Assembly: GCF_040958095.1 (NCBI RefSeq)
Contig: NC_091154.1
Coordinates: 43,848,735 to 43,912,734, forward strand
From: Procambarus clarkii
Lineage: Eukaryota; Arthropoda; Malacostraca; Decapoda; Cambaridae
DNA: 64,000 bases
Reading direction: 5' to 3'
Shown: piece after piece, positions 1-64,000 of the stretch
Layout of the letters: each line of letters opens with the position of its first letter
How positions within the stretch are numbered: position 1 is the stretch's first letter
Notes under the pieces: generated by a model
Databases searched by the model: none
Told to the model about the DNA's origin: nothing
The model's input: the letters and a program-made list of their open reading frames with translations, nothing else
Position numbers and translations under genes: made by a program

Positions 1-650
1 GCAAGAAAACTCAGCGACTCGACCCCCAGAGGCAAAGGCCAAAAAGAAAGAGCCGACGAAAAAACACACCGGAACCGAAGGGGCACTACCAACCGAGGAG
101 AAGACAGAGCAAGCTGACCAGAGACCAGGATGGTGCAAGCGGTGCACGAACAGGCCGGAGGTGAAATAACGCACAAGACAGCTTACTAACGGTGCAGAAG
201 CAACACCAAGACCGAAGCAAGCTGAAGCGGCTCCGCCAGCGCCGCACTAAAAGAGGCGACAGTATGTGGCAAGACGACGGCCCCCAACCCCCACCAGAAA
301 ACCAAGCCGAGAGTAAACCAAGCTAACAAGAGTAACCACCTAAGAAGGGACAGGAAAAGGAAGGACCGCCAAAATACCCCATACTGCCGCCAAGAGAAGC
401 ACGCAGGTGGGACACCTACCACGAAGCCACCCGACCACCAACTGGAGGCGAGACCGCGAGGCAGAACATAAGCAGCCCTGACAAGGCCCCTCCGAGCCCA
501 GGAAAAGGCGGAGCCGCGGGAAGATCTCGGGCGCGACCACCGAAACCCAGGCGGCACAAGGAGATGGAACGTCTGCCGAACAGAAAAACTCCAAAGCATG
601 CCAGCCCGCCAGGAGTTCAGAAATGACGGGTCCGACGTGAGACATCGCAA
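1..650 (-). pseudogene. DIRS tyrosine recombinase, N-terminal remnant (copy A)
   Basis: The minus strand reads through a core-binding (SAM-like) segment with SWRQYGVFWRSFLF and TVASFSAALAEPLQLA, which aligns with RQYEVSW and TVASYHAALAEPLQLA of copies B and C. The first catalytic Arg region survives at the window edge: minus-strand codon CGA at 19-21, in context SRGRVAE, corresponds to Arg I of tyrosine recombinases (XerD-type GLRVSEL). The A/D subfamily thus keeps an Arg that copies B and C have lost. The frame upstream of about 450 degenerates into sequence not shared with copy B. The catalytic His-x-x-Arg and Tyr would lie beyond the window start. Broken or partial, probably not functional. 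Confidence 0.65.
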
Positions 651-1184
651 GACCCCCCCAAAAAAAAAAAAAAAAAACGGCAGGGCAAGCTAGGAAACCA
701 AAGAAGGCGAAAGGGTCGCCGCCAGAACAGTACCCGAACCAAGGGGTACGAACAACTGCAATAGACCGAGACAAAGAAGCTTATCACAGGACACAGGCTG
801 AAAAACGCCCAAGAACACACGCAGAACACCCCTGCTGCAGAGGAGGCAGGAAGAAAGAGCAGAAGCACAAAAACCCCAGGAAAACAACCAGGGGTGGACA
901 ACCAGGCAGGGACAGAAAAACACCCACGCAATCCCCAGGCACAAAACAGCAGCAAAGTGCCACACCACAACCGGACACAGGAACAAGGACACGCCACCGT
1001 GAAACACGGTACCAATGCACACGTGCAGCAGCAGCAACAGGCACCACTGCAACATGCAACATGTAAATAGCAACTCCCTTCTGCAAAGGCAGAGAATGGA
1101 GCAGGCAGACCCCAAACAGGGCCAATGGAGACACGACAAAACCCCGCAGGCCCAGAAACCTGCACCAGGCGACCGACGGCGGAG

Positions 1185-1335
1185 AAACCCCGCTCGATAC
1201 CTGCTGGATGAGGTACTGGGAGCTCTGTTACACCTCAAGCCTGGCCCAAGGCCAGGCTAGACCGGCCAGAGGGTGGCCCACCAGGCAGCTGCTAGGAGCA
1301 TTCCGCCAGCCCACATACCCTCACAACCAGGATGG
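1185..1335. repeat. SINE-like dispersed repeat inside DIRS copy A
   Basis: The core AAGCCTGGCCCAAGGCCAGG and flanking words recur at 37733-37812, 43535-43740 and 52555-52725. The insertion sits at the same place in copies A and D, so it entered the RT-less DIRS subfamily before these copies spread. It has no clear tRNA head in the visible part, so calling it a SINE is an inference from its dispersion and size. Confidence 0.55.
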
Positions 1336-2261
1336 GCCGGAACTGCAATACGAAAACAGGCTAATGTGCCCTGGAAGTCCACGGACGAACCAGCAAGAAG
1401 GCTTATGCTCACAAGTAGGTCATGTAATAAGCACAGACCTCTGATGGTAATACAGTGTTCCCCAAATGTGCCAATAGCACCACTGCACTCCACTGGTACT
1501 ATCCCGCAAGTTCTACCAGATAGGCGGGACCCAAGAGCCAGAGCTAAAACCCTGCAAGCACAGCCAGGAGCCTTACCAGGTGAGCACAGAACCAACCCTA
1601 CAACCCCCACACCGCACAACATTAAAAAAGGTGGGTCCCCTGAATGACTCCAGCATGGGTTGGACATGCACATGAAGGGGACAGGAAGGGTTGAAAAAGG
1701 GACAGTCACTGGTGTGCGAACGGTCTCAGTCGTACAAAAATATACCTAAATAAAGACAGGTATATAAACAACTCCGCATCCAGCGCCCGGCCAAAAGACG
1801 CCAGACCGCAGAAACTCACCTGGCGAACGGTGGCACGAACTTGACACGACTCAACCGTGCCCAGAAGAACCTGGGAGCACCGCGAGGTGAAGACGCCAGA
1901 GCCGGACCCTGCTGGACCTGCAGGAGAGCAGGGAGAGGCGAAGGAGGCGGTCCACACCCATGACACAGGGAAAACCGCGGTGTCCTCCCCACATCTGGGA
2001 ACTAGGACACCCCCGGAGCGAAGGGGCACATACCGCAGCCAGGGAGAAGAACGAGAGGCGAAACACTGTAGCAAAAAGGGCGCAAAACACCAGCACTGAA
2101 ACACCGCCCAGACCAAAACAAACTCCACGGCGCATGCGCATAACACGCTGGCCGAACCGCACACCCTCTCTGCGGGAAGGCGCCAACCAGGACTACTGCA
2201 CGAGAAAAGTAGCCAAAAGAGGAAGCAGGAACAATAAAACCGGCCAAAGAAGCAAAGAGCC

Positions 2262-2412
2262 CAAAAAGTAGCCCAACCGGGCGACAAGTAGCCCAACAGG
2301 GCGACAAGTAGCCCAACAGAGCTACAAGTAGCCCAACAGAGCTACAAGTAGCCCAACCGACTCACAAGGAGCCCAACCGGGCCACAAGTAGCCCAAAACG
2401 GCGACAAGGACG
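2262..2412. repeat. 20-bp tandem array in DIRS copy A
   Basis: About seven copies of a 20-bp unit resembling GCGACAAGTAGCCCAACAGG lie between the recombinase part and the gag-like part. Copy D has the same array at 53590-53768 with about nine units, so repeat number varies between copies of the subfamily. Confidence 0.85.
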
Positions 2413-2528
2413 AGGAGCCGACAGATGTTCCAATAATGCGGGAAGTAGGGAAAACCTTCCCGAACCCTCGAGAACACAGAAGCCAACACTAGTCCCGAAG
2501 GCACACGAAGGCGCAGGCGCACCCGAGA

Positions 2529-2957
2529 TCAGAAGTCACGCAGAACCCCATCGAACAGGGAAACATGACGAAAACACCGTCCCAAAAATGGGTGGGAGGA
2601 AACATCCACCCACAGAACGGAACCAACCGACTCAAAGGCCAAGGAACCGAGCCCGGGGAGGGGCCGACCTCCAACAGCACGTACGGCGAGTGGGAAGGAA
2701 AAACCCCACTCCGCGTAACCACAAGCCCCGCCTAGAGGGGGATAAAAACCCCCACGGGGTCCAACGGTGCCAAGGCCCCCCAAGTCAGCCCCTCCCCAGC
2801 CCCGGGAACCTACACGACAGGCCCCGGGGCCGAGCCGTTCCCCCAAAGCCCCGGCCGTACCAGAAAACCGGGGCAGCCGTGAAAACACTAAGGAAGGGAG
2901 CCCACTGGCAGACTCATACAACACGGCTGGAGGAACAGGCTCAAATGCCCCCGTCAC
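2529..2957 (-). pseudogene. DIRS gag-like remnant (copy A)
   Basis: An open stretch beginning MTGAFEPVPPAVLYES matches the same frame in copy D (53919-54326). It aligns loosely with copy B around GVVTGALESVPLALAL (within 10061-10618), which lies where DIRS elements carry the gag-like first ORF. No CCHC knuckle is seen. Assignment rests on position and similarity between copies rather than on a named domain. The GC-rich sequence leaves several frames open by chance, so the true frame is uncertain. Confidence 0.4.
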
Positions 2958-4074
2958 TACCCCGGAAGGGGAATTCCCCGAGACTGCCCGAGTCTCAACA
3001 CCATCAAAAACCCCGCCCCGAACCTACAGACGGTAAGGAACCGGATGCAGGCAGGAAGGGTGATCCAGGGGAAAGACAAGGGGGCATGGATGGAACCGAA
3101 GCAACCAACACCCCCAAGTCCCAAAACGAACTACAACGAGGCAGCCCCGGGGCTCCCGGGGAGGAAACCACGAGAACGTTGCCACCACCAAGGCTCAAGT
3201 GCAACGCCCCTGGTGCCCGCACCCGCTTTGTCAGCACAACTGGGTAACCGAGTCACAACGAGCAACCAAACTCGCAGGACTCCGGGTCGAAGGTGTCACC
3301 GACCCCACAGGCAGCAGACGGAGGCAAAACAGAGAGTCACCCAGAGACAGAGGGTGAGAGCAACCCTCAAACTCGCTGGAAGCGAGGGGGGACTCTGGGG
3401 TCACATCCATCGGACCCGCACGCCCCCAGGGGTTTCCCAGGGTCCCGAGCCTTTACTATAAGAGGACTCGCGCTCAGGTAATCCCAGGCAGGGTACTGCT
3501 AACCGGCACCCAAAGCTACCAAACAACTTTCTAAGAGCTGAACCCCCGGGACGTTTACACTCATGGGGACCTAGCAGGGGGTACCACCAGAAAATACTCA
3601 GAACACAAGGGACACAAGGAGCAAGAACGAAGGCAGACCCCCCCCACCAGGTAGATAAACAAAAAGAAAAAGAAAACCCCGCAAGAGGACAGTGTACCCA
3701 AGCGGAACAGAGCCGGCCGCTATGATTGGTAAAGACAAGCTGCACAGTACCCTGCGCCCCACCAGTGCAAAAACTGCCCCTTATTCTAAGGCGAACAAGG
3801 GAGACAGAACACCCGAGCACACAATGACAGGCCGAAAACCAAGCAGGAAACGGCCAAGCAGGGGCAGGACCCAAGGAACTTGTGGAAGGTGGCCCCAAGC
3901 CCCAAGGGCAGTACTTACAGGGCACCTAGGGAAGGGAACCCTAGGTGCATGCAGCCAGAGTACTGGAGAATCACTCCTGGCTCACGCACCACCTAGAAAA
4001 CAGACACCACACTCTAGGTACAGTGCTGAAACAACCACTGGAGCCGGAGCACATAACCGGTGCCTATAGCATCA

Positions 4075-4504
4075 GCCGAAGAACTGATGGGTGGATAGCC
4101 GGCGTGGGAGGTCTGAGGCTCCCCCTTCCCCCTCCCGGGGAGGGGGGAGCTGCGCAGACAGCGGCGCGGTGACGTATGACGTCATACTAGTTTCCTTGTT
4201 TTCTGTTGAAGAGTTCTATCCACTAGTTCAGCTTTAGGTAGCAATTTTCACCAGAATAGGTTTTTTTTTTTGGAATGCTTACCTTTCTGGATGCTTGACC
4301 CGGTCGATGGCAGACATAGAATGCTTCCTACCACACGGGGGTTTCTATATGCCATTGCTCCCCTTGCCTCTCTGAGGGGGCCAGGTTCTGGCCGTGGTCC
4401 CCGGTAGGCCCTAGAACTCCATACACATGACTGACGCCAAAGTCTGATATTAGCATATCAGCCGGTAAAGGTCCGGGGAGCCGACGGGGCTCCCCCCAGA
4501 AAAG
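4075..4504. repeat. Right terminal inverted repeat of DIRS copy A
   Basis: This segment is the reverse complement of the left terminal region of copy D (50276-50672) and matches the right end of copy D (55453-55810). It retains about 80 bp around 4322-4395 that copy D's right repeat has lost. It carries the palindrome ATGACGTCAT near 4167-4178, a CRE/ATF-type TGACGTCA core also seen in copies B, C and D. Confidence 0.8.
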
Positions 4505-4522
4505 TTAGGTTAGGTTAGGTAG
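4505..4522 (+). repeat. Short interstitial (TTAGG)n
   Basis: Three TTAGG units directly abut the right end of DIRS copy A. TTAGG is the common arthropod telomere unit. The tract is too short to show a telomere and may be a target-site remnant or coincidence. Confidence 0.7.
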
Positions 4523-4612
4523 TCGAAAAACAATTAATTCATGAAAACTTGGCTTATTAAGCAAATTGGGCCTTGCATAGTAGGCTGAAAAGTGCGTTCT
4601 GGCTACTAGGTA

Positions 4613-4614
<2 letters not shown>

Positions 4615-4687
<73 letters not shown>
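4615..4687. repeat. (AT)n microsatellite
   Basis: An uninterrupted AT dinucleotide run of about 73 bases. It is followed by AT-rich sequence with three spaced copies of ATCAGTGTT within 4697-4785. Confidence 0.95.
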
Positions 4688-4692
<5 letters not shown>

Positions 4693-4807
4693 ATATCAGT
4701 GTTGAACTTATTTAATGTATCATAGGTTATCATTAGAGATCAGTGTTGGAACTAATAAATACATTATTGGGTATCAGTGTTAGACATATTTAATAAAAAT
4801 ATCAACA

Positions 4808-5134
4808 TCATTCTAACCGAGTACTTTCAGCCCAGCTTAAGATAACTTCTAATTTACCTATGAGCAGCATATTGAAATTCTTAAGATCGATCTCCGGTAA
4901 CAACAAAGAGGGTAAATTGTAAACAAGTTTTAGTACAATAAAGGTATGCCTGTTGATTGTAGAAGTGATGCTCCTATCAACTAAAGTCTGAGACAAATGG
5001 ATTATATATGTAGTTACTCTCATATACCTTACAACACTATATTTGTTATGCTCTGAGACACACAATGCCAGTACTGTTTCTCTCTCCTCTAATTTTGCAT
5101 GTTTACAGTAAGCGTATTTTTTTTTTTTTTTCAA
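4808..5134 (-). other. Unidentified 108-codon open frame, AT-rich interval
   Basis: The interval 4523-5266 between two DIRS elements is AT-rich. Its only sizeable frame is this one, with a lysine-rich start produced by a poly(T) tract. The C-terminal part (SLLLPEIDLKNFNMLLIG) has a faint look of the region downstream of retroelement aspartic proteases, but no D-S/T-G motif is visible. I do not recognise it and it may be non-coding. Confidence 0.2.
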
Positions 5135-5271
5135 AAGTTACTTTATACAACACATGAGAAGAATAAAAAGGCTTACAAGATATTCAACAAATTTCTAGTC
5201 AGTCTACTGTTATAAATAATAATTTAGAAATATTAACTGTGCAAGTATTGTCTCTAAAAGCATAAAAAAAC

Positions 5272-5725
5272 CAGCGTTGAATAATGAAACGCCATTTTCT
5301 GGGCAAATCCCGAAGGTTCCCCAGAGCTATCCTGGCTGATATGGACACCCTAACTATTTTGCATCAGTCAATGTGGGTAGAGTCCTAGGACTACCAGGGA
5401 CCACGAGCCAGAACCTGGGCCCCCCTCACAGAGGCACGAGGAGCAAATTGCACATATAAATGCACATGTGATTTGGAGCATTCTATATCTGCCATCAACC
5501 AGGACAGGCACCTAGAAAGGTAAGTGCCACAAAAGAAACCCCTATTCTGGTTAAAACAACAAAAAACGCCAACGAGTAGACAGAACTCCCCGAAAGAAGA
5601 AACGAGCAAACAAGCATGACTTCACTGGAGCCGCGCCGCATGTCTGCGCAGCTCCCTGCATCCTGGGGAGGGGGGAAGGGGGGACCCCAGACCCCTCGCA
5701 CCGGCGATCCACCTCTTAGTTCCAA
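5272..5725. repeat. Left terminal inverted repeat of DIRS copy B
   Basis: The stretch from about 5320 is the reverse complement of 11485-11820, apart from about 55 extra bases near 5390-5445. The outermost CCAGCGTTGAA is also found, inverted, in the internal complementary region. Confidence 0.82.
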
Positions 5726-5794
5726 GACTGGATATCAAAAACGTGAAAAGCTGCCGACAGCAGGGAGGGAGGGAGGGTTGCCGAGGAGCCTCCG

Positions 5795-5885
5795 GGACTC
5801 ACCCAGAAAATGGCGCTTCATTACATTCAACGCTGGTTTTCTGGGGGGGAGCCCCTACGGCTTCCCAGAGCTACTTCACCAACAA
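5795..5885. repeat. Internal complementary region (ICR) of DIRS copy B
   Basis: The first half (CTCACCCAGAAAATGGCG to CATTCAACGCTGG) is complementary to the element's left end. The second half (TTTTCTGGGGGGAGCC onward) is complementary to its right end. The two meet at the point expected if both element ends were joined in a circle. In DIRS elements such a region is thought to template the rejoining of element ends during replication. Confidence 0.82.
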
Positions 5886-5994
5886 CAAAAAGAAGAAAAG
5901 GGACTCACCCGGGAGGCGGTCGGTGCTCCACACCTCAACTCAAAGTCGAGACAACAGGCTGCAGCCGCGACCCAAAGCGACACAGGCCCGACTA

Positions 5995-6839
5995 GGCCCA
6001 GGGATGTTCACGAGGTAGCGTGCAGCCAGGACCCTGTTCGACTGCCAAAAACCCTGCGTCCGAATGTCAGCCCAAGACATGTTGCCAAAGACGTGAGCAA
6101 GAGCAGCAAACTTACAATGTCATGGGCACGGGGATAGACCGCAGGCTGGCTAGACTTAATTATTGAACAGACCCGCACCCCCGAACAGGGAAGAGGGAAA
6201 CCGGATCAACCCAAAGCGCGTCCCCGGACACAGAAGCCGAGGTGAGCAAATAACGGCGGAGGGCCGCAACCGGACACAATACATGATGAACCCTCGGCCT
6301 GACCAACCAAGCATCAACAACACAAGGATCCCTCCGGAAAGCAGCAGTCTCGTTCTTCGCCAGAAAAGAGGGAGACGGCTGCAGACGAACATACCTATGA
6401 CCACGACCAAAAGAGCAGAAACCCGTGCCAGAGAAGAGCATGAAGCTCCACAACCTGACCCCCCAGAGGCCAATGCCAACAGAAACAGAGCATTAGCAAA
6501 ACAATCCTCAACCGAAGGGGCCACAACAAACTGAGGAGAAGAGAGATAAGAGAGGACCCTGTCAGAAGACCAGGATGGCTCAGGCAGCGCATGAACAGGC
6601 CAGAGGTGAAACAACACACGAGACAGCTTGCGAAACAGTGCAGAAGTAACATCGATACCGAAAGCAAGCTGCAGCGGCTCCGCCAGCGCCGCAAGATACG
6701 AGGCAACAGTTTTCGGCATAAGATGACGGTCCTGGAACAACCAAGAGAGAAAGGACAACACCACCGGAACTGAAAGCAAAGAGCAACTACAAAGAGTAAA
6801 AAAGAACCGGAAGGACCGCCAGGAAACTTCATACTGCCG
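5995..6839 (-). pseudogene. DIRS tyrosine recombinase (copy B), broken
   Basis: This would be the tyrosine recombinase that integrates the circular DIRS DNA. Visible parts, in order: core-binding segment RQYEVSWRSFRFF and TVASYLAALAEPLQLAFG; the Arg I region, where the minus-strand codon is CAG (Gln) at 6455-6457 with an extra G just before it; the beta-sheet region HHVLCPVAALRRYL with ALWVDPVSL; the His-x-x-Arg region AHDI, where one base of the Arg II codon is missing (6113-6115); and the Tyr region VLAARYLVN near 6010-6035, with the nucleophile Tyr still present. A SINE at 6840-7102 separates it from the RNase H part. Clearly non-functional. Confidence 0.85.
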
Positions 6840-7102
6840 GGGCCAACCGAGCGAGCGGACAGCACACTGGACACATGATCCTGTGGTCCCGAGTTCGATC
6901 CCGGACGCAGGCGAGAAATGATGGGCAGAGTTTCTTTCACCCTGATGCTCCTGTTACCTAGCAGTAAATAGGTACCTAGGAGTTAGTCAGCTGTCACAGG
7001 CTGCTTCCTGGGGGTAGAGGCCTGGTCAAGGACCGAGCCGCGGGGACACTAAAAAGCCCCGAAATCAACTCAAGATAACCTCAAGATAATCAAGATAACC
7101 AG
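6840..7102 (+). mobile_element. tRNA-derived SINE inserted in DIRS copy B
   Basis: A tRNA-like head with B-box GAGTTCGATCCC is followed by the family body (GGGCAGAGTTTCTTTCACCC, then CAGTAAATAGGTACCT) and a tail of CAAGATAAC units. Direct repeats CTGCCG flank it at 6834-6839 and 7103-7108. The uninterrupted site is seen in copies A, C and D. Relatives lie at 34803-35053 and 40572-40813, and a related head at 63897. Confidence 0.88.
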
Positions 7103-7994
7103 CTGCCGAGAAAAAGCCTGCAGGTGGGACACCTTCAAGGAAGCCACCTGATCACCACAGAGATGGTGATAAACCAGAGTCAAAAACACCAAACGCGAAG
7201 ACTCGAGGAGAACAGTGAGCCAGTCTCGTACCGGATTGGGCCGATCTGCTGAAAGAGGAGGAGCCGCGGAAAAACCTCCGGGTCCGGACACCGAGCAATC
7301 AGCGCCTGAAACCACAGCTGGGTCGGCCACCACGGGGCCAAGAGGACTACTAGCCCCTGGTAAGTCTCTGAGCGAGCCAGGTCCTGGAGCAACAACTGAA
7401 CCGGGGGGGAAGAGGTACAGAAACCCCCACCTCGACCAGTCCAGCCGAAAGGCATCGACCCCGACAGCCTCGCGGTCGGGAAGATGAATCAGGCGCCACA
7501 TACACTGAAGACGCCTCGACCACGCCGACGTGAAAAGGTCCACCTCTGGACGCTCGAACATCTGGCAGAGCCAATGGAAGGAGTCAGCATCGACCGTCCA
7601 TTCAGTGGACAGGGGAACGAAACGTGTCAGGCCGTCTGCCAGGATATTGGACACACCCCGGACATGAACCACCAGGAGAATCAAACGCTGAGAACTCAGC
7701 AGACGAGTCACCCGAAGCATCCAGCCCCAAAAAGCCAAGGACTGCATCGAACCACCTCAGGTCAGGCAATGACCCACCGGGGAGCAGTCTGAATGGAGCC
7801 GGATCATCGATCCCTGGGCGACCCGAACCCTCCGAAGCGCAAATCACAAAACCACGAACTCCCACACTGTGCTGTGGGTCCGACGGAAGGACGGACCCAA
7901 CCGCCCCCTGGCCGGACTGGAGAGCACTGGTCACAAAGCACCAGCCTAGAGATGACACGACCGTGAACACATCGAGCGAGGGCTCGGGCAGGCG
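7103..7994 (-). pseudogene. DIRS RNase H domain (copy B), degraded
   Basis: The minus strand encodes GVSNILADGLTRF, the Asp-containing RNase H signature typical of DIRS, then EWTVDADSFHWLCQMF, VDLFTSAWSRRLQ and DREAVGVDAFRLDWSRWG with LFPP. These are the conserved blocks that follow RNase H in DIRS polyproteins. The frame runs from about 7750 to the SINE. The stretch from 7750 to 7994 contains frame changes relative to the RT part. Copy C has the same domain at 34080-34597. Confidence 0.82.
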
Positions 7995-9190
7995 TCAAGG
8001 CACTGAACCCCAAAAAACCCTTAGAGGAAGCCAGTGATGCAGCAGCTGACGCAAGGCCTCTGGGGGTCGAACCCAGTGACCACGAGAGAGGCGGAAGGGA
8101 CATCCCCGAAGGGACCAGAAAAGTCGATGAAGCCACACCCGCCCCAGCGGGTAGACCAACATTGCAAAGTTCAGGCTCCTGCACAGACCCTTGAGCAACC
8201 GCCAAGTGACCCGGGAGCCCCCTAGAAAGAAGCACAGGCGGGACCGCAGCCGAAGGAGAGACGCCGGACGAAGAGACAAGGAAGCGGTTCAAGAGTCCCA
8301 CACAAGACCCAGCCAGGATCGAACCTGGGAGGGAACCAGATGGGACTTCCTCCAGCTCACCAGGAACCCAAACCCGACGAGCTGGGAAAGCACAAAGTCC
8401 CTGGCGAGCAGACACGCGGACCGACTGGGAGCCTAAACCAGCCAGTCGTAACCCAACACATGAACACCTAACAGATGCAGACGGGCCACCACGACCCGGG
8501 TAAGGTGTGTGAACACGCGAGGTGCCAGATTCAATCCGAACAAGAGACAATGAAAGCGGTAACACTGACGTCCCACAACAAAACCAAGCCAGTCCCTGAA
8601 CCCCAGATGAATAGGGACGTGCCAATATGCATCCTTGAGGTTCAGGGACACCATCCAAGCACCCGGCTCCAACAGAAACCGGACCTGGGACAAAGTGATC
8701 ATCTGAAACGAGGGGCAAGAAACCCAAGGGTTCAGACAGGACAAGTCCAGAATGAACCGCAGGTTCGCAAACGGGACTGGAAACAGGTAGGAAACCCACC
8801 TGAGAGAAGTCATCGTTTTGACCACGCCCAAATGCACCCACTCCAAGATGACTTGACAGAGTGCAGGAGAGAAAACCTGCCCTGCCAGCCCCAAACCCCC
8901 CAAAAGGAGGAGAAGCCACCCAATGCCATCGCAGGCCGTGAGAAACGACTCGAATAGCCCACAAATAGTGAGACCAGGCATGAGCGAACAGAGCAAGTCT
9001 CCCCCGTACTGCCCTGTCAATGGGGCGAACCACGTAAGAGTCAATGCCCCTTACAAGAACCCGACCAGAGTGCTGAGCGAACACTGCGTCAACCAGGCGC
9101 AGCCGGGACTGCAGGCGGCACCGGTTCCAATCCCGACACCTGTGGTCGACCCCGACGAACAGAACCGCGAACCCTGGCACAACCCATCCA
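7995..9190 (-). pseudogene. DIRS reverse transcriptase (copy B), catalytically dead
   Basis: Recognisable RT blocks on the minus strand are RFILDLSCLNPWV, then motif A SLNLKDAYWHVPIH, then FGLNLAPRVFTHL (motif B region), then the motif C region GVHVLGYDWLV. In motif A the first Asp (HIV-type LDVGDAY) is Asn, codon AAC at 8640-8642. At 8442-8450 motif C reads Y-D-W where DIRS RTs have a Y-x-D-D core, consistent with loss of two codons including one catalytic Asp, and a TAG follows at once. A frame change near 8880-8900 and a stop inside the downstream connection region complete the decay. The upstream part (GRLALFAHAWSHYLWA) is read in another frame. Confidence 0.87.
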
Positions 9191-9404
9191 GGAAGGGACC
9201 CCCCAGAGAACCAATAATTCAGACATAGGGCAGCAAGAGAAAGAAGCCGCCTGAATATAACGCTCAACAGCAAAGGCCGCAAAAACCAAAAAGACAAAAC
9301 GGGAAAGACGAAGGAAGAAGCAGGGCCCAAGCGAATTCCAGGGAGGACGCGAGAACCGCCTGTCAACACGCGAACCACGCAGTAAAAAACCACAGCAGCC
9401 CCTC

Positions 9405-10618
9405 TCACAGGATCGGCGCAAACAGCTTCAAGAGTGCAGACGACACGCGAACAGCCGAGACCAAGGCACTAGACCCGAGAACAGACCCAAGCGCCTCTAC
9501 ATCCTCCGCCAGTGAATCCGAAGACAGCTCCCGGAGGGAAAAGTAACACAGGACTGCAGCTAAGACGCCACGAGCGCGATAGTCCTCAGCAACACGCGCA
9601 GCCGACAGGGAAGGAACCTGCACATGAAGCTGCACCGCGCCAACATCCCACAAAAGGGCAGGAGCGAAAAGGCACACAAAAGGCACTTGCTAAAAGTCGC
9701 CCTCCAAGTAAACCTGGACCACCGTCAATGCCTTGCATCACTCAAACATGCGGGTCTGGAAGAAGGAGTCCCAAGCATCCAATGAGAACAAGGGGCAGTC
9801 TGCAAGCCAAGACGAACTCAGAACCTTATAATGCACCCAGTAAGGACACGAAGATCCAAACCTGAATGAAGAAGGATTCGTTATGGAGGCAAACTCCGTG
9901 TCACGCAGGAGGTAAGCCGCAACGGCCGACCGCACCTCAGGAGGCGAGATGCGGGAAGCCGAAAACCTCCAGAAAGATGAAACCGAACCCGGGGAGGAGC
10001 CAAACTTAAATCCAAATCGTATGCAGAGGTGGGAAAAGAAAACCCCACTCCTTGCAACAGTTAGCCACGCTCAGAAGGCCTGAAAATCCAGCAGGGGTCT
10101 ATCAGAGCCCAAGGACCCCCCCAAGTCAGCTCCTCCCCAACCCCGGGAACCCCCACATCAGGCCCCAGGGCCAAGTTGCTCTCTAAAGCCCCTGCCTCAA
10201 AAGAAAAATCCGGGGCAGCTGAAAACTTCGAAAGAGAAGGGGCCCACTGGTCAGACCTCAGAGCAAGGGCAAGAGGAACCGACTCTAATGCCCCCGTAAC
10301 CACCCCGGACGGGGCAACCCCCGAAACTGCCCAAGTCTCAGAAGCCTCTAAACCCTGCCCCGACCCCATAGCCCTCAGACGCTTCGGGGCCAGAAGCAAG
10401 GGGGGGGGGGACCGAATGAACCACTGAAGGGGGAAGTACAAGGGGGGCATGGACGGAACCAAGGCTGAAACTACAACCACCCTCAAGTCCGCGTCCCTAT
10501 AAGCAAAGCGGGGCAGCCTCGGGGGGTCCGGGGAAGCGACAATCAATAAAAAAAGCACATTGCAATAACCTAAACCTATCGTGCAACGCGCGTGCTGCCT
10601 GCACCCGAAGAACATCAT
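9405..10618 (-). pseudogene. DIRS gag-like region (copy B), fragmented
   Basis: Three open pieces (9405-9686, 9738-9935, 10061-10618) occupy the position of the DIRS first ORF. The first contains YRARGVLAAVLCYFSLREL and an acidic SLAEDVEAL stretch. The last resembles the A and D remnants around VVTGALESVP. No zinc knuckle or named domain is visible, so the call relies on position upstream of RT and on similarity between copies. The pieces are in different frames. Confidence 0.5.
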
Positions 10619-11484
10619 CCTCAGATTGGGTGAATCGAGTCATAAACAAGCAACAATACTCACATGACTCTGGGTCGAATGTGTTACCGACCCAACAGGC
10701 AGCATGACAGAGGCAAAAACAATGAGTGTCGCCCTGAAACAAGGGAACAGAGCAACCCTCAAACTCGCACAAAGCGAGGGGGGGACACAAGGGTCTCCTC
10801 CATCGAACCCGAGTGCCCCTTTTGGGGTTTCCCAGGGCCCCTAGACTGGGTCTGCTAAGGGTTATCCCAGGCAAGGTACCGCTAATGGTTATCCCAGGCA
10901 GGGTACTGCTAACCAGCACCCCAAAGTACCAAGCAAAACTGCCAAAAACTGAATTTATGGGATGTGTCCACTCACGAGGGTGAAGCAGGTGGTGCCACCA
11001 CACAATAACCCTAATATAAGGGGGAGCGAAAATACAAGGCAGACCCCCCCTCCACCAGGCAAAACAAAAAGAAAAGAAAAACTCGCAAGAGGACAATGTA
11101 CCTGAAAAGAACAGAGCCAGCCGCTGTTAAGGTAAAAATGAGCTACGCAGTACCTCGCGCCCCACCAGCGCAATAACTACCACTTACCCAAAGGCAACAA
11201 GGATGGCGGACTCCCCACACACTCGGGGCGGCCAAACGCCAAGCAGCGAAAAGCCAAGAAAGGTAGACCCAAGGTGACTTGTGGAAGAGAACCCAAAGCC
11301 TCAAGGGCAGTACTTGCAGGGAACTTAGGGAAAGCGACCCTAAGCACATGCAGCCCGAGTACCCAAGAATAATACTCCCAGCTCGCACGACCACTGTAAA
11401 AGCAGCACTGAAAACAATGACAGCACTGAAGAAGACTGGAGCTGGAGCCACACGACTGAGCACTATCCCATCAGCCAAGGAACT
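10619..11484. other. 5' untranslated part of DIRS copy B
   Basis: No coding frame is convincing here. The region aligns with 3240-4074 of copy A and 54600-55450 of copy D, for example CAGGCAGGGTACTGCTAACC shared at 10896. It contains a local duplication of GGTTATCCCAGGCA at 10860 and 10884. Confidence 0.6.
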
Positions 11485-11845
11485 GAGAGGTGGATTGCCG
11501 GCACGAGGGGTCTGGGGCTTCCCCTTCCCCCTCCCGGGCACAGGGGAAGCTGCGCAGACATGTGGCGCGGCTCTGGTGACGTCATGCTTGTTTGCTCGTT
11601 TTTTCTTTTTGGGAGTTCTGTCCACTCATTGGCATTTTTCATTGTTTTAACCAGAATAGGGGTTTGTTTTGTGGCGCTTACCTTTCTGGGTGCCTGCCCC
11701 GGTCAATGGCACATACAGAATGCTCCAAATCACATGTGCATTTCTATGGACCACCCACATTGACTGATGCAAAATAGTTAGGGTATCCATATCAGCCTGG
11801 ATAGCTCCAGGGAGCCGTAGAGGCTTCACCCAGAAATTTCTAGTG
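11485..11845. repeat. Right terminal inverted repeat of DIRS copy B
   Basis: Reverse complement of the left terminal repeat; for example TGACTGATGCAAAATAGTTA at 11760-11779 pairs with the segment near 5356-5375. A TGACGTCA core lies at 11578-11585. In the left repeat this core has decayed. Confidence 0.82.
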
Positions 11846-11936
11846 TTGTAAAAATTAGAACAGGAGATAATTTGCAGCGGATGAGTCACAATAAGCCAAG
11901 TCACAATTCAGCCAAGATGAGGCTATAGATATGGTG

Positions 11937-12105
11937 ACCAAACCACACACTAGAAGATGAAGAGACGACAACGTTTTGGTCCGTCCTGGACCATTAACAA
12001 GTCGATTGGGTAACCTTTCATAGTACATTATTACAATCGACTTGATAATGGGCCAGGATAGATCGAAACATCATTGTCTCTTCATTTTCTGGTTTGTGGT
12101 TTGGT
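11937..12105. repeat. Foldback (palindromic) repeat
   Basis: Two imperfect arms of about 72 bases, from ACCAAACCACACACTAG to its complement CTGGTTTGTGGTTTGGT, flank a spacer of about 25 bases. The arm word GGTCCGTCCTGGACCATT matches a repeat I recall as very common in decapod genomes. No coding capacity. The gap 12106-12274 beyond it is the 3' side of the zinc-finger frame and shows nothing else. Confidence 0.8.
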
Positions 12106-12274
12106 AATCAGGAGATAATTTTGCTTTTAAGTTTTAATTTGTGTTAGTGCAAAATCTTTTGGTGAAAGAACACTATCAGTTTTGAATGTAGTTTTCTCTG
12201 GTGTGAACCCTCACACAATTTACTAGAATAAGTTTCATAGAAGTCTTTCTAACATATACGAAACTATATATTTT

Positions 12275-13309
12275 TTAAATGCAATGAACATTGATGTGCT
12301 GTCCCTCATGTGTGACGGAAACCATATTATTGTTTGGTAACTCACATGATTCAATCATGTGTTTTACCAAGGAAGATTTTTCTGGAAATTCTTTTAGGCA
12401 ACGAGAACATTGAAATTTCTCTTCAGTGTGAGCCTTTCTGTGTGATATTAGAGCAGATTTAAATTTAAAGCGTTTTACACACATTGTACATTGATATGGT
12501 CGTTCTCCTGTGTGAGTTCTTACATGTGATATAAGAGCAGATCTACATGTAAAATCTTTTGGGCACTCTGAACATTGATAAGGTTTCTCTCCTGTGTGGG
12601 TTCTCATATGTACTACTAAATAAGATTTTCTGGCAAAGTCTCTCTGACACTCTGAACAGTGATACGGCTTCTCACCTGTGTGAGTCCTCATGTGTTTTAC
12701 TAAATTAGAATTTTCTTTGAAGTCTTTTTGACACAATGGACACTGAAATGGCTTTTCTCCTGTATGAGTTCTCATGTGTGATACTAAAGCAGATTTTTTT
12801 GAAAAGTCTTTTTCACATACTGAACACTGATGAGGTTTCTCTCCTGTGTGAGTTTTAATATGTGCTACTAAAGCATATTTATCTGAAAAATCTTTTAGAC
12901 ACTCAGTACACTGAAATGGTTTCTCTCCTGTATGATTTCTCATATGCAATATTAAATGAGATTTTCTGAGGAATTCTTTTAAACAATCTGAACATTGATA
13001 TGGTTTCTCCCCTGTGTGAATTCTTCTATGTTTTACGAGCATTGATTTTTCTGAAAAGTCTTTTAAACAAATTGCACATTGATAAGGCTTTTCTCCTGTA
13101 TGAGTTCTCCTATGTGAGATTAATGCAGATTTGTTTGTAAAATCTTTTACACAAACAGAACAATGATAAGGTTTTTCTTCAGTATCAATGTTCATTTGCT
13201 TTACCAAGTTGTTTTGTTCTGTATGAATGTTCATTTGAGTTACTAAGTGAATAGCGAGATCTCTGGCTAGAGACTGGTTCGCAAGGGCAGCAAGCCCCAG
13301 AGCCATCAT
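12275..13309 (-). CDS. C2H2 zinc-finger protein, 10 tandem fingers
   Basis: A 344-residue frame encodes a probable nuclear sequence-specific DNA-binding protein. Nine canonical C2H2 fingers (C-x2-C-x12-H-x3-H) run from about residue 48 to 300, joined by TGEKPY/F-type linkers. A tenth ends H-M-I-E-S-C, replacing the last His by Cys. The N-terminus (MMALGLAALANQSLARD) is followed by finger-like debris, MNIHTEQNNLVKQMNIDTEEKPY, with no zinc pair. No KRAB, BTB or ZAD domain is visible. An in-frame TAG lies just upstream of the chosen Met; TTTTTTAG there could also be a splice acceptor, so this may be the last exon of a larger gene. Base composition is AT-richer than the flanking DIRS elements. 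The frame is intact, which supports an active or recent gene. Confidence 0.85.
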   Translation of the reverse strand: MMALGLAALANQSLARDLAIHLVTQMNIHTEQNNLVKQMNIDTEEKPYHCSVCVKDFTNKSALISHRRTHTGEKPYQCAICLKDFSEKSMLVKHRRIHTGEKPYQCSDCLKEFLRKSHLILHMRNHTGEKPFQCTECLKDFSDKYALVAHIKTHTGEKPHQCSVCEKDFSKKSALVSHMRTHTGEKPFQCPLCQKDFKENSNLVKHMRTHTGEKPYHCSECQRDFARKSYLVVHMRTHTGEKPYQCSECPKDFTCRSALISHVRTHTGERPYQCTMCVKRFKFKSALISHRKAHTEEKFQCSRCLKEFPEKSSLVKHMIESCELPNNNMVSVTHEGQHINVHCI

Positions 13310-13479
13310 ACTTAACTAAAAAATATACTATAAAAGGTAACAAATATTTTAACAAATATTTCAAATTACGAATACTGAATTTTATTTATATACGTTACAG
13401 TAACATTTTGCACTTAGGATATTTTTCTTTTAAATCTAAAATTCTAACTAGAAAAATAAAAAGATTTATGAGAAGGTGC

Positions 13480-13830
13480 TTGAAACACTACATTTATACA
13501 AATTTTCTTTAGTGTGCCACTCTTGCATGGTTACAGTAAATTTATTAACAAAATCTTTACAATACGAGATTCTAAAATATGTTTTGCAGTTCAGTTTGCC
13601 TAAATTTTGTTAGACAATGCTTTGATAAGAACACTGAACAACAATATGGCTTCTTTACTGAGTGAACTCCTGTCTGTATACCTAATCAGAAATACAGTAA
13701 TAATGTAACAACTTTTACACTTTATACACATAAATTTTTATGCCATGAATCTATATTCTGTATACAGATTTATAACACTGAACAAAGAACTGGCTTTACA
13801 TAATGAGTGCATATGGCATGAAAGTTCAAA
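13480..13830 (-). pseudogene. Decayed C2H2 zinc-finger units upstream of the intact array
   Basis: Minus-strand translations in shifting frames show finger and linker relics: WHTKENLYKCSVS near 13480-13530, HSVKKPYCCSVFLSKHC near 13600-13680, and HYVKPVLCSVINL near 13755-13810. Each keeps the linker-KPY-C pattern but has lost cysteines or frame. Spacing is irregular. They are either extra fingers of the neighbouring gene that have decayed or a second dead array. No function is proposed. Confidence 0.6.
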
Positions 13831-15300
13831 TTATATCTAACAATGACTACACTATTAGTGTGTTCATTAATTTTAAGTTGTATTCAACAAGAATTTAAAT
13901 TTGTTTTGAAAACTGATGCTTTTATGGTAATTAACAGCATTGCACACTGCTTGAAAAGTATGAGTATTCAAACTAAACAAAAGTTTTGAAGTACAAAGCA
14001 CACTACAGGAGAGTGATTCTAAAAAACAAGGTATACTGTACAATGAGAAAATATAAATATACTGAATGTATCTAAATGCATTAAGGTGATACAGAAACCT
14101 CTGACTATGTAGCTCATTCTTGCAAGCATTCCCAGCATCAAGAAACTGTCATACTAAAGTGCCTTATCCTAACCAACCAGAGGACCCATGAACAGGAAAT
14201 GGGACAATATGTCAATTTCACAAGCCACTAACATTTTCTAGTAAGACAGTTTTTGGCCTTAGGTAAAGTATACATCAAAGTGTGATGTGCTTTAACGAGG
14301 ATAGGTTGAACTATGAGGGGTTGCTTAATCGAATGAAGATATTGGTAAAGGATATGACAAATGGTGCACAAATATGCCTTGATTACAAGCTATTCTATAT
14401 ATAATGGTTTAAGATTCTTTTACAATGATTAGTATAGAAGAAATTTGTCTGTGTATTTCATACAGCAGACATACAATTCCTTTTGTTATTACTTCTGTAC
14501 ATTGCTTACAAAATGTTATAGCCAAACAGTACAATGGCTACATAAACAACACTTAAAATACTTGCACACTATACAAATATCTAATACTGAAGACACCAAA
14601 GAAATAATGTTTTTTTATTATAAACATTTCTTGGTAAACCGGGGTTAAAATTCAATTTACTAGATGTCAATAATGCAACTAGAACACTTCAGGGGAAAGG
14701 TAACTAAAAAAGATAAATAATTTGACAGCAGCAGGCAGCTGGGTGTACACGTAGTAAAGATGTTAAGACAAAAGTCAAGATAATAAGTATTGATACTGTA
14801 CCAGTAGTACATCTGAGATTAGTCTGCTTTATGACACTCAAGCTGCAGATGCTATAGGCTGGAGCCCTTCCACTTACATGAGCTTAATGTCACTATCTTG
14901 GCATTGCAAGAGTAATTCTTCGGCTTTGAGGAAGAGCTGTAAAAGAGAGAAACAGGAATGTGTTAAACTACAGCAATATGAAATAACATTTACCTTTTGT
15001 TTATTTATAATGGAAGGCCATTTACATTTTACAAGTGCACTCAGAACATCTTCTGGAACAGTGTAGCTCTCAAGAGAGAAAATCTAACACAGAAATATCC
15101 AAAAAGGTCCCCAGAGTTAAAACTGAGTTATTTATTAGCTTCATTAGATCAGGTTAGGTTAAGTTAGAACAGGATAGGAGAGAATAGGTTTGTTGAACCT
15201 TATAGATGCACTTGTCAAACAGGGACAATCATGCCATATCTGATCCTACTGTGCAAGTCAGTGAGGGATGAATTAAAGCACCGTATAAGATTTAAAAGTC
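13831..15300. other. AT-rich interval without recognised features
   Basis: Short open frames here look random. No fingers, transposon termini or tandem arrays were recognised, apart from a loose GGTTAGGTTAAGTTAG run near 15153-15168. It could be intron or upstream sequence of the zinc-finger gene. Confidence 0.5.
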
Positions 15301-15309
15301 CTGTACATA

Positions 15310-15986
15310 CACAGGGCTCACATTTGCTTCCCCGGGCCTTCAATAAACAGATGCCATCCTGGAAATAGTGAGCACCCCTCCTAGGTAGGTGTGTATTAAG
15401 AGGGCGACCACAGACAGTGCATGATGCAGCTCACAACACTCATGCAGCTTGTACCCACAGCATCACTTAATAATGATGGGAACAAATAACTGATTACATT
15501 TTTATAATAGTGCCACAGAAGATCCTGATTGTGATAAAGTCTATGTACAAGGTTCAGATATCAGTGAACACAATACTGGTTATGATGTTCACAGTTGTAG
15601 GAAGATATTCCCAGCACACAACCACAGGTTGTACATCTACACATGAAACGGTACTTCATCTTCCATTAGAAAATAAACTTGTGGAAAATGATTCGTATTC
15701 ATGATTTAGTGACAGGAATCTGATAACAATAGCAGTGTTATGGCTAGAGTTAGCAAGTGCTTAGTATATTGGAGGCCTTTTGCTGCATAAGGTGACGTGT
15801 GATGCTATGCTGTGGTTAAATTTCATTACCTCACCTACCAGGACTGCTCAGTGGTTTGTAATGGTGCAAGAAAATGTAGATACAGTACATCCTTACTCTA
15901 ATGAACCCTGGCCTACTGAATTCCCAGATACGAACAAATTGAATTCTGTACTAAATGTTCAGTGGAACACACAAATGTACGATTAA
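15310..15986 (+). pseudogene. Old piggyBac-like remnant, acidic N-terminal region
   Basis: One frame near 15505-15600 reads TEDPDCDKVYVQGSDISEHN. It resembles the acidic N-terminal region of piggyBac transposases and the matching place in the TTAA elements (SDDSIIEDP near 20950). Upstream words such as AAACAGATGCCATC and ACCCACAGCATCACTTAATAATG parallel the TTAA elements but are more diverged. Near 15905-15975 a frame reads PWPTEFPDTNKLNS. I see no catalytic domain. The segment ends at the TTAA where the next element begins. Confidence 0.35.
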
Positions 15987-17765
15987 CCCTTAAAGTGCGC
16001 ATCACGTCATATGATGTGTTGGACGTTGTTCCAGTCAACTGCACATCATGTCATATGATGTGTTGGAGTACTACGCAAGATTTAAACGGCCCGCGGATAC
16101 ACAGAGTTCACCACACCTTCATCAGGGCTCTTGTAAACAGACGCCATTTTTTTTAAAAATCGTGGGCCAAAATTCCCGGGTGTTATTGGCCTCAGTATTG
16201 AGTGAGCTACCAAGCCTGACGCACGCAGCATGAGCTAACAGCACTGCTGTTCAGCTTGTGACCACAGCATCGCCTAAAAATGCCATAATATACTTGTTCA
16301 TGCTATTATGTAGCGATGATATTATTACTGAAGACCCCTGACTGTGATAAAACTGACCAGGGTTCTGATAATAGCAGGATTGTGGTGATATTTAGCGCTG
16401 TGCGCCATGGAGGGAGGAGTAATGCTGTGGGAGGGAGGGTGGTGGCGATGTCTTCTGACTGTGTGTGGCCACCTTTTATTGACTGCACTCACCATACCAG
16501 CTTAGTGTTTCGCTATGGTGAACACAAATGTAGATACTTATATATAACGTGTGTATAGAGGGTATAAACAGCAAGAAGAGAAGGTTGGGAGCCCCCAATT
16601 TTGGTGAGGACAGTGGCGTCGTCTGCACGACGCCACCGTGCAGACGACGGTGTTGTTTACTGGTTACCACGATGGATTTTGGGCACCATACCAGTTTACT
16701 TATACAAGTATGGTGAATAAAACAGGTAGATATTTATATATAATGTGTGTATATAGCGTAATAACACTACAAACAGTATTGTTGGAGGAGAAATATTAGT
16801 GCGTCTGGCCTTGAGGGCAGCAGCCATCAGCTGACTGTGTGAGGTCCTACGTCTTTGTGCCTTTACTCACCATACAAGCTTAGATGTACAGTTATGGTAA
16901 ACAAAACATGTAAATACTTATATATAACATCTGTATATAAAAGCAAAAACAGTATGGTGGGTGGAGAATGGTGGCAAGTCAGGTGAGGTGAGGGAGGGAT
17001 GGAGTGGCAGCCAGTGGCGGGCTGCCACTGCCTGTTACTGCCACTGCCACTCAGCATACCAACTTAGTGGCTCGTTATGGTGAACACGAATGTAGATACT
17101 TATATATAGCGTCTGTATATAGTGAATAAAAGCAAAAACAGTATTGTGGGAGGAGAATGTGGGTGAGTCAGATGACTTGAGGGAGGGCGGGAGTGGCTGG
17201 CTGGTGCACGGCGGTCACCCCTCGTTACTTTTTGACTCATAATAGCAACTTAGTGGTTCGTTATGGTGAACAAAACATGCAGATACTTATATATAACCTG
17301 TGCTTATAGTGTAATAACCGGCAAAGTATTTGTTCACTGATTGATGAACATAATTGAATCAACAATATGCACACCATATTTTTGAGTACAGCGATGATTC
17401 ACTCATTTTATTATATAAATATATCACACTACACACTATTGAACAATATTACAGCAAAAAAACTATGAAAAATCAATCAGAGACATTGAAATAATTAGGT
17501 AATTATCTCTTTGTGGCAACTCCGGCCTGACAGCTGGCGATCAACAGACCGCCTGGGACGCATGCTGAGTCAGCGCCTATTTTTTGCCAGACTTCCCCGC
17601 CCTATAGCGGGCAATATATGCCACTTACAATTTTTTTTATTATTTTTTCCCGTGATCAGTGAACACAAATTAACAGGTTAGGAAGAAAAAATAATTTTTT
17701 TTTTATTTCAAAATTACATGTGCCTGTGGGGAAGAAAGGATATTATACCCCTAGCATGTTAAGGG
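15987..17765 (+). mobile_element. TTAA-flanked piggyBac-like non-autonomous element M1
   Basis: TTAA at 15983-15986 and 17766-17769 flanks termini CCCTTAAAGTGC and GCATGTTAAGGG (imperfect inverted repeats starting CCCT, as in piggyBac elements). The body shares blocks with M3-M7. It contains five modules starting CACCATA or a decayed form near 16490, 16684, 16868, 17052 and 17237, each with a facing TATGGTG and a TACTTATATATAA word. No transposase domain remains beyond a possible acidic N-terminal relic near 16310-16375. Confidence 0.8.
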
Positions 17766-17869
17766 TTAAGTAGTTCTGCTGTATGTTGAGTACTACAATA
17801 CAGTTTATGAAAACTATTGTACACTAAAATTACTGCAACTTTAATTTTAACACTATGTACACACTTAAA

Positions 17870-17985
17870 ACTCGTGCTGGGTATAGCTGTGCTCGTGCTG
17901 GGTACAGCTGTTCTCGTGCTGGATACGGCTGTTCTCATGCTGGGTACGGCTGTTCTCATGTTGGGTACGGCTGTGCCAATGCTGG
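17870..17985. repeat. 21-bp minisatellite
   Basis: About five units of TGCTGGGTACGGCTGTTCTC-like sequence follow element M1. The multiple-of-three period keeps frames open on both strands (LGTAVLV repeats), so the apparent ORFs are not taken as genes. Confidence 0.85.
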
Positions 17986-18239
17986 TTGATTTTCTGCTAC
18001 TAGTTTTTGCAAAATATTGCTTCATTTCTGGCATTAATAAGGCACTATTAGTAAACCCCCTGAGACATTTTGTTGTATATCAATACAGCTGTAGTCAAAA
18101 AATTGTAATTTCCCTGATTATTCTTCGACCAGCGGTAAATATTGTACGTCACTTGCAGACAAAGTTATGGGCACTGGGTGCATACTGTATGAACGTAGAC
18201 TAGGTCTATACGTACACCCTACAGTAGGCTGGTGTTTAA

Positions 18240-18735
18240 GCCAGATCCAGTAACATTAATTTCTCTCAAATATTCAATTTACATCAAATTATATATTTTT
18301 GGGTTATATATTTAGTTTAGCAACATTATTACGATAATAAGAGCTATAAAAATACTAATTTTAGAACTGATTTATTGATTATAGTATTTTGAAGCCGTAA
18401 GTCACTGAACTATGACGACAAAATCGAACAAAACAAGCATTGTGTTCTGTGCACATGGATTAGACCTGTCCACTCGCGCTGGACTTGTGAGCCGCCAATA
18501 ACATGAATAATTTCTCAAATAGGAGATATCTATCACATTACAGTATATTTTTTGTTTCATTCAGTTTAGTTTAATTAGGGTAATAAAAGAGTTATTAAAA
18601 CACCAGTTTTATTAAAGATTTATTAATCTGAAACGTTCAAAGTCATGGGTCACGGAACTATGACGACACAAGACGAAAGTGAGTGAAACCTCAATGTAAA
18701 GTGAGGTTTACACTACAGTATTCCCCTATTTGTCC
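18240..18735. repeat. Diverged direct duplication of about 255 bp
   Basis: The pair TCACTGAACTATGACGACA (18402) and TCACGGAACTATGACGACA (18651), with similar AT-rich sequence before each, indicates an old tandem duplication. No coding potential is seen. The rest of 17990-18820 shows nothing recognisable. Confidence 0.55.
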
Positions 18736-18820
18736 ACCCTCACTCATCTTGTTTCATCACAGAAAATTTATATAATTAGATTTCAACACATTAGCTAGCT
18801 ATTCACACTTCAGTCTTTAA

Positions 18821-18900
18821 CCCTTAAACCGCGCATATCATATATATATAATATCAGTGACAAAACCGAAACCGCGTACATCATTTATATAGAGCACCCC
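18821..18900 (+). mobile_element. Terminal fragment of a TTAA element (M2)
   Basis: TTAA at 18817-18820 is followed by CCCTTAAACCGCGCATATCA and then ATATCAGTGACAAAACCG, which match the left ends of M5 and M7. Similarity stops near 18900, so only the terminus is present. Confidence 0.7.
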
Positions 18901-19169
18901 TTGGTTTCCGAACCCTTTGGGGACGAGACTCGTCGGTTAACATGTAAGTTCGTAAACGAGAAATAAAGGGCAAAAATAAACTAGAAATGAAAAAAAAAAA
19001 AAAAAAATTACGAAAAATTTATGAAAAAAACTCTAGGGAAAAAATTGACAGGTTCATAGCGTAAATGAGACCGTATTTTGTTTGTACTCACCAATAAGTG
19101 AAGTTCTGATCCGCTTTATAAAAGTCCTTAATTGTTCCTAGCTGATTATTAAGACATCTGGCGAACATC

Positions 19170-19343
19170 CTCTGAATGTTTCCTGCCAGCCTGCAGGAAC
19201 ATGCTGCCAGCCTGCAGGAACATCCTGCCAGCCTGCAGGATCAGCCTGCCAGCCTGCAGGAACATCCTGCTAGCCTGCCAGCCTGCAGGAACATCCTGAT
19301 AGCCTGCCAGAACACCCTGCCAGCCTGCTACCCTGCCTGCCAG

Positions 19344-19383
<40 letters not shown>

Positions 19384-20015
19384 CCAGCCAGCCTCACTCT
19401 CTGCCTGCCTCCTTCCCTGCCTGCCTGCCTCCTTCCCTGCCATCCTGCTAACGGGTCGTGTGTGTTAGGCTTAAAATTCGGGAGTGAGCTGGTCTCTCCC
19501 CCACCACCCCCACCACCAACCCCCTCCCCCCCCTACATCCCATACTCTCTCTTCAAGGTCACGCGGTTCAACCACGTGACTATTCCTGCCATCCAGCCTG
19601 CCTGCCATCCAGCCTGTCTCCCTCTCTGCCTGTCATCCAGCCTGCCTGCCATCCAGCCTGCCTCCCTCTGCCTGCCATCAAGCCTGCCTCCCTCTCTGCC
19701 TGCCATCCAGTCTGCCTCCCTCTGCCTGCCATCCAGCCTGCCTCCTTCTCTGCCTGCCATCCAGCCAGCCTGACATCCAGCATGCCTCACTCTCTACCTG
19801 CCATCCAGCCTGCCTCCCTCTCTGCCTGCCATCCAGCCTGTCTCCCTCTCTGCCTGCCATATCCAGTCTGCCTCCCTCTCTGCCTGCCATCCAGCCTGCC
19901 TGCCTACCTACCTACCTGCCTGCCTGCCTGCCTGCCTGTCAGCCTGCCTACCTACCTGCCTACCTACCTACCTGCCTGCCTGCCTGTCAGCCTGCCAGCC
20001 TGCCTGCCTGCCAAA
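19170..20015. repeat. Compound minisatellite/microsatellite of CCTG-rich units
   Basis: Units such as GCCTGCAGGAACATCCTGCCA (19177-19330) grade into (CCTG)n near 19330-19385. After a spacer come CTGCCATCCAGCCTGCCTCC units to about 19910, then (CTAC/CTGC)n. Long frames on both strands are repeat artefacts. Confidence 0.9.
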
Positions 20016-20039
20016 AATATACGATGATCTACATTTAAG

Positions 20040-20160
20040 AAACAAATCTGGGGTCACAGGTTTGTCGAGTATGGTTAGGCTTACAAAGTCAGCTGGTCCC
20101 TCCCCCACCACCGACACCCCCCTCCAACCCATACACTCTCAACGGTCACGTGGTTCACCT
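20040..20160. repeat. Second copy of the minisatellite spacer
   Basis: This block parallels 19455-19580: GTTAGGCTTA, then GAGCTGGTC/CAGCTGGTCC, CTCCCCCACCACC, and GGTCACG(T/C)GGTTCA. The array and spacer were therefore duplicated together. From 20161 to 20687 there are only CT-rich tracts and unique sequence with no recognised feature. Confidence 0.7.
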
Positions 20161-20689
20161 CGCTGGCAGGCCAGCCAGCCAGCCTGACTGCCTGCCTTTC
20201 CCTCCCTCCCTAATTCTCACTACTTCCCTCCCTTCCTGCCTACCTCCTACCATCTCTACCTCCCTCCCCCTCCCTCCTAGCATCTCTCCCTCCCTTTCTG
20301 ACTAATTCTCCCCCTCTCTCACTGATTCTCCCCCCCTCTCTCATACTGCCTCCCACCTAAGCTCCCCCATCCATCCATCCACCAGTCAGCTATCACTGAC
20401 GCAATGCATGCATTTGGAGCCAACATGGTGCACAGATGTTTCTTGATTGTGCAAATATGTAAAACAAAAGCACAGAATGAACATTCCAGCCTTATGACAA
20501 TTCAAAATAATAGGAATAATAGGCCGTGAATCTGTGAAGTCACAGTGGGCAAACTGGACCATCTCCCACCCACCACCACAGGCCGGGGTGACGCTTGGCG
20601 GACCCCTTCCTGTAGCATGACTCCCCAACCCCAATCGAGAAACTGGAAGTTTCGGATAACTGAAAGTTCGGAAACCAAGTGGTGCTCTG

Positions 20690-22196
20690 TATATGCTTTC
20701 GTGTCTAGCACTATAATTTAAACACCCCGCCTGGGATAGGGGCAGCTATAGTACAGCCACGGCCAATAGTTGCCAGATGCCACCTAGAAAAAAATCCAGG
20801 CCAACATTCTTGGGTGTTAGAGCGTCAGTATTGAGCAAGCCACCAAGGCTGGCGCACGCAGCACAAGCTCACAGCACCGCTGTTCAGCTTTGGACCACAG
20901 CATCGCTTACAAATGCCATAATATACATGATACTGCTATTATTTAGTGATGATAGTATTATAGAAGACCCCTGACTGTGATAAAACTGACCAGGATTCTG
21001 ATAATAGCAGGATTGTGGTGATATTTAGCGCTGTGCTCCATGGAGGGAGGAGTAAGGCTGTGGAAGGGAGGGTTGTGGCGTCGTCTTCTGACTGTGTGTG
21101 GCCACCTATTATTGACTGCACTCACCATACCAGCTTAGTGGTTCGCTATGGTGAACACAAATGTAGATACCTATATATAACGTGTGTATAGTGTGAGATA
21201 ACAGCAAGAGGAGTAGGTTGGGAGCCGCCATTTTGGTGAGGGAGATGCGTCGTCTGCACGACTTGTCATGTTGTTAACTGGTGGCCACTATGGTCTTTGG
21301 GCACCATACCAGCTTATTTGTACAGGTACGGTGAATAAAACAGGTAGATACTTATATATAATGTGTGTATATAGCGTAATAACACCACAAACAATATTGT
21401 TGGAGGAGAAATATTAGTGCGTCTGGCCTTTAGGGTTGCCGCCACCAGCTGACTGTGTGAGTAGCTATGTCTTTGTGCCTTTACTCACCATACAAGCTTA
21501 GATGTACAGTTATGGTGAACAAAACATGTAAATACTTATATATAACGTCTGTGTATAGTGAATAAATGCAAAAACAGTATTGTGGGAGGAGGACGAGTGA
21601 GGTGTTGTTGAGGGAGGGAGTGGCTATCTGGTGTGTGGCGGTCACTCCTCGTTGCTTATTGACTCACAAGACCAACTTAGTAGTTCGTTATGGTGAACAA
21701 AACATGCAGATACTTATATATAAAACCTGTGTATATAGTGTAACAACAGCAAAACTATTTGTTTATTGTTTTATGAACATAATAATTGAATCACTAATAT
21801 GCACACCATAATTTTGAGTACAGCAGTGGTTCACACATTTTATTATATAAATATACCACAATTCACTGTATGGAATAATATTACTGTAAAAAACTAAGAA
21901 AAAATAAATCGGAGACATTGAAATAATTAGGTAATAATATATTTGTGGCAACTGCCGTCTGACAGCTCGGGCGGAATAGACCTCGTCTGGCGAAGGCTCT
22001 GCCAACACCCCTTTTTTTTGCCAGACTTCCCTACCCTATTGCAGCTAAAATATGCCACCTACAATTTTTTTGTTATTTTTTCCGTGATCAGGGAACAAAA
22101 ATGAACACTTCTATAAGACGAAAGAATTTTTTGGATTTTTTGTTGTTGTTGCGCCTGTGGGTGTTAATTCCATTTGGGCCCCTAGTGGTTTGAGGG
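20690..22196 (+). mobile_element. piggyBac-like TTAA element M3, left end truncated
   Basis: The right terminus is GTGGTTTGAGGG followed by TTAA at 22197-22200. The left end starts inside the element at TTTCGTGTCTAGCACTATAA, so the first ~90 bases seen in M7 are missing. The body aligns with M5 and M7, including the GGGATAGGGGCAGCTATAGT block and the ~185-bp modules. Confidence 0.78.
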
Positions 22197-22292
22197 TTAA
22201 ACTAATTTACAAAATTACGTGTGCCACAAATTAGTGAACAAAAATCATTGAAACTCAGTCCTTCACTTGTATGGACCACTCTGGCTGGTGTT

Positions 22293-22567
22293 TGGTTCAT
22301 ATGGTTCACTTGTTGAGTGGTCCACTTGTGTGATCCAACTTGTCATATGAAGGAATTATTAATTGTAGCCTGTGATAGAATGAGAGAGTTTTCCACCACT
22401 CTGTGAACTCTGTCCCAACATCGTAAGCTTGTGGACCACTTGTGCGGTTCACTTGTGTGGTCCACTTGTGTGATTGAACTTGTCATATGAGCGAATTATT
22501 AATTGTATTCTGTGATAGATTGGGAAAGTTTTCCACCAGACTGTGAACTCTATCTCAACATCGTAAG
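22293..22567. repeat. Tandem duplication of about 138 bp
   Basis: Two successive units share GTGGTCCACTTGTGTGAT, AACTTGTCATATGA, GAATTATTAATTGTA and CAACATCGTAAGC. 22568-22925 has no recognised feature apart from similarity of its ends to other dispersed AT-rich repeats. Confidence 0.8.
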
Positions 22568-22925
22568 CAAATCCGAACATTCCCCGCTTCGATGAACCAT
22601 TGTTTGTCGAACAGGGCGAGTATATTCGACCTGAAAAGTGTGCGAACTAGCTCAAGATTCGTTGAATTGAGGTTGTACTGTAATTTGAAATGAAATCGGC
22701 TCACAAAAGTGATGTACTGTCCCATTTTCTGTTCGAATCCTTCGGCATACTTGGAAAGTTTAGGAGAGGAAACTTTCAATTAATATTTTTCACAACGTTT
22801 TGAAACTTTAAGAGAATTTCCTGCCGTCCTAACCTACCAGAGGACCCCTAAACTTACTGTTTTGGAAAAAAAAAATCCAAAATTTATTTTCAATTTTTTT
22901 TTATTTTCAAATTACTGTGTCCTAA

Positions 22926-23010
22926 GTTGAACGAACTATATGGGGCGGAGCTGATTCATTCCAGTACGGAATTCATTCCATCTGTCTGGCCCAAACAACC
23001 CTTCTTCCCC
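22926..23010. repeat. Dispersed repeat shared with 42005-42080
   Basis: GAACGAACTATATGGGGCGG and CATTCCATCTGTCTGGCCCA recur with few changes next to TTAA element M4. The identity of the parent element is unknown. Confidence 0.65.
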
Positions 23011-23072
23011 CCCCCACCCAAAAAAAAACAAAAAAAAAAAATAATACAAAAAATTACAATCAAAGTGATTCC

Positions 23073-23167
23073 TTGTTAGTGCTGGTCCAGTTACCTGGGC
23101 ATCCTCAGAAGGCGAGTCCTTGCTAGTGCTGGGTGCTGGTCCAGTTGCCTGGGCATCCTCAGAAGGT
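23073..23167. repeat. Minisatellite flanking the 3' end of LINE copy 1
   Basis: Two units of about 48 bp contain GCTGGTCCAGTTGCCTGGGC and ATCCTCAGAAGG. The same units occur at 27343-27440 on the other side of the LINE, so the LINE inserted into this array. Confidence 0.8.
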
Positions 23168-23211
23168 AATTACCTAAGTGTAATTACTCAAGTGTAGTTA
23201 CAGGATGAGAG

Positions 23212-26130
23212 CTACGCTCGTGGTGTCCCGTCTTCCCCGCACTCTTTGTCATATAACGCTTTGAAACTACTGACGGTCTTGGCCTCCACCACCTTCTCCT
23301 CTAACTTGTTCCAACCGTCTACCACTCTATTTGCGAAGGTGAATTTTCCTATATTTCTTCGGCATCTGTGTTTAGCTAGTTTAAATCTATGACCTCTTGT
23401 TCTTGAAGTGCCAGGTCTCAGGAAATCTTCCCTGTCGATTTTATCAATTCCTGTTACTATTTTGTATGTAGTGATCATATCACCTCTTTTTCTTCTGTCT
23501 TCTAGTTTTGGCATGTTTAATGCTTCTAACCTCTCCTCGTAGCTCTTACCCTTCAGTTCTGGGAGCCACTTAGCATCATGTCTTTGCACCTTTTCCAGTT
23601 TGTTGATGTGCTTCTTAAGATATGGGCACCACACAACAGCTGCATATTCTAGCATTGGCCTAACAAAAGTCATGAACAATTTCTTTAGTATATCGCCATC
23701 CATGTATTTAAATGCAATTCTGAAGTTAGAAAGCATAGCATAGGCTCCTTGCACAATATTCTTTATGTGGTCCTCAGGTGATAGTTTCCTATCTAGAACC
23801 ACCCCTAGATCTCTTTCTTTATCAGAATTCTTTAAAGATTTCTCACATAATATATAGGTTGTGTGGGGGTCTATGTTCTCCTATTCCACATTCCATAACA
23901 TGACATTTATTAACATTAAATTCCATTTGCCAAGTGGTGCTCCATCTACTTATTTTGTCCAGGTCTTCTTGAAGGGCATGACAATCATCTAAATTTCTTA
24001 TCCTTCCTATTATCTTAGCATCATCAGCAAACATGTTCATATAATTCTGTATACCAACTGGTAGATCATTTATGTACACAATAAACATCACTGGTGCAAG
24101 AACTGAACCCTGTGGTACTCCACTTGTGACATTTCTCCATTCCGATACATTGCCTCTGATTACTGCCCTCATTTTTCTATCAGTCAGAAAATTTTTCATC
24201 CATGATAGAAGCTTACCTGTCACCCCTCCAATATTTTCCAGTTTCCAGAACAACCTCTTATGTGGAACTCTGTCGAAAGCCTTTTTTAGGTCCAGATAGA
24301 TGCAGTCAACCCAACCATCTCTTTCCTGTAATATCTCTGTGGCTCGATCATAGAAACTGAGTAAATTCGATACACAGGATCTTCCAGATCGAAAACCATA
24401 CTGTCTGTCTGATATTATATCATTTCTCTCTAGGTGTTCTACCCATTTAGTTTTGATTAGTTTTTCCAATACTTTCACTATTACACTTGTCAATGATACA
24501 GGTCTATAATTGAGGGGGTCTTCCCTGCTGCCATTTTTGTAGATTGGAACTATGTTAGCCTGTTTCCACATGTCTGCTACGATTCCTGTACACAGGGATG
24601 CCTGAAAGATCAGGTGAAGTGGAATGCTGAGCTCAGATGCACATTCTCTCAGAACCGATGGTGAAACGCCATCTGGGCCAGCTGCTTTGTTCTTACCGAG
24701 CTCCTTGAGCATTTTTTCCACTTCGTCTCTAGTCACCTCTATGTGCTCTATGTTGTTCTCTGGAATTCTTATTGTATCTGGTTCCCTAAAGATTTCATTT
24801 TGTACAAACACACTTTGGAACTTTTCGTTTAGTGTTTCACACATTTCCTTTTCATCTTCCGTGAATCTATATCCCATTTTCAACCTCTAAATATTATCCT
24901 TTACCTGCAATTTGTTGTTTATGAATTTATAGAATAGACCTGGTTCTGTTTTACATTTGTCTGCAATCCCTTTTTCAAAATTTCTTTCTGCCTCTCTCCT
25001 CACTGCCGTGTAGTTGTTTCTTGCATCTTTGTATCGCTAGTATGTTTGGGGGTTCGGCCTCTCCCTGTATTGATTCCATTTTTGTGTCTTTTGGTCTCTA
25101 GCCCTCTCGCAATTTCTATTGAACCAATCCTGTTTCCTAGTTCTGCATCTCTGTTTTGGTATAAATTTTTTTGTGCCTTTGTCATATATTTCACAAAACT
25201 TGACATACATCTCATTCACTTCCTTGCCTAACATCAAGTCTGTCCAATTATACTCACTAAAAAAATTTCTAAGGTCACCATAATGTCCTCTCCTGAAGTC
25301 TGGTTTTTCAACTGCTTCAACCTCTTTATTTTCTTCCAGCTTATAATGCATTGCATACTTTATTCCCAAAAAGACATGGTCACTTTTACCCAAGGGAGGA
25401 AGGTACTAAATGTCAAATATCTCTTCCTCCTTCCTGGTAAATATCAAATCTAGCATGGAGGGAACGTCCCCTTCCCTCATCCTCGTAGCTTGTTTAACAT
25501 GTTGATAAAAGAATGTTTCCAGGATGAGGTCTACAAATTTACAGGTCCAAAAATCTTCTGTTTTAGCTTCATATGCTTCCCAGTCTATGGATTTCAAGTT
25601 GAAGTCACCGACTATCAACAGTCGTGATCTATCGTTATCCGCTCTCGCTATAATCTCTCTCATTATTGTTATAAGACCTTCACGTTTACTATCTAGCTCC
25701 TCCTTTGACCATGTGCTGCTTGGCGGTGGACTATATGCATTTATTATCATTAGTTTATCATCCTCATGGCAGGTCTTTAGTGCTATTATGTCAACTTCTT
25801 GTGGATTGGCAGTCATTATTTCGTTCACCTTTAGGTGTTCTTTTACCAGCACAGCAACGCCACCGCCTTTCCTAATTTTTCTGTCCCGTCTCCAAATTGA
25901 GTAGCCCCTTGGGAATATGACCTCATTTAAAATTACATCTTCAAGTTTTGTCTCCGTGAGTGCAACAATGTCTGGTGTCTGCAGCTGTATTACATCACTT
26001 AACTCCAGTATCTTCGATCTTCACTCCATCTATGTTGGTGTATGCAATCTTCAGGAACTTGTTCCCCCTCTCCTTATTCTTCACTCCCCCTCTCTCTATT
26101 GATTTTGTTGGTTTGCCTTTATGTACCACT
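23212..26130 (-). pseudogene. LINE copy 1 ORF2: endonuclease-reverse transcriptase, broken
   Basis: ORF2 nicks target DNA and copies the RNA in place. The apurinic-type endonuclease part shows YTNIDGV, ALTETKL, GGGVAVLV, INAYSPP, VGDFNL, LDLIFTR and the KSDH motif. The RT part shows YGFRSGRS, IYLDLKKAFDRV (motif A), SGVPQGSVLAP (motif B), MFADDAK (motif C) and a C-terminal region with LGVVLDRKLS and WCPYLKK. Both catalytic RT regions are intact. Defects: a one-base insertion near 26020, TAG codons at 25406-25408, 25037-25039 and 24887-24889, and one extra C in the run at 23865-23869. All three TAGs are CAG in copy 2. Confidence 0.9.
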
Positions 26131-27145
26131 TTACTGGTTTGCCTACCCCTATCACTTTGTAGAAAAAAGAATTTATTTCTTCTTCATTCCTGCTCTCATT
26201 TAAATGTTTTGCCTCGGCGAGGTTCAGTTTCAGCTTCTCTCTGTCTTCTTTTGAAAGATCTCGTCTTAACGACCACACTTTCCCATCCTCATCACTTTGC
26301 AATTTTCTAGCATTCCTTAGTACTTCTTCCATCTGTTTGGCACCGTTTAGGGTGATCCTCAAAGGTCGATCTTTCCCTTTTACGTACCTGCCTATTCTCC
26401 TGTAGTCGCACACATTCTCTCTGCTTGTAAGACCTACCACGAGGCCAACAATTTTATCTACTACTTTAGCTTCTTCTACAGCTCTTTCTGACCTAGATGT
26501 TATCGCCTTTTCTTTGCAGCCAAAAATGATCAGGGACTTACTCCGATCAACTGTGTTTTGCACCAACTTTGGGTTAGATGCCAATTCTTTTCTCACTTCC
26601 AGCCTAATGTTTGTTTTATCTTGGTTGCTGCAGTGTTTGACTTCCTTTACTGCTTCTTCTATTTTTTCCTTCTCCTTGGCCACTTATGCATAAGTGAGTT
26701 GCATATCTTTCTTGCACTGTTCTATTCCCTGTGTAACTTCCTCCATCTGTGCTGACAAAAGCTGTTTCTCCTGTTGAATTTCCTTGCCTAATCTATTGTA
26801 GTCATTTATGTTTAAATTTACTTTAACTTCTTCCAAAGCTATTTTTAAGAGTTTATTTTCTTCTTCCATGGCTTTGCAATTTGTTTCCAATTGATTCTTA
26901 TCCTTGCGCAAGTCTTTCACTAAACCCTCAAGACATAAAACTTTGCTATTCAAATGGTCATTACTTTCTTTCAATTTACTAATTATTTCTACATGAGAGT
27001 TCACTATAGTATCTAAATTTACCAACTTGTTATGTAGACTGCTAATATCAATGCTTTCTTCATTGAATCCCTCAAAATCAAGCTCTGTTTTGTTTTTCCC
27101 CTTGCCAGTGGCCATCTTGAATGTTCTTCTCTGCACTGTAAACAC
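26096..27145 (-). pseudogene. LINE copy 1 ORF1: coiled-coil RNA-binding-type protein with one stop
   Basis: The first 153 residues are heptad-rich and charged (KLVNLDTIVNSHVEIISKL onward), typical of a coiled coil that trimerises LINE ORF1 proteins. After one TAA codon at 26684-26686, which is CAA in copy 2, the frame continues with KEKEKIEEAVKEVK and SKSLIIFGCKEK. The latter looks like the first strand of an RRM-like fold, followed by KDRPLRITLNGAKQ and KVWSLRRDLSKEDRE. The whole would be about 350 residues. Two Met codons at the start (27145 and 27115) are possible. Role inferred: RNA chaperone of the LINE particle. Confidence 0.82.
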
Positions 27146-27342
27146 TAGGGCAACTTTTTCTCATCCGATTTTTCACTTCCCTTAGCACTTTCCTGTTATC
27201 TCACCTATTTTTCAAGAGCACTATACCTTTATGTTCTCTGGGACACCACTCACTACCATCAACCTGTACTACAATACTTAGGATTGTTGAAATATGCTGG
27301 AGCTCCTCTGCTGCAAGTGTTGACCCTAGGGGTGTCACCTTT

Positions 27343-27440
27343 TTGACTCACCAAGGTGAGTCCTTGTTAGTGCTGGGTGCTGGTCTAGTTGCCTGGGCAT
27401 CCTCAGAAGAGGACCCCTTGCTAGTGCTGGGTGCTGGTCA
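27343..27440. repeat. Minisatellite flanking the 5' end of LINE copy 1
   Basis: Two units with GTGCTGGGTGCTGGTCTAGT and GCATCCTCAGAAG, the same family as 23073-23167. 27441-27820 beyond it is unique sequence with a block (GACACACTG and CCACACAATGCCA) also found near 42328-42375. Confidence 0.78.
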
Positions 27441-28018
27441 TCAGCATCATTATCTAACCACTGTCACATCAGAAAGTTGGAAATCTTCCTCACCAGCATC
27501 TCTTAATGTCTCAAAAATCACAATATCAAAGCCCTCAAAATCAGTCATCTTCGTCTTCATTCTCACCAGGTACCGGACTCAGAATTTTATTCCATGAATT
27601 CTTTAATGTGTGGGACTGTTAGAGAGGGAGGAAGGCAACCGTAAACCCTTCCCAAAGCCCCCCACCCCCTTCCCACTGACTACAGGAGTGACACACTGCT
27701 CCCCCACCACACAATGCCAAGTCAGCTGTAGTTTGCTACACACGCATTTGTCTTAAAAATTCAGTGAAAAGGAAATGTGTTCCAACTGTTTAAAATACTG
27801 TTTATCAAAATCTTCACCATAAAGGTGACACCCCTAGCATCAACACTTGCATCAGAGGAGCTCCAGCATATTTCAACAATCCTAGGTATTGTATTACAGG
27901 TTGATGATAGTGAGTGGTGTCCCAGAGAACATAAAAAGGTTTAGTGCTTTTGAAAATAGGTGAGATAACAGGAATGTGCTAAGGGAAGTGAAAAAACGGA
28001 TGAGAAAAAGTTGCCCTA

Positions 28019-29066
28019 GTGTTTCCAGTGCAGAGAACATTCAAGATGGCTGCTGGCAAGAGGAAAAACAAAACAGAGCTTGATTTTGTGGGATTCAATG
28101 AAGAAGGCATTGATATTAGCAGTCTACATAACAAGTTGGTAAAATTAGATACTATAGTCAACTGTCATGTAGAAATAATCAGTAAATTGAAAGAAAGTAA
28201 TGACCATTTGAATAGCAAAGTTTGATGTCTTGAGAGTTTAGTGAAAGACTTGTGCAAGGACAAGAATCAATTGGAAACAAATTGCAAAGCCATGGAAGAG
28301 GAAAACAAACTCTTAAAAATAGCTTCGGAAGAAGTTAAAGCAAGCTTAAACATAAATGACCACAATAGGTTAGGTAAGGAAATTCAACAGGAGAAACAGC
28401 TTTAGTCAGCACAGATGGAGGAAGTTACACAGGGAATAGAACAGTGCAAGAAAGATATGCAACTCACTTATGCACAAGTGGCCAAGGAGAAGGAAAAAAT
28501 TGAAGAAGCAGTAAAGGAAGCCAAACACTGCAGCAACCAAGATAAAACAAACATTAGGCTGGAAGTGAGAAAGGAATTAGCATCTAACCTGAAGTTGGTG
28601 CAAAACACAGTTGATCAGAGTAAGTCCCTGATAATCTTTGGTTGCAAAGAGAAGGAGATAACATCTAGGTCAGAAAGAGCTGTAGAAGAAGCGAAAGTAG
28701 TAGATAAATTTTTGGCCTCGTAGAAGGTCTTACTACCATAGAGAATGTGTGCGACTACAGGAGAATAGGCAAATACATAAAAGGGAAAGATCGACCTTTG
28801 AGGATCACCCTAAACGGTGTGCCAAACAGATGGAAGAAGCACTAAGGAATGCTAGAAAATTACAAAGTGATGAGGATGGGAAAGTGTGGTCGTTAAGACG
28901 AGATCTTTCAAAAGAAGACAGAGAGAAGCTGAAACTGAACCTCGCCGAGGAAAAACGTTTAAATGAGAGCAAGAATGAAGAAGAAATCAATTCTTTTTTC
29001 TACAAAGTGATAGGGGTAGGCAGACCAGTAAAGTGGTACATAAAGGCAAACCAACAAAATCAATAG
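28019..29066 (+). pseudogene. LINE copy 2 ORF1, broken
   Basis: Coiled-coil ORF1 as in copy 1, with TGA near 28223, TAG near 28403 and a frame change near 28705-28740. The C-terminal part resumes at about 28749 and ends ANQQNQ at 29066, overlapping the start of ORF2 by 34 bases in another frame. Confidence 0.82.
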
Positions 29067-31903
29067 AGAGAGGGGGAGTGAAGAATAAGGAGAGGGGGAA
29101 CAAGTTCCTGAAGATTGCATACACCAACATAGATGGAGTGAGATCGAAGATACAGGAGTTAAGTGATGTAATACAGCTGCAGACACCAGACATTGTTGCA
29201 CTCACGGAGACCAAACTTGAAGATGTTATTTTAAGTGAGGTCATATTCCCAAGGGGCTACTCAATTTGGAGACGGGATAGAAAAATTAGGAAAGGCGGTG
29301 GCGTTGCTGTGCTGGTGAAAGAACACCTAAAGGTGAAGGAAATAATGACTGCCAATCCACAAGAAGTTGATATAATAGCACTAAAGATCTGCCATGAGGA
29401 TGATAAACTAATGATCATAAATGCATATAGTCCACCGCCAAGCAGTACATGGTCAAAGGAGGAGCTAGATAGTAAACGAGAAGGTCTTATAACAATAATG
29501 AGAGAGATTATAGCAAGAGCGGATAACGATAGATCAAGACTGTTGATAGTCGGTGACTTCAACTTGAAATCCATAGACTGGGAAGCATATGAAGCTAAAA
29601 CAGAAGATTTTTGGACCTGTAGATTTGTAGACCTCAACCTGGAAACATTCTTGTATCAACATGTTAAACAAGCTATGAGGATGAGGGAAGGGGGACGTTC
29701 CCTCCATGCTAGATTTGATATTTACCAGGAAGGAGGAAGAGATATTTGACATTCAGTACCTTCCTCCCTTGGGTAAAAGTGACCATGTCTTTTTGGGAAT
29801 AAAGTATGCAATGCGTTATAATCTGGAAGAAAATAAGGAGGTTGAAGCAGTTGAAAAACCTGACTTTAGGAGAGGACATTATGGCGACCTTAGAAATTTT
29901 TTTAGTGAGTATAATTGGACAGAATTGATGCTAGGCAAGGGAGTGAATGAGATGTATGTCAAGTTTTGTGAAATACCCAGAACTAGGAAACAGGATTGGT
30001 TCAATAGAAATTGTGAGAGGGCCAGAGACCAAAAGACACAAAATGGAATCAATACAGGAAGAGGCCAAACCCCCAAACATACCAGCGATACAAAGATGCG
30101 AGAAACAACTACACCGCAGTGAGGAGAGAGGCAAAAAGAAATTTTGAAAAAGGGATTGCAGACAAATATAAAACAGAACCAGGTCTATTCTATAAATTCA
30201 TAAACAACAAATTGCAGGTAAAGGATAATATTCAGAGGTTGAAAATGGGAAATAGATTCACGGAAAATGAAAAGGAAATGTGTGAAACACTAAATGAAAA
30301 GTTCCAAAGTGTGTTTGTACAAAATGACATCTTTAGGGAACCAGGCACAATAAGAATTCCAAAGAACAACATAGAGCACATAGAGGTGTCTAGAGACGAA
30401 GTGGAAAAAATGCTCAAGGAGCTAAGCAAGAACAAAGCAGTTGGTCCAGATGGAGTTTCACCATGGGTTCTAAGAGAATGTGCACCTGAGCTGAGCATTC
30501 CACTTCAACTGATTTTTCAGGCATCCCTGTGTACAGGAGTTGTAGCTGATGTGTGGAAAAAGGCTAACGTAGTTCCAATCTACAAAAGTGGAAGCAGGGA
30601 AGACCTCCTTAATTATAGACCTGTATCATTGACAAGTGTAATAGTCAAAATATTGGAAAAAATAATTAAAACTAAATGAGTAGAACACCTGGAGGAAAAC
30701 AATATAATATCAGACAGACAGTATGGTTTTCGATCTGGAAGATCCTGTGTACCGAACATACTCAGTTTTTATGATCAAGCCACAGAGATTTTACAGGAAA
30801 GAGATGGTTGGGTTGACTGCATCTATCTGGACCTACAAATGGCTTTCGACAGAGTTCCCCATAAGAGGTTGTTCTGGAAACTGGAACATATTGGAGGAAT
30901 GACAGGTAAGCTACTAACATGGATGAAAAATTTCCTAACCGACAGAAAAATGAGGGCAGTAATCAGAGGCAAGGTATAGGATTGGAGGAATGTCACGAGT
31001 GGAGTACCACAGGGTTCAGTTCTTGCGCCGGTAATGTTCATTGTCTACATAAACAATCTACCAGTGGGAATACAGAATTACATGAACATGTTTGCTGATG
31101 ATGCTAAGATAATAGGGAAGATAAGAAACCTAGATGATTGCCATGCCCTTCAAGAAGACCTGGACAAAATGAGTATATGGAGCAACACTTGGCAAATGGA
31201 ATTTAATGTGAATAAATGCCATGTTATGGAATGTGGAATTGGAGAACATAGACCCCACACAACCTATAAATCATGTGAGAAATCTTTAAAGAATTCTGAC
31301 AAAGAAAGGGATCTAGGGGTGGTTCTAGATAGAAAACTGTCACCTGAGGACCACATTAAGAACATTGTGCGAGGAGCCTATGCTACACTTTCTATCCTCA
31401 GAATTGCTTTTAAATACATGGATGGAGAAATACTAAAGAAATTGTTCACGACCTTTATTAGACCAAAGCTGGAATATGCAGCGGTTGTATGGTGCCCATA
31501 TCTTAAGAAGCACATGAACAAACTGGAAAAGGTACAACGACATGCCACTAAGTGGCTCCCAGAACTGAAGGGCAAGAGATACGAGGAGAGGTTAGAGGCA
31601 TTAAATATGCTAAAACTAGAAGATAGAAGAAAAAGAGGCGATATGATCACTACGTTCAAAAAAGTAACAGGAATCGATAAAATTGATAGGGAAGAATTCC
31701 TGAGACCGGGAACTTCAAGAACAAGAGGTCATAGATTTAATCTAACGAAACAAAGCTGCTGGAGAAATATACGAAAATTAACTTTTGTAAACAGAGTGGT
31801 AGACGGTTGGAACAAGTTAAGTGAGAGGGTAGTGGAAGCCAAAACCGTCAGTAATTTCAAAGCATTATATGACAAAGAGTGCTGGGTAGATGGGACACCA
31901 TGA
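29033..31903 (+). pseudogene. LINE copy 2 ORF2: endonuclease-reverse transcriptase, broken
   Basis: The endonuclease domain is read intact to about 29690 (YTNIDGVRSK, ALTETKL, GGGVAVLV, INAYSPP, VGDFNL). One extra G in the run at 29689-29693 then shifts the frame. It resumes with LDLIFTR and GKSDHVFL. There is a deletion near 29975 relative to copy 1, a TGA at about 30680 (Trp in copy 1) and a TAG near 30978. The RT motif A core reads LDLQMAFDRV, and motif C MFADDAK is kept. The C-terminal part to 31903 is open. The start Met at 29033 lies inside ORF1, suggesting a translational overlap in the intact family. Confidence 0.87.
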
Positions 31904-31953
31904 GCGTAGCTCTCATCCTGTAACTACACTTAGGTAATTACTTAGGTAATTAC

Positions 31954-32343
31954 ATTATTATTGTTCCAGTATAACATTTTGCTAATAAAAAGACTATTTT
32001 CAGTGTAAATACTGCGATAATTGACAACACTTAAATTGATTTATGGCACCTGATGACAAGAGGTGGGGGCGGGTCGGTGATCAGGAGAGGGGGTAGAAGC
32101 CGGCTGCTGGTGATCAGATGCAGGAGGGGGGAGAGGGGTTTAGTAGGTCGGCAATAGGGAAGGGGGCGGCGACCAGCAGGCTTCAGGCCAGACCCTCCGC
32201 TACCTCCTCACCCTTTTTAATATATCCTCTTACCACTGACACCTCCATTTATTATGAATTCTTTATTTTGACTACGGAATATGAATTAGCGATGTATTAC
32301 AAGGAGATGAAATTGTAAAATTTTCTCAGCTTATTTTGTTTAA
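31954..32343. other. Interval without recognised features
   Basis: Unique sequence with a G-rich stretch (32060-32175) and AT-rich flanks. No frame or repeat boundary is convincing. Confidence 0.5.
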
Positions 32344-32789
32344 CTCTTAAACCGCTAAGGGCTTTTAGGCTTGCAACACCACCAAACGCAACAAAAAAGA
32401 ATAAAAAAATTTGATCGTCTTATAAAAATGTTCATCTGTGTTCCCTGATCACAGGAAAATGAATAAAAAAAACAGTGTTACAGGGATAAAAAAAACAAAA
32501 CCGGGATAGGTACCCAGAAAGGTAGGCGCCCCAAAACAAACCCTTATTCTGGTAAACTATTGCGACCAAAGACCGAAAAAGTGGACAGAACTCCCAAAAC
32601 AAAATTAGCAAACAAGCATGACGTCATCATGTCGCCGCGTTGCTGTCTGCGCAACCTTCCCCCCTCCCCTGGAGGGGAAAGGGAGGAGCCCCAGACCCCA
32701 CCGTCAACAACCCAACCGTTAGTTCTTAGGCTGGATGTCAAAAAGCGCGAAAACACCTCTGACCGGGAGGGAAGGAGGGATGCCGGGGA

Positions 32790-32880
32790 GCCTCTGGGAC
32801 TCACCCAGAAAATGGCGTTTCATTACATTCAACGCTGGTTTTCTGGGGGGAGCCCCGTCGGCTCCCCGGAGCTAACTACC
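32790..32880. repeat. Internal complementary region of DIRS copy C
   Basis: ACTCACCCAGAAAATGGCG to CATTCAACGCTGG, then TTTTCTGGGGGGAGCCCCG. It is nearly identical to the corresponding sites at 5795-5885 and 50720-50815. Confidence 0.8.
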
Positions 32881-32999
32881 CAAAGATAAGGAAAAACAGG
32901 GACTTACCCGGGAGGCGTCCTCACTCCTCAACGCGAAGTCGAGACAACTGGCTGCAACCGCCGACCCAATGCAACGCCGGCCCAACCAGGTCCAGGAAC

Positions 33000-33900
33000 G
33001 TTCACCAGGTAGCGAGCGGCCAGGACTCTGTTCGATCTCCAAAAACCCCGGGCCCGAATGTCCACATAAGACATGTTGCCAAAGACGGTAGCCAAAGCAG
33101 TAAATTTACGAACGTTGTGGGCCCGGGGAAAAACGCAGGCTGGCTACACTTAATAACCCTGCGGACGACCTGAGAGACCCGAGCCCGGGAACGGGGAAGA
33201 AGGGAAACCGGATCAACCCAGAGCGCATCCCCGGCAACTGAAGCCGTGGCTCGCAAGTAACGACGCAGAGCCGCAACCGGACATAACACATGATGCACCC
33301 CCGGCCTGATCAACCAAGCATCAACAACCAAAGGGCTCCTCCCGAACGCAGCCGTGTCATTCTTCACTAGAAAAGAGGGAGATGGCTGCAAGCGAACAAA
33401 ACGACCACCAGAACCGAAAGAGCAGAGACCTCTGTGCCGGAGAAGAGCATGAAGCTCCCCAACCTGACCCCCAGAGGCCAATGTCAAAAGGAAAAAAAGA
33501 GCCTTAGAAAAACAATCCTAAACGGAAGGGGCCCCAACAAACTGAGGAGAAGAGAGAACCGAGAGCACGTGGTCCAAGGACCAAGACAGCTCAGGCGGCG
33601 CATGAGCAGGCAGGAGGTGAAACGCATGAGACAGCTTGCGAAACGGGGCAGAAGTAACATCAACACCCAAAGCAAGCTAAAGTGGCTCTGCCAACGCCGC
33701 ATGATACGAGGCGACAGTATTCGGCATAAGATGATGGTCCTGAAACAACCAAGAGAGAAAGGACAGAACAACCCTATCAGAGACCGAAGAATACCGACGC
33801 AGTGATAGGAAAAACCGGAAGGACCACCAGGAAACTTCATACTGCCGCCGAGATGAAGCACGCAGGTGGGAGACCAAAAACGAAGCCACCTGATCACAAC
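33000..33900 (-). pseudogene. DIRS tyrosine recombinase (copy C), best preserved but broken
   Basis: Core-binding segment: RRQYEVSWWSFRFFLS, SFLSWLFQDHHLMPNTV and ASYHAALAEPL. Arg I region: ALASGGQVGELHALL, where Gln (codon CAG, 33464-33466) stands for the catalytic Arg. Then HHVLCPVAALRRYL and ALWVDPVSLLP. The His-x-x-Arg motif HNVRK and the Tyr region VLAARYLVNVPGPG are both present, but one C is missing just upstream near 33125, so they fall out of frame with the N-terminal half. This is the clearest of the copies for aligning the family. Confidence 0.87.
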
Positions 33901-34079
33901 ACAAGGAATGATAAACCCGAGTCAAAAACACCAGATGTGAAGACTCGAGGAGAAGACCGAACCAGCCTTGTACAGGGCTGGACCAATCTGCTGAAAGAGG
34001 CGGAGCCGTGGGAAGACCCTCGGGTTCAGACACTGAGCAAGCAGCGCCTGAAACCAAGGCTGGGCCGGCCACCAAGGAG

Positions 34080-34597
34080 TCAGAAGGACAACTCAACCCT
34101 GGTAAGTCTCCAAGCGAGCCAGGACTTGGAGCAACAGTGGAACTGGGGGAAAGAGGGACAGGTAACCCCGTCTCTCCCGATCCTGCATGAAGGCGTCGAC
34201 CCCGACAGCCTCGCAGTCGGGGAAGGGCGCCACGTATACCAGGAGACACCTCGACCACGCCGACGTGAAGAGATCCACGTCCAGAGTCCTGAATGTCTGG
34301 CACAGCCAACTGAAGGAGTCAGCGTCAACCGTCCATTCCGTGAAAAGGGGAAGGAACCGGGACAGGCCGTCCGCCAGGACGTTGGACACCCCCCCCAGAC
34401 GTGAACCGCCAGGAGAGCCAAACCCCGAGAACTCAGCAGACAAGTCACCCAAAGCGACCAGCCCCAAAGAGCCAAGGACCACATCGAACCCCCGTGGTTC
34501 AGGCAATGAACCACCGGAGAGCAGTTCGAATGGAGCCTGATCATCGATCCGCAAGCAACTCGAACCCTCCGGAGCGACATCCACACCGCCGCGAAGA
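34080..34597 (-). pseudogene. DIRS RNase H domain (copy C), N-terminally truncated
   Basis: GGVSNVLADGLSRF, FTEWTVDADSFSWLCQ and VDLFTSAWSRCL match copy B's RNase H and following region. The frame begins at the junction with element M9, so the upstream RT is gone. Confidence 0.8.
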
Positions 34598-34802
34598 CAA
34601 GTCATGCAGTTGATGCTTCCTCCCTCACGAAAATGGCTCCTCCCAACATACTCCTTTTGCTGTTATTACATTATATACACACATGTTATATATAAGTATC
34701 TACATTTGTGTTCACCATAGCAAACCACTAAGCTGGTATAGTGAGTCTAGACAGTAAAAGGTGGTCGCACAGAGTCAGCAGACAATGCTACCTCCCTCCC
34801 CT

Positions 34803-35053
34803 AAGGGGAGGGAGGTAGGCTGAGCGGACAGAACACTGGACGCGTGATCCTGTGGTCCCAGGTTTGATCCCGGGCACCTGCGAGAAACAATGGGCAGAGT
34901 TTCTTTCACCCTGATGCCCCTGTTACCTAGCAGTAAATAGGTACCTTGGAGTTAGTCAGCTGTCACGGGCTGCTTCCTGGGGGTGGAGGCCTGGTCGAGG
35001 ACTGGGCTGCGGGGACACTAAAACCCCGAAATCATCTCAAGATATAACCTTAA
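34803..35053 (+). mobile_element. tRNA-derived SINE interrupted by TTAA element M8
   Basis: It has the same family body as 6840-7102, with the B-box-like GGTTTGATCCC near 34862. Its tail (CTCAAGATATAACCTTAA) is split at the TTAA by M8. The last bases GATAACC resume at 37102. Flanking ACCTCCC words at about 34789 and 37106 suggest the target duplication within M9. Confidence 0.8.
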
Positions 35054-37097
35054 CCCTTAAACTGCGCAAAGCGCCTGCAGGCTCACGTCTGGTTTGCGCA
35101 ACGCGCCTCCGGGTATTTGTATTTTTCACGTTCCATTCAAAACTCCCGCGGCTACGTGGGGTTCACATCAGCTTCCTCAGGGCTCTTGTAAACAGACGCC
35201 ATCTTTAAAAAAAATCGTGGTCCACATTCCCGGGTGTGGGAACCTCAGTAGTGTGTGAGCAACCAAGGCTGGCGCTCGCAGCATGAGCGCACAGCACTGC
35301 TGTTCAGCATGTGACCACAGCATCGCCTAATAATGCCAAAATATATATATAACTTGTATTATTTAGCTATGATAGTGTTATATTAGAGCCTGAGTGTGAT
35401 AATGACTGGGTACAATGTTCAAATATCAGTGATTCAATGCTGTTCACGATGTTCACAGCGCTAGCCACAGCACCACAGCATTATTTCGTTCATCTAGGAA
35501 TCTTCAAATGATTTCTTAGGTTCCTTTTCAAAATAAACGTGTGGTCAATTATTCATTTACAGGAATTAGTGACCAGGAATGTGATAATAGCAGGATTGTG
35601 GTTATAATTAGCGTTGTGCGTAGTATTGTGGAAGGAGGAATTTTGATGAGGGAGGGCGATAATTGAGGTAGCCTCATTGTGTGTGTGTGGCTGCCACTCT
35701 TGTTTTGCTCACCATACTAGCTTAGTGGTTCGCTATGGGCAACACATATGTACATGGGTATATATAGTGTGTGTATATAGTGTAAGAACAGCAACAGGAG
35801 AATGTTGAGAGGAGCTATTTCGGTGAGGGAGGTGACGTAATCGTAGCGTCGTCTGCTGTGTGATTTTTCATGCAGTGTATGGTGGCCACTGTACTGTTTG
35901 GACACAATACCGGCTTACTTCCATAGTTCTGGTAAATAAAACATGTAGATAGGTATATAGAACATGTGTAATAAGAACTATAATAATATGGTGGGAGGAA
36001 CAATGTTGGCGAGTAAGATGTTGGAGTGAGGGAGACTGGCTGGGTGAGGCTGCTCTCACTCGAGGTGTTCTGAATGTGTTCATGGTCAAATGCTCCTATT
36101 GGCCCATACGAGGCAGCTGCTATTGGCCCATACGAGGCAGCTGCTATTGGCCCATACAAGGCAGCTGCTATTGGCCCATACGCGGCAGCTGCTATTGGCC
36201 CATACGAGGCAGCTGCTATTGGCCCATACGAGGCAGCTGCTATTGGCCCATACGGGGCAGCTGCTATTGGCCCATACGAGGCACCTGCTATTGGCCCATA
36301 CGGGGCACCTGCTACTGGCCCATACGGGGCAGCTGCTATTGGCCCATACGGGGCAGCTGCTATTTGCCCATACGAGGCAGCTGCTATTGGCCCATACGAG
36401 GCAGCTGCTATTGGCCCATACGAGGCAGCTGCTATTGGCCCATACGAGGCAGCTGCTATTGGCCCATACGAGGCAGCTGCTGTTGGCCCATACGGGGCAG
36501 CTGCTGTTGGCCCATACGAGGCAGCTGATATTGGCCCATACGAGGCAGCTGCTATTGGCCCATATGAAGCAGCTGCTACGCGGTGTTCTGAATGTGTTGA
36601 TGGTGAATGTATATAGTGTGTAAATAGATTGTATATATACACAAATTAGCATGATACATAGTAAATATGTGCTGCATATGTGCGCACAAGTTTCATGCAC
36701 GTAACACAGTGTCTACGGACAGTACGGATGTTGTACTGCGATATTATAGTGTACGTGTTCATTATACATTGGATTGGCACATAAAAACAATGAAAATGTA
36801 TTTGGAAAGGTGCGCAAAAAATGAACGAAAATATATTCGCAGCAACTCGCGCACCCCGCCCCGAGCGCCCCACCGCCCCCGAGAGCTTACGGCACGGGCG
36901 CACGGGGAATGATGACGTCACGCCCCAACTTCCGGACCCCATAGCAGCCAAAGTAAGTACAATTTCGACTTTTTTTTACATACCCATACTGAGGGAAGGG
37001 TTTTTGACACTTTAAAAAGAAAAAAGAATTTTTTCCAGAGAATTTATTTCCTGCGCACTGTGGGGGTGTCACATTTGGAGGCAACGCAGTTAAGGGG
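35054..37097 (+). mobile_element. TTAA element M8 (tandem-repeat subfamily)
   Basis: TTAA (35050-35053 and 37098-37101) flanks termini CCCTTAAACTGCGC and CGCAGTTAAGGGG. The body shares the internal blocks of M1-M7 (ACCACAGCATCGCCTAATAA, CACCATACTAGCTTAGTGG) and adds a 24-bp tandem array. Its partner M10 at 62638 is nearly identical over the left 1 kb. A frame near 35370-35430 reads ILEPECDNDWVQCSNIS, a possible relic of a piggyBac acidic N-terminus. Confidence 0.8.
36094..36590. repeat. 24-bp minisatellite inside M8, about 21 units
   Basis: Unit GCAGCTGCTATTGGCCCATA plus CGAG. Each contains CAGCTG and an inverted CCAAT word (ATTGG). Because 24 is a multiple of three, both strands stay open (IGPYEAAA and VWANSSCL repeats). 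No upstream or downstream coding context supports a protein. M10 has about 8 units. Confidence 0.92.
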
Positions 37098-37649
37098 TTA
37101 AGATAACCTCCCCACCAAGATTACTCCTCCCACCACAGCCCTAACTATCACCACAATCCTGCTATTATCAGAATCCTGGTTATTTTTATCAGTCAGGGGT
37201 CTTCTGTAATACTATCATCGCTAAATACTGTTAGCATGTAAATATATATTTTGACATTTGAAGGCGATGCTGTGTGGCGAAGCCGAGTAGCAGTGCTGTG
37301 AGCACAAGCTGCGTGCGCTAGCCTTGGTGGCTCACTCAGAACTGAGACTCTCACACCCCGGATATGTTACCCACGATTTTTTTTCTAGGTGGCGTCTGTT
37401 TACTATCAGCCGTGGACCATAGCTGCCCCTATCTCTCGCGAGACATTTAAAATCGTGTGCTAGACTCTCAATTGTATATGGATGTATTGTGCGGTTTTGG
37501 GAAAGTTACTCCCATTGTATATGTATGTATTGCTCTGTTTAAGGGTTAAAGCAGCGAGTGAGTTTTAGTGTTGAGGCAGCAACGGCGGCAGCTACGTATT
37601 GCCAATTCAACTGATCTCTCCACGGCCAGACCAGCCTTGTGGTGGAGCG

Positions 37650-38030
37650 TCTTGTCTTTTCTGACACCTTCCACCACTGACACCACCTGTGTCCCCTGAC
37701 AACAACTTCCACTACTGATACCACTTACCTGGTTGATACCTGGTTGATGGGGTTCTGGGAGTTCTTCTACTCCCCAAGCCCGGCCCGAGGCCAGGCTCGA
37801 CTCGTGAGAGTTTTGCCTCCCCCTGACAACAACTCCCCACCTCCTCACTTGCCTCCCCTGACAACAACTTCCACCACTAACACCACCTGCCTCCCCTGAC
37901 AACAACTTCTAACACTAACTCCACCTGCCTTCAATGAGAATAACTTCCACCGCCTGCCCCCTGACACTAAACCTCAACTACTAATACTACTTGCCCCCTG
38001 ACTCCAACCCTCATCAATGACACCACCTGT
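37650..38030. repeat. Minisatellite of CCCCTGACAACAACTTCCAC-type units
   Basis: Units of about 33-38 bp with CTGACA, CACCACC and CTTCCACTACTGA words, interrupted by the SINE-like repeat at 37733-37812. Confidence 0.75.
37733..37812. repeat. SINE-like dispersed repeat
   Basis: ACCTGGTTGATGGGGTTCTG and CAAGCCCGGCCCGAGGCCAG. Same family as 1185, 43535 and 52555. Confidence 0.65.
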
Positions 38031-38079
38031 CTTCCCTGACACCATCTTATCATCCTTCAACCATTTCTCCCTAGAAACA

Positions 38080-38300
38080 ATGGGTAAGCAAAATAACACA
38101 CTACAACTGTTTACACTTTGGTGAATCAGAGTTGATGACAGCCACCTCCAACGCTCGGTCTCGGTGACCACTTGGACAAACAATCCTTGCTTAATCGAGC
38201 TTTTGTATGTTCCACTGAACATTTAGTACTGAATTCAATTTGTTCAGATCATTTGGGAATTCAATAGACCGGGGTTCATTGGAGTGAGGATACACTGTAC
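38080..38300. repeat. Dispersed repeat shared with 43180-43410
   Basis: ACTGTTTACACTTTGGTGAA, AGTTGATGACAG, GCTCGGTCTCGGTGA, TCCACTGAACATTT and AATTCAATTTGTTC occur in the same order in both places. Both follow a minisatellite, so array and repeat may have moved together. Confidence 0.75.
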
Positions 38301-38369
38301 GTCCATTTTCGGCCATACGAGCAAACAGCCAAATTCAAACGTAATTTGTAAGAGGACAGGTTGGGGAAA

Positions 38370-38825
38370 CAACCAGTTCAGACAAGTCCCAAATGTACTA
38401 GAGATCTGCACAGTCCCATGTCATTACTGGAAGCAGGTGGGAAACCCACCCGAGACACAGTCATGTCGATCATGCAAGAGCAAATCCACCCTGAAATGAT
38501 CCGATGATAAATGAGATTGGGTGGTCATAAATAGGAGCTGCCTCATGTGAGCCAATAGGCCTTCTGCAGTTACCTTTAATCTTATGCTCTTTTGGATGGG
38601 AAAAAGGCCTGGCCTCCCCCCCCCCCCCCCCGAATAGAGGAATGACTGCCCAACGCCACCAAAGGCCGCAAGAAACGTTCTGGAAAGCCCACAAATTGTG
38701 AGACCAGGTGTGAGCAAAAAGAGCCAACTGCCCTCCCACCCCTATCGCCTCGTCAACAGAACGGCGATGGTTGGAAAGAGACCCGCAAAAAGGTTGATGC
38801 GAACCCCGAGATGCCGCCATGCTAG
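38370..38825 (-). mobile_element. DIRS fragment (copy E), RT upstream region
   Basis: The minus strand reads GGQLALFAHTWSHNLWAF and VSCGLWWRWAV, matching copy B's GRLALFAHAWSHYLWA region ahead of the RT motifs. The block near 38430 (GAAGCAGGTGGGAAACCCAC) matches 8784. About 90 bases of unrelated sequence interrupt it near 38500-38580. No catalytic motif is included. 38826-39098 beyond it holds nothing I recognise. Confidence 0.72.
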
Positions 38826-39098
38826 GGCATGCTGCTGAGACAGCAGATCTTCACCAAGGAACACCACCATAATAGCCACTAACACTCAGTTCATCTATGC
38901 TACTTGTGTCAGAAGCAGCGTCACTGAACGCAGAAAAAAAAGGATTCTATATTATCACGTTGTTCAGAAACAGCAGATGGCCACATAATAATGGCAAGGG
39001 TGCTAACCTTGGACGGAGCAGCAGGGCTGGCGAGAACCACGTACTGGACATGCACCCTGAATCCTCATCATCAGTGCCAGTATCACTCGTATCTAATA

Positions 39099-40162
39099 CA
39101 GGGGTACCTCGGTTTACGAATTTAATTCATTCCTAGAGCCGGTTCGTAACCCGAAAATTCGTAAACCGAAGTGAATTTCCCCATAAGAAATAATGGGAAA
39201 TGAACCAATACGTTCCAGACTCCCCAAAAAATTAACTTCAAAGTGAATTTTATACCTAATTCACCCAAACTTAAGTACAAAAGTATGTACGAGTTATTAC
39301 TTACCTTTACTAATGACTCCTGTTGGCATATGGAAGACTGTGAGGAAGGGAGGGAGGAGGAGAGGTGTTACTGATTGGAAGGGGAACCCCCTTCCTTTAT
39401 AACATCAGGCAGTTTATGACTTCTCTGGGGTACGCACTCTGGCACGTTTTGCCTGCATACCACTAAGACCTGCTTCTGGCTCACTACTTGATTTTCTCAC
39501 TAGAGATCGTTTCATTGAAGATTGTTTTTCCCTTCTTTGTAACACTTGTCTGTTCTGAGACATTACATTGGCATTAATAAGATCAATGCAATGGCCTGCT
39601 ACAGCTTTATCTGGGTGATTCTTTTCAGCAAAACTTTGCAGTTCTTCCCATACTGCACACATTTTCTTAATTAATGAGGGAAATCCTCTACTGCCTCCTC
39701 CTGCTCCTCCCCTGAAGATTTGTTGTACTGCCTTCTAGTTCAACAACACGTGTACCATTTGTATGTTTACAAATGATCTCTTGTTTTTCCTCTATGGTCA
39801 TTCTCACATGTGTTTTCTTGCCTTGAACCTTACCACTGGCTTTCTTGGGACGCATGGCAGAGAGATATAATAACAACTTTTATACACAAATAGCCAAAAA
39901 TCCCCCCCCCCCCCCAAAAAAAAAAAAAAAAAAAAAACTGTAGATCCTTGCAAAGAATTCAGGCAGGATAGTCACTTGGCAGGAGGCACTGGTAAACTTA
40001 GGCGCGATCGCCATGCCACTACGTGCTAGGTCTGCCATACGTGTATCAACAAACTCGTATCCCGAGGTAAAGTTTGTAACTCGATTCAAATTTTACAAAG
40101 AAATCGGGCTCGTAACCCGAAAAGTCCGTAAAGAGGGACATTCATAAACTGTGGTACCACTG
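39099..40162 (-). mobile_element. Tigger/pogo-type DNA transposon, internally deleted
   Basis: Terminal repeats begin CAGGGGTACCTCGGTTTACG and, at the other end, CAGTGGTACCACAGTTTATG. Both are flanked by TA (39097-39098 and 40163-40164), as expected of Tc1/mariner-superfamily insertions. The interior keeps the N- and C-terminal ends of a Tigger-like transposase and lacks the DDE/D core. Confidence 0.85.
39414..39876 (-). pseudogene. Tigger-like transposase, ends only
   Basis: 39688-39876 encodes MRPKKASGKVQGKK then MTIEEKQEIICKHTNGTRVV, the CENP-B/pogo-type helix-turn-helix start of Tigger transposases. 39414-39662 encodes a typical C-terminal tail (WEELQSFAEKNHPDKAV, then RQVLQRREKQSS). The catalytic core between them is deleted, so the element is non-autonomous. 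The HTH portion breaks off after VELEGS. Confidence 0.82.
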
Positions 40163-40182
40163 TAAAGTGTGTCCTCACTTAA

Positions 40183-42003
40183 CCCTTAAATGGCGCATAG
40201 CTATATACCATTTGACACCCACAAGCGCATACCAAAAAAAAAAAAAAAAAAAAAATTTTTTCTTCCTAACCTGTTAATTTGTGTTCACTGATCACGGGAA
40301 AAATAATAAAAAAATTGTAAGTGGCATATATTGCCCACTATAGGGCGGGGAAGTGTGGCAAAAATCAGGCGCTGACTGAGCGTGCGTCCAAGGCGGTCTG
40401 TTGATCGCCAGCTGTCAGGCCAGAGTTTCCACAAAGAGATAATTACCTAATTATTTCAATGTCTCTGATTGATTTTTCGTAGTTTTTTTGCTGTAATATT
40501 ATTCAATAGTGTGTAGTGTGATATATTTATATAATAAAATGAGTGAATCATCGCTGTACTCAAAAATATGGTTATCTTGAGATGATTTCGGGGCTTTTTT
40601 AGTGTCCCCGCGGCCCGGTCCTCGACCAGGCCTCCACCACCAGGAAGCAGCCCGTGACAGCTGACTAACACCCAAGTACCTATTTTACTGCTAGGTAACA
40701 GGGGCATAGGGTGAAAGAAACTCTGCCCATTGTTTCTCGCCGGCGCCTGGGATCGAACCCAGGACCACAGGATCACAAGTCCAGCGTGCTGTCCGCTCGG
40801 CCGACCGGCTCCCAATATGGTGTGCATATTGTTGATTCAATTATGTTCATCAAACAGTGAACAAATACTTTGTCGGTTATTACACTATATACACAGGTTA
40901 TATATAAGTATCTGCATGTTTTGTTCACCATCACAAACCACTAAGTTGGTATGCTGAGTGGCAGTGGCAGTGGCAGGCAGTGACTGGCTGCCACTGGCTG
41001 CCACTGGCTGCCTCACCTCACCTCACCTGACTTGCCACCATTCTCCACCCACCATACTGTTTTTGCTTTTATATACAGACGTTATATATAAGTATTTACA
41101 TGTTTTGTTCACCATAACTGTACATCTAAGCTTGTATGGTGAGTAAAGGCACAGAGACGTAGCTACTCACACAGTCAGCTGGTGGCGGCCGCCCTCAAGG
41201 CCAGACGCACTAATATTTCTCCTACAACAATACTGTTTGTGGTGTTATTACGCTATATACACACATTATATATAAATATCTACCTGTTTTATTCACCATA
41301 CTTGTACAAGTAAACTGGTATGGTGCCCAAAGACCATCGTGGTCATCAGTAAACAACATGATAAGTCCTGCAGACGACGCGCCACCCTCACCAAAATGGC
41401 GGCTCCCAACCTCCTACTCTCGCTGTTATCTAACACTATACACATGTTATATATAAGTATCTACATTTGTGTTCACCATAGCGAACCACTAAGCTGGTAT
41501 GGTGAGTGCAGTCAATAAAAGGTGGCCACACACACTCAAAAGACAACGCCACCATCCTCCCTCCCACAGCATTACTCCTCCCTCCATAGCGCACAGCGCC
41601 AAATATCACCACAATCCTGCTATTATCAGAACCCTGGTCAGTTTTATCACAGTCAGGGGTCTTCTGTAATATCATCGCTACATAATAGCATGAACAAGTA
41701 TATTATGGCATTTTTAGGCGATGCTGTGGTCACAAGCTGAACAGCAGTGCTGTGAGCTCATGCTGCGTGCGTCAGGCTTGGTTGCTCACTCAATACTGAG
41801 GCCCCTAACACCCCGGAGTTTGGCCCACGATTTTTTTTTTTAAATGGCGTCTGTTTACAAGAGCCCTGATGAAGGTGTGGTGAACCCCGTGTATCCGTGG
41901 GCCGTTTAAATCTTGCGTAGTACTCCAAAGCATCACATGATGCGATGTGCAATTTACTGCAAGTCAGTCAAAGCATCATATGATGCGATGCGCAATTGAA
42001 GGG
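40183..42003 (-). mobile_element. piggyBac-like TTAA element M4 with inserted SINE
   Basis: TTAA (40179-40182 and 42004-42007) flanks CCCTTAAATGGCGC and GCGCAATTGAAGGG. Without the SINE it is about 1.58 kb. Modules with TATGGTG...CACCATA (inverted orientation) recur at ~185-bp spacing. The right end contains CATCATATGATGC palindromes like those at the left end of M1. Confidence 0.82.
40572..40813 (-). mobile_element. tRNA-derived SINE in M4
   Basis: On the minus strand the head reads GCCGGTCGGCCGAGCGGACA and then TGGGTTCGATCCCAGGCGCC, with pairing acceptor-like and T-arm-like ends, followed by the common body. Direct repeats AATATGG lie at 40565-40571 and 40814-40820. Sister elements M6 and M7 show the same locus without the SINE. 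Confidence 0.9.
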
Positions 42004-42085
42004 TTAAGCGAACTATATGGGGCGAAGCCGATTTGTTCCAGTGCGGAATTCGTTCCATCTGTCTGGCCCAACAACCTTCTTATTT

Positions 42086-42502
42086 TTTTTTTATTACATA
42101 TGCCAGGACACATTTGCATTAGGAAACATTGCACCTGAATAAGGAATATGATAGAGCAATTTGTTATAAGCCACTGAAATGGTAAAATTTTCTCTCTTAA
42201 TTTTGTGAAAAGCATCGAGTATAGTATCGAGGCAAACATGTGGCGTGGAGTCAGCAGTCCATAATTGATAGGTTGACAGGTCTCCTCTCACACCTCCAGG
42301 AACCCCCACCCCCACAATGACTCGAGGAGTGACACACTGGTACCCGGCCACACACCACCACCACCACACAATGCCATGTCAGCTGTTGTTTTCTACAGGA
42401 AACAATAATACATGTTAATGATTAATAATGTATATTAATACACGAAAAGTAACATTTTTGGCATAAATATTTTAGAGCTAAGATATAAATTTTTAATACA
42501 GA
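42086..42502. other. Interval without a gene
   Basis: Contains a block (GAGTGACACACTGGTACCC, then CACACAATGCCATGTCAGCT) that parallels 27690-27735, and otherwise nothing recognised. Confidence 0.5.
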
Positions 42503-42594
42503 ATGGATAAGAGGTTTGGCAGACATGTGTGGTCAGCAACAGTCCTCCCCTCCGCCACTCTACTCTTACTAACGTGGCCACCCTACACTCCCTA

Positions 42595-43170
42595 CATCAC
42601 CACCTACCCCCCTCAAAACACAACCAACGCCTCCCTTACCACCACCGCCTCCGTCACCACCACCAATGCCTCCCTCACCACCACCAACGCCTCCCTCACC
42701 ACCACCAACGCCTCCGTCACCACCACCAATGCCTCCGTCACCACCAACAACGCCTCCCTCACCACCAACAACGCCTCCCTCACCACCAACAACGCCTCCC
42801 TCACCACCACCAACGCCTCCGTCACCACCACCAATGCCTCCGTCACCACCAACAATGCCTCCCTCACCACCAACAACGCCTCCCTCACCACCACCAACGC
42901 CTCCCTCACCACCACCAACGCCTCCCTCACCACCACCACCACTGCCTCCCTCACCACCACCCTCACCAGCAACACCGCCTCCCTCACCACCACCATTGCC
43001 TCCCTCACCACTAATGCCGCCTCCCTCACCACCACCACCATCACTCCCTCACCACCACCACTGCCTTCCTCACCACCACCACTGCCTCCCTCACCACCAC
43101 CACCACTGCCTCCCTCACCACCACCACCACTGCCTCCCTCACCACCACCACCACTGCCTCCCTCACCACC
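42595..43170. repeat. 21-bp minisatellite (CACCACCAACGCCTCCCTCAC)
   Basis: About 25 units with CCTCCCTCACCACCACCAA variants, grading into pure CCACCA runs. Thr/Pro/His-rich frames in three registers, and Val/Glu-rich frames on the other strand, follow from the period and are not taken as genes. Confidence 0.92.
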
Positions 43171-43179
43171 GGGAAAGCA

Positions 43180-43410
43180 AAATATAATTCTGTACAACTG
43201 TTTACACTTTGGTGAATCATAGTTGATGACAGTGGCTGTCATCAACTCGTGGCTGTCATAGCTCGGTCTCGGTGATCGCTTGGACGAACATTTCCTCATT
43301 TAATCGAACATTTGTATGCTCCACTGAACATTTGGTACCAAATTCAATTTGTTCGGCTCTTCCGGGAATTCAATAGAGCAGGGGTTCGTTAGACTGAGGA
43401 AGTACTGTAC
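43180..43410. repeat. Dispersed repeat, second copy of 38080-38300
   Basis: Shares the ordered words listed for 38080-38300, with a small internal duplication of GTGGCTGTCAT around 43236-43262. Confidence 0.72.
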
Positions 43411-43534
43411 TTACGTAAGATCTTTGGGTCCTCAACATCACTACCACGATCCTCTCGAAACAATAAGTTCTGAATTTTATCTTCAGACAGTAGTTTTTCA
43501 ATCGTGCAACTAACGGGAGACTGGGATACCTGCT

Positions 43535-43740
43535 TGATACCTACTTGATGGGGTTCTGGGAGTTCTTCTACTCCCCAAATCCAGCCCAAGGCCAGGCTTG
43601 ACTTGTCAGAGCTTGGTCCACCAGACTGTTGGAGCCTGGTGGATCAGGTGTGTGCATTGGCCATGGTTGCTCACTCGAAACTGAGCATATCCATGGCTGT
43701 GGGGCATGCTGGGGATATTTAAGAAAATGGCTGATGCTCT
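43535..43740. repeat. SINE-like dispersed repeat
   Basis: TACTTGATGGGGTTCTGGGA, CCAGCCCAAGGCCAGGCTTG and TTGGTCCACCAGACTGTTGG. Longest copy of this family in the window. Confidence 0.65.
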
Positions 43741-43806
43741 CTAGAGGCCTCAGGCCTCCATCTGGTACCCAACCTACCATATGCTAGTCTTCAATCTTAC
43801 AATATA

Positions 43807-44311
43807 CAGTGGCCATTCCATTTACAAATTTAATCTCTTCCAAGAGAAGGTTCGTACACCGAAAATTTGAAAACCGAAACAAATTTTCCCCATAAGAAAT
43901 AATGTTAATTGAAGTAATCTGTTCCACACACCCAAAAATATTAACTTAAATTTTTTTTATACAAGATACTACTCATAGGTACCTTACCTTTATTTACAAC
44001 TCTTGTAGGCGTATGGAAGACAATGAGGAGAGGGGTTGATGCTTGGAAGGGGACTCCTTTTTCATTATAACATCAGGCAGTGATGACATTTCTGGGGTAC
44101 TCTCTCTCTCCTACATTTTGAAAGGAATACAACTAGGACCTGGTTGTGGCTCACTGCTTGCTTGTCTTACTAAGAATCTGACTATAGACACTCGTTTTTC
44201 TTTACATTTCAACACTTGTCTGTAGTGAGACATCACATTCATTCACTATAAATGATCTCTTGTTTTCCTCTATCGTCATCCTCACAACTATTTTCTTAGG
44301 TTGAACTTTAA
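43807..44311 (-). mobile_element. Second Tigger-derived element, truncated
   Basis: TA (43805-43806) then CAGTGGCCATTCCATTTACA, followed by CCCCATAAGAAATAATG and CATCAGGCAGTGATGAC, parallel 39099-39800. A further internal deletion joins near 44240. The right side is cut at the TTAA (44308-44311) where element M5 begins, and the Tigger sequence does not resume beyond M5. Confidence 0.78.
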
Positions 44312-44410
44312 CCCTCAAACCGCGCATATCATATATAAATGATATCAGTGACAAAACCGAAACCGCGCACATCATTTATATATGATTTCGTGTCTAGCGC
44401 TATAATTTAA

Positions 44411-46620
44411 CACTTTCGCGCTCTCGGCGCTCAAAAAAAACAATACCCCAGATGCTTTCGGCACTTCGCGCACCTACGCGGTAAGACCGAAAAAGTGTAC
44501 ACTCTTTTGACTGTCCTGACAATAATTGAAGGCGCACGTATTTAAATTTGGTATCACTGTGTTCGCAATGAAATTGTCTATAAGAGCATACCTATAAAAT
44601 GCCGCCCAAGCATAAGGAGTATCAACACCAAATAAAAAACTATGCAGATCACTCGCCGAGAGCGCCAAACAGCAACAAAATGTTTCCACTCTCTTAATGG
44701 TTGCGAAGCCTACAGTTGTCCTACATCGCTAATTTTGGTATCATTGGAATCGCAATAAAATTCTCTACACGGACATATGCATATGAATGTTTAATATAGG
44801 TAATTGCCCACCCGCAAGAGTGTGTGAAGTGGAGAGTAGTTAGCCGCGAGCGCACTGGCGAAAACACAGGGGGGAAATCATGCTTGGAAAGTTTATACAT
44901 TTATACGTTTCCTGACCCTACTTTTCTATGTACGTATTTCTTTTTTATACCAATGTGTTCGCAATAAAATTTTCTATAAGATGAAATGTATAACAATTGT
45001 ACAAAGCATGTGTAAGAGAAGCGCCAAATATAGAACCACGTCGCTCAGTATGCGTTCGCGGCAGAAACAAACGCATTGTTTTCGTTCGTTTGATGTTTGT
45101 CATGTTTATACTTGTTGAAACATTTTATAATTTGTATGACAGTGATCGCAGTAAAATTCCCTACACAGACATATACATAACACATACAAATATTTCCCAC
45201 GTGTTGGATATATCAACGGCTAAAGGGAACCCACTGCCACACGCCCGCCACACCCGCCACAGCCACACCCCCAAACATACTTTGTGTTTTTTTTTTTTTA
45301 CTCATAGAAGTTTATGTGATATAATATTCATTCTGGTACCAAAAAATGCGCAAATAAATTCTCTACAAAACATATATAATATAACTTCTTATAGATGATA
45401 AAAAATTCCAAATAGGTGTACTTACCCTGTCTATGTTGATTGAAGATCAACAGTTGAGCATTTTTTCTTCACTCTACCATCTTCAGGCTTCTGATCCTGA
45501 AGTTGCTCATCTGATGTTTCTTAGGTGGAGTGAAGCTGTTGCCGGTGGTTATTTTTTCTCCACCCAAAATATCTTTCTTCGGTGGTACCTTGTGTAGCAA
45601 GGCACAGCGCACAGTGCCACATCACAAGTTTTACATCCATATATCACGCCCCTCCTTTTGCCAGACTTGAAACAAACACGGCATCTTCTTTTTTTAGCCA
45701 AGTGCACGAGTTCATGCGTCAACTTGTAGTTGAGACGTTGTTCTGAATCTATAATTCTTCTATTTCTTGGATGCACTGGAGGAATATTGTCTTCTACAGG
45801 AACCACCAAACTTGTAGTAGAATCTTCTATGAAATCAGAAACATCAAGTGGTTCTATGTCCTCAATGTCCATTTCAGAATTTGTGGTTGATGAGTGGGCT
45901 TGAGGTGTTGAGGTGAACAGAGGACGCCTCGCACCAGATGGGCCGGGTGTTGAAACTGCCGCGTCAGCAGGAGGAGCTGCGCTGGCATCTATGTTAGGAA
46001 CATGTGGTATGCTTGTTGTTGTTGGCCATTCCTCGCTGTTCCACGCCAATAAGGCTTTTATTCCTACTGCGTGAAACTCTAATAGTGTTAGTTTTTTTGT
46101 ATCTGTTGAGTAGTGGTTATACAATGCGTATGCATTGTGCATGGCCATTTGCAGAAAATAGAAAGTGATCTTCTTGGTCCATTTGTGGGTTTTTCTTGCA
46201 AACTCATAATATTTGACCATTTGATCAAAATGATCAACACCTTTCATGAACTTATTGTAATCCACTATGGCCTTTGGTTTGTTCATTTTCACAATTTCTA
46301 CTCCAGTTCTCCTGTCACGTTTACGAACGCGTTTCTTGCGCTGTGCTTGAGTAGTGTCGGCATTGTGGATATTGGTGATGACAGAGACGGGGCGCTTGTC
46401 CTTCCAAATTATAACATGATTTCTATTTCCATGAAAACTCCATGAATGAAACTCCATGAAAACTATTTCATGGAGAAAAATCTGAGAGTATCCCCATCCA
46501 TTTCGGTTAGAAAATGGAATTTACAGAAATATTTTTTCGATGGACTACAAAAGTAGTCTGTTATGCGGAATCGTAAGAAAAAACGGTGAAGAGCTATCTC
46601 TAATCTAAAGCGCGAAAGTG
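44411..46620 (-). mobile_element. piggyBac element P1 inserted at TTAA in M5
   Basis: Termini CACTTTCGCGCT and AGCGCGAAAGTG form perfect 12-bp inverted repeats. TTAA lies on both sides (44407-44410, 46621-46624). The empty site GCTATAATTTAAA is preserved in sister elements at 60600 and 20709. The interior encodes the C-terminal half of a piggyBac transposase. At 2.2 kb it is a deleted, non-autonomous copy. Confidence 0.92.
45549..46457 (-). pseudogene. piggyBac transposase, C-terminal half
   Basis: A 302-residue frame on the minus strand. RPVSVITNIHN and PKAIVDYNKFMKGVDHFDQM correspond to the end of the DDE_Tnp_1_7 domain; the Asp of GVD is the third catalytic Asp of piggyBac. WTKKITFYFLQMAMHNAY follows as in the family. 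After a Ser/Pro/Thr-rich linker comes a C-terminal Cys-rich domain (CRVCFKSGKRRG, CKTCDVALCAVPC, YTRYH), the zinc-binding part that recognises terminal repeats. Typical transposases are about 550-600 residues, so the first two catalytic Asp residues are absent. The region at the start has short CCATGAA tandem repeats suggesting a rearranged break. Confidence 0.88.
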
Positions 46621-48147
46621 TTAAACACCCCGCCTGGGATAGGGGCAGCTATAGTACAGCCACGACCGATAGTTGCCAGATGCCACCTACAAAAAAAATC
46701 CAGGCCAACATTCTTGGGTGTTACAGCGTCAGTATTGAGCAAGCCACCAAGGCTGGTGCACGCAGCACGAGCTCACAGCACCGCTGTTCAGCTTGTGACC
46801 ACAGCATCGCCTACAAATACCATAATATAAATGATACTACTATTATTTATTAGTGATAGTATTACTGAAGCCCCCTGACTGTGATAAAACTGACCAGGAT
46901 TCTGATAATAGCAGGATTGTGGTGATATTTAGCGCTGTGCTCCATGGAGGGAGGAGTAAGGCTGTGGGAGGGAGAGTTGTGGCGTCGTCTTCTGACTGTG
47001 TGTGGCCACCATTTATTGACTGCACTCACCATACCAGTTTAGTGGTTCGATATGGTGAACACAAATGTAGATACTTATATATAACGTGTGTATAGTGTGA
47101 GATAACAGCGAGAGGAGTAGGTTGGGAGCCGCCATTTTGGTGAGGGAGGAGCGTCGTCTGCACAACTTGGCATGGTGTTTAGTGATGGCCACTATGGTCT
47201 TTGGGCACCATACCAGCTTATTTGTTCAGGTATAGTGAATAAAACAGGTAGATATTTATATATAATGTGTGTATATAGCGTAATAACACCACAAACAATA
47301 TTGTTGGATGACAAATATTAGTGCGTCTGGCCTTGAGGGCGGCCGCCGATCAGCTGACTGTGTGAGTAGCTACGTCTTATGGCCTTTACTCACCATACAA
47401 GCTTAGATGTACAGTTATGGTGAACAAAACATGTAAATACGTATATATAACGTCTGTGTATAGTGAATAAATACAGAAAGAGTATTGTAGGAGGTGAATA
47501 AGGGTGAGGGAGGGAGTGGCAGTGAGTGGCTCGCTGGTGTTTGGCGGTCACTTCTCGTTGCTTTTTGACTCACAAGACCAACTTAGTAGTTCGTTATGGT
47601 GTACAAAACATGCAAATACTTATATATAACCTGTGTATATAGTGTAACAACAGCAAAACTATTTGTTTATTGTTTTATGAACATAATTGAATCACTAATA
47701 TGCACACCATAATTTTGAGTACAGCGATGGTTCACACATTTTATAATATAAATATACCACAATTCACTGTATGGAATAATATTACTGCAAAAAAACTAAG
47801 AAAAAATCAATCAGAGACATTGAAATAATTAGGTAATAATATATTTGTGGCAACTGCCGTCTGACAGCTCAGGCGGAGTAGACCTCGTCTGGCGAAGGCT
47901 CTGCCAACGCCCCTTTTTTGCCACACTTCCCTACCCTATTGCGGCCCACGATTTTTTTTTAAAATGGCGTCTGTTTACAAGAGCCCTGATGAAGGTGTGG
48001 TGAACCCCGTGTATCCGCAGGCTGTTTAAATCCTGCGTAGTACTCCAACACATCATATGACATGATGCACAGTTGACTGGAACAACGTCCAGCACGTCAT
48101 ATGACGTGATGCGCACTTTAAGGGTTCAAGTTCATAAATAAAAAAAA

Positions 48148-48296
48148 CAGCGTTGAATGTAATGAAACGCCATTTTCTGGGAGACCCAGAGGTTCCCCGT
48201 AGCTATCTAGGCTGATAAGTATATTATTAGACTTTGGCATCAGTAGACATGAATGGAGTTCTAAGCCTACCAGGGACCACGAGCCAGAACCTCTGC
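48148..48296. mobile_element. DIRS left-terminal fragment (copy F)
   Basis: After an A-run, CAGCGTTGAATGTAATGAAA is followed by AGACTTTGGCATCAGTAGAC and CCTACCAGGGACCACGAG, matching copy D's left terminal repeat. It stops within the repeat and runs into a minisatellite. Confidence 0.78.
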
Positions 48297-48300
48297 TTAT

Positions 48301-48540
48301 ATTGTTTCCACTATCACTCGAAGGGCAAGTATGGGGTGTGTGTGCCTCTACACTGTTCCCCACTGCCACTCACAGGACAGGTATGGGTTGTATATGTGTC
48401 TATACCATTCCCACTGCCGCTCACAGGGGAAGTATGGGCTGTGTGTGCACCTCTATTCCATTTGGGTTGCATGTGCCTCTATACTATTCCTTCTGATGCT
48501 CAGAGAGAGGATAGGCCATTGCTCCTATCCTATCCTATGG
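48301..48540. repeat. Minisatellite of about 60-bp units
   Basis: Three to four units share AAGTATGGG(G/C)TGTGTGTG, CTCTA and CACTGCC(A/G)CTCACAGG. Confidence 0.75.
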
Positions 48541-48554
48541 TGCCCTTGGAGGCT

Positions 48555-49418
48555 CCCCGAGCTACCCACCTAGTGGGTGCCCTCGGTGGCTCCCCGAGCT
48601 ACCCACCTAGTGAGTGTCCTTGGTGGCTTAACAAGCTACCCACCTAGTGGGTGTTGCCAGTAGGTACCATTGGTGGCTCCCCGAGCTACCCACCTAGTGG
48701 ATGCCCTCGGTGGCTCCGTGAGCTATCCACCTAGTGGGTGCCGCTGGTGCTCACCAAACTACCCACCTATTGGGTACCGCTGGTGCTCACCAAACTACCT
48801 ACCTAGTGGGTGCCCTCAGTGCTCACCAAGCTACCTACCTAGTGGGTGCCCTCGGTGCTCACCAAGCTACCCACCTAGTGGGTGCCCTCAGTGCTCACCA
48901 AGCTACCTACCTAGTGGGTGCCCTCGGTGCTCACCAAGCTACCTACAAAGTGGGTGCCCTCGGTGCTCACCAAACTACCCACCTAGTGGGTGCCCTCAGT
49001 GCTCACCAAGCTACCTACCTAGTGGGTGCCCTTGGTACTCACCAAGCTACTGACGTATTGGGTCCCCTCGGTGCTCACCAAGCTACCCACCTAGTGGGTG
49101 CCCTCAGTGCTCACCAAGCTACCTACCTAGTGGGTGCCCTCGGTGCTCACCAAGCTACCTACCTAGTGGGTGCCCTCGGTGCTCACCAAGCTACCTACCT
49201 AGTGGGTGCCCTCGGTGCTCACCAAACTACCCACCTAGTGGGTGCCTTCAGTGCTCACCAAGCTACCTACCTAGTGGGTGCCCTCGGTGCTCACCAAGCT
49301 ACCCACCTAGTGGGTGCCCTCGGTGCTCACCAAGCTACCCACCTAGTGGGTGCCCTTGGTACTCACCAAGCTACTGACGTATTGGGTCCCCTCGGTGCTC
49401 ACCAAGCTACCCACCTAG
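48555..49418. repeat. 36-bp satellite with a 324-bp higher-order unit
   Basis: About 24 units of TGGGTGCCCTCGGTGCTCAC plus CAAGCTACCTACCTAG. A variant block with CTACTGACGTATTGGG appears at 49047 and again 324 bases (nine units) later at 49371. A 12-residue protein repeat is open in several frames because 36 is divisible by three. Not taken as a gene. Confidence 0.92.
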
Positions 49419-49929
49419 TAATTACCCAAGTGTAGTTTCAGGATGAGAGCTATGCCCATGGTATCCCGACTTTCCAGCACTCTTTGCATGCAACGCTTTG
49501 AAATTACTGACGATTTTGGTCTCCACCCCCTTCTCACCTAATTTGTTCCAACCGCCTACCACTCTGTTTAAAAAAATTGAATTTTCTTATATTTCTCCGA
49601 CAGCTTTATTTTGTTAGTTTAAATCTATGACCTTTTGTTCTTGAAGTTCCCGGTCTCAGGAATTCTTCCCTATCAATTTTATCGATTCCTGTTACTATTT
49701 TGTACGTAGTGATCATATCTCCTCTTTTTCTTCTATCTTTTAGTTTCTGCATATTTAATGCCTCTAACCGATCCTCGAAGCTCTTGCCCTTCAGTTCTGG
49801 GAGCCACTTAGTGGCATGTCTTTGCATCTTTTCCAGTTTGTTGATGTGCTTCTTAAGATATGGGCATCATACAACCTCTATCTATTCCAGCTTTGGCCTA
49901 ACAAAAGTCGTGAACAACTTCTTTAGTAC
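49419..49929 (-). mobile_element. CR1-like LINE 3' fragment (copy 3)
   Basis: The 3' end TAATTACCC...GTTTCAGGATGAGAGCT matches the other two copies. The frame 49827-49606 encodes KWLPELKGKSFEDRLEALNM and DREEFLRPGTSRT, the C-terminal end of ORF2. It is truncated at the 5' side, as is common for LINE insertions. Confidence 0.87.
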
Positions 49930-49930
49930 A

Positions 49931-50115
49931 TTGGAACCTCGAGTAACTAGCGCCTCAAATTATGCGCATTTTGAGCAACGAGCACGCCGAAAATTTGTTT
50001 CGATTGGCGAGCGCTCGTTTGATAAACAAGAAAACTACATGGTGCGTTCCCACTGCTTCTTGCACATTCTCGGATGCGTCTGATGATGCAAATAAATTAT
50101 TTTTTTGTTTAAAGA
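49931..50115. mobile_element. Possible mariner-type MITE fragment
   Basis: TTGGAACCTCGAGTAACTAG and TGCGCATTTTGAGCAACGAG resemble terminal repeats of a short Tc1/mariner-derived element. No partner terminus or TA pair was found. The following 50116-50224 is an AT-rich stretch ending in poly(A). Confidence 0.4.
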
Positions 50116-50275
50116 TGCTAATGATGCTGGGATGTAAAGGGGGTGACTGCTGTGATGTTGCATAGCATTGATTTTTTTTGTAGACTAAAAAAAAAAAAAA
50201 AAAAAATTAAAAAGAAAAAAAAAAACATCGTTGAATGTAATGAAACGCCAATTTCTGGGTGAGACCCGGAGGGTC

Positions 50276-50672
50276 CCCGGAGCTTTACCGGCTGATATGC
50301 TAATGTCAGACTTTGGCATCAGTCATGTGTATGGAGTTCTAGGGCCTACCGGGGACCACGGCCAGAACCTGGCCCCCTTCAGAGAGGCAAGGGGAGCAAT
50401 GGCCTATAGAAACCCCCGTGTGGTAGGAAGCATTCTATGTCTGCCATCGACCGGGTCAAGCATCCAGAAGGGTAAGCCTTCCAAAACAAACCCCTATTCT
50501 GGTGAAAATTGCTACCTAAAGCCGAACTAGTGGATAGAACTCTTCAACAGAAAACAAGGAAACTAGTATGACGTCATACGTCACCGCGCTGCTGTCTGCG
50601 CAGCTCCCCCCTCCACGGGAGGGGGAAGGGGAAGCCCCAGACCTCCCACGTTGGCTATCCACCCATCAGTTC
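50276..50672. repeat. Left terminal inverted repeat of DIRS copy D
   Basis: Complementary to 55453-55800. It contains TATGACGTCATACGTCACC near 50566, a TGACGTCA palindrome followed by a half site. Confidence 0.85.
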
Positions 50673-50719
50673 CGAGGCTGGATGTCAAAAAACACGAAAA
50701 ACCGCCGACCGGAGGGAGG

Positions 50720-50815
50720 GAGGGTTGTCGGGGAGCCTTCGGGTCTCACCCAGAAAATGGCGTTTCATTACATTCAACGCTGGTTTTCTGGGGGGAGCCC
50801 TGTCGGCTCCCCGGA
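50720..50815. repeat. Internal complementary region of DIRS copy D
   Basis: CCTTCGGGTCTCACCCAGAA to CATTCAACGCTGG is complementary to the left end (50225-50280). TTTTCTGGGGGGAGCCCTG to CCCCGGAGCT is complementary to the right end (55778-55810). Confidence 0.87.
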
Positions 50816-50859
50816 GCTAACTACCCACAGAGGAAGGTCAAAGGGACAGAACCGGGAGG

Positions 50860-52021
50860 CAGACACCACGCACCCCCCACGGAAGCGAGACAACCAGCAG
50901 CAAACGCCAACCCAAGGCGCCACAGCCCCGAAAAGTCCCAGGAACAACACGAGAACAACGAGCAGCAAGGCCCCCGCACGAACACCAAAAATCCATGCCC
51001 GAAAGACCGCAAGGCCACGTCGCCCAGACGGCAGCGAGAGCAGCGAAGCCACGAACCCCACAGGCATGAGGGAAGAACACAGGCAGCTTAGCCGCAATAA
51101 CACGGCTGACCACCCGGGACACCATCACCCGCGAACCAAGAAGAACGGAACCGGATCAACGCAAAACACGCTCCGGACCCAAACGCCGTGGCACGCAAAC
51201 AACAGCGGAGGGCCGCCACTGAACACAAAACACGACACACCCCAGGCCCGACTAACGAAGCACCAACAAACCCTGGACCCCTCCAGAATGAAGCAGCCCC
51301 ACCCCGTGCCAGAAAAAATGGAGACTGCTGGCACCGAACAACCAAAACGCTAAAAGCGAAAGAGCAAGGAAACTCAGCGACTCGACCCCTAGAGGCAAAG
51401 GCCAAAAGGAAAGAGCCGACGAAAAAACACACCGGAACCGAAGGGGCACTAATAACCGAGGAGAAGACAGAGCACGCTGACCAGAGACCAGGATGGTGCA
51501 AGCGGCGCACGAACAGGCCGGAGGTGAAACGACGCACAAGACGGTGCAAAAACTAACGGTGCAAAAGCAACACCAAGACCGAAAGCAAGCTGAAGCGGCT
51601 CCGCCAGCGCCGCACAAAAAGAGGCAACAGTGTGTGGCAAGACGACGGCCCCCAACCCCCACCAGAAAACCAAGTCGAGAGTAAACCAAGCTAACAAGAG
51701 TAACCACCTAAGAAGGGACAGGAAAAGGAAGGACCGCCAAAATACCCCATACTGCCGCCAAGAGAAGCACGCAGGTGGAACACCTACCACGAAGCCACCA
51801 GACCACCAACCTGAGGCGAGACCGCGAGGCATAACATAAGCAGCCCCGACAAGGGCCCCTCCGAACCCAGGAAAAAGCATAGCCGCGGGAAGATCTCGGG
51901 TGCGACCACCGAAACCCAGGCGACACAAGGAGATGGAACGTCTGCCGAACAGAAAAACTCCCCAAAGCATGCAAGCCCGCCAGGAGTTCCGAAACGACGC
52001 GTCCGACGCGAGACATCGCAA
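50860..52021 (-). pseudogene. DIRS tyrosine recombinase (copy D), divergent, active-site residues lost
   Basis: Core-binding segment SWRQYGVFWRSFLF, then TVASFCAALAEPLQLAFG; Arg I kept in ASRGRVAEF (codon CGA, 51382-51384). The C-terminal half is open (51088-51549 continuing near 50838-51128) and aligns with copy C: FFPHACGVRGFAALA stands for the HNVRK region, with Cys in place of the catalytic His and Arg II kept, and GGLAARCSRVVPG stands for VLAARYLVNVPG, with Cys replacing the nucleophile Tyr. It is unlikely to recombine DNA. The frame has drifted strongly in sequence with few stops, but high GC alone favours open frames. Confidence 0.7.
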
Positions 52022-53585
52022 GACCCGAAAAAAAAAAAACGGCAGGGCAAGCTAGGAAAGCAAAGAAGGCGGAAGGGTCGCCGCCAGAACAGTACCTGAA
52101 CCAAGGGGTACGAACAACTGCAATAGACCGAGACAAAGAAGCACATCACAGGACACAGGCTGAAAAACGCCCAAGAACACACGCAGAACACCCCTGCTGC
52201 AGAGTAGGCAGGAAGAAAGAGCAGAAGCAAAAAAACCCCAGGAAAACAACCAGGGGTGGAAAATCAGGTAGGGACAGAAAACCCCCACACAATCCCCAGG
52301 CACAAAACAGCAGCAAAGTGTCACACCACAACCGGACACAGGAACAAGGACATGCCACCGTGAAACACGGTACCAATGCACACGTGCAGCAGCAGCAACA
52401 GGCACCACCACAACATGCAACATGTAAATAGCAACTCCCTTCTGCAAAGGCAGAGAAACGGAGCAGGCAGACCCCAGACAGGGCCAACGGAGACACGACA
52501 AAACCCAGCAGGCCCAGAAACCTGCACCAGGCGACCGACGGTGGAGAAACCCCGCTCGATACCCGCTGGATGGGGTACTGGGAGCTCTTGTACACCCCAA
52601 GCCCGGCCCAAGGCCAGGCTAGACTGGCCAGAGGGTGGCTCACCAGGCAGCTGCTAGGAGCGGCCCGCCGGCCCACATACCTTCACAACCAGGATGGGCC
52701 GGAACTGCTATACGAAAACAGGCTAGTGTGCCCTGAAAGTCCACGGACGAACTAGCAAGAAGGCTTATGCTCGCAAGTAGGTCATGTAACAAGCACAGAC
52801 CTCTGATGGTAATACAGTGTTCCCCAATTGTGCCAATAGCACCACTGCACTCCACTGGTACTATCCCGCAAGTTCTACCAGATAGGCGGGACCCAAGAGC
52901 CAGAGCTCAAACCCTGCAAGCACAGCCAGGAGCCTTACCAGGTGAGTACAGAGCCAACCCTACAACCCCCACACCTCACAACATGAAAAAGGTGGGTCCC
53001 CTGAATGACTCCGGCATGGGTTGGACAAGCACATGAGGGGGACAGGCAGGGTTGAAAAAGGGACAGTCACTGGTGTGCGAACGGTCTCAGTCGTACAAAA
53101 ATATACCTAAATAAAGACAGGTATATAAACAACATCGCAGAAACTCACCTGGCGAACGGTGGCACGAACATGACCCGACTCAACCGTGCCCAGAAGAACC
53201 TGGGAGCGCCGCCAGGTGAAGACGCCAGAGCCGGACCCTGCCGGACCCGCAGGAGAGCAGGGAGAGGCGAAGGAGGCGGCCCACACCCATGACACAGGAA
53301 AACCACGGCGTCCTCCCCACAACTGGGAACCAGGACACCCCCAGAGCGAAGGGGCACATACCGCAGCCAGGGAGAAGAACGAGAGGCGAAGCACCGTAGC
53401 AAAAAGGGCGCAAAACACCAGCACTGAAACACTGCCCAGACCAAAACAAACTCCACGGCGCATGCGCATAACATGCTGACCGAACAGCACAACCCTCTCT
53501 GCGGGAAGGCGCCAACCAGGACTACTGCACTAGAAAAGTAGCCAAAAGAGGAAGCAGGAACAATAAAACCGGCCAAAGAAGTAAA
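52022..53585. other. Subfamily-specific non-coding middle of DIRS copy D
   Basis: This stretch replaces RT and RNase H in the A/D subfamily. It has no match in copies B or C. It includes the SINE-like insertion at 52555-52725 and GC-rich sequence with chance frames. Its origin is unknown. Confidence 0.6.
52555..52725. repeat. SINE-like dispersed repeat inside DIRS copy D
   Basis: CTGGATGGGGTACTGGGAGC and AAGCCCGGCCCAAGGCCAGG, at the same location as in copy A (1185-1335). Confidence 0.6.
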
Positions 53586-53589
53586 GAGC

Positions 53590-53768
53590 CCAAAAAGGAA
53601 CCCAACCGGGCGACAAGTAGCCCAACAGGGCGACAAGTAGCCCAACAGGGCGACAAGTAGCCCAACAGGGCGACAAGTAGCCCAACAGAGCTACAAGTAG
53701 CCCAACCGGCTTACAAGTAGCCCAACCAGCCACAAGTAGCCCAACCGGCCACAAGTAGCCCAAAACGG
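53590..53768. repeat. 20-bp tandem array in DIRS copy D
   Basis: About nine units of GCGACAAGTAGCCCAACAGG and variants. Copy A has about seven. Confidence 0.88.
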
Positions 53769-53918
53769 CGACAAGGACGAGGAGCCGACAGACGTTCCAA
53801 TAATACGGTTAGTAGCGAAAAACCTTCCCGAACCCTCAAGAACACAGAAGCCAACACTAGTCCCGAAGGCACACAAAGGCGCAGGCGCACCTGAGACCAG
53901 AAATCACATAGAACCCCA

Positions 53919-54326
53919 TCAAACGGGGAAACATGACAAAAACACCGTCCCAAAAAAGGGGTGGGAGGAAACATCCACCCACAGGACGGAGCCAACCGAC
54001 TCAAAGGCCAAGGAACCGAGCCCGGGGAGGGGCCGACGTCCAACAGCACGTACGGCGAGCGGGGAGGAAAGACCCCACTCCGCGTAACAACAAGCCCCGC
54101 CTAGAGGGGGATAAAAACCCCCACGGGGTCCAACGGGGCCAAGGCCCCCCAAGTCAGCCCCTCCCCAGCCCCGGGAACCTACACGACAGGCCCCGGGGCC
54201 GAGCCGTTCCCCCAAAGCCCGGGCCGTACCAGAAAACCGGGGCAGCCGTGAAAACACTAAGGAAGGGAGCCCACTGGCAGACTCATACAACACGGCTGGA
54301 GGAACAGGCTCAAATGCCCCCGTCAC
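53919..54326 (-). pseudogene. DIRS gag-like remnant (copy D)
   Basis: Open frame starting MTGAFEPVPPAVLYES, Gly/Pro-rich, colinear with copy A 2529-2957 and loosely with copy B 10061-10618. No domain is recognised. Overlapping frames are also open, so the coding frame is not certain. Confidence 0.4.
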
Positions 54327-55452
54327 TACCCCGGAAGGGGAATTCCCCGAGACTGCCCGAGTCTCAACACCATCAAAAACCCCGCCCCGAACCTACAGAC
54401 GATAAGGAACCGGATGCAGGCAGGAAGGGTGAACCAGGGGAAAGACAAGGGGGCGTGGATGGAACCGAAGCAACCAACACCCCCAAGTCCCAAAACGAAC
54501 TACAACGGGGCAGCCCCGGGGCTCCCGGGGAGGAAACCACGAGAACGTTGCCACCACCAAGGCTCAAATGCAACGCCCCTGCCGCCCGAACCCACTTTGT
54601 CAGCACAACTGGAAAACCGAGCCACAACGAGCAACCAAACTCGCAGGACTCCAGGTCGAAGGTGTCACCGACCCCACAGGCAGCAGACGGAGGCAAAACA
54701 GAGAGTCACCCAGAGACAAAGGGTGAGAGCAACCCTCAAACTCGCTGGAAGTGAGGGGGGGACTCTGGGGTTACATCCATCGGACCCGCGCGCCCCCAGG
54801 GGTTTCCCAGGGTCCCGAGCGTTTACTATAAGAGGACTCGCGCTCAGGTAATCCCAAGCAGGGTACTGCTAACCGGCACCCAAAGCTACCAAACAATTTT
54901 CTAAGAGCTGAACCCCCGGGACGTGTACACTCACGGGGACCTAGCAGGGGGTACCACCAGAAAATACTCAGAACACAAGGGACACAAGGGGCAAGAACGA
55001 AGGCAGACCCCCCCCCCCCCCACCAGGTAGATAAACAAAAAGAAAAAGAAAACCCCGTCAGAGGACAGCGTACCCAAGCGGAACAGAGCCGGCCGCTATG
55101 ATTGGTAAAGACAAGCTGCACAGTACCCTGCGCCCCACCAGTGCAAAAACTGCCCCTTACTCTAAGGCAAACAAGGGAGACAGAACACCCGAGCACACAA
55201 AGAGTGGCCGAAAACCAAGCAGTAAACGGCCAAGCAGGGGCAGGACCCAAAGAACTTGTGGAAGGCAGCCCCAAGCCCCAAGGGCAGTACTTACAGGGCA
55301 CCTAGGGAAGGGAACCCTAGGCGCATGCAGCCCGAGTACTGGAGAATCACTCCCGGCTCACGCACCACCTAGAAAACAGACACCACACTCTAGGTACAGT
55401 GCTGAAACAACCACTGGAGCCGGAGCACATAACCGGTGCCTATAGCATCAGC

Positions 55453-55810
55453 TGAAGAACTGATGGGTGGATAGCCAGCGTGGGAGGTCTGGGGCTCCCC
55501 CTTCCCCCCTACCGGGGAGGGGGGGAGCTGCGCAGACAGCAGCGCGGTGACGTATGACGTCATACTAGTTTCCTTGTTTTCTGTTGAAGAGTTCTATCCA
55601 CCAGTTCGGCTTTAGGTAGCAATTTTCACCAGAATAGGGGTTTGTTTTGGAATGCTTACCTTTCTGGATGCTTGACCTGGTCGATGGCAGACATAGAATG
55701 CGTGGTCCCCGGTAGGCCCTAGAACTCCATACACATGACTGATGCCAAAGTCTGACATTAGCATATCAGCCGGTAAAGCTCCGGGGAGCCGACGGGGCTC
55801 CCCCCAGAAA
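55453..55810. repeat. Right terminal inverted repeat of DIRS copy D
   Basis: Complement of the left repeat, with an 80-base gap between CATAGAATGC and GTGGTCCCCGG near 55701. TGACGTCA core at 55556-55563. Confidence 0.85.
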
Positions 55811-55812
55811 AA

Positions 55813-56155
55813 CACATCAAAAAGGTTCATTCAGTGTTTGTCAGGTAGGCTGCTCCATGTTTCTTAAGAAGAAGGAAAAAAACAAAAATATTGAACAAAT
55901 TTGAAAAAAGGAGAAATGTCATAAAGGTTCGTTCAGTGTGTGCCAGGTAGGCTGCCCCATTATTAATAAATAAATGAAAAATACAAAACAAAGTGATCAC
56001 ATTTGAAAGAATGATTGTCATAATGGAGCATCCTACCTGACAAACACTGAACGTACCTTTATGACATTTTTCCTTTTTTCAATTTTTTTTTTTTTTAAGA
56101 AACTTGGAGCAGACTACCTGACAAACACTGAATGAACCTTTATGACATACTGTAT
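55813..56155. repeat. Foldback repeat with four terminal-type words
   Basis: The word TTCATTCAGTGTTTGTCAGG and close variants occur near 55831 and 55930 directly and near 56030 and 56110 inverted, so the block folds into a large imperfect hairpin. CATGTTTCTTAAGAAG and CTTAAGAAACTTGGAG-like arms also pair. Probably a MITE. No coding. Confidence 0.78.
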
Positions 56156-56164
56156 ACACTTGAG

Positions 56165-57091
56165 AACCCAGGATTCGAATATCCGGAAAACACCCTTATA
56201 TGCCCAAAATCGTGACTGGATAAAGTTATCTCAATATCCGGTAAAAATGCCCGTGGGAGCCGGATAAAAGCTGGTTTAGCCGGATAAAAAATCGGAGCCG
56301 GGTTAACTTGCTGCCGATGTTACACTATCCGGACAGTCAGCCAGATAAGCATTGAATTATCCGGATATGAAAGCCATGGGGCAGGCCGTACCGTATTAAT
56401 CCCGTCTGGCTGTGGCTCCAGATGCATGGAGGAGAGGGGGGGGGGGGGTCGGTGTTGGGAGGGTGGAAGGGAAGCACTGGGAGGGACCACCTGGGTACAG
56501 GAATTACTATTAATTTTAGAACAATTCATCATAGCCAAAAACAAAAGAAATACTAGTAATTATGTAAAAACAATTATACAAGTTTCCTTAAAACAATGTG
56601 CACAGGCTGAAGTTTCCTTCAAAAATATTGTGAGTTTTTTCCTCCTGGTGGCCTACATAACATGCTATAGCTGCCCCAAGTGGACCCATCCAACACTGGT
56701 CAACCCATGTGCTCCCGTCCCTCGTGTTATACCACAGTACCACGCCATTAGTGAAATATTTTTTTAAATAAGTTTTTTATTTTCATAGTAACTTTGAACA
56801 TTTTTGGCCAAGACTATGTCTGGTAGCAGCATTATTCGTTCGGGAGGTGTTATGAGGAAGAAGGTTGTCCTAACAATTGAAGACAAGTTACGTGTTATAC
56901 ACCTTAACCAGTGAGGCATCACAGGCAAGCCAAGCATCTTCAACAAGTGAGGAGTCACAGGCAAGCCAAATGCCTTCAACAAGTGAAGAGTCACAGGCAA
57001 GCAAGCGCCTTCAACAAGTTAGACCTCACAGGCAACCCAAATGCCTTCAACCAGTGAGGCTTCAGCAGCTGGCAGTCAAAACTAACTTTGC
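56165..57091 (+). mobile_element. pogo/Tigger-like remnant with TATCCGG-rich left part
   Basis: The left part (56165-56380) contains repeated ATCCGG words (AATATCCGG, GAATTATCCGGATATG) typical of Tigger-group terminal regions. At 56816 a frame opens with MSGSSIIRSGGVMRKKVV then LTIEDKLRVIHLNQ, a CENP-B-type HTH start. It ends at TGA 56912-56914 and is followed by a 36-bp tandem array. The right part is cut by TTAA element M6. Confidence 0.5.
56905..57070. repeat. 36-bp tandem array
   Basis: About four to five units of TCACAGGCAAGCCAAATGCC plus TTCAACAAGTGAGGAG, with decaying copies. Confidence 0.8.
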
Positions 57092-57095
57092 TTAA

Positions 57096-58687
57096 CCCTC
57101 AAACCGCTAGGGGCCCAAATGGGATTCACACCCACAAGCGCAACAAAAAAAAAAAAATTCAAAAAATTCTTTCGTCTTATAGAAGTGTTCATTTTTGTTC
57201 CCTGATCACGGAAAAAATAACAAAAAAATCGTAGGTGGCATATTTTAGCCGCAATAGGGTAGGGAAGTGTGGCAAAAAAAGGGGCGTTGGCAGAGCCTTT
57301 GCCAGACGAGGTCTACTCCGCCCGAGCTGTCAGACGGCAGTTGCCACAAATATATTATTGCCTAATTATTTCAATGTCTCTGATGGATTTTTTCTTAGTT
57401 TTTTTGCAGTAATATTATTCCATACAGTGAATTGTGGTATATTTATATTATAAAATGTGTGAACCTTCGCTGTACTCAAAATTATGGTGTGCATATTAGT
57501 GATTCAATTATTATGTTCATAAAACAATAAACAAATAGTTTTGCTGTTCTTACACTATATACACAGGTTATATATAAGTATTTGCATGTTTTGTACACCA
57601 TAACGAACTACTAAGTTGGTCTTGTGAGTCAAAAAGCAACAAGGAGTGATCGCCAAACACTAGCGAGCCACTCACTACCACTCCCTCCCTCAACACCACC
57701 TCACTCACCCTCATTCACCTCCCACAATACTCTTTCTGTATTTATTAACTATACACAGATGTTTTATATACGTATTTACATGTTTTGTTCACCATAACTG
57801 TACATCTAAGCTTGTATGGTGAGTAAAGGCCATAAGACGTAGCTACTCACACAGTCAGCTGATCGGCAGCCGCCCTCAAGGCCAGACACACTAATATTTC
57901 TCCTCCAACAATATTGTTTGTGGTGTTATTACGCTATATACATACATTATATATAAGTATCTACCTGTTTTATTCACCATACCTGAACAAATAAGCTGGT
58001 ATGGTGCCCAAAGACCATAGTGGCCATCAGTAAACAACATGCCAAGTCGTGCAGACGACGCTCCTCCCTCACCAAAATGGCGGCTCCCAACCTACTCCTC
58101 TCGCTGTTATCCCACACTATACACACGTTATATATAAGTATCTACATTTGTGTTCACCATATCGAACCACTAAGCTGGTATGGTGAGTGCAGTCAATAAA
58201 TGGTGGCCACACACTGTCAGAAAATGACGCCACAACCCTCCCTCCCACAGCCTTACTCCTCCCTCCATGGAGCACAGCGCTAAATATCACCACAATCCTG
58301 CTATTATCAGAATCCTGGTCAGTTTTATCACAGTCAGGGGGCTTCAGTAATACTATCACTGCTAAATAATAGCAGCATCATTTATATTATGGTATTTGTA
58401 AGCGATGCTGTGGTCACAAGCTGAACAGCGGTGCTGCGAGCTCGTGCTGCAGTGCGCCAGCCTTGGTGGCTTGCTCAATACTGACGCTGTAACACCCAAG
58501 AATGTTGGCCTGGATTTTTTTTCTAGGTGGCATCTGGCAACTATCGGTCGTGGCTGTACTATAGTTGCCCCTATCCCAGGCGGGGCGTTTAAATTATAGC
58601 ACTTGACACGAAATCATATATAAATGATGTGCGCGGTTTCGGTTTTGTCACTGATATTATTTATATATGATATGCGCGGTTTGAGGG
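57096..58687 (-). mobile_element. piggyBac-like TTAA element M6
   Basis: TTAA (57092-57095 and 58688-58691) flanks perfect CCCTCAAACCGC / GCGGTTTGAGGG termini. It is nearly colinear with M7 in inverse orientation. Modules with CACCATA/TATGGTG recur at ~185 bp. The plain element without internal insertions is about 1.59 kb and serves as the reference copy. Confidence 0.88.
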
Positions 58688-58691
58688 TTAA

Positions 58692-59186
58692 TAATCATTA
58701 ATATTCTCCATTTGAATTTACCTATTGATTCTATAATATTTTAGGTCATAATATTATTTACTCAACAATGAACTGGTGACGAACCACACTAGTTCCTAGA
58801 CGTATATGAAGTTCTAGCAATACCCCCCCCCCCCCATGTAGGTGTTTGAGGCTCTGACTTTAGTTAATTAATCATACAGTCCATTATTTATTTAAGTGAT
58901 TATTCTTTCTAATACCTATCCATAGACACTGGTTTTCCTTGTGTTTTCTAATGATCACTTTTTATTAGTTTCCCTCTTTACTCAAAAGTGGGTGGTCCTT
59001 CGTTATTAAATTAAATAATTAAATAATTAAATAATTGAGTCAAGCCCCAGATATCCCACATTATGGTCCTTATCGAACCGAATTAGATATATATATATAC
59101 TAATTAGTAATAACTAATCATCGTGTGAAGTAGTGTACCACATAGGTTAGCCTAATTCACACCAATTCATTTGCTACTTATACCTC
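58692..59186. other. 5' region of the BEL/Pao-like element, LTR not identified
   Basis: AT-rich. ACTGGTGACGAACC at 58770-58783 resembles a retroelement primer-binding site start (TGG...), which would put the end of a 5' LTR near 58770. No second LTR is in the window, so this cannot be confirmed. A run of ten C lies at 58825-58836. Confidence 0.3.
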
Positions 59187-59711
59187 ATGTATAAGGTAGC
59201 ACTCGTGGGACACAGTCAGTTACCTACAACACTTAGACCTATACCTCATACTGAAGTAAGAATCTTTAGGTCACCAGGAGCAACAGCTCATAACTTCTAT
59301 AACAATTCCACACTAACACCTGTGTTAGAGTGGCCTCACCATCTAACCATCTTTTATTTGGGTGGTAATGACATCCATCCTACTCGGCATCCAGCTGAGG
59401 TAATTAATCACCTTAAAACCATAATTTCCTCATTTAAACTCATCAGCAATTCGGTATTCACATTGGTGGAACCTCGCCAACTGAGTAATAATAATCGTTG
59501 GGGAGTAAGCCCAGAATATTACCAAAGAGCTGCCAAATATATAAACTTTAGGCTGAGGAAGCGAGTATGATTGGATGCCACTTATATTCAATTTACAGCC
59601 AGACCATACAGGCAAAACCTGGCAAGAGATGGTGTACACCTGTCAGGTGAGTCTAGGTCACATGTAGTTGACAAATTGATCAACACAATCACTGCAAATG
59701 GCTGTGGCTAG
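59187..59711 (+). pseudogene. SGNH-hydrolase-like protein upstream of a BEL/Pao gag, one stop
   Basis: A 174-codon frame broken only by TGA at 59568-59570 (codon 128). It starts MYKVALVGHSQLP (block I-like G-x-S), continues VRIFRSPGATA, then LTIFYLGGNDIHP (block III G-x-N-D), then VEPRQLSNNNRWG, and after the stop ATYIQFTARPYR and LARDGVHLSGE (block V D-x-x-H). The order and spacing fit an SGNH/GDSL-type esterase fold; the usual GDS is GHS here, so Asp of block I is replaced. It lies 640 bases upstream of a BEL/Pao gag on the same strand. Whether it belongs to that element or is an older insertion is not shown. Activity, if any, in an intact relative would be ester hydrolysis. Confidence 0.55.
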
Positions 59712-60352
59712 CAAGCCAAAATTAACTGTACATAATTGTTTTTCACCTGTGTGTGCAAGTGCACATTTATATAAACTATAAAATCCAAAAAAAAAAAAAA
59801 ATACAGCACAGCTATATATTCACATTACTGCACCACAATATAATCTTTGCCAACCTTTATTAGGTAGGAATTTAGGCTGTGATTGTGCTGAATTTGGCAC
59901 AAACGCAGACTAAATAAATTTGTAGTTTCTAGGTAGAAATTCTCACAACTAGGCTTGAGCTAGTTAGTAGTACATATATTATTCATTCTTGTGCTGACCC
60001 TATCAAGGGTGGGTTAGACCTTCGGATAACTCTGATTAGTGTATATCCATATTACTTATTCTTGTACTCATTATTTGTGTGTATGCATTTTGAGTGCTGC
60101 TGAATGATCACCATTACATCTAATGGTGATAAAGATGAGCTAGCCGGACGAAAGTTAATGGTGAAGTTCAAGCACTGCTCAAAATAATTAGTTACTTATT
60201 GTTAGGTAGGTAAATTAACCTCTGAACGAGGTAGTGTAGTCTATTCAAATACACTAGGCTATTATATTGATATTGAACTCCATTGAATGAGTCAATATCC
60301 CAGTTACATCAGTAACAACTATTTACTATCAAATCAGCCTTTACCCAGCAAG
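59712..60352. other. Leader between SGNH-like frame and gag
   Basis: Non-coding AT-rich sequence with a TATAAA-like word in ATATAAACTATAAAATCC near 59769. It could hold a promoter or the 5' leader of the gag transcript. Nothing else is recognised. Confidence 0.35.
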
Positions 60353-62630
60353 ATGGAAACGGCTGACAAAATGAAAAGGGCCCTTATCAGTCTGAAAGGT
60401 CATTTGACCTGACAGATTACCAAATGTCAAAATCTGTCACATCAGTCACCTGTTGACTACCTTGAATTAGAAGATTTACTTCAAGTTGCTGAAGGCAAAT
60501 TCGCACATATTAACCCTCAAACCGCACATATCATATATAAATGATATCAGTGACAAAACCAAAACCGCGCACATCATTTATATATGATTTCGTGTCTAGC
60601 GCTATAATTTAAACGCCCCGCCTGGGATAGGGGCAGCTATAGTAAAGCCACGACCGATAGTTGCCAGATGCCACCTAGAAAAAAAATCCAGGCCAACTTT
60701 CTTGGGTGTTACAGAGTCAGTATTGAGCAAGCCACCAAGGCTGGCGCACGCAGCACGAGCTCACAGCACCGCTGTTCAGCTTATGACCACAGCATCGCCT
60801 ACAAATACCATAATATAAATGATACTGCTATTATTTAGCAGTGATAGTATTACTGAAGCCCCCTGACTGTGATAAAACTGACCAGGATTTTGATAATAGC
60901 AGGATTGTGGTGATATTTAGCACTGTGCTCCATGGAGGGAGGGTTGTGGCGTCGTTTTCTGACTATGTGTGGCCACCATTTGGCACTCACCATACCAGCT
61001 TAGTGGTTCGATATGGTGAACACAAATGTAGATACTTATATATAACGTGTGTATAGTGTGAGATAACAGCGAGAGGAGTAGGTTGGGGGTCGCCATTTTG
61101 GTGAGGGAGGACCGTCATCTGCACGACTTGGCATGGTGTTTACTGATGGCCACTATGGTCTTTGGGCACCATACCAGCTTATTTGTTCAGGTATAGTGAA
61201 TAAAACAGGTAGATACTTATATATAATGTGTGTATATAGCGTAATAACACCACAAACAATATTGTTGGATGACAAATATTAGTGCGTCTGGCCTTGAGGG
61301 CGGCCGCAGATCAGCTGACTGTGAGTAGCTACGTCTTATGGCCTTTATTCACCATACAAGCTTAGATGTACAGTTATGGTGAACAAAACATGTAAATACG
61401 TATATATAACGTCTGTGTATAGTGAATAAATGCAAAAGAGTATTGTGGGAGGTGAATGAGGGTGAGTGAGGTGGTGTTGAGTGAGGTGGTGTTGAGGGAG
61501 GGAGTGGCAGTGAGTGGCTCGCTGGTGTTTGGCGGTCACTCCTCGTTGCTTTTTGACTCACAAGACCAAGTTAGTTGTTTGTTATGGTGTACAAAACATG
61601 CAAATACTTATATATAACCTGTGTATATAGTGTAACAACAGCAAAACTATTTGTTTATTGTTTTATGAACATAATAATTGAATCACTAATATGCACACCA
61701 TAATTTTGAGTACAGCGATGGTTCACACATTTTATAATATAAATATACCACAATTCACTGTATGGAATAATATTACTGCAAAAAAACTAAGAAAAAATCC
61801 ATCAGACATATTGAAATAATTAGGTAATAATATATTTGTGGCAACTGCCGTCTGACAGCTCGGGCGGAGTAGACCTCGTCTGGCGAAGGCTCTGCCAACG
61901 CCCCTTTTTTGCCACACTTCCCTACCCTATTGCGGCTAAAATATGCCACCTACGATTTTTTTGTTATTTTTTCCGTGATCAGGGAACAAAAATGAACACT
62001 TCTATAAGATGAAAGAATTTTTTGGAATTTTTTTTTTGTTGCGCTTGTGGGTGTGAATTCCATTTGGGCCCCTAGCGGTTTGAGGGTTAAGCAACATATG
62101 AATCTGTATTTGACAGAACTTTACTCAACTTCTATAGGTGAAACTGAACTTGAGGATATTGTAAATGACTTAGCCCAGTATGAAGATGATATACAGGTTA
62201 AGCTTCAACCCTTTAAAAAGCAAATTGCTAAAATCAAATTAACAATAACCTCTACTGCACATCCAGATCCTGATGTCAAATTACCTCAGATCAACATACC
62301 CACATTCTCTGGTAACGAGAATGAAAGTTGGGATGATTTCTGGAGTAAATTCGTGGACGCAGTAGACTCTAAAGTCAACATTCCTCAAACAACCAAATTC
62401 ACTTACAGTATTTACAAGGCTTGTTACGAAATGAAGCCTTGAAAGTAATTTCTAACATAACACTGACCAGTGATGGTTACACCCTAGCTGTTCAATTGCT
62501 CAAAACAAACTACGATAACAAGGAGAGAACTATTACTGTCTTAGTTCAAAAATTGCTAGATTTACCATCTGCTAATAATTCTACCGATTCTCTCCAAACT
62601 TTCAGGCTAGAGTTAGAATCTTTACTCTAG
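60353..62630 (+). pseudogene. BEL/Pao-type gag (DUF1759-like), split by element M7
   Basis: Exon-like parts 60353-60513 and 62087-62630 read in one frame across the TTAA insertion. Part 1 starts METADKMKRALISLKG and has TGA at codon 20 (60410-60412). Part 2 contains the DUF1759 hallmark LPQINIPTFSGNE, SWDDFWSKFVDAVDS, then after a frameshift LLRNEALKVIS and AVQLLKTNYDN. The frameshift is caused by five extra bases within 62406-62415. It stops at 62628-62630 just before another TTAA element. Gag would form the particle of an LTR retrotransposon. No pol is in view. Confidence 0.82.
60514..62086 (+). mobile_element. piggyBac-like TTAA element M7 inside gag
   Basis: TTAA (60510-60513, 62087-62090) flanks CCCTCAAACCGC / GCGGTTTGAGGG. 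Host gag sequence is continuous across it, giving an exact empty site. 1573 bases long. Its left 95 bases and the GCTATAATTTAAACGCC word are the undisturbed counterpart of the site where P1 landed in M5. Confidence 0.92.
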
Positions 62631-63687
62631 GCCTTAACCCTTAAACTGCGCAACGCGCTTGCAGGCTCACGTCTGGTTTGCGCAACGCGCCTCCGGGTAT
62701 TTGTATTTTTCACGTTCCATTCAAAACTCCCGCGGCTACATAGGGTTCACATCAGCTTCCTCAGGGCTCTTGTAAACAGACGCCATCTTTAAAAAAAATC
62801 GTGATCCACATTCCCGGGTGTGGGAGCCTCAGTAGTGTGTGAGCAACCAAGGCTGGCGCTCGCAGCATGAGCGCACAGCACTGCTGTTCAGCATGTGACC
62901 ACAGCATCGCCTAATAATGTCAAAATATATATATAACTTGTATTATTTAGCTATGATAGTGTTATATTAGAGCCTGAGTGTGATAATGACTGGGTACAAT
63001 GTTCAAATATCAGTGATTCAATGCTGTTCACGATGTTCACAGCGCTAGCCACAGCACCACAGCATTATTTCGTTCATCTAGGAATCTTCAAATGATTTCT
63101 TAGGTTCCTTTTCAAAATAAACATGTGGTCAATTATTCATTTACAGGAATTAGTGACCAGGATTGTGATAATAGCAGGATTGTGGTTATAATTAGCGTTG
63201 TGCGTAGTATTGTGGAAGGAGGAATTTTGATGAGGCAGGGAGGGCGAGAATTGAGGTAGCCTCATTGTGTGTGTGTGGCTAAAACTCTTGTTTTGCTCAC
63301 CATACTAGCTTAGTGGTTCGCTATGGGCAAAACATATGTACATGGGTATATATAGTGTGTGTATATAGTGTAAGAACAGCAACAGGAGAATGTTGAGAGG
63401 AGCTATTTTGGTGAGGGAGGTGACGTAATCGTATCGTCGTCTGCTGTGTGATTTTTCATGCCGTGTATGGTGGCCACTGTACTGTTTGGACACAATACCG
63501 GCTTACTTGCATAGTTCTGGTAAATGAAACATGTAGATAGGTATATAGAACATGTGTAATAAGAACTATAGCAATATGGTGGGAGGAGCAATGTTGGTGA
63601 GTAAGATGTTGGAGTGAGGGAGACTGGCTGGGTGTGGCTGCTCTCACTCGAGGTGTTCTGAATGTGTTCATGGCCAAATGCTCCTAT

Positions 63688-63896
63688 TGGCCCATACGAG
63701 GCAGCTCCTATTGGCCCATACGCGGCAGCTGCTATTGGCCCATACAAGGCAGCAGCTATTGGCCCATACGGGGCAGCTGCTATTGGCCCATACGAGGCAG
63801 CTGCTATTGGCCCATACGAGGCAGCTGCTATTGGCCCATACGAGGCAGCTGCTATTGGCCCATACGAGGCAGCTGCTATTGGCCCAGGCTACGAGG
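63688..63896. repeat. 24-bp minisatellite inside M10, at least 8 units
   Basis: The same unit as 36094-36590. One unit is broken off at ATTGGCCCA by the SINE. Confidence 0.9.
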
Positions 63897-64000
63897 GGGC
63901 CTCGTAGCCTGGTGGATAGCGCGCAGGACTCGTAATTCTGTGGCGCGGGTTCGATTCCCGCACGAGGCAGAAACAAATGGGCAAAGTTTCTTTCACCCGG
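63897..64000 (+). mobile_element. tRNA-headed SINE, cut by window end
   Basis: A nearly intact tRNA-like head (63899-63969) is followed by GAAACAAATGGGCAAAGTTT and CTTTCACCC, the body shared with the other SINEs in the window. The tail lies beyond the window. Confidence 0.85.
63899..63969 (+). tRNA. tRNA-Thr(CGT)-like head of a SINE, not an independent tRNA gene
   Basis: Seven acceptor pairs (GCCTCGT with ACGAGGC), a perfect T arm (GCGGG TTCGATT CCCGC), and an anticodon arm CAGGA-CTCGTAA-TTCTG giving anticodon CGT. The D arm is weak (GCCT against GCGC, with one linker base short). Because the SINE body follows at once, this is a retroposed tRNA-like promoter (A and B boxes for RNA polymerase III). 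A tRNA finder could still report it as a gene. Confidence 0.45.

What the first reader, a model, noticed from the sequence alone, without database searches (positions are those of the whole stretch)
59187..60513. SGNH-hydrolase-like frame just upstream of a BEL/Pao gag
The frame keeps block I (GHS), III (GGND) and V (DGVH) signatures in order and is broken by only one stop. It precedes the gag on the same strand, with a primer-site-like word at 58770 upstream of both. Esterase-type ORFs are known in some CR1-group LINEs, but I do not know of one 5' to gag in BEL/Pao elements. This could be an unusual extra gene of a crustacean LTR retrotransposon, or a neighbour by chance.
Basis: partly seen in the sequence, partly recalled or inferred. 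Interest (0 to 1): 0.8.

Follow-up and report, generated by a model that had tools for sequence, protein, structure and literature searches.

The report
Esterase-like gene in a BEL/Pao retrotransposon
A family of virus-like jumping elements in a large animal genome carries an extra, evolutionarily preserved esterase-like gene at its front, a place where my searches found none described, which hints that such elements may use lipid-cutting enzymes.

Summary
The frame at 59187-59711 is a decayed copy of a ~181-codon SGNH-hydrolase-like ORF inside a BEL/Pao element, between its 5' LTR/primer site and gag. In the 4.03-Gb host genome 150 scored copies are 90-100% identical (of 4680 first-look candidates). 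Of the best 30 loci, 25 have the gag downstream. Five copies were fetched in pieces: 4 of 5 gave an LTR pair (95-98% identical) and two have 5-bp target duplications. Pieces of both subfamilies carry Pao-type pol domains.

The ORF is under purifying selection: dN/dS 0.11 between subfamilies; shared variants by codon position 6/5/33, against flat flanking leader. Catalytic Ser, Gly, Asn, Asp and His are each kept in 29-30 of 30 copies. The two subfamilies share the SGNH region and pol but differ in the gag N-terminal part. One control BEL family of this genome lacks the ORF.

SGNH homology is weak (below Pfam cut-off), and the better fold model leans on LINE sequences. Activity and function are inferred.

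The parts
58692..59060 (+). 3' part of the element's 5' LTR (ends ...CAGATATCCCACA); no match to the first ~1.26 kb of the LTR was found in the window
   Evidence: 93% identity to LTRs of two other copies over 58688-59060; LTR edges
59064..59082 (+). likely primer binding site (TGGTCC..CGAACCG, with two extra bases in this copy)
   Evidence: 3 bases after the LTR end; the exact 17-mer in 7 of 27 matched loci (30 examined) is complementary to ..TCCGGTTCGAAGGA plus CCA, part of a word found 43 times in the genome; tRNA-Tyr identity is recalled, ARAGORN found no gene
59187..59711 (+). SGNH-hydrolase-like ORF, decayed copy (in-frame TGA at 59568-59570, small deletions); open 181-codon versions exist in relatives
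59712..60352 (+). leader between SGNH ORF and gag; DNA homology between subfamilies ends near 60237-60262
60353..60513 (+). start of BEL/Pao gag (one in-frame stop in this copy)
   Evidence: tblastn of pieces in 25 of 30 loci
60510..62090 (.). nested TTAA-flanked repeat that splits the gag (not part of the element)
   Evidence: inverted copy at 57092-58691, 94%
62087..62645 (+). gag continued, DUF1759
   Evidence: PF03564 E 2.8e-12; 96.6% to another copy
57092..58691 (.). inverted copy of the nested repeat, abutting the LTR remnant (not part of the element)

Best explanation
A family of BEL/Pao LTR retrotransposons has acquired a small stand-alone SGNH-type hydrolase as an ORF in front of gag: 5' LTR - primer site - SGNH ORF (~181 codons) - ~0.63-kb leader - gag (DUF1759) - pol - 3' LTR. 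Shown: the anatomy, multicopy linkage, purifying selection on the protein sequence, retention of the catalytic residues, absence from one other BEL family of this genome, and that the ORF and pol stayed similar while the gag N-terminal part differs strongly between two subfamilies. Inferred: the protein is a soluble, cytosolic hydrolase made in small amount from a cap-proximal ORF (weak start context; strong context at gag), and it acts on lipid or acyl-ester substrates at membranes during particle assembly or transport, as proposed for the ORF1p esterase of ZfL2-1-type LINEs.
For: 150 scored copies. Gag downstream in 25 of 30 loci and in 70 of 150 listed places at 1077-1247 bases. LTR pairs in 4 of 5 copies, 5-bp target duplications in the 2 copies with both outer edges. 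Subfamily A pieces: DUF1759, RVT_1, Peptidase_A17, RVT_3, Integrase_H2C2; subfamily B pieces: DUF1759, Peptidase_A17, RVT_3, Integrase_H2C2, DUF5641. dN/dS 0.11 over 121 A-B pairs; for one A-B pair 0.12 SGNH, 0.19 RT, 0.26 integrase part. Shared variants 6/5/33 by codon position in the ORF, 16/14/12 and 7/7/10 in the flanking leader. Catalytic residues in 29-30 of 30 copies. Profile match to LINE ORF1 esterases of the same genome (hhalign probability 85, E 6e-6, 145 columns). The model made with LINE rows alternates strands and helices, with Ser10 after strand 1 and Asn61 after strand 3. The ATG lies at strand 1, so there is no room for a leader peptide.
Against: SGNH assignment by sequence is weak: Pfam Lipase_GDSL_2 E 2.6e-5 to 1.4e-3 in five open copies, below the curated cut-off; no NCBIfam match; a profile of BEL copies alone finds no SGNH structure in the PDB; the fold predicted from BEL copies alone is poor (pLDDT 45, pTM 0.40) and the better model (64, 0.69) leans on LINE rows. 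For one B-B pair the SGNH ratio (0.25) is not lower than gag (0.22) or RT (0.18). Fold comparison could not be run. No expression or enzyme data. Codon tests use related copies, so the p value is nominal.
Confidence: 0.7

Rival explanations
1. Chance neighbour: an esterase remnant of a LINE or host gene that happens to lie 5' of a gag.
For: The window copy is broken and surrounded by nested repeats; LINE ORF1 esterases are common in this genome.
Against: Linkage in 25 of 30 loci and 70 of 150 listed places; located between LTRs; the 25-29% identity to the LINE ORF1 esterases of this genome speaks against a recent fragment of those LINEs.
Confidence: 0.02
2. The ORF is a regulatory upstream ORF: its translation, not its product, tunes gag expression.
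For: In two of four copies examined its ATG is the first after the primer site; in the other two (B) one ATG precedes it. Its start context is weak and gag's is strong.
Against: Selection acts on the amino-acid sequence and catalytic residues are kept; a mere upstream ORF needs neither.
Confidence: 0.1
3. The protein keeps the SGNH fold but is a binding or structural protein without hydrolysis.
For: PMC3905857 (passages) cites non-catalytic SGNH proteins such as Oskar; two further positions special to transposon esterases (H191, S228 of ZfL2-1) align with Tyr57 and Val95 here.
Against: All five catalytic positions are kept in 29-30 of 30 copies.
Confidence: 0.15
4. Env-like role: the ORF helps the element leave and enter cells.
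For: The authors of PMC5408684 call this formally possible for enzymatic ORF3s of rotifer LTR elements (passages).
Against: The ORF begins directly at the first strand; no leader or membrane segment is apparent (read by eye, no predictor was run).
Confidence: 0.05

Closest known systems
Vesta-type LTR retrotransposons of bdelloid rotifers with GDSL esterase ORF3 (PMC5408684; abstract and passages seen)
   Same: LTR retrotransposon carrying a GDSL/SGNH ORF with catalytic residues
   Different: There the gene is an ORF3 besides ORF1 (gag) and ORF2 (pol), in lineages the paper calls retrovirus-like, not BEL/Pao (that they are not BEL/Pao is my reading), and its evolution showed no significant departure from neutrality; here it lies 5' of gag and is under purifying selection
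CR1/L2/RTEX-type LINEs with ORF1p esterase, e.g. ZfL2-1 (PMC3905857, passages seen; PDB 4c1b)
   Same: SGNH ORF 5' in the element RNA; same catalytic set; best PDB match of the mixed profile
   Different: There it is joined to a coiled coil and stands in a non-LTR element without gag; here it is a stand-alone protein besides a normal gag; the transposon-specific His/Ser pair is absent
Ngaro-like tyrosine-recombinase retrotransposons with an SGNH ORF (PMC9210276, passages seen)
   Same: Extra SGNH ORF besides gag-like and RT/RNase H ORFs
   Different: Placed after the tyrosine recombinase; split direct repeats instead of LTRs of this type
Canonical BEL/Pao elements (PMC3118150, passages seen; domain list and duplication length partly recalled)
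   Same: gag, Pao peptidase A17, RT/RNase H, integrase, DUF5641, LTRs, short target duplications
   Different: The extra 5' ORF; LTR about 1.6 kb against the 0.2-1.2 kb stated there

Membership tests
BEL/Pao LTR retrotransposon | Pao-type pol: Peptidase_A17, RT, RNase H, integrase, DUF5641 | tested here: met
   Subfamily A (L032, L033): RVT_1, PF05380 (E 9e-29), PF13456, PF17921 above cut-off, rve below. Subfamily B (L040, L041, L045): PF05380, PF13456, PF17921, PF18701 above cut-off, RVT_1 and rve below. Two A pieces scanned (L032:1968-2333, L033:663-1061) gave no match
BEL/Pao LTR retrotransposon | gag of DUF1759 type | tested here: met
   PF03564 E 3.4e-23 and 1.8e-24; window 2.8e-12
BEL/Pao LTR retrotransposon | LTR pair, primer site next to the 5' LTR, short target duplication | tested here: met
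   4 of 5 copies with LTR pairs; primer site 3 bases after the LTR; 5-bp duplications in the 2 copies where both outer edges were found
BEL/Pao LTR retrotransposon | purine tract before the 3' LTR | tested here: inconclusive
   The bases before four 3' LTRs end in CCCCGGAGTTA, not a purine run
SGNH/GDSL hydrolase | blocks with catalytic Ser, Gly, Asn and Asp-x-x-His in order | tested here: met
   S10, G31, N61, D149, H152 in 29-30 of 30 copies; aligned with LINE esterases
SGNH/GDSL hydrolase | score above the curated family cut-off | tested here: not met
   Lipase_GDSL_2 15.1 bits (window) and 19.6-25.3 (five open copies) against 32.9; no NCBIfam match for two copies
SGNH/GDSL hydrolase | SGNH alpha/beta/alpha fold | tested here: inconclusive
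   Fitting order of strands and helices with LINE rows (pTM 0.69); poor without them (pTM 0.40); fold search unavailable
SGNH/GDSL hydrolase | ester hydrolysis | not testable with these tools
   No assay
LINE ORF1p esterase clade (ZfL2-1 type) | transposon-specific His191/Ser228 pair | tested here: not met
   By my count on the alignment the positions are Tyr57 and Val95; numbering from passages of PMC3905857. The LINE rows of this genome also lack the pair by eye, so the test discriminates little
LINE ORF1p esterase clade (ZfL2-1 type) | coiled coil before the esterase | tested here: not met
   The ORF begins at the first strand

The most novel reading that the evidence does not exclude
BEL/Pao elements have recruited an SGNH hydrolase as a cap-proximal, needed accessory enzyme for a membrane-linked step of the particle cycle, giving an LTR element a 5' order (esterase first) that recalls CR1/L2 LINEs, and this gene, not the gag head, is the stable partner of pol in this lineage.
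Probability: 0.4. Interest if true: 0.8.

Novelty: new variant of a known kind. Interest (0 to 1): 0.62.

Why it matters
SGNH/GDSL ORFs are in print for LINEs, Penelope-like, Ngaro-like and rotifer LTR elements (passages). An example in BEL/Pao, 5' of gag and under purifying selection, adds another retroelement class to a recurrent recruitment and argues that lipid or acyl-ester chemistry matters in the life cycle of retroelements in general. The contrast between shared and separate parts of the two subfamilies also makes gag-head exchange in an animal LTR element visible.

Tried and rejected
Rejected: chance neighbour. Led nowhere: the SGNH protein in IMG/VR (no match); NCBIfam (none); phmmer of the window ORF against PDB (nothing relevant); BEL-only profile against PDB (nothing relevant); fold from BEL rows alone (poor); ARAGORN for the tRNA (none); fold search (off). 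The 5' half of tRNA-Tyr was not found near two of the 43 primer-word hits and a search for it did not complete, so the tRNA name rests on recall. Literature searches: SGNH + retrotransposon (23 papers, all listed); Pao + retrotransposon + esterase (66 papers, 15 listed); BEL + additional ORF + gag (23 papers, 15 listed); Bel-Pao + GDSL (none); crayfish + LTR retrotransposon + BEL (21 papers, 15 listed); Pao retrotransposons + metazoan genomes (23 papers, 10 listed); ORF upstream of gag (2 papers); esterase domain and related terms (11 papers); BEL + lipase + crustacean (4 papers). Neither these listings (titles, starts of abstracts) nor the passages opened show an SGNH gene in BEL/Pao. The library lacks most subscription journals and preprints, and Repbase was not searched, so this is not proof of absence.

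Rows dropped: the 5 loci without a gag, and L014, L015 (near-copies of L013) and L021; seven loci (L002, L003, L006, L019, L021, L025, L029). One search used a hand-picked subset of places, and one search used 61 of the 150 subfamily-A gag rows (the first 53 and 8 picked ones); one search repeated the count with all 150 + 150 gag rows and gave the same figures.
Full report
WHAT IS IN THE SEQUENCE. The frame reported at 59187 is open from 59151 to 59570 and continues in the same phase, after one TGA (59568-59570), to 59711. Pfam gives only a hint for the window copy (Lipase_GDSL_2 E 0.035). The gag to its right is real (DUF1759, E 2.8e-12) but is split by a TTAA-flanked repeat at 60510-62090, whose inverted twin (94%) lies at 57092-58691. 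A further insertion begins near 62634-62645. The element goes on beyond the window: 1039-4630 of the next 5 kb match the gag/pol of a relative at 96%.

COPIES AND LINKAGE. A search of the host genome (4.03 Gb, 2308 contigs) with the 139-residue frame scored 150 of 4680 first-look candidates; all 150 matched at 90-100% identity. Thirty loci were read, the window's own among them; 20 of 30 have neither stop nor indel over the 181 codons. In 25 of 30 the start of gag lies downstream: 23 at 1201-1247 bases from the frame's start, one at 1077 and one at 1488. Eleven have a gag close to the window's (subfamily A) and 14 a gag only 31-56% identical in its pieces (subfamily B). The other five are L002, L003, L029 (homology ends right after the SGNH stop; a listed gag follows 5.3-5.7 kb downstream), L006 and L025 (interrupted). 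In reverse, of the 12 best subfamily-A gag loci, 9 show the SGNH ORF upstream and 3 have an interrupted leader. By coordinates alone, of all 150 listed SGNH places, 70 have one of the 300 listed gag places 1077-1247 bases downstream on the same strand, 11 at 1.4-9 kb, 69 none; none has a listed gag on the other strand within 9 kb. The gag lists are truncated (150 of more than 10000 candidates each), so 69 is not a count of copies without gag.

LTRs. For five copies (two A, three B) I fetched separate upstream and downstream pieces. Upstream and downstream pieces share an LTR in 4 of 5: 97.8% over 535 bases, 97.1% over 1188, 97.0% over 1633, and 95.3-96.9% over two ~700-base parts (in this last copy further LTR-like and tandem matches follow); in the fifth no 3' LTR was found in the fetched stretch. 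Seven LTRs show both edges: five are 1.62-1.64 kb, two 1.40 and 1.54 kb; they begin TGTTGGAAATTTCCAACA (with small variants) and end CCCACA. Two copies with both outer edges show 5-bp duplications, AGTGG and CCATT. The primer site starts 3 bases later. Of 30 loci 27 gave a match, and in 7 it is the exact 17-mer TGGTCCTTCGAACCGGA; it is complementary to the end, plus CCA, of a word with 43 copies in the genome that I recall as the end of tRNA-Tyr (not confirmed). The SGNH ATG follows the LTR by 126 bases, so the ORF is internal to the element.

BEL/PAO IDENTITY. Scanned pieces carry DUF1759, Peptidase_A17 ('Pao retrotransposon peptidase'), RVT_3 and Integrase_H2C2 above cut-off in both subfamilies, RVT_1 above cut-off in A, DUF5641 above cut-off in B; rve is below cut-off in both. 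A strong RVT_1 match in a piece of the A28 copy (L037) may belong to an insert there; I did not use it.

SELECTION. Over 121 A-B pairs (11 x 11 copies) the SGNH ORF has mean dS 0.186, dN 0.020, ratio 0.11; within A 0.13, within B 0.15. For one A-B pair the ratios are 0.12 (SGNH), 0.19 (RT) and 0.26 (integrase part); for one B-B pair SGNH is not lower than RT or gag (0.25, 0.18, 0.22). Sites with a minor base in three or more of 23 copies fall on codon positions 6/5/33 (nominal p 1.9e-8); in the leader after the ORF 16/14/12 and before it 7/7/10. Copies are related, so p is nominal, but the controls are from the same copies. Ser10 and Asn61 are kept in 30 of 30 copies, Gly31, Asp149 and His152 in 29 of 30.

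MOSAIC. Between four A and four B copies the SGNH ORF and the leader behind it are ~90-97% identical in 75-base windows; identity falls to 80% and then to 42-68% from about 110 bases before the gag ATG. For one A-B pair gag stays at 25-58% (amino acids, 40-residue windows) to residue ~320 and then rises to 80-100%, and dS is 0.94 in gag against 0.23 (SGNH), 0.20 (RT) and 0.16 (integrase part). So the gag head was exchanged or replaced, while SGNH and pol stayed similar. I infer recombination; the donor is unknown: overall identity to the control family's gag is 46.7% (A, one 40-residue window at 75%) and 39.2% (B).

CONTROL FAMILY. Among the best Peptidase_A17 matches in the genome, many have a ~1128-residue frame. 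Two of these copies (98% identical over 3.9 kb) have a similar primer site, a leader of about 730 bases, no forward ORF of 80 codons or more before gag, and no SGNH match. The leader of the SGNH family is about 1.29 kb, longer by about the size of the ORF. One control family, two copies, was examined, so how many BEL families carry the ORF is unknown.

WHAT KIND OF PROTEIN. Five open copies match Lipase_GDSL_2 with E 2.6e-5 to 1.4e-3, below the cut-off. The ten strongest Lipase_GDSL_2 loci of the genome hold a different SGNH ORF of one kind; in the two scanned, it neighbours an ORF with an endonuclease domain (Exo_endo_phos), and one also a reverse transcriptase, so these are LINEs; the CR1/L2 label is recalled. 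Alignment gives 25-29% identity with shared catalytic motifs; profile against profile, probability 85, E 6e-6. A mixed profile finds 4c1b (ORF1-encoded protein) best among 16 PDB sequences, E 1.4e-11, but its LINE rows drive that; BEL rows alone find nothing relevant. The model with LINE rows has pLDDT 64, pTM 0.69 and a fitting order of strands and helices; without them 45 and 0.40. Two positions that PMC3905857 calls transposon-specific (H191, S228) are Tyr57 and Val95 here by my count. I therefore hold 'SGNH-like hydrolase' at about 0.9 and 'derived from a LINE esterase' as open.

HOW IT MAY WORK. In the two A copies examined the SGNH ATG is the first after the primer site; in the two B copies one other ATG precedes it. 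ATGs inside the transcribed part of the LTR were not examined. Its context is weak (CTCATGT or ATCATGT), that of gag strong (AAGATGG in A, GCCACCATGG in B). I infer low-level translation of SGNH from the cap-proximal ORF and gag by leaky scanning, internal entry or splicing; 5-11 ATGs between the ORFs speak against plain scanning. For the product I take the model of PMC3905857 (passages): the ZfL2-1 esterase hydrolyses pNP acetate, binds negatively charged lipids, and may help assembly or transport at membranes. PMC5408684 (abstract and passages) describes GDSL ORF3s in rotifer LTR elements and Penelope-like elements. PMC9210276 (passages) notes an SGNH ORF after the recombinase in Ngaro-like elements. 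PMC3118150 (passages) describes BEL/Pao with gag, pol and rarely env, LTRs 0.2-1.2 kb. None of the searches showed an SGNH gene in BEL/Pao.

VERDICT. Real, multicopy, selected, and in an unreported place as far as the searches reach: a new variant of a known kind. Identity as an internal gene of the element about 0.95; SGNH-type about 0.9; membrane or lipid role about 0.4.

Noticed in passing
window 57092-58691 and 60510-62090; further copies at 20690-22200, 46621-47945, 40212-41853, 16155-17700: A ~1.6-kb repeat flanked by TTAA with internal sub-repeats about 181-208 bases apart; two copies in inverted order bracket the SGNH region, and a related one seems to interrupt gag again near 62634. 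TTAA targets recall piggyBac-type elements (recalled, not tested).
   Followed up: partly
L017 and L027 gag (from about window 60237 to gag residue ~320): The gag N-terminal part differs strongly between two otherwise ~90% identical BEL subfamilies, with fairly sharp edges.
   Followed up: partly
G000 C1 and C139 (L002, L003, L029, L072): An insert of about 4.1-4.5 kb just behind the SGNH stop in five paired places (5.3-5.7 kb from SGNH frame start to gag); segmental duplication or a co-amplified insert.
   Followed up: no
G000:C73:22577506-22618213: Six subfamily-B gag hits on one strand, mostly about 6.06 kb apart, as in a tandem array of an element part.
   Followed up: no
L035, L043, L045 LTR start: The LTR begins with an 18-base palindrome TGTTGGAAATTTCCAACA, and the bases before the 3' LTR are not a purine run, so the plus-strand primer is unexplained.
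   Followed up: no
window 63680-63895 and about 63888-63970: A 24-base tandem repeat next to a tRNA-like sequence (by eye) at the window's right end.
   Followed up: no
L051-L060: LINE copies with an SGNH ORF1 (some with a coiled-coil-like stretch before it, by eye) are abundant in this genome.
   Followed up: partly
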